Assembly: GCF_001269925.1 (NCBI RefSeq)
Contig: NZ_LHVO01000028.1
Coordinates: forward strand, 124,001 to 188,000
Length of the DNA: 64,000 bases
Reading direction: 5' to 3'
Source: Pseudomonas sp. MIACH
GTDB taxonomy: Bacteria; Pseudomonadota; Gammaproteobacteria; Pseudomonadales; Pseudomonadaceae
Below the pieces are notes generated by a model. That model was not told the origin of the DNA, did not search any database, and was given only the letters and a program-made list of their open reading frames with translations. Positions within the stretch are counted from its first letter, which is position 1. The number at the start of each line of letters is the position of its first letter. The position numbers and the translations under genes are program-made. Shown here piece after piece: positions 1 through 64,000 of this stretch.

Positions 1-662
1 CCGATTATAAGGACGTCTCCTGATCGGGCCTCGCAACACCGTTAATGCCACGGCATTAACCCCCAAGAATCGCCCACAGAGAGCCGCCCACACAGATCGA
101 GTGAAGCTGGCGCGCTTGCTGTTTCCTTTGCAAACACCCGCCTTTACCGAATCTGCCAGAGCTGCCATTGCGCTCGGCCACTTGAGTTGTTTGCCCGTTT
201 TGCCGCGTGTCGGCAGAGGTTTGCGGGCCAGGTGCCAGGCCGCGGTAGCCCTTTTTTGAGGTTCACGTCTTCAAAAGAGCGTGAAAAAAACGGGTTTTCA
301 CAACTTCACAAGAGTGTGGCGAGCAAATGAATAGTTTGGCGTTTGTACAAGCACCATCAGCGTCTGGAACAGCCCAACCACACAGGCCCGAGTACTCCGC
401 AAACACCGGAGCTTGAGCCTGTCCGCTACGGATTGATTGCACTAATCGCACGCTTTGACCATAAGTCGAATTGCCACAGGCGCCCATGAATGCGTTCATA
501 GGCAGATCAGGCTGGCAGGAAGCGTGTGCTGAAGTTGCAAAGAATTGCGAAACGGACATGGCGATCCTGGCCATGGGTAACCTGGGGCAACACGTGAACC
601 GCCCCGTCACTCCTGGCAGCCATGCCGTCAATTTGGTGCTGCAGATTTTGGAGACGCGTTAA
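1..662. other. Upstream region of mqo, no gene recognised
   Basis: No reading frame on either strand looks like a known protein; two overlapping opposed frames of 63 and 122 codons have no homology I recognise and are probably chance. The stretch holds a near-perfect inverted repeat at 41-60 and a small one at 281-301. The mqo ribosome binding site GGAG lies just before its ATG. It may be a long mqo leader and promoter region, or may hold the end of an upstream transcription unit; I cannot tell which. Confidence 0.5.
41..60. promoter_or_regulatory. 9-bp inverted repeat, possible operator
   Basis: GTTAATGCC and GGCATTAAC are perfect 9-bp arms separated by two bases. No T tract follows on either strand, so it does not look like a terminator. 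The compact dyad resembles a dimeric regulator site, but the regulator and target are unknown. Confidence 0.3.
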
Positions 663-2189
663 ATGGCGCATAACGAAGCAGTCGACGTAGTACTGGTAGG
701 GGCCGGCATCATGAGTGCCACCCTGGCCGTACTGCTCAAGGAGCTCGACCCCGGCCTCAAGCTGGAAGTCGTTGAGCTGATGGATTCGGGTGCCGCGGAA
801 AGTTCCAACCCGTGGAACAACGCCGGCACCGGCCACGCCGGGCTGTGTGAGCTGAACTACACGCCGCAGGCCGCCGATGGCTCCATCGACATCAAGAAAG
901 CCGTGCACATCAACACCCAGTTCGAGGTGTCGAAGCAATTCTGGGCGTACCTGACCAAGAAAGGCACCTTTGGCTCGTCCAAATCCTTTATCAGCCCGGT
1001 GCCGCACCTGAGCTTCGTACAGGGCGAAAAAGGCGTGGACTTCCTCAGGAAGCGCTTTGAATCCCTCAGCCAGCACCATGCATTTTCGGACATGCACTAC
1101 ACCGAAGACCGCAACGAGATGGCCGAGTGGATGCCGTTGATGATGCCGGGCCGCCCGCTCGACGAAAAAATCGCTGCCACCCGCGTGATGAACGGCACCG
1201 ACGTCAACTTCGGCGCCCTGACCAACCAGTTGCTCACTCACCTGACCAGTTCACCGGACGCCCAGGTCAAGTACTGCAAGCGCGTGACCGGCCTCAAGCG
1301 TAACGGCGCGGGCTGGACTGTAAGCATCAAGGACGTCAACAGCGGTAACAGCCGCGAAGTGGATGCCAAGTTCGTGTTCCTCGGCGCCGGTGGTGCGGCC
1401 CTGCCGCTGCTGCAGGCCTCGGGCATCGAAGAGAGCAAGGGCTTTGGCGGTTTCCCGGTCAGCGGCCAGTGGCTGCGTTGCGACAACCCGGAAGTGGTCA
1501 AGCACCACCAGGCCAAGGTCTACAGCCAGGCCGCCGTGGGCTCGCCGCCGATGTCGGTGCCGCACCTGGACACCCGCGTAGTCGACGGCAAGAAATCCCT
1601 GCTGTTCGGGCCATACGCCGGTTTCACCACCAAGTTCCTCAAGCACGGCTCGTTCCTCGACCTGCCGCTGTCGGTTCGCGCCGGCAACATCGGCCCGATG
1701 CTGGCCGTGGCCCGCGACAACATGGACCTGACCAAGTACCTGGTCAGCGAAGTGATGCAATCGATGGAGCAGCGCCTGGAATCCCTGCGTCGTTTCTACC
1801 CGCAAGCGAAAGCCGAAGACTGGCGCCTGGAAGTGGCTGGCCAACGGGTACAGATCATCAAGAAAGACCCGAAGAAAGGCGGCGTGCTGCAATTTGGCAC
1901 CGAGCTGGTCGCGGCCAAAGACGGCTCGCTGGCGGCACTGCTGGGGGCATCCCCAGGCGCTTCGGTGACCGTTTCGATCATGCTGGAACTGATCGAGCGT
2001 TGCTTCCCGCAGAAAGCTGCCGGTGAGTGGGCCAGCAAGCTGCATGAGATCTTCCCGGCGCGGGAAAAAGTCCTGGAGACTGATGCTGAGTTGTATCGCA
2101 CGATCAACGCGCAGAACAACATCAGCCTGGAGCTGGTTGAACCTGCCGCCGAGACCGGTAGGAGCGAGCTTGCTCGCGAAGATCGTTAA
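663..2189 (+). CDS. mqo: Malate:quinone oxidoreductase
   Basis: Membrane-peripheral FAD enzyme that oxidises malate to oxaloacetate and passes electrons to quinone, a TCA cycle step that bypasses NAD-dependent malate dehydrogenase. The 508-residue product opens with the FAD-binding glycine motif GAGIMS (residues 13-18) and is of the usual family length. GGAG lies about nine bases before the ATG. The last ten codons (residues 499-508, [10 protein letters not shown]) lie inside the left arm of a REP element, so this tail is probably not part of the ancestral enzyme. It converges on a small conserved gene, with a hairpin terminator between them. Confidence 0.95.
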
Positions 2190-2256
2190 CGATAACGCAG
2201 CGCATCGGGTTTAACGTGGCGTTCTCTGGTTTTTCGCGAGCAAGCTCGCTCCTACA
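2158..2256. repeat. REP pair, family A (GAGCGAGCTTGCTCGCGAA)
   Basis: Two 23-bp arms are perfect inverted copies of a GTAGGAGCGAGC...TCGCGAA unit, about 50 bp apart. The left arm overlaps the end of mqo and supplies its final codons and stop context. Similar pairs occur elsewhere in the window. Confidence 0.85.
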
Positions 2257-2265
2257 GTAAAAAGC

Positions 2266-2306
2266 AAAAACGCCCCGCTCTCACGATGAGAACGGGGCGT
2301 TTTTTT
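2266..2306. terminator. Bidirectional terminator between mqo and a convergent gene
   Basis: AAAAACGCCCCG and CGGGGCGTTTTTT form a strong GC stem (extended inward by TCTC/GAGA) flanked by an A tract and a T tract, so it should work on both strands. Confidence 0.85.
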
Positions 2307-2317
2307 GCCCGGAAGCA

Positions 2318-2605
2318 TCAGCCGCGGGCGTTGTCGATCAGCTCGATGTACTCGGCGGCGTTGCGCTGGTCCTTGATCAGGTCGACGAAGGTCTGACCGT
2401 GTTCATCCTTGCCATCCAGGTCCAGGCCGGCCTCCTTGAAAAAGCCCAGGAAGCGCTCGAAATCGTCGATCCGCAGGCCACGGTAGGCCTTGATCAGTTT
2501 GTGCAGGGACGGGGAAGTCGCGTCAACCGGCTCAAAGTCCAGGAACAACTTGATCTGATCGTCGCCGATCTCGTCACCAATCACCTGTTTCTTATCTTTA
2601 CGCAT
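2318..2605 (-). CDS. Small conserved protein of the PA4642 type
   Basis: A 95-residue acidic, soluble protein starting MRKDKKQVIGDEI. I recognise it as the small conserved pseudomonad protein found next to mqo in P. aeruginosa (PA4642 type); its function is unknown. The middle (HKLIKAYRGLRIDDFERFLGFFKEAGLD) reads as helices and the part after it resembles an ankyrin-like unit (DEHGQTFVDLI). The frame stays open upstream, but the ATG before RKDKK is preferred because the upstream residues do not look conserved. No signal peptide or membrane segment. Confidence 0.75.
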   Translation of the reverse strand: MRKDKKQVIGDEIGDDQIKLFLDFEPVDATSPSLHKLIKAYRGLRIDDFERFLGFFKEAGLDLDGKDEHGQTFVDLIKDQRNAAEYIELIDNARG

Positions 2606-2719
2606 TACCGACTCCAGCCAGCAGACATTTACACGGGATTTGAAGTCTACCTGCGAGGCGCAGGCTTCGAAAGCGCTGAAGAACCGCGCCTCCCACATTT
2701 GGATCTTCAGTATTTTTTG

Positions 2720-3205
2720 CTATTTGGTACGAACAGCACCGGTATGCAAATCCGCCCAGATATGCCCATTGGCATAACTGAGGAACTGCACATACACCGT
2801 GTCATTGCGCAGCAGGTCGACGATCACCCGGTATTGGGCAACGGGGTAAGACAGGGTCAGGGTCTTGGTCTTATCGTCGAACACCGGCTTTTTCAGGCTT
2901 TTGCTTTCGGCGTCGAAGTTGAGCACCACCTGGTTGATGGTCGCGCCTTTGTTCAGGGGCTTGCCCTTGAGGCGGATCATCAGCGGTGAGGTCACCGGAA
3001 TCGGTTGCTGGTTGGATTGACGCTGGTTGCCCACCACCACAGTGTATTCGGCGACTTGCAGCAACTGCTGCTGGTCCGGCGTTTCGGCGCGCAGGGCCAG
3101 GTCATCAGCCGGCAGGAATTGGTTGTGCATCGGCGCAGGAGCAGCGGCCAGGGGCAAACTGAGGGTCAGCGCCAGGGTGGCGCAGGTGCGTATCAACAGG
3201 TTCAT
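2720..3205 (-). CDS. Periplasmic DUF2057-like protein
   Basis: A 161-residue protein with a clear Sec signal peptide (MNLLIRTCATLALTLSLPLAAA). The body resembles the DUF2057/YccT-type family: short beta-rich periplasmic proteins with no firm function. The chosen ATG begins the signal peptide; 14 upstream in-frame residues do not look like part of it. It lies between the small PA4642-type gene and hpt, all leftward, and may be transcribed with them. Family assignment is moderate. Confidence 0.6.
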   Translation of the reverse strand: MNLLIRTCATLALTLSLPLAAAPAPMHNQFLPADDLALRAETPDQQQLLQVAEYTVVVGNQRQSNQQPIPVTSPLMIRLKGKPLNKGATINQVVLNFDAESKSLKKPVFDDKTKTLTLSYPVAQYRVIVDLLRNDTVYVQFLSYANGHIWADLHTGAVRTK

Positions 3206-3265
3206 GGACAGCTCCAGACGCTGGGGCCAAGCACGATAGCATGACACCCTGCGCCGGAGCCCGGA

Positions 3266-3823
3266 TCACATGCCTTTGACGGCGTAAATCCCATTGGCGT
3301 TGCGCCAGTAGCCTTTGTAATCCATGCCGTAACCGAAGATGTAGCGATCAATGCACGGCAGGCCAACGAAATCGGCCTTCAACTCGGGGCGTGCCTTGCG
3401 GTCGTGGTCTTTGTCGATCAGCACGGCGGTGTGCACCTTGCGTGCGCCGGCATGTTTGCAGAAGTCGATGATCGCACCCAGGGTGTGACCCTCATCGAGG
3501 ATGTCGTCGATGATCAGCACGTCGCGGTCGATGAACGAAACTTCCGGTTTGGCTTTCCAGAACAGGTCGCCGCCACTGGTTTCGTTGCGATAACGGGTGG
3601 CGTGCAGGTAGGACGCTTCCAGCGGGAATTGCAGATGCGTGAGCAATTTTCCGGCGAAGATCAGCCCACCGTTCATCACGCAAAAGACCACCGGGTTGGT
3701 GTCGGCCATTTCGCGGGTGATGTGGGCGCCGACCTTGGCGATCGCTGCTTCGACTTGCGCTTCGGTGTACAGGCAATCAGCCTCACGCATGATTTGACGG
3801 ATATGCTCAAGATCAGCGGACAT
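3266..3823 (-). CDS. hpt: Hypoxanthine-guanine phosphoribosyltransferase
   Basis: Cytoplasmic purine salvage: hypoxanthine or guanine plus PRPP gives IMP or GMP. The 185-residue protein carries the PRPP-binding loop VLIIDDILDEGHTL (residues 102-115). The upstream in-frame extension was rejected because MSADLEHIRQ matches the usual family start. It is divergent from upp, so both salvage genes share an intergenic region, which contains a 12-bp palindrome. Confidence 0.93.
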   Translation of the reverse strand: MSADLEHIRQIMREADCLYTEAQVEAAIAKVGAHITREMADTNPVVFCVMNGGLIFAGKLLTHLQFPLEASYLHATRYRNETSGGDLFWKAKPEVSFIDRDVLIIDDILDEGHTLGAIIDFCKHAGARKVHTAVLIDKDHDRKARPELKADFVGLPCIDRYIFGYGMDYKGYWRNANGIYAVKGM

Positions 3824-3940
3824 GGCGCTCTCCAAGGGGGTGCTGTGGCAAGAAAAGCGGGCGAAGGTACGCTTCTCATGCGTTCCGAGCAAGCCTTAAT
3901 GGACTAACGTACTAGATGTCTATAGGACAACACCCTCGGA

Positions 3941-3952
3941 TAGATTAATCTA
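3941..3952. promoter_or_regulatory. 12-bp palindrome TAGATTAATCTA between hpt and upp
   Basis: A perfect palindrome about 36 bp before the upp ATG, within the divergent promoter region of the two salvage genes. It could be an operator, but a 12-bp AT-rich palindrome can arise by chance. Confidence 0.25.
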
Positions 3953-3987
3953 GGCCGGTTTTTTTGCCCGCCGCCGGAGCCTTTCCC

Positions 3988-4626
3988 ATGCCCACTCGCG
4001 AGATCCGCCACCCGCTGATCAGACACAAACTCGGCCTTATGCGCCGTGCCGACATCAGCACCAAGAATTTCCGTGAGCTTGCTCAGGAAGTTGGAGCGCT
4101 GCTCACTTACGAAGCCACCAAAGATCTGCCTCTGGAAACCTACGACATCGAAGGTTGGGCTGGCACCGTCCAGGTCGAGAAGATCGCAGGTAAGAAGATC
4201 ACCGTGGTGCCGATCCTGCGCGCCGGTATCGGCATGCTCGAAGGCGTGCTCAGCCTGATTCCGGGCGCCAAGGTCAGCGCCGTCGGCGTAGCCCGCAACG
4301 AAGAAACCCTGCAGGCCCACACCTACCTGGAAAAACTCGTACCGGAAATCAACGAGCGCCTGGCGATGATCATCGACCCGATGCTCGCCACCGGCAGTTC
4401 CATGGTCGCCACCATCGACCTGCTGAAAAAAGCCGGTTGCCGGGACATCCGCGCCATGGTGCTGGTGGCCGCTCCCGAAGGCATCGCCGCCGTCGAGAAA
4501 GCCCACCCGGACGTGCAGATCTACACCGCCTCCATCGATGAGCGCCTGAACGAACACGGCTACATCATCCCTGGCCTGGGCGATGCCGGCGACAAGATCT
4601 TCGGCACCAAGCAGAAGGACGCGTGA
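3988..4626 (+). CDS. upp: Uracil phosphoribosyltransferase
   Basis: Converts uracil and PRPP to UMP in the cytoplasm. The 212-residue protein has the family PRPP loop [13 protein letters not shown] (residues 127-139) and the usual C-terminus. The ATG before PTREIRHP is chosen over an upstream TTG because it gives the standard length. The stop codon overlaps an in-frame GTG of the uracil permease gene that follows, so import and capture of uracil are co-transcribed. Confidence 0.95.
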
Positions 4627-4628
4627 GC

Positions 4629-5903
4629 ATGCAGGATGAGTTCAACGACCCGCTTTGGCGCCAGATCCTGTCTGGCGCACAAATGCTCTTCGTAGCATTT
4701 GGCGCGCTGGTGTTGATGCCACTGATCACAGGTCTTGATCCAAACGTCGCACTGTTCACCGCCGGCCTGGGCACGTTGTTGTTCCAGGTGGTGACAGGGC
4801 GGCAGGTGCCGGTGTTCCTGGCATCGAGCTTTGCCTTCATTACCCCGATCATTCTCGCCAAGGGCCAGTTCGGCCTCGCGGCGACCATGGGCGGGGTGAT
4901 GGCAGCCGGGTTTGTCTATACCTTCCTCGGCCTGGCCGTGAAGATCAAAGGCACCGGCTTCATCGACCGCCTGCTGCCACCCGTGGTGATCGGCCCGGTG
5001 ATCATCTCCATCGGCCTGGCCATGGCACCGATTGCCGCGAACATGGCGATGGGTAAATCCGGCGATGGCGCCGAGTTGATTCATTACCAGACGGCAATGA
5101 TGATCTCGATGCCTGCACTGCTGACTACGTTGATCGTGGCGGTGTTCGGCAAGGGTATCTTCCGCCTCGTGCCGATCATCTCCGGCGTGCTGGTGGGCTT
5201 TGCCATGGCGTTCTACTTCGGCGTGGTCGACACGGCGAAGATCGCCGCAGCACCATGGTTCGCCCTGCCCCACTTCACTGCGCCGGAGTTCAACTGGCAG
5301 GCGATCCTGTTCATCGTCCCGGTGGCCCTGGCCCCGGCGATCGAACACATCGGCGGCGTGATTGCGGTGGGCAGCGTGACCGGTCGCGACTACCTGAAGA
5401 AGCCCGGCCTGCACCGCACCTTGCTCGGTGACGGCATCGCCACCACGGCCGCCGGCCTGTTTGGCGGCCCGCCGAACACCACCTACGCCGAAGTAACGGG
5501 CGCGGTGATGCTGACCAAGAACTACAATCCGAAAATCATGACCTGGGCGGCGGTGTTTGCCATCAGCCTGGCGTTCATCGGCAAGTTCGGCGCACTGCTG
5601 CAAAGCATCCCGGTGCCGGTGATGGGCGGGATCCTGTGCCTGCTGTTCGGCTCGATTGCCGCGGTGGGGATGAACACGTTGATCCGCCATAAGATCGACC
5701 TGGGTGAAGCGCGCAATCTGGTGATTGTGTCGGTGACCCTGGTGTTCGGGATTGGTGGGGTGCTGGTGGGGACCGGGACCGGTCCGGATGACTTCGGCCT
5801 GAAGGGCATTGCCCTGTGTGCGGTGGTAGCGATTGGCTTGAACCTGCTGCTGCCGGGCAATGATGGCTGGAAGAACAAGAAGCCGGATGAGCCGCTGATC
5901 TAA
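4629..5903 (+). CDS. uraA: Uracil permease (NCS2 family)
   Basis: Inner-membrane proton symporter for uracil, about 424 residues with roughly 12-14 hydrophobic segments. The NCS2 signature GGPPNTTYAEVTGAV is at about residues 279-293. A GTG six bases upstream overlaps the upp stop, but the ATG is better spaced (nine bases) from AAGGA. Partner of upp in a two-gene salvage unit. Confidence 0.93.
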   Translation: MQDEFNDPLWRQILSGAQMLFVAFGALVLMPLITGLDPNVALFTAGLGTLLFQVVTGRQVPVFLASSFAFITPIILAKGQFGLAATMGGVMAAGFVYTFLGLAVKIKGTGFIDRLLPPVVIGPVIISIGLAMAPIAANMAMGKSGDGAELIHYQTAMMISMPALLTTLIVAVFGKGIFRLVPIISGVLVGFAMAFYFGVVDTAKIAAAPWFALPHFTAPEFNWQAILFIVPVALAPAIEHIGGVIAVGSVTGRDYLKKPGLHRTLLGDGIATTAAGLFGGPPNTTYAEVTGAVMLTKNYNPKIMTWAAVFAISLAFIGKFGALLQSIPVPVMGGILCLLFGSIAAVGMNTLIRHKIDLGEARNLVIVSVTLVFGIGGVLVGTGTGPDDFGLKGIALCAVVAIGLNLLLPGNDGWKNKKPDEPLI

Positions 5904-5921
5904 CACATATGGCAGAACCTA

Positions 5922-6013
5922 ATGTGGGAGGGGGCTTGCTCCCGATGGCAGTGTGTCAGTCAATTCATTAGCTGACTGATACACCGCTATCGGGGGCAAG
6001 CCCCCTCCCACAT
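5922..6013. repeat. REP pair, family B (GTGGGAGGGGGCTTGC)
   Basis: Inverted copies of a TGTGGGAGGGGGCTTGCYCCCGAT unit lie between the convergent uraA and hisC. The right arm is followed by six T bases, so the structure could also end uraA transcription. Confidence 0.8.
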
Positions 6014-6033
6014 TTTTTGATCTTCAGTGTGGC

Positions 6034-7086
6034 TTAGAGCTCACCCAACCCATCGATCAGCGCCTGGTTCTGCTCCGGCGTACCGATGCTGATCCGCAGG
6101 AACTGGGCAATCCGCGCCTGCTTGAAGTGCCGCACAATCACCCCTTGCTCACGCAGCTTGGCCGCCAGGCCGGCAGCGTCGTGCCGTGGGTGGCGGGCAA
6201 AGATGAAGTTGGCCGCTGACGGCAGCACTTCAAAGCCCTTGCCTTCCAGTTGCGCGACCAGTTGGTTGCGACTGTCGATGACCAACTGGCACGTCTTCTC
6301 GAAGTACTCACGATCCTCGAAGGCCGCTGCCGCGCCGACAATCGCCAGGCGATCCAGCGGGTAGGAGTTGAAGCTGTTCTTGACCCGCTCCAGCGCTTCG
6401 ATGAGGTCCGGGTGGCCCACGGCCAGGCCCACACGCAAACCGGCCAGTGAGCGCGACTTGGACAGGGTCTGGGTCACCAGCAGGTTCGGGTAACGGTCCA
6501 CCAGGCTGATGGCGGTTTCGCCACCGAAGTCGATATAGGCTTCATCGACCACCACCACCGAATCCGGGCTGGCCTTGAGGATCTGCTCCACGGCGTCCAG
6601 CGCCAGGACGCAGCCGGTGGGCGCGTTCGGGTTGGGGAAGATGATCCCGCCGTTGGGCTTGGCGTAGTCCGCGACGCGGATCTGGAACTGCTCGTCCAAT
6701 GGCACCGGGTCGGACTTGATGCCGTAGAGACCGCAGTACACCGGATAGAAGCTGTAGCTGATATCCGGGAACAGCAGCGGCAAGTCATGCTGGAACAGGC
6801 CATGGAAGATGTGCGCCAGGACTTCATCGGAACCGTTGCCAAGGAACACCTTGCTGGCGTCGATCCCGTAATACTTGGCCACGGCCTGCTTGAGCAGGTC
6901 GCTGTTGGGGTCCGGGTACAGGCGCAGGTTGTCGTTCAACTCGGCCTGCATCGCAGCCAGCGCCTTGGGCGACGGGCCGTAGGGGTTTTCATTGGTGTTG
7001 AGCTTGACCAGCTTGGTCAGCTTCGGTTGCTCACCGGGCACGTAAGGCACGAGGTCCTTGACGAAGGGGCTCCAGAATTTGCTCAT
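6034..7086 (-). CDS. hisC: Histidinol-phosphate aminotransferase
   Basis: PLP enzyme of histidine synthesis that makes L-histidinol phosphate from imidazole acetol phosphate and glutamate. The 350-residue fold-type I protein shows DEAYIDF (residues 181-187) and the PLP lysine in [10 protein letters not shown] (K210), with the N-terminal [13 protein letters not shown] substrate region. It follows hisD by three bases, so the two are translated from one message. Confidence 0.93.
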
Positions 7087-7089
7087 GTG

Positions 7090-8409
7090 TTATTTCCCCT
7101 CTTCCAGGATTCGATACTCAGCACTACGGGCGTGGGCGCTCAGGGATTCACCACGGGCCAGCACCGAGGCGGTCTTGCCCAACTCGGACGCGCCTTGTGG
7201 CGAGCAGAAGATGATCGACGAACGCTTCTGGAAGTCATACACCCCCAGCGGCGACGAGAAGCGCGCGGTGCCAGAGGTTGGCAAGACGTGGTTGGGACCG
7301 GCGCAGTAGTCGCCTAGCGCTTCGCTGGTGTGGCGGCCCATGAAGATCGCACCCGCATGGCGAATCGACGGCAGCCAGGCCTGCGGATCGGCCACGGACA
7401 GCTCCAGGTGCTCCGGCGCGATACGGTTGGCCACTTCGATGGCCTGCTCCATGTCACGCACCAGGATCAGCGCGCCACGACCATTGATCGACTTCTCGAT
7501 GATCTCGGCGCGGTCCATGGTCGGTAGCAGCTTATTGATGCTGGCGGCGACCTTGTCGAGGAACTCGGCGTCCGGGCTGACCAGGATCGCTTGGGCGTCT
7601 TCGTCGTGCTCGGCCTGGGAGAACAGGTCCATGGCGATCCAGTCCGGGTCGGTCTGGCCGTCGCACACCACGAGGATTTCCGAAGGGCCGGCGATCATGT
7701 CGATACCGACCTGGCCGAACACATGGCGCTTGGCGGTAGCAACGTAGATGTTGCCAGGGCCGACCACCTTGTCGACCTTCGGCACGCTTTCGGTGCCATA
7801 GGCCAGGGCTGCAACCGCCTGGGCACCGCCGATGGTGAACACGCGGTCGACACCGGCAATGCAGGCGGCAGCCAGCACCAGCTCGTTGATTTCACCGCGC
7901 GGGGTCGGTACCACCATGACCACTTCGGTCACGCCGGCCACTTTGGCCGGGATCGCGTTCATCAGCACCGACGACGGGTACGAAGCTTTACCGCCCGGCA
8001 CGTACAGGCCGGCACGGTCCAGTGGCGTGACCTTCTGGCCCAGTACGGTGCCGTCGGCTTCGGTGTAGCTCCAGGAGTCCTGCTTCTGTTTTTCGTGGTA
8101 GCTGCGCACGCGGGTCGCGGCGACTTCGAGGGCTTCACGCTGGGGCGCGGTGATGCGCGTCAGGGCCAGTTCCAAGCGCTCGCGAGGCAGGATCAGATCG
8201 GACATGGACTTGACGTCAAGGCCGTCGAACTGGCGGGTAAAGTCCACCAACGCGGCGTCACCACGCTCGCGCACAGCCTTGATAATGTCGAGCACCCGCT
8301 GGTTGACCGAGTCGTCGGACACGCTTTCCCAGCTCAGCAGATGATCCAGATGATGGGCGAAATCCGGGTCGGCAGCGTTGAGTCGGGCAATTGCAGTGGA
8401 CGTGGTCAT
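7090..8409 (-). CDS. hisD: Histidinol dehydrogenase
   Basis: Zinc enzyme for the last two oxidations of histidine synthesis, L-histidinol to histidine with two NAD. The 439-residue protein has the family blocks [36 protein letters not shown] and [12 protein letters not shown] followed by the metal-binding SQAEHDE. Its ATG is about 130 bp after hisG, a gap that holds a hairpin with a T tract, so hisDC may be expressed at a different level from hisG. Confidence 0.95.
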
Positions 8410-8438
8410 AGCGAGGGCCTCAATAGAATTGGCAAAAA

Positions 8439-8483
8439 CTCAGGCGCCCTAAACTAGCAGTCGTTTCCGCTTGGGCACCTGAG
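8439..8483 (-). terminator. Attenuator-like hairpin between hisG and hisD
   Basis: Read leftward, CTCAGGTGCCC pairs with GGGCGCCTGAG (10 of 11) around a 23-base loop and is followed at once by TTTTT. This is the form of an intrinsic terminator, placed inside an operon. It could lower hisDC expression, or end hisG transcripts so that hisDC uses its own promoter. Confidence 0.5.
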
Positions 8484-8537
8484 AATTCTGGCTATGAGGC
8501 GGATAGACGGGCGCAGCTTTTCAGCTACGCGGATGAG

Positions 8538-9173
8538 TCAACCGCGGTGTCGAGACTCCACTGCCTTGCGCAGGGTGTCGATCAACGCCTGGATACGGGC
8601 GTGCTGCATCTTCATCGACGCTTTGTTGACGATCAGCCGGGAGCTGATGTCGGCGATAAAGTCCTGTGGTTCAAGACCGTTGGCACGCAGGGTGTTGCCG
8701 GTGTCGACCACGTCGATGATCTTGTCGGCCAGGCCGATCAGCGGCGCCAGCTCCATCGAGCCGTAGAGCTTGATGATGTCGACCTGGCGGCCTTGTTCGG
8801 CGTAGTAACGCTTGGCGACGTTGACGAACTTGGTGGCCACGCGCAGGCGGCCTTTAGGCTCGACATCACCGACACGGCCAGCGGTCATCAGCTTGCACAG
8901 GGCAATGCGCAGGTCCAGCGGCTCGTAGAGGCCCTGGCCACCGTATTCCATCAACACGTCTTTACCGGCGACACCGAGGTCGGCCGCGCCATGTTCAACG
9001 TAGGTCGGCACGTCGGTAGCCCGTACGATCAGCAGGCGCACGTCGTCCTGGGTCGTGGGGATGATCAGCTTGCGGCTCTTGTCCGGATTCTCGGTCGGCA
9101 CGATGCCCGCTTCAGCCAGAAGCGGCAAAGTGTCGTCAAGGATGCGGCCCTTGGACAGTGCGATGGTCAACAT
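8538..9173 (-). CDS. hisG: ATP phosphoribosyltransferase, short form
   Basis: First step of histidine synthesis: ATP plus PRPP gives phosphoribosyl-ATP. At 211 residues it is the short HisG form, which lacks the C-terminal regulatory domain and is known to need a HisZ partner; no hisZ is in this window. The N-terminus [19 protein letters not shown] and the block [17 protein letters not shown]-like segment ([16 protein letters not shown]) are typical. It lies downstream of murA with a REP pair between. Confidence 0.93.
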
Positions 9174-9274
9174 GGGAACGTCAGTCCTTCATCAGGCTAT
9201 TGCTGTCCGGTCGCAAACGGCGCCAGACACAGATCGAGGCCATGACAGCCTCGATTTGAAACAAACCAGTGTCT

Positions 9275-9372
9275 GTAGGAGCGAGCTTGCTCGCGAAAAA
9301 CGTCAACGATAACGCGTTTATTCAGACTCAACGCGGTGCCCAGGAGTTCTTCGCGAGCAAGCTCGCTCCTAC
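9275..9372. repeat. REP pair, family A
   Basis: Inverted GTAGGAGCGAGCTTGCTCGC arms, about 50 bp apart, lie between hisG and the end of murA, two genes read in the same direction. Confidence 0.8.
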
Positions 9373-9385
9373 AATGCAGTGGGGA

Positions 9386-10914
<1,529 letters not shown>

Positions 10915-10961
10915 GATCAACCTCTATCGGCGCCCAGTGCGCACGGGTCGCACATCATACA

Positions 10962-11014
10962 AAAAAGCCCCGCGCCTGCGAACCCCGCATAGCAGGACTC
11001 TGACGGGGGGCTTC
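10962..11014 (-). terminator. Terminator after the mla operon
   Basis: Leftward, AAGCCCC pairs with GGGGCTT, with an inner CCTGC/GCAGG stem, followed by six T. It lies about 15 bases past the mlaB stop and should end the mlaFEDCB message. Confidence 0.75.
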
Positions 11015-11028
11015 ATCGATAATGTGTA

Positions 11029-11334
11029 TTAAGGATGCGCCAACAGTTCGGTCAAACCGGAAACTTCGGCGATTTCACGCATGTCTTCAGGCAATGCACG
11101 GATGCTGACCGTTTTTTTGGCCGCCTCGGCATCACGCATGAAGCACAGCAGCAACGACAAGCCGACGCTGCTGGACTTGGTTACCGCCGAGCAATCCAGC
11201 ACCAACTCAGGGGCCGTGCTGGTCTTGATCAGCGCCTGGCCCTGCTTGCGCAGGTCAGGCCCGGTGCGGTAATCCAGCACGCCGCTGAGGAACAACTCGC
11301 CAGCGTCGCCGAGACGAACAGCCGACTCGGTCAT
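11029..11334 (-). CDS. mlaB: MlaB, STAS-domain subunit of the phospholipid transporter
   Basis: A 101-residue single STAS domain (LVLDCSAVTKSSSVGLSLLL carries the typical Ser/Thr-rich turn). In Mla systems it binds the ATPase MlaF on the cytoplasmic side and is needed for complex stability. It overlaps the mlaC stop by ATGA and is the last gene of the operon. Confidence 0.85.
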   Translation of the reverse strand: MTESAVRLGDAGELFLSGVLDYRTGPDLRKQGQALIKTSTAPELVLDCSAVTKSSSVGLSLLLCFMRDAEAAKKTVSIRALPEDMREIAEVSGLTELLAHP

Positions 11335-11978
11335 TGCGCAGGCTTCCCGGCAGCTTTATCAGTCTCTTCCTTGGCCTTGGCGACTTCACCGGCCCAACCA
11401 TTGATGGTTTTGTCCAGGTCGTTGCCATTGCGCTGCATGGCGTCGGCGAACTGGTCACGGAACAGCTTGCCGATGTTGATGCCATTGATGATCACGTTGC
11501 GCAGTTTCCACTCGCCCTTGACCTTCTCAAGCGTGTACTGCACCGGGTAGACGGCGCCGTTGTTACCCTTGACGCTCATGTTGACGCTGGTGCGATCACC
11601 CGATTCATCCCCGGCTGGAGCGACGGTAATGCCCTGGTTGTTGTACTCAAGCAACGCATTGCCATAGAACTGGAACAGGCCGCGCTTGAAGTTTTCCTGG
11701 AACGTTTGCATTTGCGCAGGGGTGGCCTTGCGCGAATATTTGACCGTCATGATGCTGCGCGAAATGCCTTCAGCATCGACGACAGGACCGACGATGGTGT
11801 TCAGCGCTTCGTAGAATTTGCTCGGGTCTTGCTTGTACTGCTCTTTATTGGCAGTCAGGTCAGCCAACATCTTGTTGGTGGTGTCCTGCACCAGTTCGTG
11901 CGCAGAACCTGCCGCGTTGGCCATCAATGGCAGCGCCGCAAGCAGTACCAGCAGGCCACGTCGCAAGGTAGAGATCAT
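11331..11978 (-). CDS. mlaC: MlaC, periplasmic phospholipid-binding shuttle
   Basis: Carries phospholipid between the outer-membrane MlaA complex and the inner-membrane MlaFEDB transporter. A Sec signal peptide (MISTLRRGLLVLLAALPLMANA) precedes a typical MlaC/Ttg2D domain. Two starts are possible: an ATG overlapping the mlaD stop (11993) and this ATG, which has AGGA eight bases before it. I prefer the latter because it gives a normal signal peptide. About 215 residues. Confidence 0.9.
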   Translation of the reverse strand: MISTLRRGLLVLLAALPLMANAAGSAHELVQDTTNKMLADLTANKEQYKQDPSKFYEALNTIVGPVVDAEGISRSIMTVKYSRKATPAQMQTFQENFKRGLFQFYGNALLEYNNQGITVAPAGDESGDRTSVNMSVKGNNGAVYPVQYTLEKVKGEWKLRNVIINGINIGKLFRDQFADAMQRNGNDLDKTINGWAGEVAKAKEETDKAAGKPAQ

Positions 11979-11989
11979 GAACAGATTCC

Positions 11990-12457
11990 TCATTTGGCGT
12001 CTTTATTGACCGTATTGAGCAGGAATTTACCGATCAGGTCCTCAAGCACCAGCGACGACTGCGTGTCGTGGATGGTCGAACCATCCTTGAGCAGGGCTGT
12101 TTCCCCGCCTACGCTGACACCGATGTACTTCTCGCCCAGCAGACCCGCAGTCAGGATAGATGCAGTGGAGTCGGTCGGCAGATTATCTACCTTCTTGTCC
12201 AATTGCATCGTCACTCGCCCGGTGAAGCTGTCGCGATCCAGATCGATTGCCGTGACCTTGCCGATGGTGACACCGGCCATGGTCACTTTAGCTCTGACAG
12301 TCAAACCGGCGATATTGTCGAAGTAGGCGTAAAGTTTATAAGTATCGGCGGTGGGGCTGGCCGAAAGGCCACTGACTCGCAGGGCCAGCAACAGTAAAGC
12401 CAGGATGCCAGCCAGCAAGAAAAGGCCGACACCGATTTCCACAGTGCGGTTTTGCAT
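11990..12457 (-). CDS. mlaD: MlaD, MCE-domain substrate-binding subunit
   Basis: Inner-membrane anchored (one segment, residues about 7-27, GVGLFLLAGILALLLLAL) with a periplasmic MCE domain (AYFDNIAGLTVRAKVTMAGV, residues about 42-61) that forms a hexameric lipid channel in this family. The product is 155 residues. Its start overlaps the mlaE stop as TGATG, so translation is coupled. Confidence 0.93.
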   Translation of the reverse strand: MQNRTVEIGVGLFLLAGILALLLLALRVSGLSASPTADTYKLYAYFDNIAGLTVRAKVTMAGVTIGKVTAIDLDRDSFTGRVTMQLDKKVDNLPTDSTASILTAGLLGEKYIGVSVGGETALLKDGSTIHDTQSSLVLEDLIGKFLLNTVNKDAK

Positions 12458-13254
12458 CAGAAATCTCCAAACATCAAGGCGGTCAAAATGAAGTCAAGGC
12501 CCAGTACTGCCAGCGAGGCGTACACAACGGTCTTGGTGGTGGCGCGACTGATCCCTTCTGAAGTGGGCTCACAGTCGTAGCCTTGGAATACGGCGATCCA
12601 GGTCACTACAAAGGCGAAGACGATGCTCTTTATGATGCCGTTGAGCACGTCACCGCTGAAGGTCACGCTGTTTTGCATGTTGGCCCAGTAGGAGCCGTCG
12701 TAGACGCCCAGCCAGTCCACCGCCACCCACGAACCGCCCCAGATACCGACCACGCTGAAGATCATCGCCAGCAATGGCAGGGAAATAAAGCCGGCCCACA
12801 GGCGCGGGGCAACAATGTACTTGAGCGGGTCCACGCCGATCATTTCCAGGCTGGACAACTGCTCGGTGGACTTCATGTTGCCGATTTCGGCAGTCAGCGC
12901 GGAACCCGCGCGCCCGGCAAACAGCAATGCGGTCACGACCGGCCCCAGTTCACGCAGCAGCGTCAGGGCAACCATCTGCCCCACCGCCTGCTCCGAACCG
13001 TAGCTGGACAGGATATTGAAGCCCTGCAAGGCGAGCACCATCCCGATGAACACCCCGGAGACCACAATGATCACCAGGGACATCACGCCCACCGAATGCA
13101 GCTGCTTGATCAAAAGACCAAAGCCACCGCCAATACCGCCGCGCCCGAGCAGTGCGTGGAACAGGAAAATTGTCGAGCGGCCCAGCACTTCGACGATGTC
13201 GATGCCGGAGCGACCGAAAAGGCGAACCTTCTCGATAAGAGATGTCTTGCGCAT
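12457..13254 (-). CDS. mlaE: MlaE, permease of the phospholipid transporter
   Basis: Integral membrane ABC permease, 265 residues with five or six hydrophobic segments and the conserved cytoplasmic block [20 protein letters not shown] that contacts the ATPase. In pseudomonads the operon is also called ttg2 for its part in solvent tolerance. The start overlaps the mlaF stop as TGATG. Confidence 0.95.
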
Positions 13255-14063
13255 CAGCGCTTCCCCAGAAGGTCTGAGCGGTAATCCGCTGCCGGAAAGT
13301 GAAAAGGCACAGGGCCATCGGGATCGCCGGTCATGAATTGGCGAATACGCGGGTTATCGGCGTTCATCAGCTCTTCAGGCGTGCCCTGCCCCAGTACCTG
13401 GCCATCACCGACTACATAGAGGTAGTCGGCGATGCTCGCGGTTTCTGCAAGGTCGTGGGAGACCACGATACTGGTGATGCCCAACGCGTCGTTGAGCAGG
13501 CGGATCAGGCGTACCAACACGCCCATGGCGATCGGATCCTGGCCGACGAAGGGCTCGTCGTACATGAGGATCTGCGGGTCGAGGGCAATGGCGCGCGCCA
13601 GGGCCACGCGACGCTTCATGCCGCCGGACAGCTCGTCAGGCATCAGGTCGATGGCGCCGCGGAGGCCCACGGCCTGCAGTTTCAGCAACACAATGTCACG
13701 AATCATTTCATCGGACAGCTGGGTATGAACCCGCAGCGGAAACGCCACGTTCTCGAATACATCGAGGTCGGTGAACAGTGCACCGCTCTGGAACAGCACA
13801 CCCATATGCTTGCGCGCATCGAACAGATCGCTGCGCGACAAGGTCGGCAGGTTCTGGCCGTTCACCCACACTTCACCGGCGCTGGGGCGCAATTGCATGC
13901 CCATCAGACGCAACAGGGTGGTCTTGCCGCAACCGGACGGCCCCATGATGCCCGTGACCTTGCCACGGGGAATGCGAATATCGACGTTATTGAAGATGCT
14001 GCGCGTCCCGCGCTTGAAGGTCAGTCCCTTCAGCTCGACCGCGTAGGCGTTATCGGCACTCAT
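13254..14063 (-). CDS. mlaF: MlaF, ATPase of the phospholipid transporter
   Basis: ABC ATPase of 269 residues with Walker A GPSGCGKT (41-48), signature [15 protein letters not shown] and Walker [13 protein letters not shown]. It drives phospholipid movement by MlaFEDB to maintain outer-membrane lipid asymmetry. It is the first gene of a five-gene leftward operon whose members overlap by one to four bases (mlaC apart, depending on its start). Its upstream region is shared with divergent kdsD. Confidence 0.96.
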
Positions 14064-14110
14064 CTAAACTCCTTGGGATGCAGCCTCTCACTCAGACACC
14101 ACGCATGCGA

Positions 14111-14120
14111 CAAACGTTTG
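14111..14120. promoter_or_regulatory. CAAACGTTTG palindrome upstream of mlaF
   Basis: A perfect palindrome, within CGACAAACGTTTGCAACG, about 50 bp upstream of the mlaF ATG. The core is of the kind bound by LacI/PurR-type repressors in other bacteria (known for PurR). Whether a regulator acts here is inference. Confidence 0.3.
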
Positions 14121-14334
14121 CAACGGTGACGCATATAGATAGCCACATGGGCTGGGCGGACCGAACTGGCGGCGAACTATATCACTGCTGGTACAGGGCG
14201 CCCAAGGCCGGAACGGCGCAAGTTCAGTTTGCAGACAGGGAAAAAACGTTGCTGGCTATGTTACTGAGGATCGATCTCAGACACTCGCGGAATAAAGCCT
14301 GACGAACTTGCGTGAGGGAATTGATCATTACCGC

Positions 14335-14340
14335 TATAAT
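14335..14340 (+). promoter_or_regulatory. Perfect -10 box TATAAT for the kdsD operon
   Basis: Exact sigma-70 -10 consensus 35 bp before the kdsD ATG. No good -35 box sits 16-18 bp upstream, so the assignment rests on the -10 alone. Confidence 0.5.
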
Positions 14341-14374
14341 CGCCGACTTTTCGTCAGGCTATACGATTTCAGAC

Positions 14375-15349
14375 ATGAGCCAATCCAGCGACCTTATTCA
14401 ATCCGCACAACGCACCATCCGCCTCGAAGTTGAAGCCGTAGAAGGCTTACTGGCCCACATCGACGCAGATTTCGTACGCGCCTGCGAGATGATTCTGGCC
14501 AGCAAGGGCCGCGTTGTCGTGGTCGGCATGGGCAAGTCGGGCCACGTCGGCAACAAGATCGCCGCCACCCTGGCCAGCACCGGGACCACCGCATTTTTTG
14601 TGCACCCGGCCGAAGCCAGTCACGGCGACATGGGCATGATTACCAAGGATGACATCATCCTCGCGCTGTCCAACTCCGGCACCACCAACGAAATCGTGAC
14701 CCTGCTGCCGCTGATCAAGCGCCTGGGTATCCAGCTGATCAGCGTCACCGGCAACCCCGAATCGACGCTGGCCAAGGCTGCCGAAGTGAACCTGAATGTT
14801 CACGTGGACCACGAGGCCTGCCCACTGAACCTGGCGCCGACCTCCTCCACCACCGCCGCACTGGTGATGGGCGATGCCCTGGCCGTGGCGTTGCTGGAAG
14901 CCCGCGGGTTTACCGCAGAAGACTTCGCGTTTTCCCACCCAGGCGGCGCCCTGGGCCGCCGCCTGCTGCTGAAAGTGGAAAATGTCATGCATTCGGGTGA
15001 TGAATTGCCTCACGTCCAGCGCGGCACCTTGCTGAAGGACGCGCTGATGGAAATGACCCGCAAAGGCCTGGGCATGACCGTGATCCTGGAAGCCGATGGA
15101 CGCCTGGCCGGGGTATTCACGGACGGCGATCTGCGCCGCACCCTGGACCGCACTATCGACATTCACACCGCAACCATCGACGCCGTGATGACCCCCCATG
15201 GCAAGACTGCACGCCCTGAAATGCTGGCAGCCGAAGCATTGAAGATCATGGAAGACCACAAGATCGGCGCGCTGGTGGTGGTCAATAACGACGACCACCC
15301 GGTTGGCGCCCTGAACATGCACGACTTGCTGCGTGCGGGAGTGATGTAA
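14375..15349 (+). CDS. kdsD: D-arabinose 5-phosphate isomerase
   Basis: Makes arabinose 5-phosphate from ribulose 5-phosphate, the first committed step to Kdo for the LPS core. The 324-residue protein has a SIS domain (about residues 35-175, GMGKSGHVGNKIAATLASTG and SNSGTTNEI) and two C-terminal CBS domains. MSQSSDLIQSAQ is taken as the start; the frame stays open upstream but across the promoter. The stop abuts the kdsC ATG. Confidence 0.94.
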   Translation: MSQSSDLIQSAQRTIRLEVEAVEGLLAHIDADFVRACEMILASKGRVVVVGMGKSGHVGNKIAATLASTGTTAFFVHPAEASHGDMGMITKDDIILALSNSGTTNEIVTLLPLIKRLGIQLISVTGNPESTLAKAAEVNLNVHVDHEACPLNLAPTSSTTAALVMGDALAVALLEARGFTAEDFAFSHPGGALGRRLLLKVENVMHSGDELPHVQRGTLLKDALMEMTRKGLGMTVILEADGRLAGVFTDGDLRRTLDRTIDIHTATIDAVMTPHGKTARPEMLAAEALKIMEDHKIGALVVVNNDDHPVGALNMHDLLRAGVM

Positions 15350-15874
15350 ATGACCAGCGACCTGTTGCAACGCGGCAAGAACATCAAACTGGCGATTTTC
15401 GACGTCGACGGCGTGCTGACGGATGGCCGCCTGTACTTCCTCGAAGACGGCAGTGAATTCAAGACGTTTAACACCCTCGACGGCCAGGGCATCAAAATGC
15501 TGATGGCAGCAGGTGTGCAAACTGCCATTATCAGCGGCCGAAAAACGCCCGTTGTGGAACGCCGCGCACAAAACCTGGGGATTCCTCACCTGTATCAGGG
15601 CCGCGAGGATAAACTGGTGGTTCTGGACGAGCTTCTTGGCAAACTCAACCTAAGCTATGAGCAGGTCGCCTACTTGGGCGATGATCTGCCCGACTTGCCG
15701 GTCATTCGCCGAGTCGGCCTGGGCATGGCCGTCGCCAATGCGGCGACATTTGTTCGCGAGCACGCTCATGGCATCACCACCGCCCGTGGCGGCGAAGGTG
15801 CTGCCCGCGAGTTCTGTGAACTGATCCTGCGAGCCCAAGGCAGTCTTGAAGCGGCCCACGCCGCCTACCTATAG
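15350..15874 (+). CDS. kdsC: KDO 8-phosphate phosphatase
   Basis: HAD-family phosphatase releasing Kdo for activation and transfer to lipid A. The 174-residue protein has the HAD motif FDVDGVLTDG (residues 17-26, nucleophile D18) and GDDLPDLPVI later, and lacks a cap domain, as in tetrameric KdsC. It directly follows kdsD and precedes the LPS export genes. Confidence 0.95.
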   Translation: MTSDLLQRGKNIKLAIFDVDGVLTDGRLYFLEDGSEFKTFNTLDGQGIKMLMAAGVQTAIISGRKTPVVERRAQNLGIPHLYQGREDKLVVLDELLGKLNLSYEQVAYLGDDLPDLPVIRRVGLGMAVANAATFVREHAHGITTARGGEGAAREFCELILRAQGSLEAAHAAYL

Positions 15875-15882
15875 AGCGTTTT

Positions 15883-16455
15883 ATGCTGAGCAAAAAGATT
15901 CGCAACTTCCTGCTATTCGGAGTCATCGCCGCGCTGTTCCTCGCGGTGGGCTACTGGAATATCAGCCCGGGGCGCTTCCTCGACCAGCCTGCCGCGCAGG
16001 TTGACGAAGGGGCTATCGACTATTACGCCACCAATGCCTATAGCGTGCAGTTCCTGCCCGACGGCAAGGTGCAGTACGAAATGACCTCGGACAAAGTCGA
16101 GCATTTGAAGGCCACCGAAGTCACCCTGCTGACCAATCCGGACCTGAACCTGTACCGCGGCACCGAGTTTCCGTGGCATGTCACGAGCAAGCGTGGCGAG
16201 GTGAACCCGGACGGCACCGAGGTGGAACTGATTGACTCCGTACGCGTTGCGCGCACGGACGCCAAAAACCGTGACACGGTGATTACCAGCAGTCGCATGA
16301 CCGTATTCCCACAGAAGCAATATGCGCAGACCGAGCAAGACGTTAGAATCGACGGCGCTGGCGGTGTATCGACTGGCAAGGGAATGAAAGCGTATTTGAA
16401 AGAAAGCAGGATACACCTGCTATCGAACGTAAGAGGACAGTATGAGGCTCGTTAA
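15883..16455 (+). CDS. lptC: LptC, LPS transport bridge protein
   Basis: Bitopic inner-membrane protein: one N-terminal segment (NFLLFGVIAALFLAVGYWNI, residues about 7-26) then a periplasmic beta-jellyroll that takes LPS from LptB2FG and passes it to LptA. 190 residues. It overlaps the start of lptA by 14 bases, so the two are co-translated. Confidence 0.92.
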   Translation: MLSKKIRNFLLFGVIAALFLAVGYWNISPGRFLDQPAAQVDEGAIDYYATNAYSVQFLPDGKVQYEMTSDKVEHLKATEVTLLTNPDLNLYRGTEFPWHVTSKRGEVNPDGTEVELIDSVRVARTDAKNRDTVITSSRMTVFPQKQYAQTEQDVRIDGAGGVSTGKGMKAYLKESRIHLLSNVRGQYEAR

Positions 16456-16975
16456 AACTCTCCCTATTTTGCTCGGTTTGGGCGCAGCACTGGGAAGCGT
16501 GAGCGCCTGGGCTCTGCCGAACGATAGCCAGCAACCGATCCACATCTCCGCTGACGATGCGCAGCTGGATGACAAGCAAGGCGTCGCCACCTACACCGGC
16601 GGCGTGATCATCACCCAGGGCTCGATGAAGATCACCGGCAACACGGTGACACTGACGCGCACCCAGGCGGGCGATATTGACGTAGTGACCTCGGTGGGCA
16701 ACCTGGCTTACTTCGAACAGAAGCAGTCGGCTACCGACACAGGTCCGATGAAGGGCTACGGCAAGACCATCCAGTACCATGCCCAGCAGAATCGCATCGT
16801 GCTGATCGACCAGGCCAAGGTGCTCAGCCCCGATGGCAACTCCACGGAAGGTGAAAAGATCACCTATGACACCGTGAAGCAGATCGCCAATGCCGGTCGC
16901 GCCAATGGCAGCAAGGTCACCGCGCCACGCCCACGTATCGACATGGTTATCCAGCCGAAGAAGAAGGCCGAGTAA
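16442..16975 (+). CDS. lptA: LptA, periplasmic LPS bridge
   Basis: Soluble periplasmic jellyroll (OstA-like) that forms the bridge carrying LPS to LptDE. The 177-residue product has a signal peptide [20 protein letters not shown]...AWA and then the domain ([19 protein letters not shown]). AAGAGGA serves as ribosome binding site inside the end of lptC. Its stop overlaps the lptB start as TAATG. Confidence 0.93.
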
Positions 16976-17700
16976 TGGCAACCCTGAAAGCCCAGCATCT
17001 GGCCAAGGCCTATAAAAGCCGTCAGGTCGTGCGCGACGTCAGCCTGTCGATCGACAGCGGCCAGATTGTCGGCTTGCTTGGCCCCAACGGCGCCGGCAAG
17101 ACCACCTGTTTCTATATGATCGTCGGCCTGGTCCAGGCGGACCAGGGTCGCGTACTGATCGACGACCTGGACGTGAGCCACCAGCCAATGCACGGGCGTG
17201 CCCGTGCAGGTATCGGCTATCTTCCGCAGGAAGCGTCGATCTTCCGCAAGCTGTCGGTATCCGACAACATCATGGCCATCCTTGAAACCCGCAAGGAGCT
17301 CGACCGTGACGGCCGCCGCAAAGAATTGGAAAGCCTGCTTCAGGAATTCCACATCAACCACATTCGCGACAACCTTGGCATGAGCCTGTCCGGTGGTGAA
17401 CGACGTCGCGTGGAAATCGCCCGCGCCCTGGCCACTGCCCCCAAGTTCATCCTGCTGGACGAACCGTTTGCCGGCGTCGACCCCATCTCGGTCGGCGACA
17501 TCAAGCAGATCATCCATCACCTCAAGGCCAAGGGTATTGGTGTGCTGATCACTGACCACAACGTCCGTGAGACCCTCGATATCTGCGAAACTGCCTATAT
17601 CGTCAATGATGGTCAACTGATCGCCGAAGGCGACTCCGCCACCATCCTGGCCAACGAACTGGTCAAGGAAGTGTACCTGGGTCACGAGTTCCGCCTGTAA
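16975..17700 (+). CDS. lptB: LptB, ATPase of the LPS exporter
   Basis: ABC ATPase powering LPS extraction from the inner membrane with LptFG (not in this window). The 241-residue protein has Walker A GPNGAGKT (36-43), signature [15 protein letters not shown] and Walker [12 protein letters not shown]. Last gene of the kdsD-lptB unit, followed by a 197-bp gap before rpoN. Confidence 0.95.
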
Positions 17701-17815
17701 AACCGCCCGCAACAACAAGGTGGCGGCAGGTCGTTTGCCCGACGCGCGGGAGTCAATGAAAACCTCTGGATTTTTATTGTTACCGCGCTCTAGGCAAAGC
17801 CCTCGATATCAGGCA

Positions 17816-17821
17816 TATAAT
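17816..17821 (+). promoter_or_regulatory. Perfect -10 box TATAAT upstream of rpoN
   Basis: Exact -10 consensus 77 bp before the rpoN ATG in a locally AT-rich patch. No strong -35 box is seen at normal spacing. It suggests rpoN has its own promoter in addition to read-through from lptB. Confidence 0.45.
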
Positions 17822-17897
17822 TTGCTTATGTTTGGCGCTCACGCGCCCTGTCGTGGATGGCGCATTGCGCCGGCGAATAAGGTGTTAAGCCCCTGCC

Positions 17898-19391
17898 ATG
17901 AAACCATCGCTAGTCCTGAGAATGGGCCAGCAGCTGACGATGACACCGCAGCTGCAACAGGCCATCCGCCTGCTCCAATTGTCGACCCTGGACCTGCAAC
18001 AGGAAATCCAGGAGGCCCTGGAGTCCAATCCGATGCTCGAACGCCAGGAAGAAGGCGACGACTTCGATAATGCAGACCCACTGGCTGACAACATCGAGCA
18101 AAAACCCAATCCCGACGTACAGGAACCCTCCTACCAGGAAACCGCCCCCACGGTGGATAATCTTGAGGAAGGCGATTGGAACGAACGCATTCCCAACGAA
18201 CTTCCCGTGGACACCGCCTGGGAAGACGTCTATCAGACCAGCGCCAGCAGCCTGCCCAGCAATGACGATGACGAGTGGGACTTTACCACCCGCACTTCCG
18301 CCGGCGAGAGCCTGCAGAGCCATCTGTTGTGGCAACTGAACCTCGCGCCGATGTCCGACACCGATCGCCTGATCGCCGTGACCCTGATCGACTGCATCAA
18401 TAACCAGGGTTACCTGGACGAGACGCTCGAAGAGATTCTCGAGGCCTTCGACCCGGAACTGGACATAGAGCTGGACGAGATCGAAGCCGTCCTGCACCGC
18501 ATCCAACAGTTCGAACCTGCCGGCATTGGTGCCCGCACCCTCAGTGAATGCCTGCTGCTGCAACTGCGTCAACTGCCCGCCAAGACGCCTTGGCTCGCCG
18601 AAGCGCAGCGCCTGGTCAACGATTACATCGACCTGCTGGGTAGCCGCGACTACAGCCAGCTGATGCGCCGCATGAAGCTCAAGGAAGACGACCTGCGCCA
18701 GGTCATCGAGCTGGTACAGAGCCTCAACCCGCGCCCAGGCTCGCAGATCGAGTCGAGCGAAGCCGAATACGTGGTCCCCGATGTGATTGTGCGCAAGGAC
18801 AACGAACGCTGGCTGGTTGAACTGAACCAGGAGTCGGTGCCACGCCTGCGGGTCAACCCGCAATATGCCGGTTTTGTACGCCGCGCCGACACCAGTGCCG
18901 ACAACACGTTCATGCGCAACCAGTTGCAGGAGGCCCGTTGGTTCATCAAGAGCCTGCAGAGCCGCAACGAAACCCTGATGAAAGTTGCCACCCAGATCGT
19001 CGAGCACCAGCGCGGCTTCCTGGAGTATGGCGACGAAGCAATGAAACCGCTGGTTCTGCACGACATCGCCGAAGCAGTGGGCATGCACGAATCGACGATT
19101 TCCCGGGTGACCACGCAAAAATTCATGCATACCCCACGGGGCATATATGAGCTGAAATACTTTTTCTCCAGCCATGTAAGCACCTCGGAAGGCGGCGAAT
19201 GCTCGTCCACGGCGATCCGCGCGATCATCAAAAAACTGGTTGCGGCGGAAAATCAGAAAAAGCCGTTGAGTGACAGCAAGATCGCTGGTTTACTGGAGGC
19301 ACAAGGCATTCAGGTCGCCCGTCGAACCGTCGCCAAGTACCGCGAATCCCTTGGGATCGCGCCTTCCAGCGAGCGTAAGCGTTTGATGTGA
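17898..19391 (+). CDS. rpoN: RNA polymerase sigma-54 factor
   Basis: Alternative sigma factor for enhancer-dependent promoters (nitrogen, motility and other regulons). The 497-residue protein has the Q/L-rich N-terminal activator region ([20 protein letters not shown]), an acidic region II, the core-binding part, a helix-turn-helix, and the RpoN box [10 protein letters not shown] near the C-terminus. It leads the hpf-ptsN-rapZ-ptsO cluster, the conserved arrangement in gammaproteobacteria. Confidence 0.97.
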
Positions 19392-19466
19392 CGGGCGGGC
19401 CACAGCGTTCCAGTGGCGGGTATTCCTACCCGCCGCTTTATGCACTGGCAACGAAGGAGAAGCTGT

Positions 19467-19772
19467 ATGCAAGTCAACATCAGTGGACACCAACTGGAAG
19501 TCACCAAGCCTCTACGTGAATACACCGAGAGCAAGCTGAACAAGCTTGCGGGGCATTTTGACAAGATCACCAATGTGCAGGTCATCATGGAGGTCGATAA
19601 GCTCAAGCAGAAAATCGAGGCCACCCTGCACGTACCGAATGCCAAGCTCGTCGCCAATGCAGAGCATGGCGATATGTACGCGGCCATTGACTTGCTCTAC
19701 GACAAGCTGGACCGCCAACTCATAAAGCATAAGGAAAAGAATCTGCACCTGATGCAAGGTACAGGTCGTTAA
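19467..19772 (+). CDS. hpf: Ribosome hibernation promoting factor, short form
   Basis: A 101-residue HPF/YfiA-family protein (MQVNISGHQLEVTKPLREY). It binds the 30S subunit and inactivates ribosomes in stationary phase; the short form helps form 100S dimers in E. coli. GAAGGAG lies before the ATG; the in-frame upstream extension is not conserved. Second gene of the rpoN cluster. Confidence 0.93.
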   Translation: MQVNISGHQLEVTKPLREYTESKLNKLAGHFDKITNVQVIMEVDKLKQKIEATLHVPNAKLVANAEHGDMYAAIDLLYDKLDRQLIKHKEKNLHLMQGTGR

Positions 19773-19782
19773 CTCTCCCCCC

Positions 19783-20247
19783 ATGATCCGACTTGAAACC
19801 ATCCTGACCCCCGGCCGTTCCCTCGTGAACGTGCCGGGCGGCAGTAAAAAGCGCGCCCTCGAACAAATTGCCAACCTGATCGGCCGTGAAGTGCCCGAGC
19901 TGGATACGCAAGCCGTGTACGAGGCGTTGATTGCCCGTGAAAAACTCGGCTCGACCGGTTTTGGTAACGGCATCGCCATTCCTCACTGCCGCCTCAAAGG
20001 CTGCGAAATACCCGTAAGCGCCCTGCTGCACCTGGATGCGCCCATCGACTTCGACGCCATTGACGGCGCCCCGGTGGACCTGCTGTTCGTCCTGCTGGTC
20101 CCGGAAGCTGCCACCGACGCGCACCTGGAACTGCTCCGGCAGATCGCCAGCATGCTCGACCGCAAGGAAGTACGCGACAAACTGCGCAGTGCCAAGAGCA
20201 ATGAGGCGCTGTACCAGGTTGTACTGGATGAACAGAACGGGCAGTAA
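19783..20247 (+). CDS. ptsN: PTS EIIA-Ntr
   Basis: Regulatory phosphocarrier of the nitrogen PTS, 154 residues. The phosphorylated histidine lies in [10 protein letters not shown] (H68). It receives phosphate from NPr (ptsO, two genes on) and controls potassium, nitrogen and carbon traits by protein contact, not transport. Confidence 0.94.
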
Positions 20248-20249
20248 TC

Positions 20250-21107
20250 ATGCGTTTGATCATCGTCAGCGGCCGCTCCGGCTCGGGTAAAAGCACCGCC
20301 CTCAATGTTCTTGAGGATAACGGCTTCTATTGCATCGACAACCTGCCCGCCGGTCTGCTGCCGGAATTGGCGGAACGCGCGCTGATCCACACCGAACTGG
20401 CCCAGCCACTGGTCGCCGTTTCGATTGATGCCCGCAACCTGCCCAGCCACCTCACGCGGTTCCCCGAATTGCTCGAAGAGGTGCGCGCCAAGCACATTCA
20501 TTGCGATGTGCTGTACTTGGACGCCGACGAAGAAACCCTGCTCAAGCGTTTCTCCGAGACCCGTCGACGTCACCCCCTCAGCAGCCCCCACCGTTCTCTG
20601 GCCGAAGCCATCGAGGACGAAACCAAGCTGCTGGGTCCGATCATTGACCTCGCCGACCTCAAGATCAACACCACCAGCCTCAACCTGTACCAGTTGCGCG
20701 ATGCCATCAAGCTACGCCTGCTGAATCAGCCAGAGCCTGGCACCGCGTTCCTGGTCGAGTCATTTGGCTTCAAGCGTGGCATGCCGGTGGATGCAGATTT
20801 GGTGTTCGATGTACGCTGCTTGCCCAACCCGTACTGGAAGCCAGAGTTGCGCGACCAGTCCGGTCTTGACCTACCAGTGGCCGAGTACCTGGCCGCACAG
20901 CCGGATGTGCAGGAGATGTTCCAGGACATTTCCAGCTACCTGCTCAAATGGTTGCCGCGCTTCGCAGCAAGCAACCGGGCCTATGTCACCATTGCCATTG
21001 GCTGTACCGGCGGCCACCACCGTTCCGTCTACCTGACCGAGCGCCTGGGCCAGGTACTGCAACAAACCCTCAAGAACGTCCAGGTTCGCCACCGCGACCT
21101 TAGCTGA
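20250..21107 (+). CDS. rapZ: RapZ-family nucleotide-binding protein
   Basis: A 285-residue P-loop protein with Walker [10 protein letters not shown] (residues 8-16) and a C-terminal domain ending in [20 protein letters not shown]. In E. coli RapZ is an RNA-binding adaptor that directs RNase E to the small RNA GlmZ and binds glucosamine 6-phosphate; whether the same role exists here is not shown by the sequence. It starts two bases after ptsN. Confidence 0.9.
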
Positions 21108-21123
21108 AAGGAACACCCCCGCG

Positions 21124-21396
21124 ATGCCCGCTCTGGAAATTGAAATCATCAACAAGCTGGGTCTGCATGCCCGCGCCTCGGCCAAGTTCGTCGGCGTTGC
21201 CGGGCAGTTCCCTTGCCAGATCCGCGCCGGGCGCACCCCGGAGAGCATGGTCGACGGCAAGAGCATCATGGCCATGATGATGCTGGCAGCCGGCAAAGGG
21301 ACCAAGATCCACCTGAAGACCGAAGGTGAGCAAGAGCAGGAAGCGATGGACGCACTGGTGGAGCTGATCAACAACTTCTTCGGCGAAGGCGAATAA
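21124..21396 (+). CDS. ptsO: NPr, HPr-like phosphocarrier of the nitrogen PTS
   Basis: A 90-residue HPr homologue with the active histidine in NKLGLHARASAKFV (H15). It passes phosphate from EI-Ntr (PtsP, elsewhere) to PtsN. The last gene of the rpoN cluster; a REP pair follows, then a convergent ZIP transporter gene. Confidence 0.94.
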   Translation: MPALEIEIINKLGLHARASAKFVGVAGQFPCQIRAGRTPESMVDGKSIMAMMMLAAGKGTKIHLKTEGEQEQEAMDALVELINNFFGEGE

Positions 21397-21403
21397 CCCT
21401 TTT

Positions 21404-21505
21404 GTAGGAGCGAGCCTGCTCGCGAAGCATACAAGCAAGCAACTCACGTGATACCAGGCTGCACGCGTTATCGTTGACGCTTTTCGCGAGCAAGCTCGCT
21501 CCTGC
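21404..21505. repeat. REP pair, family A
   Basis: GTAGGAGCGAGCCTGCTCGC and an inverted copy flank about 55 bp between the convergent ptsO and ZIP genes. The left arm has one change (GCC for GCT) and the right ends CCTGCAG. Confidence 0.8.
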
Positions 21506-21517
21506 AGAGAGCGGGTG

Positions 21518-22411
21518 TCACCCTAAGGCGGTATCCATCACCATCATCAAGCAGAACCCTATGCACAGCCCCAGGCTGGCAAGCTTTTCGTGACCATTGC
21601 GCCGCGACTCAGGGATCACTTCATGGGTGACTACCAACAACATAGCGCCAGCAGCCAGCGCCAGGCCCAAAGGCAATAGCACCTCGGCCAACGTCACCAG
21701 CCAGGCACAAAGCACGGCAAACACCGGCTCCACCAAGCCTGACGCGGCGCCGATCAGAAATGCCCTGACCCGCGACATCCCTGCCCCCGCCAACACCAAC
21801 GCAATCACCAGCCCTTCTGGCACATCCTGCAAGGCAATACCCATCGCCAGGCTGTCTGCATCCGGCATGCCGCCACCGGCCGAGACGCCAACGGCCATAC
21901 CTTCGGGGATGTTGTGGGCGATGATGGCGAACACGAACAGCCAGATACGCGGTGGAATCACCGGTTTATCCGGCGTGCCCACCAACATCTCCGGGCTGGC
22001 GCCGGAGACCTTGCGGTCCACCAGATACAAACCGAATGCCCCCAGCATGATGCCAAAGCTGATCAACCCACCTGCACCCCAGGGCGAAAGGCCAAGGGTT
22101 TCGGCAGCGGCAATACCCGGCACGACCAGCGAAAAGGCAGTCGCCGCCAGCATCACGCCGGCACCGAAGCCCAACAAGGTGTCGCTCAACGCCACCGGCA
22201 TCCGCCGAATCACCAATACCGGCACCGCCCCCAACGCCGTGCCAAGCGCGCAAATCGCCCCGCCCTGTAAGGCGCGCATGATGCGCGGTTCCAGGTCCAG
22301 CCAGGCCAGCCCGTGGGCCACCAGCAATGCAGTACCTGCCAATAGCAGCAGCGAGCCAAACGCATAACGAAACATTCGCACGCTGCTGATCGCCAGTGTT
22401 TCAGTGCCCAT
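21518..22411 (-). CDS. ZIP family metal transporter
   Basis: A 297-residue inner-membrane protein with about eight hydrophobic segments. The ZIP signature lies in HNIPEGMAVGVSAGGG (metal-binding H, N, E) and again in ALQDVPEGLVIALVLAGAG. The family imports zinc, manganese or iron; the substrate cannot be read from sequence. It follows sodA by 33 bases in a Fur-controlled unit, so manganese for the superoxide dismutase is a fair guess. Confidence 0.85.
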   Translation of the reverse strand: MGTETLAISSVRMFRYAFGSLLLLAGTALLVAHGLAWLDLEPRIMRALQGGAICALGTALGAVPVLVIRRMPVALSDTLLGFGAGVMLAATAFSLVVPGIAAAETLGLSPWGAGGLISFGIMLGAFGLYLVDRKVSGASPEMLVGTPDKPVIPPRIWLFVFAIIAHNIPEGMAVGVSAGGGMPDADSLAMGIALQDVPEGLVIALVLAGAGMSRVRAFLIGAASGLVEPVFAVLCAWLVTLAEVLLPLGLALAAGAMLLVVTHEVIPESRRNGHEKLASLGLCIGFCLMMVMDTALG

Positions 22412-22444
22412 AGTCGGCCTTAGATCGTGTTATCGAGGTGAATG

Positions 22445-23056
22445 TCAGGCCAACGCGGCCTGATAGCGTGCGGCAACTTCCGGCCAGTTAATGACGCTGT
22501 AGAACGCATTGATGTATTCAGGGCGACGGTTCTGGTAGCGCAGGTAATAAGCATGCTCCCAGACGTCCAGACCGAGGATCGGCGTGTTGCCATTCATCAG
22601 AGGGCTGTCCTGGTTGCCACTGCTTTCCACTATCAGCGTCTTTTGCGGGGTGACGCTCAACCAGGCCCAGCCGCTGCCGAAACGGGTCAAGGCGGCCTTG
22701 GTGAAGGCTTCCTTGAAACTGTCGAAACCGCCGAGTTGCTCTTCAACGGCTTTTCCCAACGCACCGTCGGGCTTGCCGCCACCTTTAGGCGACATCACCG
22801 CCCAGAACAGTGAATGGTTGGCGTGGCCACCGCCTTGGTTGATGACGGCCGCACGCAGTTTTTCCGGCAGTTGCTGCACACTGGACACCAGTTTCTCCAC
22901 CGGCCAGCCCGCAAATTCGGTGCCCTCGACCGCCGCATTGAGGTTATTGATGTAGGTCTGATGGTGCTTGGTGTAGTGAATCTCCATGGTTTGCGCATCG
23001 ATATGCGGCTCAAGGGCATCGTAGGCATAGGGCAAGGCAGGCAAGGTGTAGGTCAT
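22445..23056 (-). CDS. sodA: Superoxide dismutase, manganese type
   Basis: Dismutates superoxide in the cytoplasm. The 203-residue Fe/Mn family protein has metal ligands in the blocks [20 protein letters not shown] and [15 protein letters not shown]. The residue pattern [11 protein letters not shown] and the context fit the manganese type induced under iron limitation in Pseudomonas. It starts one base after the upstream gene. Confidence 0.92.
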
Positions 23057-23057
23057 A

Positions 23058-23486
23058 TCAATGTGCTCCGTATTGAGACGGGGTCGGCTGCACCGCAGTA
23101 CCGCCCAGCAAGCGATGGGTGCGTGGGTACTCGCCGTGATCGCTGATGAAATTCAATAACTCGACGTAAGTCTTGCTGCTCTGGCGCAGGGCCGCTTCGC
23201 GCAGTTGCGGGCTCAGACGCGCGTCCTGCATGGTCTGCAGCAGGCGCTGGTGAATGGCGCAGAGGTACTCGGCGCTTTCCTCTGGCTGATTCAGGCGCAG
23301 GTGCAAGTCCGCCAGGTTGTGATGGGAGATGACGCAAGCCGCCACTGCTTCGTCGGCATTCGCCCAGCGTTCGAACAACACTTGAGCCAGGGCCAGGGCT
23401 TGCAGATAGGCCTCGCGAGCGTCAACCAATTCGCCCTGCATAAAACAGCGATTGGCCCGTTCGATCGTGCGTTTCCAGTGCTCCAT
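23058..23486 (-). CDS. Conserved hypothetical of the fumC-sodA operon
   Basis: A 142-residue soluble, helical protein that reads like a short tetratricopeptide-type repeat protein ([45 protein letters not shown]). In P. aeruginosa an unnamed gene (orfX) lies at the same place between fumC and sodA. No catalytic motif or export signal is seen. Function unknown. Confidence 0.75.
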
Positions 23487-23513
23487 GGTGAGCCTCCAAA
23501 GCAGGGTCGGTGA

Positions 23514-24890
23514 TTACACGCCGCCAGCCGTGAGTTTTTCCGGATCCAACAGGACTTCCAGTTGGCTGCGGGGCAGGTCGGTATGTTCAAGGGCCACATC
23601 AATCACCGGACGACCTTGTTGATAGGCCTTCTTGGCGATTTCAGCGGCCTTTTGGTAACCAATGATCGGGTTGAGTGCGGTGACCAGGATCGGATTGCGC
23701 GACAGTGCTTCCTTGAGCTTGGCTTCGTTGACCTTGAAGCTGGCGATCGCCTTGTCTGCCAACAGACGGCTGGAATTGGCCAGCAACTCGAGGCTGCTGA
23801 GCAGGTTCTGGGCAATGATCGGCAACATCACGTTTAATTCGAAGTTGCCGGATTGACCGGCCACGGTGATCACCGTGTCATTGCCAATGACTTGTGCAGC
23901 CACCATGGCGGTGGCTTCCGGAATCACCGGGTTGACCTTGCCGGGCATGATCGAGGACCCCGGTTGCAGACCTTCCAGCTCGATCTCACCCAGGCCGGCA
24001 AGTGGGCCCGAGTTCATCCAGCGCAGGTCGTTGGCGATTTTCATCAGCGACACGGCAGTCGCCTTTAACTGGCCGGAGACGGCGACGGCAGTGTCCTGGG
24101 AGCCGATCAGCGCGAACAGGTTCTTGCCGGGGGTGAACTTCACGCCGGTCAGACTGCTGAGCTGTTGACTGAAACGCGCGGCGAATTCCGGGTGCGCGTT
24201 AATCCCGGTGCCCACCGCCGTCCCGCCCTGGGCCAAAGCCTGCAAACTCGGAAGCAAGTCCTGCAAATGGCCGATATTGGCCTTGAGTTGCTGCGCCCAG
24301 CCATTGAGTACCTGGCTCATGCGTACGGGCATGGCGTCCATCAGGTGCGTACGGCCGGTCTTGATGAAGGGGTGGACTTCTTCGGCCTTCTGCTCGATCA
24401 CCTGCACCAGGTGCAGCAGGGCCGGCAGGGTTTGCTCGTGCAGCACCAACGCAGCACTGACGTGGATGGTGGTGGGAATGATGTCGTTGCTGCTTTGGCC
24501 GCAGTTAACGTGGTCATTGGGGTTGACCCCTTCACCCAGCAAACGGCTGGCCAAGGTGGCAATCACCTCGTTGGCATTCATGTTCGAACTGGTGCCGGAA
24601 CCAGTCTGAAAAATGTCCACCGGGAAGTGCTGCATGTAATCGCCTTCGAGCAAGCCTTGGGCGGCATCGACGATGGCTTTGCCCTGCCCTTCGCTGATCT
24701 GCTTGAGGTCGACGTTGACCTTGGCAGCCGCCGTCTTGGCCAGGATCAGGGCGCGAATGAACTGCGCCGGCATGCGTTGGTGGCTGATCGGAAAGTTGTT
24801 CACCGCGCGCTGGGTTTGCGCTCCGTACAAGGCCTCGGCGGGGACTTGCAGTTCGCCCATGCTGTCACGTTCGATACGGGTGTTACTCAT
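23514..24890 (-). CDS. fumC: Fumarase C (iron-independent)
   Basis: Class II fumarate hydratase, 458 residues, with the family signature GSSIMPGKVNP. Unlike class I fumarases it has no iron-sulfur cluster, so it keeps the TCA cycle working without iron. The chosen ATG (MSNTRIERDSMGELQVP) overlaps the end of fagA by eight bases; the frame stays open further upstream within fagA. Confidence 0.95.
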   Translation of the reverse strand: MSNTRIERDSMGELQVPAEALYGAQTQRAVNNFPISHQRMPAQFIRALILAKTAAAKVNVDLKQISEGQGKAIVDAAQGLLEGDYMQHFPVDIFQTGSGTSSNMNANEVIATLASRLLGEGVNPNDHVNCGQSSNDIIPTTIHVSAALVLHEQTLPALLHLVQVIEQKAEEVHPFIKTGRTHLMDAMPVRMSQVLNGWAQQLKANIGHLQDLLPSLQALAQGGTAVGTGINAHPEFAARFSQQLSSLTGVKFTPGKNLFALIGSQDTAVAVSGQLKATAVSLMKIANDLRWMNSGPLAGLGEIELEGLQPGSSIMPGKVNPVIPEATAMVAAQVIGNDTVITVAGQSGNFELNVMLPIIAQNLLSSLELLANSSRLLADKAIASFKVNEAKLKEALSRNPILVTALNPIIGYQKAAEIAKKAYQQGRPVIDVALEHTDLPRSQLEVLLDPEKLTAGGV

Positions 24891-25278
24891 CGGAAGATCC
24901 TTGCACCAGGTCAGAAACGGAAATGGAGGGAAGCAATTCGCAGGTCGCCAATTGCCAGGCAAAGCTCTGCCAGCGCTTGAGGCGGCAGGCACAGTGGGAG
25001 AGTTTTTCCAGGTCGCGTAATGGGCGCCAGGCCTGGTCAAGGCAAATCGAGCGCCAATGCCACGGCAGGGCGATATCACTGGCGGTGTCGATCAGCAGGC
25101 GGAATGAGGTTTCTGCGATGGTCCATGGATGGGTCGCGGTGCAGCACGCCAGGTATCGCCCCTCATTGAGGTAATGTTCGATCAGGCGAGGCTCATTGGG
25201 ATCCAGGCCGCAGCGAATCTGACGACTCATCCAACGCCAGCTTTCCAGGTAGGGATCCTCATGCAGGACAGAACTCAT
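24883..25278 (-). CDS. fagA: FagA, Fur-associated protein
   Basis: A 131-residue protein (MSSVLHEDPYLESWRWMSRQ) in the position of P. aeruginosa fagA, the first gene of the Fur-controlled fagA-fumC-orfX-sodA operon. Tryptophan- and cysteine-rich, no membrane segment, function unknown. The ATG lies just downstream of the Fur-like sites; the frame runs further upstream only by crossing them. Confidence 0.85.
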   Translation of the reverse strand: MSSVLHEDPYLESWRWMSRQIRCGLDPNEPRLIEHYLNEGRYLACCTATHPWTIAETSFRLLIDTASDIALPWHWRSICLDQAWRPLRDLEKLSHCACRLKRWQSFAWQLATCELLPSISVSDLVQGSSDE

Positions 25279-25293
25279 GATCCACACTCGCTC

Positions 25294-25329
25294 GGTAATG
25301 ATATTTATTATTAAATGATATTGAGAATC
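25294..25329 (-). promoter_or_regulatory. Tandem Fur boxes before fagA
   Basis: The 19-mer at 25294-25312 (GGTAATGATATTTATTATT) matches the classical Fur consensus at 15 of 19 positions, by my count; an adjoining site at 25311-25329 matches 12 of 19. They lie 15-50 bp before the fagA ATG, in an AT-rich stretch that should also hold the promoter. Iron-loaded Fur would repress the operon. Confidence 0.75.
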
Positions 25330-25370
25330 AAAACAAGAGTGGCACAGTAATCCCCCTGAAACACGCCCAC

Positions 25371-25409
25371 AAAAAAGGCGCGCCATCCATAAGATGGCGC
25401 GCCTTTTTT
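25371..25409. terminator. Strong terminator after pmbA
   Basis: A perfect 17-bp stem (AAAAAAGGCGCGCCATC and its complement) with a five-base loop ends in a T tract on both strands. It ends leftward pmbA transcription and isolates the Fur-controlled operon from it. Confidence 0.9.
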
Positions 25410-25426
25410 GTGAAGCTGTAGCGGGA

Positions 25427-26773
25427 TTAGCTGCCCGCGACGGTCATCCTCTCAATCAGCACCGAGCCTGTACGAATATTACTGCGCAGCTCCAGGTCAT
25501 TTCCCACAGCAACGATCTGCTTGAACATATCGCGCATATTGCCGGCAATGGTCACTTCCTGGACGGCGAACTGAATCTCACCGTTTTCCACCCAGAAACC
25601 CGCCGCACCACGGGAGTAATCCCCGGTGACCATATTCAGGCCATGGCCCATCAATTCGGTCACCAACAGGCCACGCCCCATGCGACGCAACAACGCCGCC
25701 TGGTCTTCATCGCCATGGGTCACGAACAGGTTATGCACCCCACCGGAGTTGGCGGTGCTTGGCAGACCGAGTTTGCGGCCTGAGTAGGTGCCCAGCACGT
25801 AGGACACCAGTTCTCCGTTCTCGACGAACGGCTTGGCATACGTGGCCAGGCCGTCGCCATCGAACGCCGAACTGCCCATGGCACGCATCAAGTGCGGACG
25901 CTCATCAATGGTCAACCACTCGGGAAACAACTTCTGGCCAATGGCGCCTTCAAGGAACGAAGACTTGCGATACAGATTGCCGCCAGAAATGGCCCCCAGG
26001 AAACTGCCGAACAAACCGCCAGCCAGCTCTGCCGAAAACAGCACCGGCACTTCACAGGTAGGCACCGGGCGCGCGCCCAGGCGGCTCGCGGCACGTTGTG
26101 CAGCACGTTGACCAATGCTGACCGGATCAGCCAGCAATTCACCCTGGCGGCTTACGTCATACCAGTAATCACGCTGCATCTGGCCATTGGCCTCAGCGAT
26201 CATCACGCAGCTCAAACTGTGCCGGGTGGACGCATACCCCCCGATAAACCCGTGGCTGTTGCCGTATACGCGACAGCCCTGGTGAGTGCTCAACGTGGTG
26301 CCATCGGCGTTCTTGATGCGGGCATCGGCATCGAACGCTGCCGCTTCACAGGTCAGCGCCAGCTCAATGGCCTGCTCGGGCGTGATATCCCAGGCATGGA
26401 ACAGATCGAAATCCTTCAAGTCCTTGGCCATCAGCGCCTTATCGGCCAAGCCCGAGCTTTCGTCCTCGGAGGTGTGTTGGGCAATCGCCAACGCGGCGGC
26501 CACCGTTTCGCGGATCGCTTCCGGGCCGCTGGCCGACGTGCTGGCCGAACCTTTGCGCTGCCCCACGTATAAGGTGATACCAAAGCCCTGGTCGCGGTTG
26601 AACTCGACCGTTTCCACTTCCCGCTGACGCACCGACGTCGACAGCCCCTGCTCCAGCGACACCGCCACTTCACAGGCACTGGCCCCCTGGCGCTTGGCCT
26701 CGGCAAGGATCTGCTCGACTTGTTCCTGCAGGGCCGGTAACGCTTGCGGACCGACGCTTTGGGCTGCACTCAT
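25427..26773 (-). CDS. pmbA: TldE/PmbA metalloprotease partner
   Basis: Partner of TldD in the TldD/TldE protease that processes unfolded peptides, including microcin B17 and the CcdA antitoxin in E. coli. The 448-residue product is a typical TldE without the metal-binding helix. GGAGAA lies before the ATG of MSAAQSVGPQ; a GTG four codons upstream is less likely. Its partner tldD lies about 0.7 kb away, across darP. Confidence 0.92.
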   Translation of the reverse strand: MSAAQSVGPQALPALQEQVEQILAEAKRQGASACEVAVSLEQGLSTSVRQREVETVEFNRDQGFGITLYVGQRKGSASTSASGPEAIRETVAAALAIAQHTSEDESSGLADKALMAKDLKDFDLFHAWDITPEQAIELALTCEAAAFDADARIKNADGTTLSTHQGCRVYGNSHGFIGGYASTRHSLSCVMIAEANGQMQRDYWYDVSRQGELLADPVSIGQRAAQRAASRLGARPVPTCEVPVLFSAELAGGLFGSFLGAISGGNLYRKSSFLEGAIGQKLFPEWLTIDERPHLMRAMGSSAFDGDGLATYAKPFVENGELVSYVLGTYSGRKLGLPSTANSGGVHNLFVTHGDEDQAALLRRMGRGLLVTELMGHGLNMVTGDYSRGAAGFWVENGEIQFAVQEVTIAGNMRDMFKQIVAVGNDLELRSNIRTGSVLIERMTVAGS

Positions 26774-26881
26774 GGTTTTCTCCACTCAAATTCTGCTTTC
26801 GGTTAAGGCCATCGAGCGACCGGGCCGGACAAGCGGCCCCCGACTGGTTATCATGGCGGCGTTTCTTTGCGGACTGCCACC

Positions 26882-27403
26882 ATGGTTGATTCTTACGACG
26901 ACTCCCTCGATGGGGAGAAAAGCAAAACCCAGGTCAAACGTGAGCTGCATGCTCTGGTTGACCTTGGCGAGCGCCTTACAACGCTCAAGAAAGACTTGAT
27001 TGCAAAACTGCCACTGACCGACGAAATGCGCCGGGCTCTTGCGGACGCACCCAAGCACACCGCGAATATCGCGCGTAAACGGCACATCATGTTTATCGGC
27101 AAGCTGATGCGCGATCAGGACACTGACGCCATTCTCGCTTTGCTTGATCAAACCGATGCCTCCACTCGCCAGTACAACGAACGCTTCCATAACCTGGAAC
27201 GTTGGCGTGACCGCCTGATCTCGGGCGATGACGCGGTGCTGGAGAAATTCGTGTTGGACTACCCGGACGCGGATCGCCAGCAACTGCGCTCCCTGATCCG
27301 TCAGGCCCAGCACGAGCAGGCGCATAACAAGGCGCCGGCCACCAGCCGTAAAATCTTCAAGTACATCCGTGAGCTGGACGAGACTCAACGCGGCCTGCGT
27401 TGA
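26882..27403 (+). CDS. darP: DarP/YjgA, ribosome-associated 50S assembly factor
   Basis: DUF615 family, 173 residues, rich in charged residues and helical. E. coli YjgA (DarP) associates with late 50S precursors. It is divergent from pmbA as in E. coli, and converges on tldD. The chosen start [15 protein letters not shown] is the conserved one; an in-frame upstream codon adds five residues. Confidence 0.9.
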
Positions 27404-27413
27404 TGCCCTTCCC

Positions 27414-27436
27414 CGGGTGGCGATCTTCGCCACCCG
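27414..27436. terminator. Hairpin between convergent darP and tldD
   Basis: A perfect 10-bp stem CGGGTGGCGA/TCGCCACCCG with a three-base loop. There is no T tract, so if it ends transcription it does so weakly or with Rho. Confidence 0.4.
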
Positions 27437-27448
27437 AAGCTCCACCCC

Positions 27449-28891
27449 TTACGACCCCGTGCCACCCACGGTGATCGCATCAATCTTCAGCGTTGGCTGG
27501 CCGACACCCACCGGCACCGACTGCCCATCTTTCCCGCACGTACCCACGCCACTGTCCAGCGACAGGTCATTCCCGACCATCGACACCTTGCTCATCGCCT
27601 CCGGCCCATTACCAATCAACGTGGCCCCCTTGACCGGCGCCGTAATCTTGCCGTCTTCGATCAGGTACGCCTCGCTGGTGGAGAACACGAATTTGCCGCT
27701 GGTGATATCCACCTGGCCACCGCCAAGGTTGGCGCAGTAGATGCCGCGCTTGACCGAAGCGATAATCTCCGCCGGGTCGCTTTCGCCACCGAGCATGTAG
27801 GTGTTGGTCATGCGTGGCATCGGCAGGTGCGCATAAGATTCGCGACGGCCATTACCGGTGCGCGCCACGCCCATCAGACGGGCATTGAGCTTGTCTTGCA
27901 TGTACCCCTTGAGCACACCGTTTTCAATCAAGGTGGTGCATTCGGTCGGCGTGCCTTCGTCATCGACACTCAGCGAGCCACGGCGACCGGCCAGGGTGCC
28001 GTCATCGACAATGGTGCAGAGCTTGGACGCAACCATCTCGCCCATGCGCCCGCTGTAGGCGGAACTGCCCTTGCGGTTGAAGTCGCCTTCCAGGCCATGA
28101 CCCACCGCTTCATGCAGCAATACGCCGGACCAGCCCGAGCCCAGCACTACTGGCAGGGTACCCGCCGGCGCGGGAATGGCTTCCAGGTTCACCAATGCCT
28201 GGCGCAAAGCCTCACGGGCATAGCCCATCGCACGGTCGTCGGTGAGGAAGTAACGGTAGTCGGTACGCCCGCCACCGCCATGGCCGCCGCGTTCACGACG
28301 TCCGTTTTGCTCGACGATCACACTGACGTTGAAACGCACCAACGGCCGCACATCCGCCGCCAGGCCACCGTCAGTGGACGCCACCAGGATACGTTCCCAC
28401 ACGCCGGCCATGCTCACGGTGACCTGCTGGATACGTGGGTCTAGGGCGCGGGTGGCCGCATCGACACGCTTGAGCAGCTCGACCTTTTCCGCACGGCTGA
28501 TCACTTCCAGAGGGTTGTCCGGCGCATACAACTGCGCCACATCCTGGGTACTGAACGCCTGCACGGTGCCATTTTGGCCGGCACGGGAGATCGAACGCGC
28601 GGCGCGCGCGGCCAGGCCCAACGCCTCCAATGTGATCGCGTTACTGTAGGCAAAACCGGTCTTTTCACCGGATTGCGCGCGTACGCCTACACCTTGGTCA
28701 AGATTGAAACTGCCTTCCTTGACGATGCCATCTTCCAGGGCCCAGGACTCGGAGATCTGCCCCTGGAAATACAGGTCGGCTGCATCGATGCCTGGCCCGG
28801 CCAGATCGCCGAGCACGGTTTGCAAACTTTCGATGGTCACGCCACCGGGTGCCAGGAGGTGTTCACTGACTGAGGACAACAACTCGCTCAT
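27449..28891 (-). CDS. tldD: TldD metalloprotease
   Basis: Catalytic subunit of the TldD/TldE protease. The 480-residue protein has the metal-binding helix HEAVGH (residues 260-265) in [14 protein letters not shown]. It lies 16 bases after a carbon-nitrogen hydrolase gene and ends the leftward mreB-to-tldD series, the same series as in E. coli (mreBCD-maf-rng-yhdP-tldD) with the hydrolase added. Confidence 0.95.
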
Positions 28892-28907
28892 AGGTTTGGC
28901 CTTAAAT

Positions 28908-29756
28908 TCATCGTTCTGAAGCAGACCGCTGCGCGCCCTGCGAGAAAAAGCGCCGATGGTTCACCACCGGCATGCGCGCCCGTATCGACGCCTGTTCACT
29001 GCTATCGCGCTCGGCCAGCAACACCGCTTCGCCTTGATCCTGTTGTGTCAGCACACGCCCCCACGGATCGACAATCGCTGCATGGCCATAGGTTTCCCGT
29101 GGCCCCGGATGCACACCGCCCTGGGCGGCTGCCAGCAAGTAACACTGGGTTTCGATGGCCCGCGCCCGAATCAGCACATCCCAGTGGGCAGCACCGGTCA
29201 CTGCGGTAAACGCTGAGGGCGCGGTGATCAATTCAGCCCCCGCTGCGCGCAACTCGCTGTACAGCTCAGGGAAGCGCAGGTCGTAACATACCGTCAGACC
29301 CAAACGGCCGACCGGCGTATCCGCCACCACCACGTTACTCCCGAAAGCATAGTCATCGGACTCCCGATAGCGACCCCGGGCGTCCGCCACATCCACATCA
29401 AACAGATGCAGCTTGTCGTAACGAGCGACGACTTCGCCGCGATCATCGATCAGCAGCGAGCAGGCGTTGGATTTGGCGTGCGGTTGATCCCTGGGCGGCA
29501 ACGGCAGTGTGCCGGCCACTATCCATAAGGTGAGGTCGCGGGCGGTCTGTTTCAACCACGGCAGGATCGGACCTTCGCCCAGCGCCTCGGCGCGGCCAAT
29601 ATCCGCTACGTCGCGGCGGCCCATGGCGGCAAAGTTTTCCGGCAGCACCGCCAGCTTCGCACCGCCAGCCGCCGCTTGTTCCAACAAGCGCCGGGCCTGG
29701 GCCAGATTAGCCAGCACATCGCTCTGACTGACCATTTGAATTACCGCAAAGGACAT
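28908..29756 (-). CDS. Carbon-nitrogen hydrolase (nitrilase superfamily)
   Basis: A 282-residue cytoplasmic amidase-like protein. The Glu-Lys-Cys triad is visible: E40 in VLPENF, K115 in YDKLHLFDV and C157 in [11 protein letters not shown]. The DLHLFDV and CYDLRFPEL blocks are those of the Nit1/YbeM type (deaminated glutathione amidase), so repair of deaminated glutathione is likely, though other small amides are possible. It sits between yhdP and tldD. Confidence 0.88.
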
Positions 29757-29804
29757 GGGCCGATACTCCGAAAAAGGCATGCGGCCATGCTACTCCACAG
29801 GCTC

Positions 29805-32800
29805 TCAGTTTGGTTTTTCAAATGGTTTGTCGAAGGTGATTTTTGGATCCTTCCATGGGCCTTCCACTTTGTACTGCACGCTGGCGAACCGCGAAACACG
29901 ATCACCGATCAGCTTGTCGATCAGGAACAGTGCGCCACCAATCGCCGGCGCCCCGACGATCAGCGCAGCGATCGGCAGGTTGTTGGTCACCGGCAATGTC
30001 ACCAACAGCTTGGCATCGACACGGTCAGCCACCAGGTCCAGGGTGCCGTTCAATTCCAGATTGCTCGACGGCCCAGTCAGGGTGATCGGCTCGCGGGTGA
30101 CGAACACACCATTACTGGCCGCCAGCAGGCCTTTGACCCGGTCATAGCTCAAGCCTTTGCCCAGCAGGTCGGAGAAGTCCAGGCGCAAGCGGCGCCCGAT
30201 GGAGTTGAAGTTGAGCAGGCCGAACACCCGCAGCGCCTGGGCGCCACCCTCTACTTCAACAAACTGACCTTTGCGGAAGGACGCATCCAGACTGCCGGAA
30301 AAACGCTTTGGCCCAACCCATGCTGGCGAACCCGGCCAACGCCCATCCACATCCAGATGGAAGTCCTCGCTGGTGACAGTCGGCGCATAGCCCCAGCCTT
30401 TGAGTACGTCGGCGATGTTCTTGCCGTCCAGGCGGCCCTTGTACCAACTGCTGCTGCTCCCCGGAGCGCCCTCCCATCCGCCGGCCCCCTTGAGTTGCAT
30501 GCCCTTGAGGCCCAGGTCCAGATTGTTGAAGGCCAGGCCTTTGGCAGTGGGTCGGATCTTGAGCGACCAGGCGCCCACCAGGTCCGGCCCCTGAAACAGT
30601 TGATCAATGGCAATATCCAGTGCCGGAATATCCTTGGGATCGATGCTGGCCAACGGGTCCGGAGCGTTTTCATCAGCCTGCACCGTCGGGTCCACCGCCG
30701 GCAGCTTTACGTATTGCAGGTTGATCGCAATCGGCGCGCCCTTGGCATCCGGCAGGTTCACCGCACCCTTGGCCTGCTGGCTGTCGAACTGCAACCCCCA
30801 GGCGGCAGGCTTTCGGTCCAACTGCAGGTTGACCTGATCGAACTGGGTACCCAGACCGGTGAGCTTGCCAATCTTGAATTCGGCACCGCTCAGCAGTTGC
30901 TTCGCACTGCCACCCGGGTCATTGCCAGCATACTGGTTGACCAGTTTTTTCCAGGGATCGATATCCAGTTCCGAGAGCACGCCACGAATGCGCAAGCCCT
31001 TGCCTGCTGGCAGCACGGCATCACCGTCGCCGAGGAACAACTCGCCACGGCCGTCATTGAGTTTGTCCGGCGGCGCGGCAAAGGTGAAGTTGGCCAGCTC
31101 ACCGTAACCAAACCAGTAGCGACGCTCAGCACCCTGCAAAGTCATGCGGAATACGCTGTCACGCCCCTGGCTGGCCGGCATGCCGAACGGCGCAGGCAAA
31201 TCCACCGCAACGCCTTTGAGGTTGGAGCTGACCATCAGTTGGCTGTCGGCACCGTCCAGATTGAGCTGCAACTGGTAGGGAATATCACCGGACACCGGCA
31301 ACGGCTGACTGACGTTCAACCAATCCGTCAAACGCTTGACCGTCACCTGCCCCCTGGCGGAGACACGGGTGCTGATATTGCCCGGCTTGCCATCGGCAAA
31401 GATCTGCGCAGTGATCGGCCGGTCAAATGCCTGGGCGGTAATCTTCTCGCCACTCAGGCCCTTGGCGCTGTCGAAGCGGAAGCTGCCCTTGAGCTGCGTC
31501 AGGTCCAGGGGCGGTTCCGCCAGTTGCAGGCGCGCCTTGTCCGTCTGGAAATCCACCACGATCCTGGGCTCGATGCCCTTGGCCAGCGGGATGTCCAGAT
31601 CCAGCTTGCCCTGCAGGTCTCCTTCGCCTTTCCAGCCGGCAAAGGTGGATGCTGTGCCAATCGGCGCTTCCTGCAGGATCTTCAGCCCATCCCCCAGGCC
31701 ACCGGCAAAACCGCCGGTAAGCAGCAGATGGCTTTCCTTGCCGGACGGTGCATGGGGAATATTGACGTAGATGTCCTTGACCTTGGTGTCGAGCACCTGC
31801 CCCTTGCTGGCCACGATACGAACGCCAGTCTCTTCGACAAACACCTCGCCATTGACCTTGGCCACATGGGGCCAGCCCGGCTGGAACGCCAATTCAGCGT
31901 CATGCACCTTGAAGAACAGGCTGATATTGCGCGAAGCCGGCAATGCATCGTGGTTCAGCGACCCCTGGTACTGGAAGAACCCCTGATCCACCGCGCCCTT
32001 GAGAATCGCCGTGCGCAGCCATTCATCCAGCTCGGGGCTCAGCACGGCTGGCAGGTATTTAGGGGTAAAGCGTCCATCGCCATCGACCATACCGACCCGC
32101 AGGTCCATATAGTCTTCCTGGCTGTGGTCGAAATGCAGGCGAATCAGGAAATCGGCGGCGATCTTGCCTTCTTCCCCCAGCACCTTGATATAGGGGGCGA
32201 TCAGGGTGAAGCCTTCTTTATCCAGCTTCCACGTCAGGCGTGCATTGGCCTGGAGGTACTGCCAGGGCTTGGCGAAGATCGGATCGAGGTGCAGGGAAAA
32301 ATCCTTGCTGTCCATGCGCAACTCGCCATGGCCCAGGTCGCCGCTGATGCTCCCGAAAACGTTGCGCGCGGCCGGTGCGCCGAAGTAGGCGTCAAACCCG
32401 ACGCGCTCCAGGTTGGCGGCAAAACTGACTTTTTGATCGGTCGTATCCTGTGGACGGAAATCCACCAGAACATTGCGCAGCAGGCCGGTGGCCTTCAGAT
32501 GCTCGACGGTCTTGGCGACACCTTCCGGCAGCGGCGCGAGGGCGTTGAGCAACGGTGTGATGGGGGTCAGGTCGAGGCGGTCAGCCTGCAGTTTCCAAGC
32601 TTCCTGGTCCTTGTCGGTCGCCAGGGTCTGCTGCAGTTGCAGGCGCGACTCCCATCGGGTCTCGCCCAGGTTCATCGCCAAGGAATCGAACAACACCTTC
32701 AAGCCGGTATCACCGCGTTGCAGATAGGCCGTGAGTGCAAGGTTTTCGATATGCACCGGCTTGCGCTCGGCGTAGCTGCCCTTCACTTGCGGCGAGTTGA

Positions 32801-33620
32801 GGCGCACCACCGCACTTTGCACAGTGCCTTTACCCCAATTCAGCCAGAATTCACCGCCGGCCTTGAACTGTGTGAGTTTCCACTGCTGGGTCAGCCTGGC
32901 CGGAATCCACTTGGCCCAGTCGCTCTGCGGCAGGCTCAGGTAGGCCTGGACTTCAGCGTCTTTCCATTGGCTGGCACGAATGCGGCTGCGCAGGCTCAGC
33001 GCCAGAGGCTGGCCGTCGGGCAGGGTCAGGCGTGCGTCCAGACGTTGACGGGTGATGCCGGTATGCAGGCTCAAACCCACATACGTCAAGGTCAGAGGCG
33101 CCTGGTCGAACGGTTGCAAGGTGACCTGGCTATCGAGCAGCGACAGGCGCTTGACCATCTGCATGCGCTGGAGCAATTGCTCCGGGTCCAGCGGCTGGTC
33201 GTCCTGCATCGGCAAGCCTTGCAGCGCCCAATGGCCGTCCTTGTCTTCCTTGGCGCTCAGTTGCAGGCCACTGACTTGCAGGTGCGCAATACGCACTTCG
33301 CGCGCCATCAGGCTGGCCCAGATATCCGGCACCACTTCGACCTGGTCCAGGCGCAAGGCACTGCTGCCCTCGCCGACCATCACGTCATGGGCCAGCAACA
33401 CGGGCGCAAAGCCGCTCCAGCGCCCTTCAAGGCTGCCGATGTGCACAGGCATGTCCACCGCAGCCTGGGCCTTGGCCTCGATTTCCGCGCGGTATTCGGC
33501 CACCAGCGGGGTCAACTCGCGACCCAGGCTCACATACACCGCCGCCAACACCAGCAGCAAAGCGCACAGGCCCAGGCCCCAACGGGTCAAAACGGCAAAA
33601 AAGCGTATCAGACGCTCCAT
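29805..33620 (-). CDS. yhdP: YhdP, AsmA-like lipid transport protein
   Basis: A 1271-residue protein with one N-terminal membrane segment (about residues 8-32) and a very long periplasmic part. Family members (DUF3971/AsmA2) form a bridge for phospholipid passage from inner to outer membrane, with TamB and YdbH in E. coli. Length is close to the E. coli protein. Together with the mla operon 16 kb away it means both directions of phospholipid traffic are encoded in this window. Confidence 0.93.
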   Translation of the reverse strand: MERLIRFFAVLTRWGLGLCALLLVLAAVYVSLGRELTPLVAEYRAEIEAKAQAAVDMPVHIGSLEGRWSGFAPVLLAHDVMVGEGSSALRLDQVEVVPDIWASLMAREVRIAHLQVSGLQLSAKEDKDGHWALQGLPMQDDQPLDPEQLLQRMQMVKRLSLLDSQVTLQPFDQAPLTLTYVGLSLHTGITRQRLDARLTLPDGQPLALSLRSRIRASQWKDAEVQAYLSLPQSDWAKWIPARLTQQWKLTQFKAGGEFWLNWGKGTVQSAVVRLNSPQVKGSYAERKPVHIENLALTAYLQRGDTGLKVLFDSLAMNLGETRWESRLQLQQTLATDKDQEAWKLQADRLDLTPITPLLNALAPLPEGVAKTVEHLKATGLLRNVLVDFRPQDTTDQKVSFAANLERVGFDAYFGAPAARNVFGSISGDLGHGELRMDSKDFSLHLDPIFAKPWQYLQANARLTWKLDKEGFTLIAPYIKVLGEEGKIAADFLIRLHFDHSQEDYMDLRVGMVDGDGRFTPKYLPAVLSPELDEWLRTAILKGAVDQGFFQYQGSLNHDALPASRNISLFFKVHDAELAFQPGWPHVAKVNGEVFVEETGVRIVASKGQVLDTKVKDIYVNIPHAPSGKESHLLLTGGFAGGLGDGLKILQEAPIGTASTFAGWKGEGDLQGKLDLDIPLAKGIEPRIVVDFQTDKARLQLAEPPLDLTQLKGSFRFDSAKGLSGEKITAQAFDRPITAQIFADGKPGNISTRVSARGQVTVKRLTDWLNVSQPLPVSGDIPYQLQLNLDGADSQLMVSSNLKGVAVDLPAPFGMPASQGRDSVFRMTLQGAERRYWFGYGELANFTFAAPPDKLNDGRGELFLGDGDAVLPAGKGLRIRGVLSELDIDPWKKLVNQYAGNDPGGSAKQLLSGAEFKIGKLTGLGTQFDQVNLQLDRKPAAWGLQFDSQQAKGAVNLPDAKGAPIAINLQYVKLPAVDPTVQADENAPDPLASIDPKDIPALDIAIDQLFQGPDLVGAWSLKIRPTAKGLAFNNLDLGLKGMQLKGAGGWEGAPGSSSSWYKGRLDGKNIADVLKGWGYAPTVTSEDFHLDVDGRWPGSPAWVGPKRFSGSLDASFRKGQFVEVEGGAQALRVFGLLNFNSIGRRLRLDFSDLLGKGLSYDRVKGLLAASNGVFVTREPITLTGPSSNLELNGTLDLVADRVDAKLLVTLPVTNNLPIAALIVGAPAIGGALFLIDKLIGDRVSRFASVQYKVEGPWKDPKITFDKPFEKPN

Positions 33621-33696
33621 GTCAGGCGACCCTCAAGGCAGTAGTCGGACTGCAGATCAAGGTCTGCGAGCCTCGTAAAAAGAAAGCGAATGGGGA

Positions 33697-35154
33697 TCAG
33701 AGCAGCACCACGTCATATTGTTCCTGGGAATACATGGTTTCGACCTGGAAGCGAATCGTACGCCCGATAAAGCCCTCCAGTTCAGCCACGTTACCGGACT
33801 CTTCATCCAGCAGACGGTCGACCACTTTCTGGTTGGCAAGCACTCTATAACCTTCGGCCTGGTAGGCCCGCGCCTCTCGCAGGATTTCCCGGAAAATCTC
33901 GTAGCAAACCGTTTCCGGGGTCTTCAACTTACCGCGGCCCTGGCAACTGCTGCAGGGCTCGCACAGCACCTGCTCCAGGCTCTCGCGGGTGCGCTTGCGG
34001 GTCATCTGCACCAGGCCCAACTCGGTGATGCCGATGATGTTGGTCTTGGCGTGATCGCGCTCCAGCTGCTTTTCGAGAGTGCGCAGCACCTGGCGCTGGT
34101 GCTCTTCATCTTCCATGTCGATGAAGTCGATGATGATGATGCCGCCCAGGTTACGCAGGCGCAGTTGGCGGGCAATCGCCGTGGCCGCTTCGAGATTGGT
34201 CTTGAAGATGGTTTCTTCAAGGTTGCGATGGCCAACGAACGCACCGGTGTTGACGTCGATGGTGGTCATGGCTTCCGCCGGGTCCACCACCAGATAGCCG
34301 CCGGACTTGAGCGGCACCTTGCGCTCCAGGGCCTTCTGGATTTCGTCCTCGACGCCATACAGGTCGAAGATCGGCCGCTCGCCAGGATAGTGTTCCAGGC
34401 GGTCGGCAATTTCCGGCATCAGCTCGGCAACAAATTGCGTGGTGCGCTGGAAGGTTTCCCGCGAGTCGATGCGAATTTTCTCGATCTTGGGGCTGACCAG
34501 GTCGCGCAAGGTACGCAGGGCCAGGCCCAGGTCTTCGTAGATGACACTTGGCGCGCCGATGGTCTTGATCTGCGCGCCGATCTGGTCCCACAGACGCCGC
34601 AGGTAGCGAATGTCCATGAGGATTTCGTCGGCACCGGCGCCCTCGGCGGCGGTGCGCAGGATAAAGCCACCCGCTTCCTTGATGCCTTCGGCGGCCACGC
34701 AGTCGCTGACCACTTTTTTCAGGCGCTCGCGCTCGGCTTCGTCTTCAATCTTCAGGGAAATGCCGACATGGGCGGTGCGCGGCATGTAAACCAGGTAGCG
34801 CGAAGGAATCGACAGCTGAGTCGTCAGCCGCGCGCCCTTGGAGCCGATGGGGTCCTTGGTGACTTGCACCACCAGGCTCTGTCCCTCATGCACCAAGGCA
34901 CTGATGCTTTCCACCGCCGGCCCTTCGCGCAGGGAAATCTCCGAGGCGTGGATGAACGCAGCGCGGTCCAGGCCGATATCGACGAATGCCGCTTGCATCC
35001 CCGGCAACACCCGCACCACCTTGCCCTTGTAGATATTGCCGACAATCCCGCGTTTCTGGGTGCGCTCGACATGCACTTCTTGCAGAACACCGTTCTCTAC
35101 CACCGCCACGCGCGATTCCATCGGCGTGATATTGATCAGAATCTCTTCACTCAT
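33697..35154 (-). CDS. rng: Ribonuclease G
   Basis: Endoribonuclease of the RNase E/G family that matures 16S rRNA 5' ends and some mRNAs. The 485-residue product has an S1 RNA-binding domain (GNIYKGKVVRVLPGMQAAFVDIG, about residues 38-60), the DNase I-like part with IIIIDFIDME, and the zinc-link cysteines CEPCSSCQG. MSEEILINITPMESRVAVVE is the expected start; a longer upstream frame overlaps maf and is rejected. Confidence 0.95.
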   Translation of the reverse strand: MSEEILINITPMESRVAVVENGVLQEVHVERTQKRGIVGNIYKGKVVRVLPGMQAAFVDIGLDRAAFIHASEISLREGPAVESISALVHEGQSLVVQVTKDPIGSKGARLTTQLSIPSRYLVYMPRTAHVGISLKIEDEAERERLKKVVSDCVAAEGIKEAGGFILRTAAEGAGADEILMDIRYLRRLWDQIGAQIKTIGAPSVIYEDLGLALRTLRDLVSPKIEKIRIDSRETFQRTTQFVAELMPEIADRLEHYPGERPIFDLYGVEDEIQKALERKVPLKSGGYLVVDPAEAMTTIDVNTGAFVGHRNLEETIFKTNLEAATAIARQLRLRNLGGIIIIDFIDMEDEEHQRQVLRTLEKQLERDHAKTNIIGITELGLVQMTRKRTRESLEQVLCEPCSSCQGRGKLKTPETVCYEIFREILREARAYQAEGYRVLANQKVVDRLLDEESGNVAELEGFIGRTIRFQVETMYSQEQYDVVLL

Positions 35155-35224
35155 GGCTGGGTCTCGTTCAGGCGTTTTCACAATAGTGACCGGTCGCTTA
35201 AGGCTGGGCGCTGGAGTAACGCGT

Positions 35225-35821
35225 TCAGCGCGCGGTAAGGTTTTGCCAACAGGGTATGCCGAATTGGGCGAGCAGTTGCGCGGTTTCACACACCGGCAGG
35301 CCTACCACGGCGGAATAGCTGCCATTGAGCCCGGCCACGAACACCGACCCAAGCCCTTGAATAGCATAGCCGCCCGCCTTGTCCAGGGGTTCGCCGCTGT
35401 GCCAGTAGGTTGTAGCTTCCTCGACAGAAATCCCACGAAAAAGTACACGACTGCTTACACATCGAGTTTCGCAGCGCTGTCCATCGGTGAGCGCGATGGC
35501 GGTGAGCACTTCATGCTCACGCCCCGCCAAGGCCATCAACATCGCCAGGGCATCGGCCTGGTCCACAGGCTTGCCAAGGATCTGGCCGTCCACAACCACC
35601 GCTGTATCGGCGCCCAGCACGCAAGCACCTGGGTTTTGCCCAAGCGCAGCAAATCCCGCCGCCGCCTTGCCGCGCGCAAGACGCTCAACATAGGCAACAG
35701 CCGATTCATTGGTAAGGGGCGTTTCATCGATAGCGGCGCTGACCACAGTGAACGGCACACCGATCTGGGTCAGCAGTTCACGCCGCCTCGGGGAGCCCGA
35801 GGCCAGATATAGCGAATTCAT
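35225..35821 (-). CDS. maf: Maf-family nucleotide pyrophosphatase
   Basis: A 198-residue Maf protein (YhdE type), with the N-terminal [15 protein letters not shown] motif and the block [18 protein letters not shown]. These enzymes hydrolyse dTTP/UTP or modified nucleotides in house-cleaning and have been tied to division arrest. It lies between mreD and rng as in E. coli. Confidence 0.93.
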
Positions 35822-35872
35822 TGCAGACTCTCCCTGTGGGGTTCGATAACCAGGCAGAGCCTCGCAATCCAT

Positions 35873-36361
35873 TCAATTGATTTTATAGCGACGACGTAAC
35901 CCGCGAAGGCCGAAACTGATCCACGGCCACAGCAGCGCACTGACCAGGGCCGGCAACACCAGCGCCAGGGTTGGCTGGCGGTTACCGGTCAAGGCACTGA
36001 GCCACAGCTGTACCAACTGCGCCAGACCAAAGATCACCAGGATCACCAGGCATTGCTGCCACATCGGGAACATGCGCAGGCGCTGCTGCAACGACAGCAC
36101 CAGGAAAGTGATCAGGGTCAGGATCAACGCGTTCTGGCCCAGCAAGGTGCCATACAGCACATCTTCCGCCAAGCCCAGGAACATGGCCGTGACCATACCC
36201 ACTTTATGCGGCAGGTTCAGCGACCAGAATGCCAGCAGCAATGCCAGCCACAGCGGACGCAGAATCTCCATGAACTGCGGCAGTGGCGAAACGCTGAGCA
36301 GCAAGCCGATGGCGAATGTCAGCCAGACGATCCAGCCATTGCTCGAATGAGTACCGGCCAT
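35873..36361 (-). CDS. mreD: MreD, rod-shape membrane protein
   Basis: A 162-residue integral membrane protein with about five hydrophobic segments, part of the elongasome with MreB, MreC, RodZ and RodA. Its ATG overlaps the mreC stop as TAATG, so translation of the two is coupled. Confidence 0.93.
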   Translation of the reverse strand: MAGTHSSNGWIVWLTFAIGLLLSVSPLPQFMEILRPLWLALLLAFWSLNLPHKVGMVTAMFLGLAEDVLYGTLLGQNALILTLITFLVLSLQQRLRMFPMWQQCLVILVIFGLAQLVQLWLSALTGNRQPTLALVLPALVSALLWPWISFGLRGLRRRYKIN

Positions 36362-37482
36362 TATTCCTCCCTCTGCCGTGTGGTTGCCGGGGCTGCGGCT
36401 GGAGGCTTCGCGGCAGGCGTCGTGGTAGCAGGTGTGGTGGCCGGTGGTTTCGCTGCCGTCGGCTTCACCGGTTGCGCGCTATGGGCCGCTGGTTTGACCG
36501 GTGTGGCCACGGGCGCGGTAGCTGCCGGAGTTGCCGCCGGTACAACGGGGGTAGTCGACTGAGGCTTGGGTACGGTCGCAGGAATGATCGGCGCAGTGCC
36601 GTTCTTCTTGTCTTCCGCTTCCTGGGCCTGGGCGGCGTCGTTGGCACGCTCTTCCGGAGTGCGATTGTCGCTGAACACCAGCAACAGGTAGCGGCTGCGG
36701 TTCAGGGCGGCAGTGGGCACGGCACGCACAATGGCGAAGGGCTGGCCGGAATCGTGGATCACTTCCTTGACCGTTGCCACCGGATAGCCTGCCGGGAACC
36801 GCTGGCCCAGGCCGGAGCTGACCAGCAGATCGCCTTCCTTGATGTCGGCCGTGTCCGCGACGTGACGCAATTCCAGGCGCTCAGGGTTGCCGGTACCGCT
36901 GGCAATCGCGCGCAAACCGTTACGGTTGACCTGCACCGGAATGCTGTGGGTAGTGTCCGTCAGCAGCAGTACGCGCGAGGTATAGGGCATCAGCTCGACC
37001 ACCTGGCCCATCAGGCCACGGGCATCGAGTACCGGCTGACCAAGCACCACGCCGTCGCGCTCACCCTTGTTGATGATGATGCGATGGGTAAAGGGGTTGG
37101 GGTCCATGCCGATCAACTCGGCTACTTCGACCTTCTCGTTGACCAGTGCAGAAGAATTGAGCAACTCGCGCAGCCGAACGTTCTGCTCGGTGAGGGCCGC
37201 CAGCTTTTGCATACGCCCCTGCAACAGCAGGTTTTCGGTCTTGAGTTTTTCGTTCTCGGCAACCAGCTCGGTGCGGCTGCCAAATTGGCTGGCCACGCCC
37301 TGGTAGAGACGTTGCGGCAGGTCGGTGATCCAGTAGGTCTGCATCAACACCAGCGACATTTGGCTACGCACCGGCTTGAGCAGTGCAAAGCGGGCATCGA
37401 CCACCATCAATGCGACCGAAAGCACGACCAGCACCAATAAGCGCACGCCCAATGAGGGGCCTTTGGCGAAAAGCGGTTTAAT
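36361..37482 (-). CDS. mreC: MreC, rod-shape protein, apparent ATT start
   Basis: Bitopic elongasome protein: a membrane segment near residues 12-30 (LGVRLLVLVVLSVALMVVDA), a coiled coil, the periplasmic beta domain, and a long Pro/Ala/Thr-rich tail. No ATG, GTG or TTG precedes the conserved N-terminus. An ATT at 37480-37482, six bases after GGGAGGAG, begins I/M-KPLFAKGPSLGVRLL, which aligns from its first residue with E. coli MreC (MKPIFSRGPSL). A TTG ten codons in (37452) lacks a good ribosome site and would remove the conserved start. An in-frame stop lies 12 codons upstream of the ATT. Confidence 0.85.
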   Translation of the reverse strand: MKPLFAKGPSLGVRLLVLVVLSVALMVVDARFALLKPVRSQMSLVLMQTYWITDLPQRLYQGVASQFGSRTELVAENEKLKTENLLLQGRMQKLAALTEQNVRLRELLNSSALVNEKVEVAELIGMDPNPFTHRIIINKGERDGVVLGQPVLDARGLMGQVVELMPYTSRVLLLTDTTHSIPVQVNRNGLRAIASGTGNPERLELRHVADTADIKEGDLLVSSGLGQRFPAGYPVATVKEVIHDSGQPFAIVRAVPTAALNRSRYLLLVFSDNRTPEERANDAAQAQEAEDKKNGTAPIIPATVPKPQSTTPVVPAATPAATAPVATPVKPAAHSAQPVKPTAAKPPATTPATTTPAAKPPAAAPATTRQREE

Positions 37483-37620
37483 AGGCCGCTCCTCCCAGGC
37501 AAATGTTCTCTTTATTCATACGGCATCTAACCGGCCTGGATGCAGATTGAAGAAGATAAACGCCAACAGGCAGCACTGCAAAGTGCTGCCTGCGGGCGAA
37601 ACATGGTGCAACCAACGATC

Positions 37621-38670
<1,050 letters not shown>

Positions 38671-38702
38671 CTAGGCAACGCGTGGGTAAAAAAGTGCGGC
38701 AA

Positions 38703-38731
38703 ACTCTAACAACGACAGGGATTTTGGGCAA
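38703..38731 (-). promoter_or_regulatory. Candidate sigma-70 promoter for mreB
   Basis: Leftward, TTGCCC and TAGAGT are separated by 17 bases, about 45 bp before the mreB ATG. Both boxes depart from consensus, so this is a moderate call. Confidence 0.4.
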
Positions 38732-38868
38732 GGCGCCAATGTGCTAAATTGGCCGACTTTCTGTGCACCAACCCCCACAATCGCGGCCGTAAGACCGTAG
38801 AAATGCGGTAGTGTTCCGACAATCTAACACACGGACAGCCTCCGTTCTGTTTTCCACTGGAGATTCCC

Positions 38869-39156
38869 ATGGCGCTTGAACGCTCCGACGTGGAAAAAAT
38901 CGCTCATCTGGCCTCGCTTGGCCTGAATGAAGCCGATCTTCCACAGACCACCGCAGCCCTGAACAGCATTCTCGGGCTGGTTGACCAAATGCAGGCCGTG
39001 AATACCGACGGTATCGAGCCCCTGGCTCACCCGCTGGAAGCCAGCCAGCGCCTGCGCGCAGACGTCGTGACCGAGCGCAATAATCGCGAGGCCTACCAGT
39101 CCATCGCGCCAGCGGTCGAAAACGGCCTGTACCTGGTTCCGAAAGTCATCGACTAA
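38869..39156 (+). CDS. gatC: Asp/Glu-tRNA amidotransferase subunit C
   Basis: Small stabilising subunit (95 residues) of GatCAB, which amidates mischarged Glu-tRNA(Gln) and/or Asp-tRNA(Asn). [21 protein letters not shown] is typical. First of three tightly spaced genes, divergent from mreB. Confidence 0.94.
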
Positions 39157-39172
39157 AGGGAAAGAGCCTGCA

Positions 39173-40624
39173 ATGCATCACATGACTCTGGCCGAGATCG
39201 CCCGCGGTCTCGCCGACAAAAAGTTTTCTTCCGAAGAGCTGACCAAGACCCTGCTTGCGCGCATCGCCGAGCTGGATCCCAAGGTCAACAGCTTCATCAG
39301 CCTCACCGAAGAACTGGCCCTGAGCCAGGCCAAGGCCGCCGACGTACGTCGCGCCAACGGTGAGAATGGCGCCCTGCTGGGCGCACCTATCGCCCACAAG
39401 GACCTGTTCTGCACCCAGGGCATTCGCACCAGCTGCGGCTCGAAGATGCTCGACAACTTCAAGGCGCCCTACGACGCCACCGTGGTCGCCAAGCTGGCCG
39501 CTGCCGGGGCCGTGACCCTGGGCAAGACCAACATGGACGAATTCGCCATGGGGTCGGCCAACGAGTCGAGCTACTACGGCGCGGTGAAAAACCCGTGGAA
39601 CCTGGAACACGTGCCTGGCGGTTCGTCCGGTGGCTCGGCTGCGGCCGTTGCCGCGCGCTTCCTGCCAGCCGCCACGGCCACCGACACCGGCGGCTCGATC
39701 CGCCAACCGGCGGCCTTCACCAACCTCACCGGCCTGAAACCGACCTACGGCCGCGTTTCCCGCTGGGGGATGATCGCCTACGCCTCCAGCCTCGATCAGG
39801 GCGGGACCCTGGCCCGCACGGCCGAAGACTGCGCGATTTTGTTACAAGGCATGGCAGGCTTCGACGCCCAAGACTCCACCAGCATCGATGAACCGGTGCC
39901 GGACTACAGCGCCAGCCTCAATACTTCGCTCAAGGGCCTGCGCATCGGCGTGCCGAAGGAATACTTCAGCGCCGGTCTCGACCCGCGCATTGCCGAATTG
40001 GTGCACAACAGCGTCAAGGAGCTGGAAAAGCTCGGCGCGGTGATCAAGGAAATCAGCCTGCCGAACAACCAGCATGCGATTCCTGCCTACTACGTGATCG
40101 CGCCGGCGGAAGCCTCTTCCAACCTGTCGCGTTTCGACGGCGTGCGCTTCGGCTACCGCTGCGAGAACCCGAAGGACCTGACCGACCTGTACAAACGCTC
40201 CCGTGGCGAAGGCTTCGGTGCCGAAGTTCAACGCCGGATCATGGTCGGTGCCTACGCCCTGTCCGCCGGCTATTACGACGCGTACTACCTCAAGGCGCAA
40301 AAAATCCGTCGCCTGATCAAGAACGACTTCATGGCTGCCTTTGAAGAAGTCGACGTAATCCTCGGCCCAACCACGCCGAACCCGGCCTGGAAGATCGGCG
40401 CCAAGACCGGCGACCCGATTGCCGAGTACCTGGAAGACCTCTACACCATCACCGCCAACCTCGCGGGCCTGCCGGGCTTGTCCATGCCTGCCGGCTTCGT
40501 CGATGGCCTGCCGGTGGGCGTGCAATTGCTCGCCCCGTATTTCCAGGAAGGCCGCCTGCTCAATGTGGCGCACCAGTACCAGTTGAACACCGACTGGCAC
40601 ACTCGCACCCCTACCGGCTTCTGA
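39173..40624 (+). CDS. gatA: Asp/Glu-tRNA amidotransferase subunit A
   Basis: Amidase subunit that releases ammonia from glutamine for transfer by GatB. The 483-residue protein shows the Ser-cisSer-Lys triad: K76 in AHKDLF, S151 in PGGSSGGS and S175 in DTGGSIRQ. A second in-frame ATG three codons on is possible, but the longer start matches the family. Confidence 0.96.
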
Positions 40625-40634
40625 GGAGAACACT

Positions 40635-42080
40635 ATGCAATGGGAAGTTGTGATCGGGCTGGAGATTCATACCCAGCTCGCCACCCAATCGAAGATTTTC
40701 TCCGGTAGCGCCACCACGTTCGGCTCCGAGCCCAACACCCAGGCCAGCCTGGTAGACCTGGGCATGCCCGGCGTACTGCCGGTGCTGAACCAGGAAGCCG
40801 TGCGCATGGCGGTGATGTTCGGCCTGGCGATTGACGCCGAGATCGGCCAGCACAACGTGTTCGCGCGCAAGAACTACTTCTACCCGGACCTGCCCAAGGG
40901 CTACCAGATCAGCCAGATGGAATTGCCGATCGTCGGCAAGGGCTACCTGGACATCCCGCTGGAAGACGGCACCATCAAGCGTGTCGGCGTCACCCGTGCG
41001 CACCTGGAAGAAGACGCCGGCAAGAGCCTGCACGAAGAGTTCAACGGTGCCACTGGTATCGACCTGAACCGTGCCGGCACGCCGCTGCTGGAGATCGTGT
41101 CCGAGCCGGACATGCGCAGCGCCAAGGAAGCCGTGGCCTACGTCAAGACGATCCACGCACTGGTGCGTTATCTGGGCATCTGTGACGGCAACATGGCCGA
41201 GGGCTCGCTGCGTTGCGACTGCAACGTCTCGGTGCGGCCAAAAGGCCAGGCCGAGTACGGCACTCGCTGCGAGATCAAGAACGTCAACTCGTTCCGCTTT
41301 ATCGAGAAGGCGATCAACACCGAAGTGCGTCGCCAGATCGAATTGATCGAGGACGGCGGCAAGGTGATCCAGCAAACGCGCCTGTACGACCCGAACAAAG
41401 ACGAAACCCGCGCCATGCGCAGCAAAGAGGAAGCCAACGACTACCGTTACTTCCCCGATCCGGACCTGTTGCCGGTGGTGCTTGAGGATTCGTTCCTCAA
41501 TGACATCCGCGCCACCCTGCCGGAATTGCCGCCGCAAAAACGCGAGCGTTTCCAGGCGCAGTTCGGCCTGTCGGTCTACGATGCCAGCGTACTGGCTTCG
41601 AGCCGTGAGCAAGCTGACTACTTCGAAAAAGTCGTGAGCATTGCCGGTGACGCCAAGCTGGCGGCCAACTGGGTGATGGTCGAGCTGGGCAGCCTGTTGA
41701 ACAAACAGGGCCTGGAGATCGACGAAGCGCCGGTGAGCGCCGAGCAACTGGGCGGCATGCTGCTGCGCATCAAGGACAACACCATCTCCGGCAAAATCGC
41801 CAAGACCGTGTTCGAAGCCATGGCCAGCGGTGAAGGCAGCGCCGACGAGATCATCGAGAAGCGCGGCCTCAAGCAAGTCACCGACAGCGGCGCCATCTCC
41901 GCCGTGCTGGATGAAATGCTGGCGGCCAACGCCGAGCAGGTCGAACAGTACCGTGCGGCAGACGAAGCCAAGCGCGGCAAGATGTTCGGCTTCTTTGTCG
42001 GCCAGGCGATGAAAGCGTCCAAAGGCAAGGCCAACCCGCAACAGGTGAACGAACTGCTGAAAAGCAAGCTCGAAGGCTGA
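40635..42080 (+). CDS. gatB: Asp/Glu-tRNA amidotransferase subunit B
   Basis: Phosphorylates and amidates the tRNA-bound Glu or Asp using ATP and ammonia channelled from GatA. 481 residues; the N-terminus [22 protein letters not shown] and the zinc cysteine region CDCNVSVRP are typical, and the C-terminal YqeY-like domain binds tRNA. A REP pair follows. Confidence 0.96.
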
Positions 42081-42126
42081 TTGCGATGAATAGCCCGAGG
42101 CAGATTTCATGATTGCCTCGGACCCT

Positions 42127-42213
42127 GTGGGAGGGGGCTTGCCCCCGATAGCGGTCTATCAGCTTGCACATCTGTGTCTGACAGAACGCTATCGGGGGCA
42201 AGCCCCCTCCCAC
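42127..42213. repeat. REP pair, family B
   Basis: Inverted GTGGGAGGGGGCTTGCCCCC arms about 35 bp apart between gatB and the RlpA-like gene, two genes read the same way. Confidence 0.85.
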
Positions 42214-42254
42214 ATAAGCCCGCGCCCATATTCGATACAGGGGTAACCTTGGAA

Positions 42255-42626
42255 ATGAAGCGTTTACTTGGCCTTTTAGCCCTGTTCTCTCTACTGGCCG
42301 GCTGCGCCAGCGGCCTCATCAACCCCAACGGCTACGACGAAACCGGCACCGCCTCTTTTTACGGCGCCAAGCACCATGGCAACAAAACCGCCAGCGGTGA
42401 ACCTTTCAACCAGAACGCCCTGACCGCCGCCCACCGCCAACTGCCCTTCGGCACCCAGGTCAAGGTCACCAATCTCGCCAACGACAAATCCGTCGTGGTC
42501 CGTATCAACGATCGCGGCCCGCATACCCGTGGGCGCCTGATCGATCTATCACGCAAGGCTGCCGAGCAACTGGGTATGCTGGGCAGCGGCACCGCCCGCG
42601 TGCGTGTGCAAGCCCTGAGCAACTGA
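42255..42626 (+). CDS. RlpA-like lipoprotein (double-psi beta-barrel)
   Basis: A 123-residue lipoprotein with lipobox LLAGC (C17) and one double-psi beta-barrel domain ([20 protein letters not shown] ... [10 protein letters not shown]). RlpA in P. aeruginosa is a lytic transglycosylase of denuded septal glycan; this short form lacks the SPOR domain that targets it to septa, so activity and location are uncertain. The start is chosen at the signal peptide; GGAAATG leaves a weak ribosome site. Confidence 0.85.
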
Positions 42627-42636
42627 AGACGGAGCC

Positions 42637-43731
42637 TTGGCCATTTTCGGATTAACTGCCCTCTCGCCCTGGAGCCTGCTCGAACTGGTCAGCGGCCTGT
42701 TGCTGCTGATCCTCGGCGCCGAAATCCTCGTGCGCGCCGCCGTGCGCCTGGCCGCCAGCCTCAAGGTGCGACCGCTGATCATCGGCCTGAGCATCGTCGC
42801 GTTCGGCAGCAGCGCACCGCAGATGACCGTCAGCCTGCAGGCCACCTTGGCCGGCAACACCGACATTGCCGTGGGCAGTGTGATCGGCAGCAGTATCTTC
42901 AATATCCTCGTAACCCTGGGCCTGTCGGCGCTGATCGTGCCCCTGCGCGTCTCGCCGCAGCTGGTGCGCGTGGATATCCCGGTGATGATCCTCGCCGGGC
43001 TGCTGGTGTTTACTCTGGCGGCCAATGAAGAACTCACACCGGTCGACGGCCTGCTGTTGCTGGTGGCCTTGGTCGCCTACCTCGGTGTGCTGCACTACCA
43101 GACGCGTCACTCCCGCCGTCCACGCACCCTGGATACCGTCGCCCGGGCGCCCTGGCTGAGCAGCGTGCTGCTGATGCTCGCAGGGTTGTTGATCCTGGTG
43201 CTGGCCGGGCACTTGCTGCTCGGCGCGGCGGTGGAGGTGGCAGCGGACCTGGGCCTGTCGGAACGCATCATCGGCCTCACACTGATCGGCGTCGGCACGT
43301 CCTTGCCGTGCCTGGCCACCTCGCTGATTGCCGCCCTGCGCGGTCAGCGGGAAATTGCCGTGGGCAACGTGATCGGCAGCAACCTGTTCAACCTGCTGGG
43401 CGTACTGGGGCTGACCGCGCTGCTCGCGCCCTCGCCGCTGTCGGTGTCGCCCAACGCCCTGGACTTCGACCTGCCGGTGATGCTCGGCGTGGTGGTGCTG
43501 TGCCTGCCGGTGTTTTATACCGGCTACCGCGTCACCCGCGCCGAAGGCTTGGTGTTGCTGGGCCTGTACCTGGCGTATGGGCTGCACGTGATGTCGTTCA
43601 CCACCGGCATGCCCCTGGCCAACAAGCTTGAACAACTGATGCTGTATTACGTCCTGCCAGTGCTGGTGGCCTTCCTGTTGTTCAGCACGCTGCGAGCCTG
43701 GCGCCGCCAACACAAGAGGGAATCGCAATGA
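42637..43731 (+). CDS. Calcium/sodium antiporter (CaCA family)
   Basis: A 364-residue membrane exchanger with two inverted repeats. The alpha motifs GSSAPQMTVSLQA and GTSLPCLATSLIAALRG, each followed by an NxxGS-type element (VIGSSIFNILV; VIGSNLFNLLG), are characteristic. The first residues are read from TTG, whose spacing to GGAG is short (two bases); the true start may be slightly different. Its stop overlaps the next ATG (ATGA). Confidence 0.85.
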   Translation: MAIFGLTALSPWSLLELVSGLLLLILGAEILVRAAVRLAASLKVRPLIIGLSIVAFGSSAPQMTVSLQATLAGNTDIAVGSVIGSSIFNILVTLGLSALIVPLRVSPQLVRVDIPVMILAGLLVFTLAANEELTPVDGLLLLVALVAYLGVLHYQTRHSRRPRTLDTVARAPWLSSVLLMLAGLLILVLAGHLLLGAAVEVAADLGLSERIIGLTLIGVGTSLPCLATSLIAALRGQREIAVGNVIGSNLFNLLGVLGLTALLAPSPLSVSPNALDFDLPVMLGVVVLCLPVFYTGYRVTRAEGLVLLGLYLAYGLHVMSFTTGMPLANKLEQLMLYYVLPVLVAFLLFSTLRAWRRQHKRESQ

Positions 43732-44108
43732 CCGATCAGAAAAAGCCCGGGGTTGAAATGCGTCGCCAGGTGATGGGCGATGTATTCGTCGACCGCGCCC
43801 TGGGCAACGCCACCGAGTTCACCCAGCCGCTGCAGGACTTCGTCAACGAACATGCCTGGGGCAGCGTGTGGAGCCGCGAAGGCTTGCCGCTGAAGACGCG
43901 CAGCCTGATCACCCTGGCCGCCCTCACCGCGCTCAAGTGCCCGCAGGAGCTCAAGGGCCACGTGCGTGGCGCGTTGAACAATGGCTGTACTGTGGAGGAG
44001 ATTCGCGAAGCGCTGCTGCATTGCGCAGTGTATGCCGGCGTACCGGCGGCGATTGATGCGTTCCGCGCTGCGCAGGAAGTCATCGACACCTATCAGAAAG
44101 AAGGCTAG
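43728..44108 (+). CDS. Carboxymuconolactone decarboxylase family protein
   Basis: A 126-residue protein close in form to 4-carboxymuconolactone decarboxylase (PcaC), a small all-helical enzyme, with the block LKTRSLITLAALTALKCPQELKGHVRGALNNGCT. No other protocatechuate gene is nearby, so it may act in a different path. Its start overlaps the antiporter gene; it overlaps the oppositely read AEC gene by four bases at its 3' end. Confidence 0.82.
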   Translation: MTDQKKPGVEMRRQVMGDVFVDRALGNATEFTQPLQDFVNEHAWGSVWSREGLPLKTRSLITLAALTALKCPQELKGHVRGALNNGCTVEEIREALLHCAVYAGVPAAIDAFRAAQEVIDTYQKEG

Positions 44109-45046
44109 ATCCAGCCACCCGCCTGCAACACGAAAATCCCGATATTCGTGGTCACTGCCGCCATCAGCGTGGTGATCACGATAATCGCCGCCGCCAGTTC
44201 ATGATTGCCCTCCGCCGCCCTGGCCATCACGAAACTCGCCGCGGCGGTCGGTGCGCCGAAGTACAGGAACAGAATCCCCAACTCCGGCCCGCGAAAGCCC
44301 AGCAGCCAAGCGCCTAAGGTCGCGACCACCGGCAGCCAGACCATCTTCATCAAGCTCGCGCTCAGCGCCATATTGCCGCTCTTGCGCAACGCCGCCAGGG
44401 ACAAGGTGCCGCCAATGCAGATCAATGCCAACGGCAAGGTGGTGTCCGCCAGGTACTGCATGGATTTTTCCAGCCAGCCCGGCAGGCCAATCTGAAAATA
44501 CGCGAACGGCGCCGCCACGATCACGCTGATGATCAGTGGGTTGGCCACCACACTTTTGCAGATACTCCAGGGGTCGGACTTGATCACCGGGCTGTAAACC
44601 GCCAGCACAATGGTCGACAGCGTGTTGTAGAACAGGATCACCAGCGCCGCGAGGATCGCGCCGAGGGAGATACCGTAGTCGCCGTACATGCTGGCGGCCA
44701 GGGCCAGGCCGATCACCCCGTTATTGCCGCGAAACGCGCCCTGGGTGTAGATGCCGCGGTCTTCACGCTTGCAGCGAAAAATCGCCCAGCCCCAGGCCAG
44801 GGCGAAGCTCAGCAAGGTGGCGACGGCAAAATAGATCAGCAAACCCGGCTTGAGCGCCGAGTGCAGGTCAGCGTGCAGGATGCCGAGAAACAGCAACGCC
44901 GGCATGGTGACGTTGAACACCAGGGACGAAGCCGTGTGGATAAAGTTGTCGTTGATCCAGTTGATGCGCTTGAGCAGCACCCCCAGGAACAGCATGGCAA
45001 ACACCGGCGCGGTGATGGTGAGGGTGGTGAGGAAGATAGCCAGCAT
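44105..45046 (-). CDS. AEC family transporter
   Basis: A 313-residue auxin-efflux-carrier family membrane protein with about ten hydrophobic segments. Bacterial members move organic acids such as malate or malonate. It lies downstream of garD and might export or import a dicarboxylate of that pathway, but a family B repeat separates them. Substrate unknown. Confidence 0.82.
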   Translation of the reverse strand: MLAIFLTTLTITAPVFAMLFLGVLLKRINWINDNFIHTASSLVFNVTMPALLFLGILHADLHSALKPGLLIYFAVATLLSFALAWGWAIFRCKREDRGIYTQGAFRGNNGVIGLALAASMYGDYGISLGAILAALVILFYNTLSTIVLAVYSPVIKSDPWSICKSVVANPLIISVIVAAPFAYFQIGLPGWLEKSMQYLADTTLPLALICIGGTLSLAALRKSGNMALSASLMKMVWLPVVATLGAWLLGFRGPELGILFLYFGAPTAAASFVMARAAEGNHELAAAIIVITTLMAAVTTNIGIFVLQAGGWI

Positions 45047-45116
45047 GCCGGGAAGAACCTTGGTGAGCGTCGTTAGGTGGCTAATGATAAGCCATACAGC
45101 CCAACGGCGCCTGATC

Positions 45117-45150
45117 GACCGCTATCGGGGGGCAAGCCCCCGATGCAGGC
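45117..45150. repeat. Solo family B REP unit
   Basis: GACCGCTATCGGGGGGCAAG with its complement forms one short hairpin, lacking the second arm of the paired elements. It lies between the AEC gene and garD. Confidence 0.6.
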
Positions 45151-45159
45151 GACTCGGTC

Positions 45160-46713
45160 TCAGGTAATCGGCGCCGGGTTGAACAACGTAATGTCGTTAT
45201 GCAGCTTGTGATGCTCCGCCCAGGTCTGCTTCTTACCGCTGGCCACGTCCAGATAGAAGTGGAACAACTCCCAGCCCAACTCCTCGATGGTCGCGCGCCC
45301 GGTGGCAATGCGCCCAGCGTCGATATCGATGAGGTCCGGCCAACGCTGCGCCAACTCCGTACGCGTCGAGACCTTCACCACCGGCGCCATCGCCAGCCCA
45401 TAAGGCGTGCCACGCCCGGTCGTGAATACATGCAGGTTCATCCCCGCCGCCAGTTGCAGCGTGCCGCAGACAAAGTCACTGGCCGGTGTCGCGCAAAAAA
45501 TCAGTCCCTTGCTTTTGAAGCGCTCGCCAGGACCCAGCACACCGTTGATCGCGCTGCTGCCGGACTTGACGATGGAGCCCAGGGACTTCTCGACAATGTT
45601 CGACAACCCGCCCTTCTTGTTGCCTGGCGTGGTATTGGCACTGCGATCCGCCTCGCCCTTGGCCAGGTAACGGTCGTACCAGTCCATTTCCCGCACCAGT
45701 TCCTGGGCAATTTCCTTGGTCTGTGCGCGAGAAGTCAGCAGGTAGATGGCATCACGCACTTCGGTGACTTCGGAAAACATCACCGTCGCTCCCGCCCGCA
45801 GCAACAAATCCGAGGCATAGCCCAGCGCCGGGTTGGCGGTGATACCGGAAAACGCATCACTGCCGCCGCATTGCATGCCCAGGATCAGTTCGGATGCCGG
45901 CACGGTTTCCCGGCGGCGCTGGTCGAGCTTCTTCAGGCGCACTTCGGCCAAGTCCATGATCTGCTCGATCATCTCGGTAAAGCCATGGCTGGAATCCTGC
46001 AACCGATACAGCCACGGCTCGCTGAGGTCGACGGAGCTGTCGTTGTCGTGCATCACCTGCCCGGCCTGCAATTTCTCGCAGCCCAGGCTGATCACCAGGG
46101 CTTCGCCGCCCAGGTTCGGGTTGCGCGCCAGGTTGCGTACGGTTCGGATCGGGATGTAGGCATCCGTCGCGGTGATCGCCACTCCACAGCCGTAGCTGTG
46201 GGTCAGCGCCACCACGTCATCGACGTGGGGGTACTTGGGCAGTAATTCGTCCTTGATGCGCTTGACCGCATGGTCCAACACGCCCGTCACGCACTGCACC
46301 GTGGTGGTGATGCCGAGGATATTGCGCGTGCCCACGGTGCCGTCGGCGTTGCGATAGCCCTCGAAGGTAAACCCCTCCAACGGTGCCTGGGTTTCAGGCA
46401 CCTCGGTGGACAGCGGCAAGCTGTCCAGCGGTGGCGCGGTGGGCATGCGCAGTTGATCTTCCTGGACCCAACTGCCGCGCGGAATCGGCGCCAGGGCGTA
46501 ACCGATGGTCTGGCCGTAGCGAATAATCTGACCGCCTTCGGGGATGTCTTCCAGGGTCACTTTGTGGCTCTGGGGGATGAAATCCACGGTCACCAGGCCG
46601 TCCGGGAACTCGGTCCCGGCCGGTACGCCCTGGTCGTTGACCACGATCACTACGTTGTCGCGCTCGTGCAGGCGAATGGAGCGCGGCGAGTCGGCATGTT
46701 CAATCAACTGCAT
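45160..46713 (-). CDS. garD: Galactarate dehydratase
   Basis: Dehydrates galactarate (mucate) to 5-dehydro-4-deoxy-D-glucarate. The 517-residue protein has the N-terminal SAF-like domain (about residues 1-100) and the large UxaA-family part starting near [18 protein letters not shown], with a conserved cysteine-rich iron site region ([11 protein letters not shown]). A GTG one codon earlier is possible. It is the last gene of the kdgD-dehydrogenase-MFS-garD set. Confidence 0.93.
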
Positions 46714-46724
46714 CACGGGGCCCC

Positions 46725-48089
46725 TCAGGAATGCACTTCGGTTAGGTTGGTCAACTCAGGCCCCTTGCTTGGCGGCTCTTTGAGTACTACACGCTTGATC
46801 GGGCCGACGATGACCAGATAGCTGAACACCGCCACCAGCGCGTTGGCGCCGACGAACACCAGGGCCCACTTGAACGAGCCGGTGGTGCTGATGATGTAGC
46901 CGATGACAATCGGCGTGGTGATCGACGCGAGGTTACCGAAGGTGTTGAACAAGCCGCCACTGAGACCGGCGATTTGTTTCGGCGAGGTGTCGGACACCAC
47001 CGCCCAGCCCAGTGCGCCAACGCCTTTGCCGAAGAAGGCCAAGGCCATGAAGCCCACCACCATCCATTCAACGTCGACGTAGTTACACGCAATGATGCTG
47101 CTGGAAACCAGCAGGCCTGCAATGATCGGCGCCTTGCGGGCGAACGTCAGCGAATGGCCTTTGCGCAGCAGGTAGTCGGAAATCACCCCGCCCAGCACGC
47201 CACCGATAAACCCGCAGATCGCCGGCAACGAGGCGATGAAACCGGCCTTGAGGATGGTCATGCCGCGGTCCTGCACCAGGTAAACCGGGAACCAGGTCAG
47301 GAAGAAGTAAGTGATCCCGTTGATGCAGTACTGGCCCAGGTACACGCCAAGCATCATGCGGTTGGTCAGCAACTGACGGATGTAATCCCACTTCGGACCG
47401 TCGGTTTTCTTACCCTTGCCCTTGTCCTGATCCATATCAACCATCGCGCCATTGGCGGCGATGTGATTGAGCTCGGCTTCGTTGATCATCGGGTGCTGGC
47501 GCGGGCTGTGGATAACTTTCAGCCAAATCAGCGAGAACACGATGCCGATCACGCCCATCACGATAAACACGTGCTGCCAGCCAAAGCGGTAGACGATCCA
47601 GCCCATCAGCGGCGCGAACAACACGGTCGCGAAGTACTGCGCCGAGTTGAAGATCGCCGAGGCCGTACCGCGTTCGGCGGTCGGGAACCAGGCGGCAACA
47701 ATGCGCGCGTTACCGGGAAAGGACGGCGCCTCAGCCAGGCCCACCATGAAGCGCAGCATGAACAGCGCAACCACTGCGGTGGAGACACCGAACTCACCGA
47801 CGTAGCCTTGCAGCACGGTGAACAGCGACCAGGTGAAGATGCTCAGGGCGTAGACTTTTTTCGAGCCGAATCGGTCCAGCAGCCAGCCACCGGGGATTTG
47901 CCCGGCCACGTAGGCCCAACCGAATGCGGAGAAGATATAACCGAGGGTGACCGCGTCGATGCCGAGGTCTTTTTGCAGGCTGGAGCCCGCGATTGCGATG
48001 GTGGCCCGGTCGGCGTAGTTGATCGTGGTCACCAGGAACAGCATGAGCAGGATCAAATAGCGGACGTGGGTCGGCTTGGTCGCTTGCAT
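46725..48089 (-). CDS. MFS transporter, galactarate/glucarate type
   Basis: A 454-residue major facilitator of the anion:cation symporter group (GudP/GarP, ExuT like): 12 segments, with [13 protein letters not shown] at the first and [18 protein letters not shown] in the fourth-to-fifth region. Twelve bases before garD. Import of galactarate or glucarate is inferred from the operon. Confidence 0.88.
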
Positions 48090-48187
48090 GTAAAAGTACT
48101 CCCACTAATTATTTTTTTTGCGGGTAATGGTTTTCTGTTTTTGTCGTGGGGACCGGCAGGCATCCGGCCCCCACGGGGTGTTGCGTA

Positions 48188-49633
48188 TTACGAACCGATG
48201 TAGCTGGTTTTCACCACGGTGTAGAACTCTTGCGCATAGCGACCTTGCTCCCGCGAGCCATAGGACGAGCCTTTACGGCCACCGAATGGAACGTGGTAAT
48301 CCACACCTGCCGTCGGCAGGTTGACCATCACCATCCCCGCCTGGGAATGACGCTTGAAGTGGTTGGCGTACTTCAACGAGGTGGTGGCAATGCCCGCCGA
48401 CAAACCGAACTCGGTGTCGTTGGCCATGGCCAGCGCCGCCTCGTAGTCCGCCACGCGCACGACGTTGGCGACTGGGCCGAAGATCTCTTCACGGCTGATA
48501 CGCATGGCGGCTTCGCTGTCGGCAAACAGCGTTGGCGCCAGGTAGTAGCCTTCAGTGTCGCAGGTCACCAGGCCACCACCGCTCACCAGCCGCGCGCCTT
48601 CGCTTTGGCCGATGTCGATGTACTTCATGTCCTGGTCCAGCTGGGCCTGGGAAACCACCGGGCCGATGTCGGTGCCGCTTTTCAGCGCGTGGCCGACCTT
48701 GATCGACTTCATGCGCTCGGCCATGGCCGCGACGAACTGGTCGTGAATGCCGGCGGTGACGATCAGGCGGCTGGACGCCGTGCAACGCTGGCCGGTGGAG
48801 TAGAACGCGCTCTGTACCGACAGCTCGACGGCCTGCTTGAGGTCGGCGTCGTCAAGAATGATCTGCGGGTTCTTGCCGCCCATTTCCAACTGCACTTTGG
48901 CTTGGCGAGACACACAGCTGACAGCGATCTGCCGGCCCACACCAACGGAACCGGTGAAGCTGATGCCGTCGACTTTCGGGCTGTTGACCAGCACGTCGCC
49001 CACCACACGACCGCTGCCCATCACCAGGTTGAACACACCGGCAGGGAAACCGGCGCGGGAGATGATCTCCGCCAGGGCCCAGGCGCAGCCCGGTACCAGT
49101 TCAGCCGGTTTGATCACCACGCAGTTGCCGTAGGCCAGGGCCGGGGCGATTTTCCAGGCTGGAATGGCGATCGGGAAGTTCCACGGGGTGATCAGGCCGA
49201 CCACACCCAGGGCTTCGCGGGTGACTTCAACGTTGACACCCGGGCGTACCGACGGCACGTAGTCGCCGGACAACCGCAGGCATTCACCGGCGAAGAACTT
49301 GAAGATGTTACCGGCGCGGGTCACTTCGCCGATGGCTTCAGGCAAGGTCTTGCCTTCTTCACGGGCCAACAGGGTGCCGAGTTCTTCGCGACGGGCGAGG
49401 ATTTCGCTGCCGACTTTATCCAGGGCATCGTGGCGAGCCTGGATACCAGAGGTGGACCAGGCCGGGAACGCGGCACGGGCGGCGTCAATGGCGGCGTTGA
49501 CTTGGGAGACGTCGGCCTTGGCATATTCGCCAATGACATCGGACAACTCCGACGGGTTGAGGTTGACGCAATAGTCGGCGCCGGCAACCCATTCACCGTT
49601 GATGTAGTTCTCAAAACGCTTTACTTGGGACAC
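48188..49633 (-). CDS. 2,5-dioxovalerate (alpha-ketoglutarate semialdehyde) dehydrogenase
   Basis: Aldehyde dehydrogenase, 481 residues, with general base E250 in VQLEMGGKNP and catalytic C284 in TGQRCTASS. Its place between kdgD and the transporter points to the last step, alpha-ketoglutarate semialdehyde to alpha-ketoglutarate. The start is a GTG with AGGAGAA before it. A terminator-like hairpin lies between it and kdgD. Confidence 0.9.
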   Translation of the reverse strand: MSQVKRFENYINGEWVAGADYCVNLNPSELSDVIGEYAKADVSQVNAAIDAARAAFPAWSTSGIQARHDALDKVGSEILARREELGTLLAREEGKTLPEAIGEVTRAGNIFKFFAGECLRLSGDYVPSVRPGVNVEVTREALGVVGLITPWNFPIAIPAWKIAPALAYGNCVVIKPAELVPGCAWALAEIISRAGFPAGVFNLVMGSGRVVGDVLVNSPKVDGISFTGSVGVGRQIAVSCVSRQAKVQLEMGGKNPQIILDDADLKQAVELSVQSAFYSTGQRCTASSRLIVTAGIHDQFVAAMAERMKSIKVGHALKSGTDIGPVVSQAQLDQDMKYIDIGQSEGARLVSGGGLVTCDTEGYYLAPTLFADSEAAMRISREEIFGPVANVVRVADYEAALAMANDTEFGLSAGIATTSLKYANHFKRHSQAGMVMVNLPTAGVDYHVPFGGRKGSSYGSREQGRYAQEFYTVVKTSYIGS

Positions 49634-49652
49634 GAATCTTCTCCTGACGCAA

Positions 49653-49678
49653 AAGGCCGCTGATTGCTCAGCGGCCTT
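49653..49678 (-). terminator. Hairpin inside the galactarate operon
   Basis: AAGGCCGCTGA and its exact complement form an 11-bp stem with a four-base loop, followed leftward by TTTT, just after the kdgD stop and before the next ribosome site. It should cut distal transcription or protect the kdgD mRNA end, giving kdgD the highest message level. Confidence 0.6.
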
Positions 49679-49687
49679 GTGGATAAT

Positions 49688-50599
49688 TTATTGCGGACCT
49701 TGCTTGTCGATCAGCGCGGCCAGGGCTTCGTATTCTTCCGGCAGCAGATCGGTCAGCGGCGTGCGCACAGGGCCTGCGTCATAGCCAACAATTTTTGCAC
49801 CCGCCTTGACGATGCTCACGGCATAACCGGCCTTGCGGTTACGGATGTCCAGGTACGGCAGGAAGAAGTCGTCGATGATCTTGGCGACGGTGGCGTGATC
49901 ATCCTTGGCAATGGCGTGGTAGAAGTCCATCGCGGTTTTCGGGATGAAGTTGAACACCGCCGAGGAGTACACCGGCACGCCCAGGGCCTTGTAGGCAGCG
50001 GCGTAAACCTCTGCGGTCGGCAGGCCGCCGAGGTAGCTGAAACGATCGCCCAGACGGCGGCGGATCGACACCATCAACTCGATGTCACCCAAGCCATCCT
50101 TGTAGCCGATCAGGTTAGGGCAGCGCTCGGCCAGGCGTTCCAGCAGCGGAGCGGTCAGGCGGCACACGTTGCGGTTATAGACCACCACGCCGATTTTGAC
50201 CGATTTGCACACGGCTTCAACGTGGGCGGCAACGCCGTCCTGGCTGGCTTCGGTGAGGTAGTGCGGCAGCAGCAGCAAGCCTTTGGCGCCTAGGCGCTCG
50301 GCTTCCTGTGCGTATTCGATGGCCTGGCGGGTGGAACCACCGACACCGGCGAGAATCGGCACGCTGGTGGCGCAGGTATCAACGGCGGTCTTTACCACTT
50401 GGGAATATTCGCTGGCGGCGAGGGAGAAAAACTCACCGGTGCCGCCCGCTGCGAACAAGGCGGTGGCGCCGTAAGGGGCCAGCCATTCCAGACGCTTGAT
50501 GTAGCCCGCCTGGTGGAAGTCACCCTGGGCGTTGAAATCGGTCACCGGGAAAGACAGCAGACCGTGGGAGAGGATGGACTTCAGCTCTTGTGGATTCAT
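49688..50599 (-). CDS. kdgD: 5-dehydro-4-deoxyglucarate dehydratase
   Basis: Converts 5-dehydro-4-deoxy-D-glucarate to alpha-ketoglutarate semialdehyde, CO2 and water. The 303-residue DapA-superfamily barrel has Y141 in VVVYNRN and the Schiff-base lysine K167 in [10 protein letters not shown]. First gene of the operon; promoter and candidate operator lie upstream. Confidence 0.93.
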
Positions 50600-50655
50600 T
50601 ATTCGAACACCCTGGGTAAAGACTTTCTGTCGAAAGATTGTTGTTGGTTTTGGTG

Positions 50656-50695
50656 ATGTCGTACGTCATCGTACAACCATAAAAAGATTCGTCAA
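50656..50695 (-). promoter_or_regulatory. kdgD promoter overlapped by a dyad operator
   Basis: Leftward, TTGACG (50690-50695) and TACGAT (50668-50673) are 16 bases apart. The dyad GTTGTACGATGACGTACGAC (50658-50677) covers the -10 box, a usual repressor position. Its left half is repeated upstream of the GntR-family gene, so that protein is the likely binder. Confidence 0.6.
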
Positions 50696-50742
50696 CTGTA
50701 ATTCATCGCCCTTCATCTCAGACGCTGTAGAAACAAGGATCC

Positions 50743-50794
50743 TTGACGTAGGAATTTTATTCTCTATGCTCCAGATAGCTGTATATACATACAG
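50743..50794 (+). promoter_or_regulatory. SOS promoter: sigma-70 boxes plus LexA box
   Basis: TTGACG (50743-50748), 16 bases, TATGCT (50765-50770), then CTGTATATACATACAG (50779-50794). The last is CTGT-N8-ACAG and differs from the E. coli-type consensus CTGTATATATATACAG at one base; with flanks it forms 10-bp perfect arms (ATAGCTGTAT/ATACAGCTAT). It sits at the expected transcription start, 40 bp before the next gene, where LexA would repress. Confidence 0.8.
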
Positions 50795-50800
50795 CTATTA

Positions 50801-50812
50801 AGGAATATTCCT
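50801..50812. promoter_or_regulatory. AGGAATATTCCT palindrome in the leader of the SOS-linked gene
   Basis: A perfect 12-bp palindrome six bases after the LexA box and ten before the ribosome site AAGGAG. It may be a second regulator site or a weak RNA hairpin. Confidence 0.3.
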
Positions 50813-50833
50813 ACGACATAGCAAGGAGCTAAC

Positions 50834-51991
50834 ATGTCAGGTCTTGAACTCGCAGCACCCGAAAAAAAACCGCCAGTCCTACGTTTCGAAGGCGGCGAAC
50901 ACACCGCCATCGGCGACGACACATTGTTACGCTTCAGCAAGGACGCCCCGGCAATTCCCGCGCGACAAGTCGAACTGCATCTGCCTAACGGACTGGCACT
51001 GACCTACGGCCAAGTGATCGCCCTGGGCGGTGACTTTTATGGCATTCCCGGCCACCCCATCAGCGACGGCACCTCCCCTGCCGAGCGCGTGCAACGCTTC
51101 ATCGCCGCGTTCAATACACTGGCTGTGCTGCCTGCCTCGCGGGAAGAAGCGGGCAAGATCCTTGCGGTGATGCAGAAGGAGATCAACGCGGTCAATCAGG
51201 CGATCAAAGACGGCAAACAGCCCCATGAAGCCTATGACGCCCTGGGTGATACGTTGTCCGAGGAATGGAACCGCATCACCGGTGGTGGCAGCGCCGTTTC
51301 GGCACTGATCCCACTGGGGCGCTACCTGAAACTGGCGGCGGACAACGCCGATCACTTTGGTGAATGGGCGCTGGCGGCGTACCTCGCAGGGCATACGGCA
51401 GCGTTGCAACAGGCCGTGGTGGCCCATCAAACCGGTACCGACCAAGCATTGGAAATGGCCTATGCCATGAACAGCTTTGCTGATCACTTCTTGACCGATC
51501 TGTTTTCTGCCGGGCACCTGCGAGTGCCGCGCAAACAGCTGGCAGCGGTGGTGACACCCGGCGAATTGGGCTCTCTGATCAGCCGTTTCATGCACGATGA
51601 AGACAGCAAGTTCGGCCTCAAGGTGCGCAATGCCATGGGTGATCAGTGGCATGCCTATGGAGATAAGCGCTACTTCGATGCCATCGACGCGGACAATCGG
51701 CTGCAGGTCAAACGCGCGGTGCAGGCTTCGGCAGACGAAATCTTCGAAACCTTTATCAGCGGCGTGGCGCCCTCGCCGGCCAATTTCAAAGCGCCCCTGT
51801 ATGTCCCGGACCTGAATGCCGCGCAGAACCCGGCGAACAACTTCTCGCCGCTGTTCAAGATGGAGGGAGACAAGGTGCTGCGCCGCAAGGACGTGAATGA
51901 CCTGAACGACAAGCACTGGACCAATGACTGGTGGGGGTGGAGTACGTATTTGTTGCTTAAGGACTACAAGCCCAATACGCCTGACATCTGA
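50834..51991 (+). CDS. Zinc phospholipase C / P1 nuclease-like protein, leaderless
   Basis: A 385-residue protein that I place in the PLC/P1 nuclease superfamily by SFADHFLTDLFSAGHLR, which has the H-x3-D...H metal pattern (H218, D222, H228), with further candidate ligands H23 (GGEHTAIGDD), D67 (GGDFYG), H174 and H187. Members cleave phospholipid headgroups or nucleic acid phosphodiesters. There is no signal peptide, lipobox or membrane segment, which is unusual for the group. AAGGAG lies five bases before the ATG. It is transcribed away from kdgD behind an SOS-type promoter. Substrate and role are unknown. Confidence 0.75.
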   Translation: MSGLELAAPEKKPPVLRFEGGEHTAIGDDTLLRFSKDAPAIPARQVELHLPNGLALTYGQVIALGGDFYGIPGHPISDGTSPAERVQRFIAAFNTLAVLPASREEAGKILAVMQKEINAVNQAIKDGKQPHEAYDALGDTLSEEWNRITGGGSAVSALIPLGRYLKLAADNADHFGEWALAAYLAGHTAALQQAVVAHQTGTDQALEMAYAMNSFADHFLTDLFSAGHLRVPRKQLAAVVTPGELGSLISRFMHDEDSKFGLKVRNAMGDQWHAYGDKRYFDAIDADNRLQVKRAVQASADEIFETFISGVAPSPANFKAPLYVPDLNAAQNPANNFSPLFKMEGDKVLRRKDVNDLNDKHWTNDWWGWSTYLLLKDYKPNTPDI

Positions 51992-52006
51992 CTCGCCGCA
52001 AGCGCC

Positions 52007-52100
52007 CGCTTGCAGGTGGAGAACCTCAGGGCGGCGCGAGTATTCAGGATACCCGCGTCATCGCTGACGTCTTTCGCGAGCAAGCGCGCGCCTGCAAGGC
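52007..52100. repeat. Degenerate or solo family A REP unit
   Basis: TTTCGCGAGCAAGCGCGCGC at 52071-52090 resembles the right arm of family A; a left arm (CGCTTGCAGGTGG) is only weakly matched. It lies between the convergent phospholipase-like and GntR-family genes. Confidence 0.5.
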
Positions 52101-52107
52101 GTCATGT

Positions 52108-52857
52108 CTAACCGCGCTGCGCCTCCGCCTCTTCATGGGCATGGCGCAGTCGCTCGCGGCTATTGGTCAGGTGCAAGCGCATCGCCGCCCGCGCCGCATC
52201 CGAATCCTGGCGGGCAATCGCCTCATAAATCTCTTCGTGTTCGCGACTCAGGCGGCCCATATAGTGCTGGTGGTCATCATGGGCCAGGCGTGCCGAGTTC
52301 AGGCGGGTACGCGGAATGATGCTGGTGCCCAGGTGGGTCATGATGTCGGTGAAGTAGCGGTTACCGGTGGACAGTGCAATTTCCAAGTGAAATGCGAAGT
52401 CCGAGGCCACCGCATCACCGGCGTGGGCCGCGCTTTCATTCAGGGCGTCCAGCGCCGCGCGCATGGCAGCCAGTTGTTCATCGCTACGGCGCAGTGCGGC
52501 GAGCCCAGCGGACTCCACTTCCAGGCTGATCCGCAGTTCGAGAATCGCCAGCACATCACGCAGGGTCACCACGGTGGCCGGGTCGATGCGAAAGCCGCTT
52601 GGGCTAGGCGTATCCAACACAAAGGTGCCGATACCGTGGCGGGTTTCCACCTGCCCTGCCGCCTGCAAGCGGGAGATGGCCTCGCGGACCACGGTGCGGC
52701 TGACCCCATGGGCGTCCATGATCGCCGACTCGGTGGGCAGCTTGTCGCCACGCTTGAGTTGGCCGTCGCGGATCTGCTCTGACAGCACCGTGACCAATTC
52801 CTGGGCAAGGCTGCGGCGCTTGCGGGGAAGACGAGGGGCGGTGCTGGCGTTTTCCAT
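52108..52857 (-). CDS. FadR-type GntR transcriptional regulator
   Basis: A 249-residue repressor or activator: winged helix at about residues 15-85 (KLPTESAIMDAHGVSRTVVR) and a C-terminal all-helical FCD ligand domain. FadR-subfamily proteins often sense sugar acids. Its upstream region and the kdgD promoter share GGTTGTACGAT, so it probably controls the galactarate operon and itself. Confidence 0.85.
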   Translation of the reverse strand: MENASTAPRLPRKRRSLAQELVTVLSEQIRDGQLKRGDKLPTESAIMDAHGVSRTVVREAISRLQAAGQVETRHGIGTFVLDTPSPSGFRIDPATVVTLRDVLAILELRISLEVESAGLAALRRSDEQLAAMRAALDALNESAAHAGDAVASDFAFHLEIALSTGNRYFTDIMTHLGTSIIPRTRLNSARLAHDDHQHYMGRLSREHEEIYEAIARQDSDAARAAMRLHLTNSRERLRHAHEEAEAQRG

Positions 52858-52905
52858 GTGGAATCATCTATCTCGGTGGACTAAAACAGCATCATAGCCC
52901 ATGGC

Positions 52906-52929
52906 GGTTGTACGATCACCGTTTGTACC
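52906..52929 (-). promoter_or_regulatory. Candidate operator upstream of the GntR-family gene
   Basis: GGTTGTACGATCAC followed by GTTTGTACC. The first half is shared with the dyad at the kdgD promoter (GGTTGTACGATGAC). Position about 50-75 bp before the regulator start fits autoregulation. Confidence 0.5.
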
Positions 52930-53134
52930 GCACTTTCATATACACGCCGTCAGCTTTCAGCCCCGGCCAGCAACGGCACCCGCACAAACGGGTTCAAATT
53001 CGAACATAACGCACGGCTACTTCAAGCCTGGGTATTAGTGCCAAATGTTCTCGCGCACCTGGCAATTATGACAGCAGACGGCGTTCCGTCCCCGTAGCAG
53101 AGTAAAGCCTGTTACAGCAAACAGGTGGCGGGTG

Positions 53135-54724
53135 ATGAAACGTACGGGCAGGTATTACGCAACGATTGTGTGGCTGCTGGCATGCTCCGTTTACGCTGCG
53201 CCGCCGAATGTGCGCAATGGCGGCGGCGAAGACATCCTGCTTCAGGGCTTCCACTGGAACTCCAGCCGCAATACCCCGCAGAAATGGTATGAGGTGCTGG
53301 CACAAATGGCACCCACTATCGGCCAGGACGGCTTTACCAAAATCTGGCTGCCGCCCGCCTGGACCGATCAATCCAGTTGGAGTGACACGGCGTCGGGAAC
53401 GTCCGGCGGCGGTGAAGGTTACTTCTGGAACGACTTCGACAAGAACAGCCAATACGGCAGTGACAGCCAGCTCAAACAGGCGGTCACCGCCTTGGCGGGT
53501 GCCGGCGTGCAAGCGATCTACGACGTAGTGCCCAACCATATGAACGACAAGCTGCCGGGTAAACAGATGCGCTTTCCCAGGGGCCTCAAGCTGTGGCGCG
53601 ATGACTGCACAACCCCCGTCGTCTGTGATGAAGGCGACGCGTTCATGAGCGGCTCGGCCGACCTCAACACAAGCAACTCGGAAGTCTCGCAGCGCTTCAT
53701 GCAGGAATTCAGAAACCTGCGGGACAACTACAGCGCCAAAGGCTTGCGCTTCGATTTTGCACGCGGCTACGCGCCGGAGCGGGTTGATGTGTGGATGAAA
53801 AACTTCGGTGACCAAGCGTTCTGCGTCGGCGAGTTGTGGAAAGGCCCCAGCGAGTATCCGGCGAACGATTGGCGCAGCAAGGCCAGTTGGCAGGATGCGT
53901 TGAAGGACTGGTCGGATCGTTCCCACTGCAGCGTGTTCGATTTCGCCCTCAAGGAGCGCATGCAAAATGGCAGCGTGGCCGAGTGGCGCCATGGTTTGAA
54001 TGGCAACCCCGACCCGGCATGGCGGCAGGTCGCGGTGACTTTCGTCGACAACCACGACACCGGTTATTCGCCAGGGCAATACGGCGGGCAGCACCACTGG
54101 GCCCTTGCCGACCCGACACGCAATATCGCCTATGCCTACATTCTGCTGAGCCCCGGTACGCCCACCGTGTATTGGCCGGACATGTACGACTGGGGCCGGG
54201 GCGATCTGATCCGCAAGCTGATCAGCCTGCGCAAGGACGCCGGTATCAGGGCCGACTCCCCCATCAGTTTCCAGCCCCACTATTCCGGATTGGTGGCCGC
54301 CATCCAAGGCAGCCGCAAGCGCCTGCTGATCGCCCTGGACTCCGATCTCTCCAAAGTGCCTGACGGCTTCAGCCCAGCGCTGTTTGCGGACGGGCAGCGC
54401 ATCCGCTCGTGGCAGGCCGCCCCGGCACCTTCCGACACCACGACCACCTTGCATTGCGACAACGTCAGGCCAGGGCCCGGCCAGGCGGTCTACGCTGTGG
54501 GATCGACCATCGAACTAGGCGTATGGGACCCCGCCCACGCCATCGCACTGCAACCCAGCGCGGCCAATCGCTGGAGCGGCACTGTCGTGTGGCCAGCACA
54601 GCAACACATCGAATGGAAATGCCTGATCCGCAGCCTGAGCAATGTCAACGAGGTCTACTGGCAAGACGGCCCCAACAATCTGCTCACCACGGGGGCCGCC
54701 AGCGAAACAGTGGGGAGTTTTTGA
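53135..54724 (+). CDS. Maltotetraose-forming alpha-amylase with starch-binding domain
   Basis: Secreted GH13 enzyme, 529 residues: signal peptide (residues about 1-21), catalytic barrel, and C-terminal CBM20 (from about residue 440, CDNVRPGPGQAVYAVGSTIELG). It closely resembles the P. stutzeri G4-amylase (glucan 1,4-alpha-maltotetraohydrolase) as I recall it; D207 (GLRFDFARGYAPE), E233 (CVGELWKG) and D308 (DNHDTGYS) match its catalytic residues 193, 219 and 294 with a constant offset of 14. AGGTGG lies before the ATG; a GTG one codon earlier is less likely. Confidence 0.9.
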   Translation: MKRTGRYYATIVWLLACSVYAAPPNVRNGGGEDILLQGFHWNSSRNTPQKWYEVLAQMAPTIGQDGFTKIWLPPAWTDQSSWSDTASGTSGGGEGYFWNDFDKNSQYGSDSQLKQAVTALAGAGVQAIYDVVPNHMNDKLPGKQMRFPRGLKLWRDDCTTPVVCDEGDAFMSGSADLNTSNSEVSQRFMQEFRNLRDNYSAKGLRFDFARGYAPERVDVWMKNFGDQAFCVGELWKGPSEYPANDWRSKASWQDALKDWSDRSHCSVFDFALKERMQNGSVAEWRHGLNGNPDPAWRQVAVTFVDNHDTGYSPGQYGGQHHWALADPTRNIAYAYILLSPGTPTVYWPDMYDWGRGDLIRKLISLRKDAGIRADSPISFQPHYSGLVAAIQGSRKRLLIALDSDLSKVPDGFSPALFADGQRIRSWQAAPAPSDTTTTLHCDNVRPGPGQAVYAVGSTIELGVWDPAHAIALQPSAANRWSGTVVWPAQQHIEWKCLIRSLSNVNEVYWQDGPNNLLTTGAASETVGSF

Positions 54725-54726
54725 GC

Positions 54727-54760
54727 AAAAAAAGCCCCGGCAAAGCCGAGGCATTTTTTT
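54727..54760. terminator. Bidirectional terminator between amylase and sspB
   Basis: An A tract, GCCCCGGC-AAA-GCCGAGGC stem (one mismatch) and a T tract of seven. It should end the amylase message on one strand and sspAB on the other. Confidence 0.8.
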
Positions 54761-54786
54761 AACGTAGGCCCGAAGACTTACGCGCT

Positions 54787-55206
54787 TTACTTCACCACTT
54801 TCAGACTTGGCCGACCGCTTGGACGCGGTGGCTCGCTATCCGGTGGCGGCACATCATCGCCGTCTTCCTCTTCAATCACTTCGTCGTCCTCGAAAGGCGA
54901 CTCCAGATCGAACACCATGCCTTGGCCATTCTCCCGGGCATAGATGCCGAGGATAGCGCCAATCGGCACGTACAGCGTGTGCGGCACACCGCCGAAACGG
55001 CCTTCGAAACTGACAGCTTCGTTGTCCATGTGCAAGTGGCGCACCGCAGTGGGTGAAACGTTCAGGACGATTTGCCCGTCACTGGCAAAACCCTGCGGTA
55101 CCTGAACCGCTGGAAACTCGGAATTGACCAGCATGTGCGGGGTGCAATCGTTATCCACAATCCACTCATAGAGCGCGCGGACCAGATAAGGTCGACTGGA
55201 GTTCAT
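54787..55206 (-). CDS. sspB: SspB, ClpXP adaptor
   Basis: Delivers ssrA-tagged proteins to ClpXP. The 139-residue protein has the SspB substrate-binding fold (SSRPYLVRALYEWIVDNDCT), a flexible acidic linker and a C-terminal ClpX-binding tail (RPSGRPSLKVVK). The ATG is used; a TTG just upstream is less likely. It follows sspA by about 17 bases. Confidence 0.94.
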   Translation of the reverse strand: MNSSRPYLVRALYEWIVDNDCTPHMLVNSEFPAVQVPQGFASDGQIVLNVSPTAVRHLHMDNEAVSFEGRFGGVPHTLYVPIGAILGIYARENGQGMVFDLESPFEDDEVIEEEDGDDVPPPDSEPPRPSGRPSLKVVK

Positions 55207-55223
55207 CAACGGCTCCTTAAGCC

Positions 55224-55841
55224 TTAGCGCATATCGCGTTCGACACCAGACAGACTCGCCTGGAAAGCCTCACGCGCAAACTGGCGCTCCATGTAATCAA
55301 GCAGCGGCTTGGCTGGCCGCGGCAGTTCAATGCCCATAATCGGCAAGCGCCAGAGTATGGGTAATAGGCAGCAATCCACCAAGCTTTGTTCCTCACTGAG
55401 GAAAAAAGGCTTGTCGGCGAACAGCGGCGAAACGCCGGTCAGGCTCTCGCGCAATTCCTTGCGCGCCACGACACGAGCGGCCTCTTTGCTGCGCGAATCC
55501 AGAATCACATCCACCAGCCCGCACCAGTCACGCTGGATCCGATGGATCAGCAGGCGGCTGTTGGCACGCGCCACCGGATACACCGGCAGCAACGGCGGAT
55601 GGGGGTAACGCTCATCCAGGTATTCCATCACCACGGTTGACTCCCACAACGCCAGGTCACGATCGACCAGGGTGGGCAAGCTGCCGTAAGGGTTCACTTC
55701 GATCAGTTTCGGCGGATGACGACCTGCCTCCACACTGATGATCTCGGCGCTGACACCCTTCTCTGCGAGTACGATGCGTACTCGGTGGGAATAGTGGTCG
55801 GCGGGGTCGGAGTAACAGGCCAACCGATTGGTCACGCCCAT
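55224..55841 (-). CDS. sspA: SspA, stringent starvation protein A
   Basis: GST-like RNA polymerase-associated regulator, 205 residues ([20 protein letters not shown]; thioredoxin-like N-terminal half, helical C-terminal half). It lacks GST activity in E. coli and affects stress, acid tolerance and virulence genes. It is downstream of petABC and upstream of sspB. Confidence 0.93.
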
Positions 55842-55990
55842 GGCGGTCCTCCTCGCTTGTTGAAATTATCGAAAGCTCAAAAACGAGCGCGCCCAGAGAG
55901 CATCCCTGTAACGCCTGGTACAACCAGGGCGCTACGTATTCAGAGATGCCGCTGGGCGCGCAAGATTAACAGCAATTGCTTACGGTTGGA

Positions 55991-56770
55991 TCAATGCACA
56001 TCCTTCCAGTATTCACGTTTGAGCAGATAGGCGAATACGAAGAAGAAAGCCAGGTACAGCAAGACGTAAGTACCGATGCGCTGGTGCTGCAGTTTTACCG
56101 GGTTGGCTGAGTAAGCCAGGAAGGTCACGAGATTCTTGACCGTCTCGTCGAACTGCTCTTCTGTCTGCGAACCTGGAGTTTCGATCTTCAGTTGATCGCA
56201 GGCTTCATGGGTCAGGGGCGTGCCGGTCAATGGATCGTATTGCTTCTTGCCGTCTTCGACGACCTGGATCTGCTTGCATCCTATCACTTGTTTGCCTTGC
56301 AGCCCGACCAGAACGTTAGGCATGCCGACGTTCGGGAACTGCTTGTTGTTCACTTGATAAGGGCGCGTAGGGTCTTCGTAGAAAGTCTTGAGGTAGTTGT
56401 ACAGCCAATCGGTACCACGCACGCGCGCCACCAGGGTCAGGTCGGGCGGTGCGGCGCCGAACCATAGCTTGGCGTCCGCCGGTTTCATGCCGATGTTCAT
56501 GTGGTCGCCAATCTTGGCGCCGGTGAACACCAGCTTCTCCAGCATCAGCTCATGGGGGATGCCCAGGTCATCGGCAACCCGCTCATAACGCTGGAACTTG
56601 GCACTGTGGCAGCCCATGCAGTAGTTGGCGAACGTCCGCGCGCCGTCTTGCAGGGCGGCCTTGTCCGACACGTCGATATCGACTTTTCCCAATTCCGGAC
56701 CACCGTGCTCGGCAGCGAAGGACAGTAGCGGCAGGGCCGCAAGCATCAATGCAACGAATAATTTTTTCAT
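55991..56770 (-). CDS. petC: Cytochrome c1 of the bc1 complex
   Basis: Ubiquinol-cytochrome c oxidoreductase subunit, 259 residues. It has a signal peptide (about 1-20), haem site CMGCH (51-55) and a C-terminal membrane anchor (YVLLYLAFFFVFAYLLK). Its ATG overlaps the petB stop as TGATG. Confidence 0.95.
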   Translation of the reverse strand: MKKLFVALMLAALPLLSFAAEHGGPELGKVDIDVSDKAALQDGARTFANYCMGCHSAKFQRYERVADDLGIPHELMLEKLVFTGAKIGDHMNIGMKPADAKLWFGAAPPDLTLVARVRGTDWLYNYLKTFYEDPTRPYQVNNKQFPNVGMPNVLVGLQGKQVIGCKQIQVVEDGKKQYDPLTGTPLTHEACDQLKIETPGSQTEEQFDETVKNLVTFLAYSANPVKLQHQRIGTYVLLYLAFFFVFAYLLKREYWKDVH

Positions 56771-57981
56771 CAGCCAGTCACCCTTTCCGGAACCGGTTTG
56801 GTCTTCTCGAGCCGGGTGTAGAACGGCATCAGAATGAAGTAGGCGAAGTACAGGAAGGTGCAGACCTGCGACAGCAGCGTACGCTCAGGGGTCGGCGCCA
56901 ATACGCCCAACACGCCCAGGATCACGAATGCAATGCAGAACACCCACAGCCAGATTTTGCTCAGCCAGCCTTTGTAGCGCATGGACTTGACCGGGCTCCG
57001 GTCGAGCCACGGCAGCACGAACAGCACAGCAATGGCCGCGCCCATGGCAATTACGCCCATGAGCTTGTCGGGAATCGCCCGCAAGATCGCGTAGAACGGC
57101 GTGAAGTACCAGACCGGGGCAATGTGCTCAGGGGTCTTGAAGGCGTTCGCCTGTTCGAAGTTAGGCTTCTCGAGGAAATAACCGCCCATCTCCGGGAAAA
57201 AGAACACGATCGAGCAGAACACGAAGAGGAACACGACCACGCCGACAATGTCTTTCACGGTGTAGTACGGGTGAAACGGGATGCCGTCCAGCGGAATGCC
57301 GTTCTCGTCCTTGTGCTTCTTGATGTCCACGCCATCCGGGTTATTGGAGCCCACTTCGTGCAGTGCCAGGATATGCAGCACCACCAGGCCCAGGATCACG
57401 ATGGGCAGCGCCACGACGTGCAGGGCGAAGAAGCGGTTCAGGGTGATGCCGGAGATGAGGTAGTCACCACGGATCCACTGGGTCAGGTCGTTGCCGATGA
57501 CCGGGATCGCACCGAACAGCGAGATGATCACCTGGGCACCCCAGTACGACATCTGGCCCCATGGCAGCAGGTAGCCCATGAAGGCTTCGGCCATCAGCGC
57601 CAGGTAGATCAGCATGCCGAACACCCACACCAGTTCGCGGGGCTTCTGGTACGAGCCGTAGAGCAGGCCACGGAACATGTGCAGGTAGACCACGATAAAG
57701 AACGCCGAAGCACCGGTGGAGTGCAGCAGGCGCAGGATCGAGCCGTACTCGACGTCACGCATGATGTATTCGACAGACGCAAACGCCTCTTCCGCCGACG
57801 GGGTGTAGCTCATCGTCAGCCAGACACCGGTGACGATCTGGTTAACCAGCACCAGCAGCGCCAGGGAACCGAAGAAGTAGAAGAAGTTGAAGTTTTTTGG
57901 CGCGTAATACTTGCTGAGATGGTCTTCCCACATTTTAGTGGCGGGGAAGCGTGCATCGACCCAATCCATGAACTTGCTCAT
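56770..57981 (-). CDS. petB: Cytochrome b of the bc1 complex
   Basis: Integral membrane subunit with two haems b and the quinone sites, 403 residues and eight or so segments. The paired histidines lie in the blocks FIVVYLHMFRGLLYGSY and FFALHVVALPIVILGLVVLH. Its ATG overlaps the petA stop as TGATG; a GTG one codon earlier was not used. Confidence 0.96.
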   Translation of the reverse strand: MSKFMDWVDARFPATKMWEDHLSKYYAPKNFNFFYFFGSLALLVLVNQIVTGVWLTMSYTPSAEEAFASVEYIMRDVEYGSILRLLHSTGASAFFIVVYLHMFRGLLYGSYQKPRELVWVFGMLIYLALMAEAFMGYLLPWGQMSYWGAQVIISLFGAIPVIGNDLTQWIRGDYLISGITLNRFFALHVVALPIVILGLVVLHILALHEVGSNNPDGVDIKKHKDENGIPLDGIPFHPYYTVKDIVGVVVFLFVFCSIVFFFPEMGGYFLEKPNFEQANAFKTPEHIAPVWYFTPFYAILRAIPDKLMGVIAMGAAIAVLFVLPWLDRSPVKSMRYKGWLSKIWLWVFCIAFVILGVLGVLAPTPERTLLSQVCTFLYFAYFILMPFYTRLEKTKPVPERVTG

Positions 57982-58574
57982 CACGCGTTCTCCTTATCGA
58001 GGCCAATGACAATGAGGTCGTCAGTTTCGTAGGTATGCGGAGGTACAGGCAGGTTCAGAGGAGCAGGCTGGGACTTGTAGACGCGGCCCGCCAGATCGTA
58101 GTGGGAGCCGTGGCAGGGGCAGAAATAACCACCCACCCAATCTTTACCCAGATCGACTGGAGCGACTTCCGGGCGGAAGGTAGGTGAGCATCCCAGGTGA
58201 GTGCAGAGGCCGACCAGCAGCAGAATCTCTGGCTTGATCGAACGTGCTTCGTTTTTGGCGTAGGCGGGTTGGTCGGATTTCTCGGATTTCGGGTCAGACA
58301 ACTGGCCTTCGATCTTTTTCAGATTTCCCAGGATTTCCTCAGTACGACGAACAATGAACACCGGCTGGCCGCGCCACTCAGCAATCATCTGCTGGCCTGG
58401 CTCGATCTTGCTGACATTCACTTTCACCGGTGCACCTGCGGCTTTCGCCTTGGCACTGGGAAACCATGACCCCACGAACGGGACCGCAGCCCCCACCGCT
58501 CCTGCAGCACCCACCACGGATGTGGCTGCTACTAAGAAGCGACGCCGGCCTGCATTCACGCCGTCATTGCTCAT
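57981..58574 (-). CDS. petA: Rieske iron-sulfur protein of the bc1 complex
   Basis: A 197-residue protein carrying the [2Fe-2S] cluster: CTHLGC (124-129) and CPCHGSH (152-158). A twin-arginine signal-anchor (GRRRFLVAATS, residues 9-19) places it on the periplasmic face. First of the three-gene bc1 operon. Confidence 0.96.
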   Translation of the reverse strand: MSNDGVNAGRRRFLVAATSVVGAAGAVGAAVPFVGSWFPSAKAKAAGAPVKVNVSKIEPGQQMIAEWRGQPVFIVRRTEEILGNLKKIEGQLSDPKSEKSDQPAYAKNEARSIKPEILLLVGLCTHLGCSPTFRPEVAPVDLGKDWVGGYFCPCHGSHYDLAGRVYKSQPAPLNLPVPPHTYETDDLIVIGLDKENA

Positions 58575-58720
58575 TCAGTCCTCTCCCATCAGCTTTTTGG
58601 CCTGTTAAATCAGGCGTCTACTAAGTATTAAATCTGAACTTATAAAAATTTTGCCGAATGGTAATGAAAAGCCCCACGTATGACAAGGGAATTGCCCGGG
58701 CCTCCCCCTCCAGGCCTTGT

Positions 58721-58747
58721 AGTATAGGGGGTCTACGGATGTGGCAA
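58721..58747 (-). promoter_or_regulatory. Candidate promoter for petABC
   Basis: Leftward, TTGCCA and TATACT are 15 bases apart, in the 266-bp gap between petA and rpsI. The -10 is good, but the spacing is short, so confidence is limited. Confidence 0.4.
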
Positions 58748-58785
58748 GTTGTCACGCCAAAAATTGTGTATAAATCGCAGGCAAT

Positions 58786-58823
58786 AAAAAACGCCCAGCT
58801 CCGTGAGGAGGCTGGGCGTTTTT
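58786..58823 (-). terminator. Terminator after rpsI
   Basis: AAAAACGCCCAGC and GCTGGGCGTTTTT form a clean stem-loop with a T tract, about 18 bases past the rpsI stop; it ends the rplM-rpsI message. Confidence 0.9.
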
Positions 58824-58840
58824 GTGAAACGTAAAGCGAA

Positions 58841-59233
58841 TTAACGCTTCGAGTACTGCGGACGCTTACGCGCTTTACGCAGACCGACTTTCTTACGTTC
58901 AACTTCACGAGCATCGCGAGTAACGAAGCCAGCTTTGCGCAGAGCGCCACGCAGGGTTTCGTCGTACTGCATCAGAGCGCGAGTGATACCGTGGCGGATT
59001 GCGCCAGCTTGACCACTTACACCGCCACCGATAACGGTGACGTAGATGTCGAACTTTTCAACAGTCTCGGTCAATTCCAGCGGCTGACGAACTACCATGC
59101 GGGCAGTTTCGCGACCGAAGAAGTTGTCCAGGGTGCGGTTGTTGATCGAGATGTTACCAGTGCCCGGACGCAGGAAAACGCGTGCGGTTGCGGTTTTGCG
59201 ACGGCCAGTGCCGTAATTTTGAGTCGCCGACAT
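58841..59233 (-). CDS. rpsI: Ribosomal protein S9 (uS9)
   Basis: A 130-residue 30S subunit protein with the characteristic basic tail ending in [17 protein letters not shown], which reaches the tRNA anticodon site. It follows rplM by 14 bases, the universal pair. Confidence 0.98.
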
Positions 59234-59247
59234 AATGAACTATTCCG

Positions 59248-59676
59248 TTAAAACTTCAGTTCTTGGGGCTGCTGAGCAGCATGAGGGTGTACAGCGCCCG
59301 CATAGACTTTCAGCTTGCGAAACATATCGCGACCCAGTGGGCCCTTCGGCAGCATGCCTTTGACCGCGATTTCGATCGGGGCTTCAGGCTTCTTGGAGAT
59401 CAGGCCTTCAAAGTTGGAAGACTTGATACCGCCTGGGAAACCGGAGTGACGGTAGTACATTTTGTCTTGCGCTTTGTTGCCGGTAACACGTACCTGCTCA
59501 GCGTTGATGATCACGATGTAGTCACCGGTGTCAACGTGAGGGGTGTACTCAGGCTTGTGCTTGCCACGCAGACGGCTGGCGACTTCAGTGGCCAGACGAC
59601 CCAGGGTCTGACCAGCGGCGTCGACGACAAACCAGTCGCGCTGAACTGTTTCCGGTTTTGCAGTAAAAGTTGTCAT
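59248..59676 (-). CDS. rplM: Ribosomal protein L13 (uL13)
   Basis: A 142-residue 50S assembly-initiator protein ([21 protein letters not shown]-terminus [13 protein letters not shown]). First gene of the rplM-rpsI operon; its leader of about 250 bp reaches towards the divergent aldo/keto reductase gene. Confidence 0.98.
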
Positions 59677-59718
59677 TCTTTAATAGCCTCAGGGGCCGCC
59701 CTGTAAATTAGACGGCGG

Positions 59719-59747
59719 ATCTTACTGAATAGTGCGTACTTTGACAA
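59719..59747 (-). promoter_or_regulatory. Promoter for rplM-rpsI
   Basis: Leftward, TTGTCA and TAAGAT are separated by exactly 17 bases, about 45 bp before the rplM ATG. The spacing and -35 are good for a ribosomal protein operon. Confidence 0.6.
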
Positions 59748-59924
59748 GTCAAAGGCAGCCGGATACAGACGCTATCGGGGGCTCGGGTCGGCGCGTCCGT
59801 TCAACGGCAAGATTCTTCGGCAGGCGGCGCATCACTTCCACTGCAGAAAGAGGTGGGCAATTATGCAGATTGCGAAAAAAAATTCAACCTGCTTTTATGA
59901 TTGTTTTCCCTGAAGGAGTACCCG

Positions 59925-60965
59925 ATGGATTATCGACAGCTGGGCCGTACGGATCTGAACGTGAGCGCGATAGCCCTGGGCACCATGACCTGGGGTGAGC
60001 AAAACAGCGAGGCAGAGGCCTTCGCGCAGATTGAACGGGCCAAGGCCGCGGGGATCAACTTCCTCGACACGGCGGAAATGTACCCGGTGCCGCCCAAGGC
60101 CGACACCTATGCCACCACCGAGCGTTATATCGGTAATTACTTCAAAAGCCGTGGCGACCGTGCCGACTGGATCCTCGCCAGCAAGATCGCCGGCCCCGGC
60201 AACACCATCGACTACATCCGCGACGGCCACCTGCGCCACAACCGCAAGCACATCGTCGAAGCCCTGGACGCCAGCCTCAAGCGCCTGCAAACCGACTGGA
60301 TCGACCTCTACCAGTTGCACTGGCCGGAGCGCAGCACCAACTTCTTCGGCCAACTGAGCTACAAGCACAAGGACGAAGACGACCTCACCCCACTGGAGGA
60401 AACCCTCGAAGCGCTGGATGAGCAGGTGAAGGCCGGCAAGATCCGCCATATCGGCCTGTCCAATGAAACCCCATGGGGCACCATGAAGTTCCTGGCCCTG
60501 GCCGAAGCCCGTGGCTGGACCCGTGCGGTATCGATCCAGAATCCCTACAACCTGCTCAACCGCAGCTTTGAAGTGGGCCTGGCAGAAGTCGCCATTCGCG
60601 AGCAATGCGGCCTGCTGGCTTACTCGCCCCTGGCGTTCGGCATGCTCAGTGGCAAGTACGAAGGTGGCGCACGCCCGGCCAAAGCGCGCCTGACCGAGTA
60701 CAGCCGCTTCAGCCGCTACTTCAACCCGCAGTCGGAGGCCGCGTGCAGCCGCTACGTGGCACTGGCCCGCGAGCACGGTCTGGACCCAGCGCAGATGGCG
60801 TTGGCGTTCGTGACCCAGCAACCGTTCGTGACCAGCAACATTATTGGCGCGACGAGCCTGGAACAGCTGGACAGCAACATTGCCAGTGCTGACCTGAAGC
60901 TGTCGAAGGAAGTACTGGAAGGGATCGAGGCGATTCAGAAGGATCATCCGAATCCTGCGCCTTGA
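59925..60965 (+). CDS. Aldo/keto reductase, Tas type
   Basis: NADP-dependent oxidoreductase, 346 residues, the length of E. coli Tas. The tetrad is visible: D48, Y53 (DTAEMYP), K87 (ILASKIAG) and H132 (YQLHWPE). The blocks match the AKR family. AAGGAG precedes the ATG; an upstream frame was rejected. Substrate unknown. It converges on an acyl-CoA dehydrogenase gene. Confidence 0.9.
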   Translation: MDYRQLGRTDLNVSAIALGTMTWGEQNSEAEAFAQIERAKAAGINFLDTAEMYPVPPKADTYATTERYIGNYFKSRGDRADWILASKIAGPGNTIDYIRDGHLRHNRKHIVEALDASLKRLQTDWIDLYQLHWPERSTNFFGQLSYKHKDEDDLTPLEETLEALDEQVKAGKIRHIGLSNETPWGTMKFLALAEARGWTRAVSIQNPYNLLNRSFEVGLAEVAIREQCGLLAYSPLAFGMLSGKYEGGARPAKARLTEYSRFSRYFNPQSEAACSRYVALAREHGLDPAQMALAFVTQQPFVTSNIIGATSLEQLDSNIASADLKLSKEVLEGIEAIQKDHPNPAP

Positions 60966-60972
60966 TTGATCT

Positions 60973-61012
60973 GTAGACCCCTATCGGGGGCAAGCCCCCG
61001 ATAGCGGTCTAC
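60973..61012. repeat. Family B REP hairpin, compact
   Basis: GTAGACCCCTATCGGGGGC and its near-complement form a single compact hairpin between the convergent aldo/keto reductase and acyl-CoA dehydrogenase genes. Confidence 0.65.
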
Positions 61013-61028
61013 ACAAACAACACAGCAC

Positions 61029-62165
61029 TCAAAGCGCCCGCGCAATAATCTCCTTCATGATCTCGTTGGTCCCCGCATAAATCCGTTGCACGCGCGCATC
61101 CGCCCACGCCCGGGCAATCGGGTATTCCCACATGAAGCCGTAGCCGCCGTGCAACTGCACGCACTCGTCGAGCACCTTGCACTGCAGGTCCGTGGCCCAG
61201 TACTTGGCCATCGCGGCGGTGGGCACATCCAGCTTGCCTTCCAGGTGCAGCGCCATGCATTTGTCGACGAACACGCGCCCGATCTGAATCTGCGTGGCCA
61301 TCTCCGCCAGTTTGAAGCGGGTGTTCTGGAAGTCGGCAATCGCCTTGCCGAATGCCTTGCGCTCACGGGTGTATTCCAGAGTCCACTCCAGCGCCGCCTC
61401 GGCCGACGACAGCGCGCCAATGGCCACCGTCAGCCGCTCCTGAGGTAGCTCCTGCATCAAGTAGGCAAACCCCATGCCGGCCTGGCCCAGCAGGTTTTCC
61501 CTGGACACGCGGACATCCTGGAAAAACAACTCCGAAGTGTCCTGCGCCTTCATGCCAACCTTCTCCAGGCGCTTGCCCTTGGCGAAGCCCGGCGTGTCTG
61601 CCTCCACCAAAAACAGGCTGGTGCCCTTGGCGCCGGCCTTGGGGTCGGTCTTGGCGACCACGATCACCAGCTCAGCCAGATACCCATTGGTGATAAAGGT
61701 CTTGGAGCCATTGATTACGTACTCGTCGCCGTCCAGCACGGCGGTCGTCTTGACCCCTTGCAGGTCAGAGCCGGCACCCGGCTCGGTCATGGCGATGGCC
61801 GTGACCATCTCGCCGCTGATCAACTTGGGCAGGTACTTGTGCTTCAGCGCCTCACTGCCGTAATGCAGGATGTAAGGCGCAACGATGTCCGAATGCAGCG
61901 AGAAACCGATGCCGGTCAGCCCCAGCCGGCTGATCTCCTCGATCACCACCGCGCTGTAGAGAAAGTCCGCGCCCAGCCCGCCGTATTCCTCCGGCAGATG
62001 GGAACACAACATCCCCGCCTCCCCCGCTTTGCTCCACAGGTTGCGATCGATATAGCCCTGCTTCTCCCATTGCCCATGGAACGGTGCAGCGTCTTTTTCA
62101 AGAAAGGTGCGCACGCTCTGGCGAAAGAGTTCGTGCTCCGGGCTGAACAAGGTTCTGGGGATCAT
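61029..62165 (-). CDS. Acyl-CoA dehydrogenase
   Basis: FAD enzyme of 378 residues, oxidising acyl-CoA to the 2-enoyl form. Signatures AMTEPGAGSDLQGVKTTAV and the C-terminal QLHGGYGFMWEYPIARAWAD, with the active glutamate in AGTNEIMKEIIAR, are typical. It has an N-terminal start MIPRTLFSPEHELFRQSVR. Chain length preference is not readable. Confidence 0.9.
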   Translation of the reverse strand: MIPRTLFSPEHELFRQSVRTFLEKDAAPFHGQWEKQGYIDRNLWSKAGEAGMLCSHLPEEYGGLGADFLYSAVVIEEISRLGLTGIGFSLHSDIVAPYILHYGSEALKHKYLPKLISGEMVTAIAMTEPGAGSDLQGVKTTAVLDGDEYVINGSKTFITNGYLAELVIVVAKTDPKAGAKGTSLFLVEADTPGFAKGKRLEKVGMKAQDTSELFFQDVRVSRENLLGQAGMGFAYLMQELPQERLTVAIGALSSAEAALEWTLEYTRERKAFGKAIADFQNTRFKLAEMATQIQIGRVFVDKCMALHLEGKLDVPTAAMAKYWATDLQCKVLDECVQLHGGYGFMWEYPIARAWADARVQRIYAGTNEIMKEIIARAL

Positions 62166-62310
62166 GGGTCACCTGCGTGGATTGTCGGACAAGGACGAGC
62201 CCACAGAGCCTATGCCCCGATGGCGTCACAGGACACTGGACACATGCGACAAAAAATAAGACGATCCAGCCGTCTGGTGACCACTTTCCCCTATAAGAAT
62301 AAATGAAATT

Positions 62311-63306
62311 ATGTCTAACCAAATCTCCACGCCGTTGCGGCGCGTCAGCATTTTGGCCATTGATCGGGTATTCGCTTCAACCCTGATGCAAGCCAAGGAT
62401 TTCTTCCACCTCGCCAGCCTGCGTTATGGCAAACAGCAAGGCCTGGGCCTGACCCCTGCGTTCGAAACACGCCTTGTGAGCCCCGACGGAAAATCGGTGC
62501 GCAGCTTCAGTGATGTGATCATGCCGGTGGACGGCGGCCTGGAAGACGCCGACATCATCGTACTGCCGGCCTTCTGGGATGACTTCGACGCCCTCTGCGC
62601 GCGCTACCCGCAAGTGCTGCCGTGGCTGCGCGCGCAACATGCACGCGGCGCGGTACTCTGCGGCGAAGCCACAGGAGTGTTCTGGCTGGCCGAAGCCGGC
62701 CTGCTCGATGGCAAGGAGGCGACCACCTACTGGCGCTTCTTCAACGCCTTCAGCGAACGCTTCCCCAAGGTCCAGCTCAATCAGGACAAGCACCTCACCG
62801 ATGCCGACAACCTGTATTGCGCCGGCGGCACCACCTCGGCGTGCGACCTGTATATCTACCTGATCGAACGCTTCTGCGGCGCCAACATCGCCCAGGCAGT
62901 GGCGCGTGACATCCTCTACGAAGTGCAGCGCAGCTACTCGCCGGGACGTATCGGGTTTGGGGGGCAGAAGCTGCACCAGGACGTGATTATCCTGCAGATC
63001 CAGCACTGGCTCGAAGAGCACTTTGCCGACAAATTCCGCTTCGAAGACGTCGCCCGGGAACACGGCATGAGCATTCGCAACTTCATGCGCCGCTTCCAGA
63101 CCGCCACCGGCGACAAGCCGCTGCACTACCTGCAACGCTTGCGTATCGAGACGGCCAAGGGCCTGCTCTCGGGCAGCCGCAAGAGCATCAAGACCATCAG
63201 CTATGAGGTGGGTTACGACGATGCGAGTTTCTTTGCGCGGTTGTTCAGGCAGCACACGGAGCTGTCACCGAACCAGTACCGCCAGCAGTTCCAACAGGCT
63301 GCGTAA
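62311..63306 (+). CDS. GlxA-type transcriptional regulator (DJ-1/PfpI plus AraC)
   Basis: A 331-residue protein: N-terminal DJ-1/PfpI-like domain (about 10-190, with VLCGEATGVFWLAEAGLLDG) and two AraC-type helix-turn-helix motifs (about 225-325, MSIRNFMRRFQTATGDKPLHY; SYEVGYDDASFFARLFRQHT). Such regulators sense small amines or aldehyde-type signals. It is divergent from the acyl-CoA dehydrogenase gene and may regulate it. The ribosome site is weak. Confidence 0.9.
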   Translation: MSNQISTPLRRVSILAIDRVFASTLMQAKDFFHLASLRYGKQQGLGLTPAFETRLVSPDGKSVRSFSDVIMPVDGGLEDADIIVLPAFWDDFDALCARYPQVLPWLRAQHARGAVLCGEATGVFWLAEAGLLDGKEATTYWRFFNAFSERFPKVQLNQDKHLTDADNLYCAGGTTSACDLYIYLIERFCGANIAQAVARDILYEVQRSYSPGRIGFGGQKLHQDVIILQIQHWLEEHFADKFRFEDVAREHGMSIRNFMRRFQTATGDKPLHYLQRLRIETAKGLLSGSRKSIKTISYEVGYDDASFFARLFRQHTELSPNQYRQQFQQAA

Positions 63307-63312
63307 GCAAAT

Positions 63313-63399
63313 GTGGGAGGGGGCTTGCTCCCGATAGCAGTGTGTCAGTGAGTACATCTTGCACTGATAGACCGCTATCGGGGGCAAGCCCCCTCCCAC
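63313..63399. repeat. REP pair, family B
   Basis: Inverted GTGGGAGGGGGCTTGCTCCC arms about 35 bp apart between the convergent GlxA-type regulator and zapE. Confidence 0.85.
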
Positions 63400-63417
63400 A
63401 CTTGACCTACATCGGTC

Positions 63418-64000
63418 TTAGGGTTTGTGCCCGCGCGACAGGAACTCGTGGGACTGCATTTCGAGCAGGCGGCTCAGGGTTCGCTGGAATTCGAAGTTCA
63501 AGCGCCCGCCGGTATACAGGTCCTTGAGTTCGACTTCGGCCGAGATGATCAACTTGACGTTACGGTCGTAGAACTCGTCGACCATGTTGATAAACCGTCG
63601 GGCGATGTCGTCGGTGGTGACGCTCATCTGCTCCACGCCGCTGAGGATCACCGCGTGGAAGATCTTGCCCAGTTCGATGTAGTCGTTCTGGCTACGCGGG
63701 CCGTCGCACAGTTGGCGGAATTCGAACCAGGCCACGTCATCGCAGGTACGCAGGGCGATGATCTCGCGGTTCTCGATCATCAGCTTGTCGTTTTCCACCG
63801 CCTGGGTGCACTCCGGCGTGAGGGCGCGGAAGCTCTTGCGCAGGCTTTCGTGCGCAGCTTCGTTCAGCGGGAAGTGGAACAGCTCCGCCTGTTCGAGGTG
63901 ACGCAGACGGTAGTCGACGCCACTGTCGACGTTGACGATCTCGGTGTTCTGCTTGATCAGCGCAATGGCGGGCAGGAAGCGCGCACGTTGCAGGCCATCC
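63418..64000 (-). CDS. zapE: ZapE, cell division ATPase (partial, 3' part)
   Basis: The last 193 residues of an AFG1-like ATPase, running off the window end; the Walker A and B region is beyond it. The blocks VAWFEFRQLCDGPRSQNDY and RRFINMVDEFYDRNVKLIIS are characteristic of ZapE, which acts at the Z-ring under stress in E. coli. The 5' end is not in the window. Confidence 0.85.
   Translation of the reverse strand, partial: DGLQRARFLPAIALIKQNTEIVNVDSGVDYRLRHLEQAELFHFPLNEAAHESLRKSFRALTPECTQAVENDKLMIENREIIALRTCDDVAWFEFRQLCDGPRSQNDYIELGKIFHAVILSGVEQMSVTTDDIARRFINMVDEFYDRNVKLIISAEVELKDLYTGGRLNFEFQRTLSRLLEMQSHEFLSRGHKP

What the first reader, a model, noticed from the sequence alone, without database searches (positions are those of the whole stretch)
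37450..37510. mreC seems to start at an ATT codon
In frame upstream there is a TGA, then no ATG, GTG or TTG before the ATT at 37480-37482. That ATT follows GGGAGGAG by six bases and begins (I/M)KPLFAKGPSLGVRLL, which matches E. coli MreC (MKPIFSRGPSL) from its first residue. The TTG ten codons on would cut into this conserved part and lacks a ribosome site. ATT starts are known in few genes (infC), where they make translation sensitive to IF3. Such a start could tune MreC dose relative to MreB.
Basis: partly seen in the sequence, partly recalled or inferred. Interest (0 to 1): 0.7.

Follow-up and report, generated by a model that had tools for sequence, protein, structure and literature searches.

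The report
Conserved non-AUG start of mreC
The bacterial cell-shape gene mreC appears to begin at a weak start codon (ATT, ATC or ATA instead of ATG) not just in this Pseudomonas but in most of the sampled relatives across the Gammaproteobacteria, which suggests that evolution keeps the synthesis of this shape protein modest.

Summary
Confirmed, and larger than the finding claims. mreC (minus strand, 37482 to 36361) starts at ATT 37480-37482, six bases after GGGAGGAG; an in-frame TGA lies 12 codons upstream with no ATG/GTG/TTG between. It is no sequencing error: 67 of 67 sampled Pseudomonas genomes have ATT (59), ATC (7) or ATA (1), none ATG. In the order, 86 of 109 loci with an alignable N-terminus have ATT/ATC/ATA ("AUH"); in one genome per family from the rest of the class, 49 of 72. 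In-frame stops occur right up to this codon, where protein conservation begins. AUH loci carry a strong Shine-Dalgarno (median -7.1 kcal/mol), 18 ATG loci a weak one (-2.95). mreB in the same loci is ATG in 129 of 136. Public annotation of P. aeruginosa mreC starts 16 codons later, inside the membrane helix. Best reading: a conserved weak start that limits MreC synthesis, of the kind known from infC, pcnB and sigR. Translation was not measured; IF3 control is inferred. My searches found no paper describing it (open-licence papers, listings only).

The parts
37480..37482 (-). ATT initiation codon of mreC
   Evidence: bounded by an upstream in-frame stop, conserved as ATT/ATC/ATA, first conserved codon.
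37489..37496 (-). Shine-Dalgarno GGGAGGAG, 6 nt before the ATT (duplex with anti-SD -10.2 kcal/mol)
   Evidence: over order and class, 128 of 135 AUH loci match AGGAGG in at least 4 of 6 bases, 118 of these 4-8 nt before the codon.
37516..37518 (-). in-frame TGA, 12 codons upstream
   Evidence: stop at codon -12 in 76 of 80 near relatives.
36361..37482 (-). mreC coding sequence, 373 aa from the ATT
   Evidence: PF04085, E 1.5e-42.
37450..37452 (-). first downstream canonical codon (TTG), rejected as the start
   Evidence: the first downstream canonical codon has a strong SD in only 1 of 132 AUH loci.
37468..37494 (-). predicted hairpin: SD in the 5' arm, ATT in the 9-nt loop, codons 3-5 in the 3' arm (ATT-type Pseudomonas)
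   Evidence: -13.7 kcal/mol, z -2.33; 52 of 59 ATT loci at or below -10 kcal/mol, 0 of 7 ATC loci.
37561..37598 (-). predicted stem-loop (12-bp core) between mreB and mreC
   Evidence: a hairpin arm of at least 11 paired bases in this gap in 80 of 80 near relatives.
37621..38658 (-). mreB, upstream gene, ATG start (control)
35873..36361 (-). mreD, downstream gene
   Evidence: its translation served as a query.

Best explanation
mreC is translated from a non-canonical AUH codon (AUU here). The codon mispairs at its third base with the initiator tRNA, so initiation is weak and should be discriminated against by initiation factor IF3; a strong, well placed Shine-Dalgarno makes the start usable. 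The combination has been kept in most sampled families of the Gammaproteobacteria because MreC has to be made at a modest rate; lineages with AUG mostly have weak SDs, which reaches the same end by another route. SHOWN (by comparison): position of the start, its conservation, its interchange among AUU/AUC/AUA, relative avoidance of AUG, the SD trade-off. INFERRED: initiation with fMet, low rate, IF3 discrimination, selection on MreC dose.
For: Start position: in 181 aligned loci in-frame stops occur at each of codons -12 to -1 (3 to 23 loci each); amino-acid identity is 0.06-0.14 before and 0.57 at codon 1. 12 of 135 AUH loci have no more than two codons between the stop and the AUH, 43 no more than four. 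Conservation: 67/67 genus, 86/109 order, 49/72 class sample; 119 of the 135 have no canonical codon between stop and AUH. Avoidance of G: third base G in 18 of 153 AT? codons against 0.347 at four-fold sites of codons 2-40 (Fisher P 3.9e-10; class sample alone 7 of 56 against 0.342, P 4e-4). Tree: at least 43 changes among ATT/ATC/ATA, at least 12 between AUH and AUG. SD: AUH median -7.1 (n 135), ATG -2.95 (n 18), P 8.5e-9; at or below -6 in 109/135 against 3/18. Controls: mreB ATG in 129 of 136 aligned loci, one TTG, six with ATG one or two codons upstream. infC, the known AUU gene: 21 of 30 loci have only AUH candidates; ATT in this genome. Literature: IF3 represses non-canonical starts, infC is ATT in E. 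coli (PMC5472188, passages and Discussion); MreC overproduction deforms E. coli and the MreC/MreD balance matters (PMC7793260, passages).
Against: No protein, ribosome-profiling or reporter data were available. AUG was reached or left at least 12 times on a rough tree, so the constraint is not absolute; 8 of 109 order and 10 of 72 class loci have a non-AUH codon 1 and a canonical codon upstream, 22 of 181 a canonical codon 1. 13 of 109 and 3 of 72 AUH loci also have a canonical codon further upstream in frame. The AUH codons (60 ATT:56 ATC:19 ATA) resemble internal Ile codons (154:145:63), as an internal Ile would. The absence of stops after codon 1 is partly by construction, since stop-free frames were aligned. 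Fisher tests ignore relatedness. Weak SD at ATG loci may only mean that AUG needs no strong SD, and mreB with ATG also has a weak median SD (-3.5), so a weak SD beside ATG is not special to mreC. In E. coli, MreC is cited as about twice as abundant as MreD and PBP2-RodA (PMC7793260, passage), so low does not mean below MreD there. AUH use in other genes was not surveyed.
Confidence: 0.8

Rival explanations
1. The Ile codon is internal: translation starts upstream (non-canonical start, frameshift or read-through) and Ile is simply a conserved residue.
For: AUH third bases are distributed like internal Ile codons; 16 of 135 AUH loci have a canonical codon upstream in frame; an ATA at codon -11 is present in 72 of 80 near relatives.
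Against: At most two codons separate the stop from the AUH in 12 AUH loci and at most four in 43 of 135; the upstream frame is not conserved; a good SD lies 4-8 nt before the AUH in 118 loci; 18 of the 46 non-AUH loci have ATG at this very place, which an internal Ile would not explain.
Confidence: 0.04
2. The true start is a downstream canonical codon (TTG at codon 11 here; GTG at codon 17 in P. aeruginosa as annotated).
For: Annotation of P. aeruginosa record CP123788.1 (GTG is codon 17); work on P. aeruginosa MreC describes the first 14 residues as holding cytoplasmic residues and the membrane region (PMC8137920, passages), which suggests that the short form was its reference.
Against: Codons 2, 4 and 5 are conserved as protein (identity 0.59, 0.51, 0.98 over 181 loci); only 1 of 132 first downstream canonical codons has a strong SD, below the background of 4.1 percent; in 47 of 135 loci it lies more than 16 codons on; it would remove the cytoplasmic segment and part of the helix.
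Confidence: 0.04
3. The AUH start is real but neutral: it survives because a strong SD makes it good enough, with no selection on MreC dose and no IF3 role.
For: The SD is strong; the third base drifts freely among U, C and A; AUG was reached or left at least 12 times; a weak SD beside ATG is also seen at mreB.
Against: G is depleted about threefold at the third base relative to four-fold sites; none of 67 Pseudomonas genomes has moved to ATG although one substitution suffices; published reconstructions find GUG to AUG switches (0.0398) commoner than AUG to GUG (0.0059), that is, a pull towards AUG (PMC5622118, passages).
Confidence: 0.14

Closest known systems
infC (IF3) AUU start, autoregulated by IF3
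   Same: AUH codon with an SD, deeply conserved; both genes use ATT in this very genome.
   Different: infC encodes the discriminating factor, so its start closes a feedback loop; MreC has no role in translation known to me. IF3 control of mreC is untested.
pcnB (poly(A) polymerase) AUU start of E. coli
   Same: Inefficient AUU start that limits expression of a protein unrelated to initiation (title of Binns and Masters 2002 in reference lists seen; paper itself not read).
   Different: Described there for E. coli; mreC is ATG in E. coli and AUH in most other families sampled.
sigR GTC start in Streptomyces
   Same: Non-canonical start with an extended conserved SD that keeps one partner below another; misannotated in databases (PMC5472188, passages and Discussion).
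   Different: GTC or GTT, in one genus; experimentally shown to be repressed by IF3, which mreC is not.
cvfC1 (AUU) and ccpN (AUA) of Staphylococcus aureus
   Same: Non-canonical AUH codons directed by an extended SD, conserved, with lower output than AUG (PMC13009471, passages).
   Different: Staphylococcal genes, mapped by initiation profiling and reporters; the mreC evidence is comparative only but spans a class.

Membership tests
Genes with a non-canonical AUH start codon | Reading frame bounded so that no ATG/GTG/TTG can start the conserved protein | tested here: met
   for the window (TGA at codon -12); 73 of 109 order and 46 of 72 class loci, 119 of 135 AUH loci.
Genes with a non-canonical AUH start codon | Strong SD at proper distance from the AUH codon | tested here: met
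Genes with a non-canonical AUH start codon | Protein begins with Met at that codon | not testable with these tools
   Needs N-terminal mass spectrometry or initiation profiling.
IF3-repressed genes (infC, sigR type) | Expression rises in IF3 fidelity mutants, falls with excess IF3, and becomes insensitive after change to ATG | not testable with these tools
   Experiment only.
IF3-repressed genes (infC, sigR type) | Start codon other than ATG, GTG or TTG, conserved in relatives | tested here: met
   AUH in 86/109, 49/72, 67/67.
MreC family (PF04085) | Pfam MreC domain above cut-off, in the mreB-mreC-mreD order | tested here: met
   146.9 bits, cut-off 28; mreB and mreD named from their translations and place.

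The most novel reading that the evidence does not exclude
MreC synthesis is tied to the IF3:ribosome ratio through its AUH start, so that the state of the translation apparatus sets the amount of the elongasome activator MreC and thereby cell width and length across the Gammaproteobacteria: a direct link from initiation fidelity to cell shape, supplemented in many Pseudomonas by a hairpin that hides the SD and shows the AUU in its loop.
Probability: 0.28. Interest if true: 0.87.

Novelty: new member of a known kind. Interest (0 to 1): 0.74.

Why it matters
Very few genes with AUU/AUC/AUA starts are known; one source counts two AUU genes in E. coli (PMC9410913, passage). mreC would be one kept in most families of a whole class, in a gene for cell shape rather than translation. 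It means that annotation can truncate MreC (seen here for a P. aeruginosa record), cutting off the cytoplasmic segment and part of the membrane anchor, which affects constructs and residue numbers. It makes the question of how elongasome stoichiometry is set testable by a one-base change, and suggests a way to find further such genes: conserved protein N-termini bounded by stops without a canonical start.

Tried and rejected
Sequencing error or strain quirk: rejected (67 of 67 genus genomes AUH). Downstream start at TTG/GTG: rejected on conservation and SD. Upstream start or frameshift: rejected, stops come up to the codon. SD-hiding hairpin as the general mechanism: not supported over the class; the SD pairs less with codons 3-8 than synonymous redraws give (mean z +0.42, 135 loci). 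It is a feature of ATT-type Pseudomonas: 52 of 59 ATT loci reach -10 kcal/mol, six are at -6.4 and one at -2.5; 7 ATC loci and the ATA locus do not. Terminator between mreB and mreC: the consensus scan did not call the stem-loop; Rfam gave one sub-threshold match elsewhere. mreD as a second control: its N-termini align poorly (29 of the mreD matches unaligned, and many more with a first codon off by one or a few residues), so only mreB was used. infC control: 26 of 30 have AUH as the best-SD candidate, but five of these also have a canonical codon and one of the five (L336, frame open for 501 codons) says nothing; 21 have AUH candidates only, three have no candidate, one has GTG; 30 of 55 matched genomes were read. 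mreB control: 138 loci given, 136 aligned, one unaligned, one without a usable match. The DNA search of plasmids gave two records; the protein search gave the named comparisons. Left out of all counts: L082-L086 and L306-L309, L311, L312 (pattern hits or hand picks; L306, L311 and L312 gave no mreC match). L310 came the same way but lies in a genome of the even draw and is counted there. Class sample: 104 genomes searched, 95 matched, 90 read; G387, G355 and G358 were partial and not fetched, G000 and G233 are counted in the order set. For 31 of 212 order and class loci the N-terminus could not be aligned; they are outside the fractions. A looser look at the 55 loci without AUH or canonical codon at an aligned codon 1 found the best-SD candidate within six codons to be AUH in 24, canonical in 27, none in 4. 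In the nine papers that one search lists as holding mreC, start codon, ATT and Pseudomonas I saw titles and abstract openings only.

Full report
THE OBSERVATION. On the minus strand of the window, mreC runs from 37482 to 36361 between mreB (38658-37621) and mreD (36361-35873) (Pfam MreC E 1.5e-42). Reading up from the N-terminus IKPLFAKGPSLGVRLL the frame meets TGA at 37518-37516, 12 codons before the ATT at 37482-37480, and no ATG, GTG or TTG lies between. GGGAGGAG (37496-37489) ends six bases before the ATT. The points of the finding are correct.

NOT AN ERROR, NOT LOCAL. The 80 nearest relatives of the protein in named genomes (best 80 of 436) have ATT at this codon in 80 of 80, with an SD before it. 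That sample is biased to near relatives, so I drew 67 Pseudomonas genomes evenly and read all 67 (30 returned as loci; the others): 59 ATT, 7 ATC, 1 ATA, no ATG. A P. aeruginosa record (CP123788.1) has ATC.

ORDER AND CLASS. An even draw of 125 genomes of the order gave mreC in 122, all read. With a profile that begins at residue 2 and so does not contain the first codon, 109 N-termini align: codon 1 is ATT/ATC/ATA in 86 (73 of these with no canonical codon between it and the stop), ATG in 11, GTG or TTG in 2, something else in 10 (8 with a canonical codon upstream). A draw of 104 genomes of the class, listed under different family codes, gave 95 matches, of which 90 were read here; 72 align: 49 AUH (46 with no canonical codon upstream), 9 canonical at codon 1 (7 ATG), 14 other (10 with a canonical codon upstream). 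ATG is also found in E. coli K-12, Proteus mirabilis and Aeromonas caviae; Acinetobacter baumannii has a GTG just before the aligned codon and Legionella adelaidensis only GTGs further upstream.

IT IS THE START. Over 181 aligned loci the frame holds stops at each of codons -12 to -1 (3 to 23 loci each). None occur in codons 1-25, but that is partly by construction, because stop-free frames were aligned. Pairwise amino-acid identity is 0.06-0.14 before codon 1, 0.57 at it, 0.59 at codon 2 and 0.98 at codon 5, though lower at others such as codon 6 (0.11). Twelve AUH loci have at most two codons between stop and AUH, 43 of 135 at most four. A match of at least 4 of 6 to AGGAGG is present in 128 of 135 AUH loci, in 118 at 4-8 nt from the codon. 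The first canonical codon downstream has a strong SD in 1 of 132 loci; the background is 4.1 percent. Upstream and downstream starts are thus both unlikely by comparison, though no protein has been sequenced here.

CONTROLS. mreB in the same long loci (138 given, 136 aligned): ATG at the aligned first residue in 129, TTG in one, and in the remaining six an ATG one or two codons upstream. infC, the known AUU gene, was read by stops and SD in 30 class loci (30 of 55 matches): 21 have AUH candidates only; 5 have both AUH and canonical codons with the AUH best by SD (one of these says nothing); one GTG; three no candidate. In this genome infC starts at ATT. So the approach finds canonical starts where they are expected and AUH where it is known.

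SELECTION. The third base is T 60, C 56, A 19, G 18 (153 loci with AT?), whereas four-fold sites in codons 2-40 have G in 0.347 (Fisher P 3.9e-10; class sample alone 7 of 56 against 0.342, P 4e-4). These tests ignore relatedness. On a rough tree of mreB and mreC pieces without codon 1 (185 rows; 136 AUH, 21 AUG), at least 43 changes among ATT, ATC and ATA are needed and at least 12 between AUH and AUG. Against a strict reading, twelve switches are not few. But AUG loci differ in their SD: median duplex energy with the anti-SD is -2.95 kcal/mol in 18 ATG loci and -7.1 in 135 AUH loci (P 8.5e-9); at or below -6 in 3 of 18 against 109 of 135. E. coli mreC has an ATG with a weak SD (-3.0). Weak codon with strong SD, or strong codon with weak SD: both can give a modest initiation rate. 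A caution: mreB with its ATG also has a weak median SD (-3.5), so a weak SD beside ATG is not special to mreC; AUG may merely need less SD.

PSEUDOMONAS EXTRA. In ATT-type Pseudomonas the SD can pair with codons 3-5 (GAGGAGCGG with CCGCTTTTC), leaving the ATT in a 9-nt loop: -13.7 kcal/mol in 34 nt, z -2.33; 52 of 59 ATT loci fold at or below -10, none of 7 ATC loci. Leu 4 is CTT or CTC in 80 of 80 near relatives, while CTG makes up 54.5 percent of Leu codons in the rest of the gene and CTT 4.6 percent. Over the class such pairing is weaker than synonymous redraws give, so this is a lineage feature and not the reason for AUH. Relatedness was not corrected for.

HOW IT PROBABLY WORKS. [quoted passage not shown] infC uses ATT and so regulates itself; sigR uses GTC with an extended SD to stay below its partner, and both are misannotated in databases (PMC5472188, passages and the Discussion read). 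S. aureus cvfC1 (AUU) and ccpN (AUA) use extended SDs and yield less than AUG (PMC13009471, passages). For MreC, about 180 endogenous copies per E. coli cell are cited, overproduction deforms cells, and the MreC/MreD balance governs the PBP2-RodA interaction; the same paper cites MreC as about twice as abundant as MreD, so low need not mean below MreD (PMC7793260, passages). I therefore read the AUH start as a conserved limiter of MreC synthesis. Shown by comparison: place, conservation, codon class, SD trade-off. Inferred: Met initiation, low rate, IF3 discrimination, dose selection.

ANNOTATION. The annotation of P. aeruginosa mreC in CP123788.1 begins at a GTG that is codon 17, with SD energy -2.5 against -6.9 at the ATC. 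The structural study of P. aeruginosa MreC speaks of the first 14 residues as containing cytoplasmic residues and the membrane region (PMC8137920, passages); counted from that GTG these are only the second part of the helix, so that its numbering seems (my inference) to follow the truncated form.

IN PRINT? Searches for mreC with start-codon terms: none hold mreC with AUU as whole words or mreC with 'non-canonical start codon'; two searches listed nothing on mreC starts; one search listed nine papers that hold mreC, start codon, ATT and Pseudomonas, of which I saw titles and abstract openings only, none of them on this subject. The library holds open-licence papers only, so an earlier report elsewhere is possible.

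VERDICT. It is a new member of a known kind (non-canonical, probably IF3-discriminated starts), with unusual depth of conservation and an unexpected function.

Noticed in passing
window 37478-37519 (-): A short ORF (13 codons, MNKENICLGGAAY in the main form) ends in TAA overlapping the ATT start (TATTAA). An in-frame ATG is present in 80 of 80 near relatives, 13 codons long in 76 and 20 codons in 4 of the P. syringae-like group. The TAA follows automatically from ATTAAA and no clear SD is seen; possible coupled leader, or chance.
   Followed up: partly
window 37561-37598 (-): Predicted strong stem-loop between mreB and mreC, present in some form in the gaps of 80 near relatives, while P. aeruginosa has a gap of only about 30 nt. 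Could be an attenuator or a stabiliser of mreB mRNA.
   Followed up: partly
window 37468-37494 (-): SD-hiding hairpin with the ATT in the loop, and the rare Leu codon CTT kept at codon 4 in most ATT-type Pseudomonas.
   Followed up: partly
L119 / L313 (infC of this genome): infC begins with a tandem ATT ATT AAG after GGAGTAATT, so which ATT is used is ambiguous.
   Followed up: no
L087 (CP123788.1) and records H4-H6, H8: The plasmid collection holds a 1,131-base P. aeruginosa mreB-mreC fragment labelled plasmid, and several chromosome-size records labelled plasmids.
   Followed up: no
L246 (class locus): What appears to be the mreB stop lies only a few bases before the ATT, so coupling with mreB may matter in some lineages; the mreB end was not verified there.
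   Followed up: no
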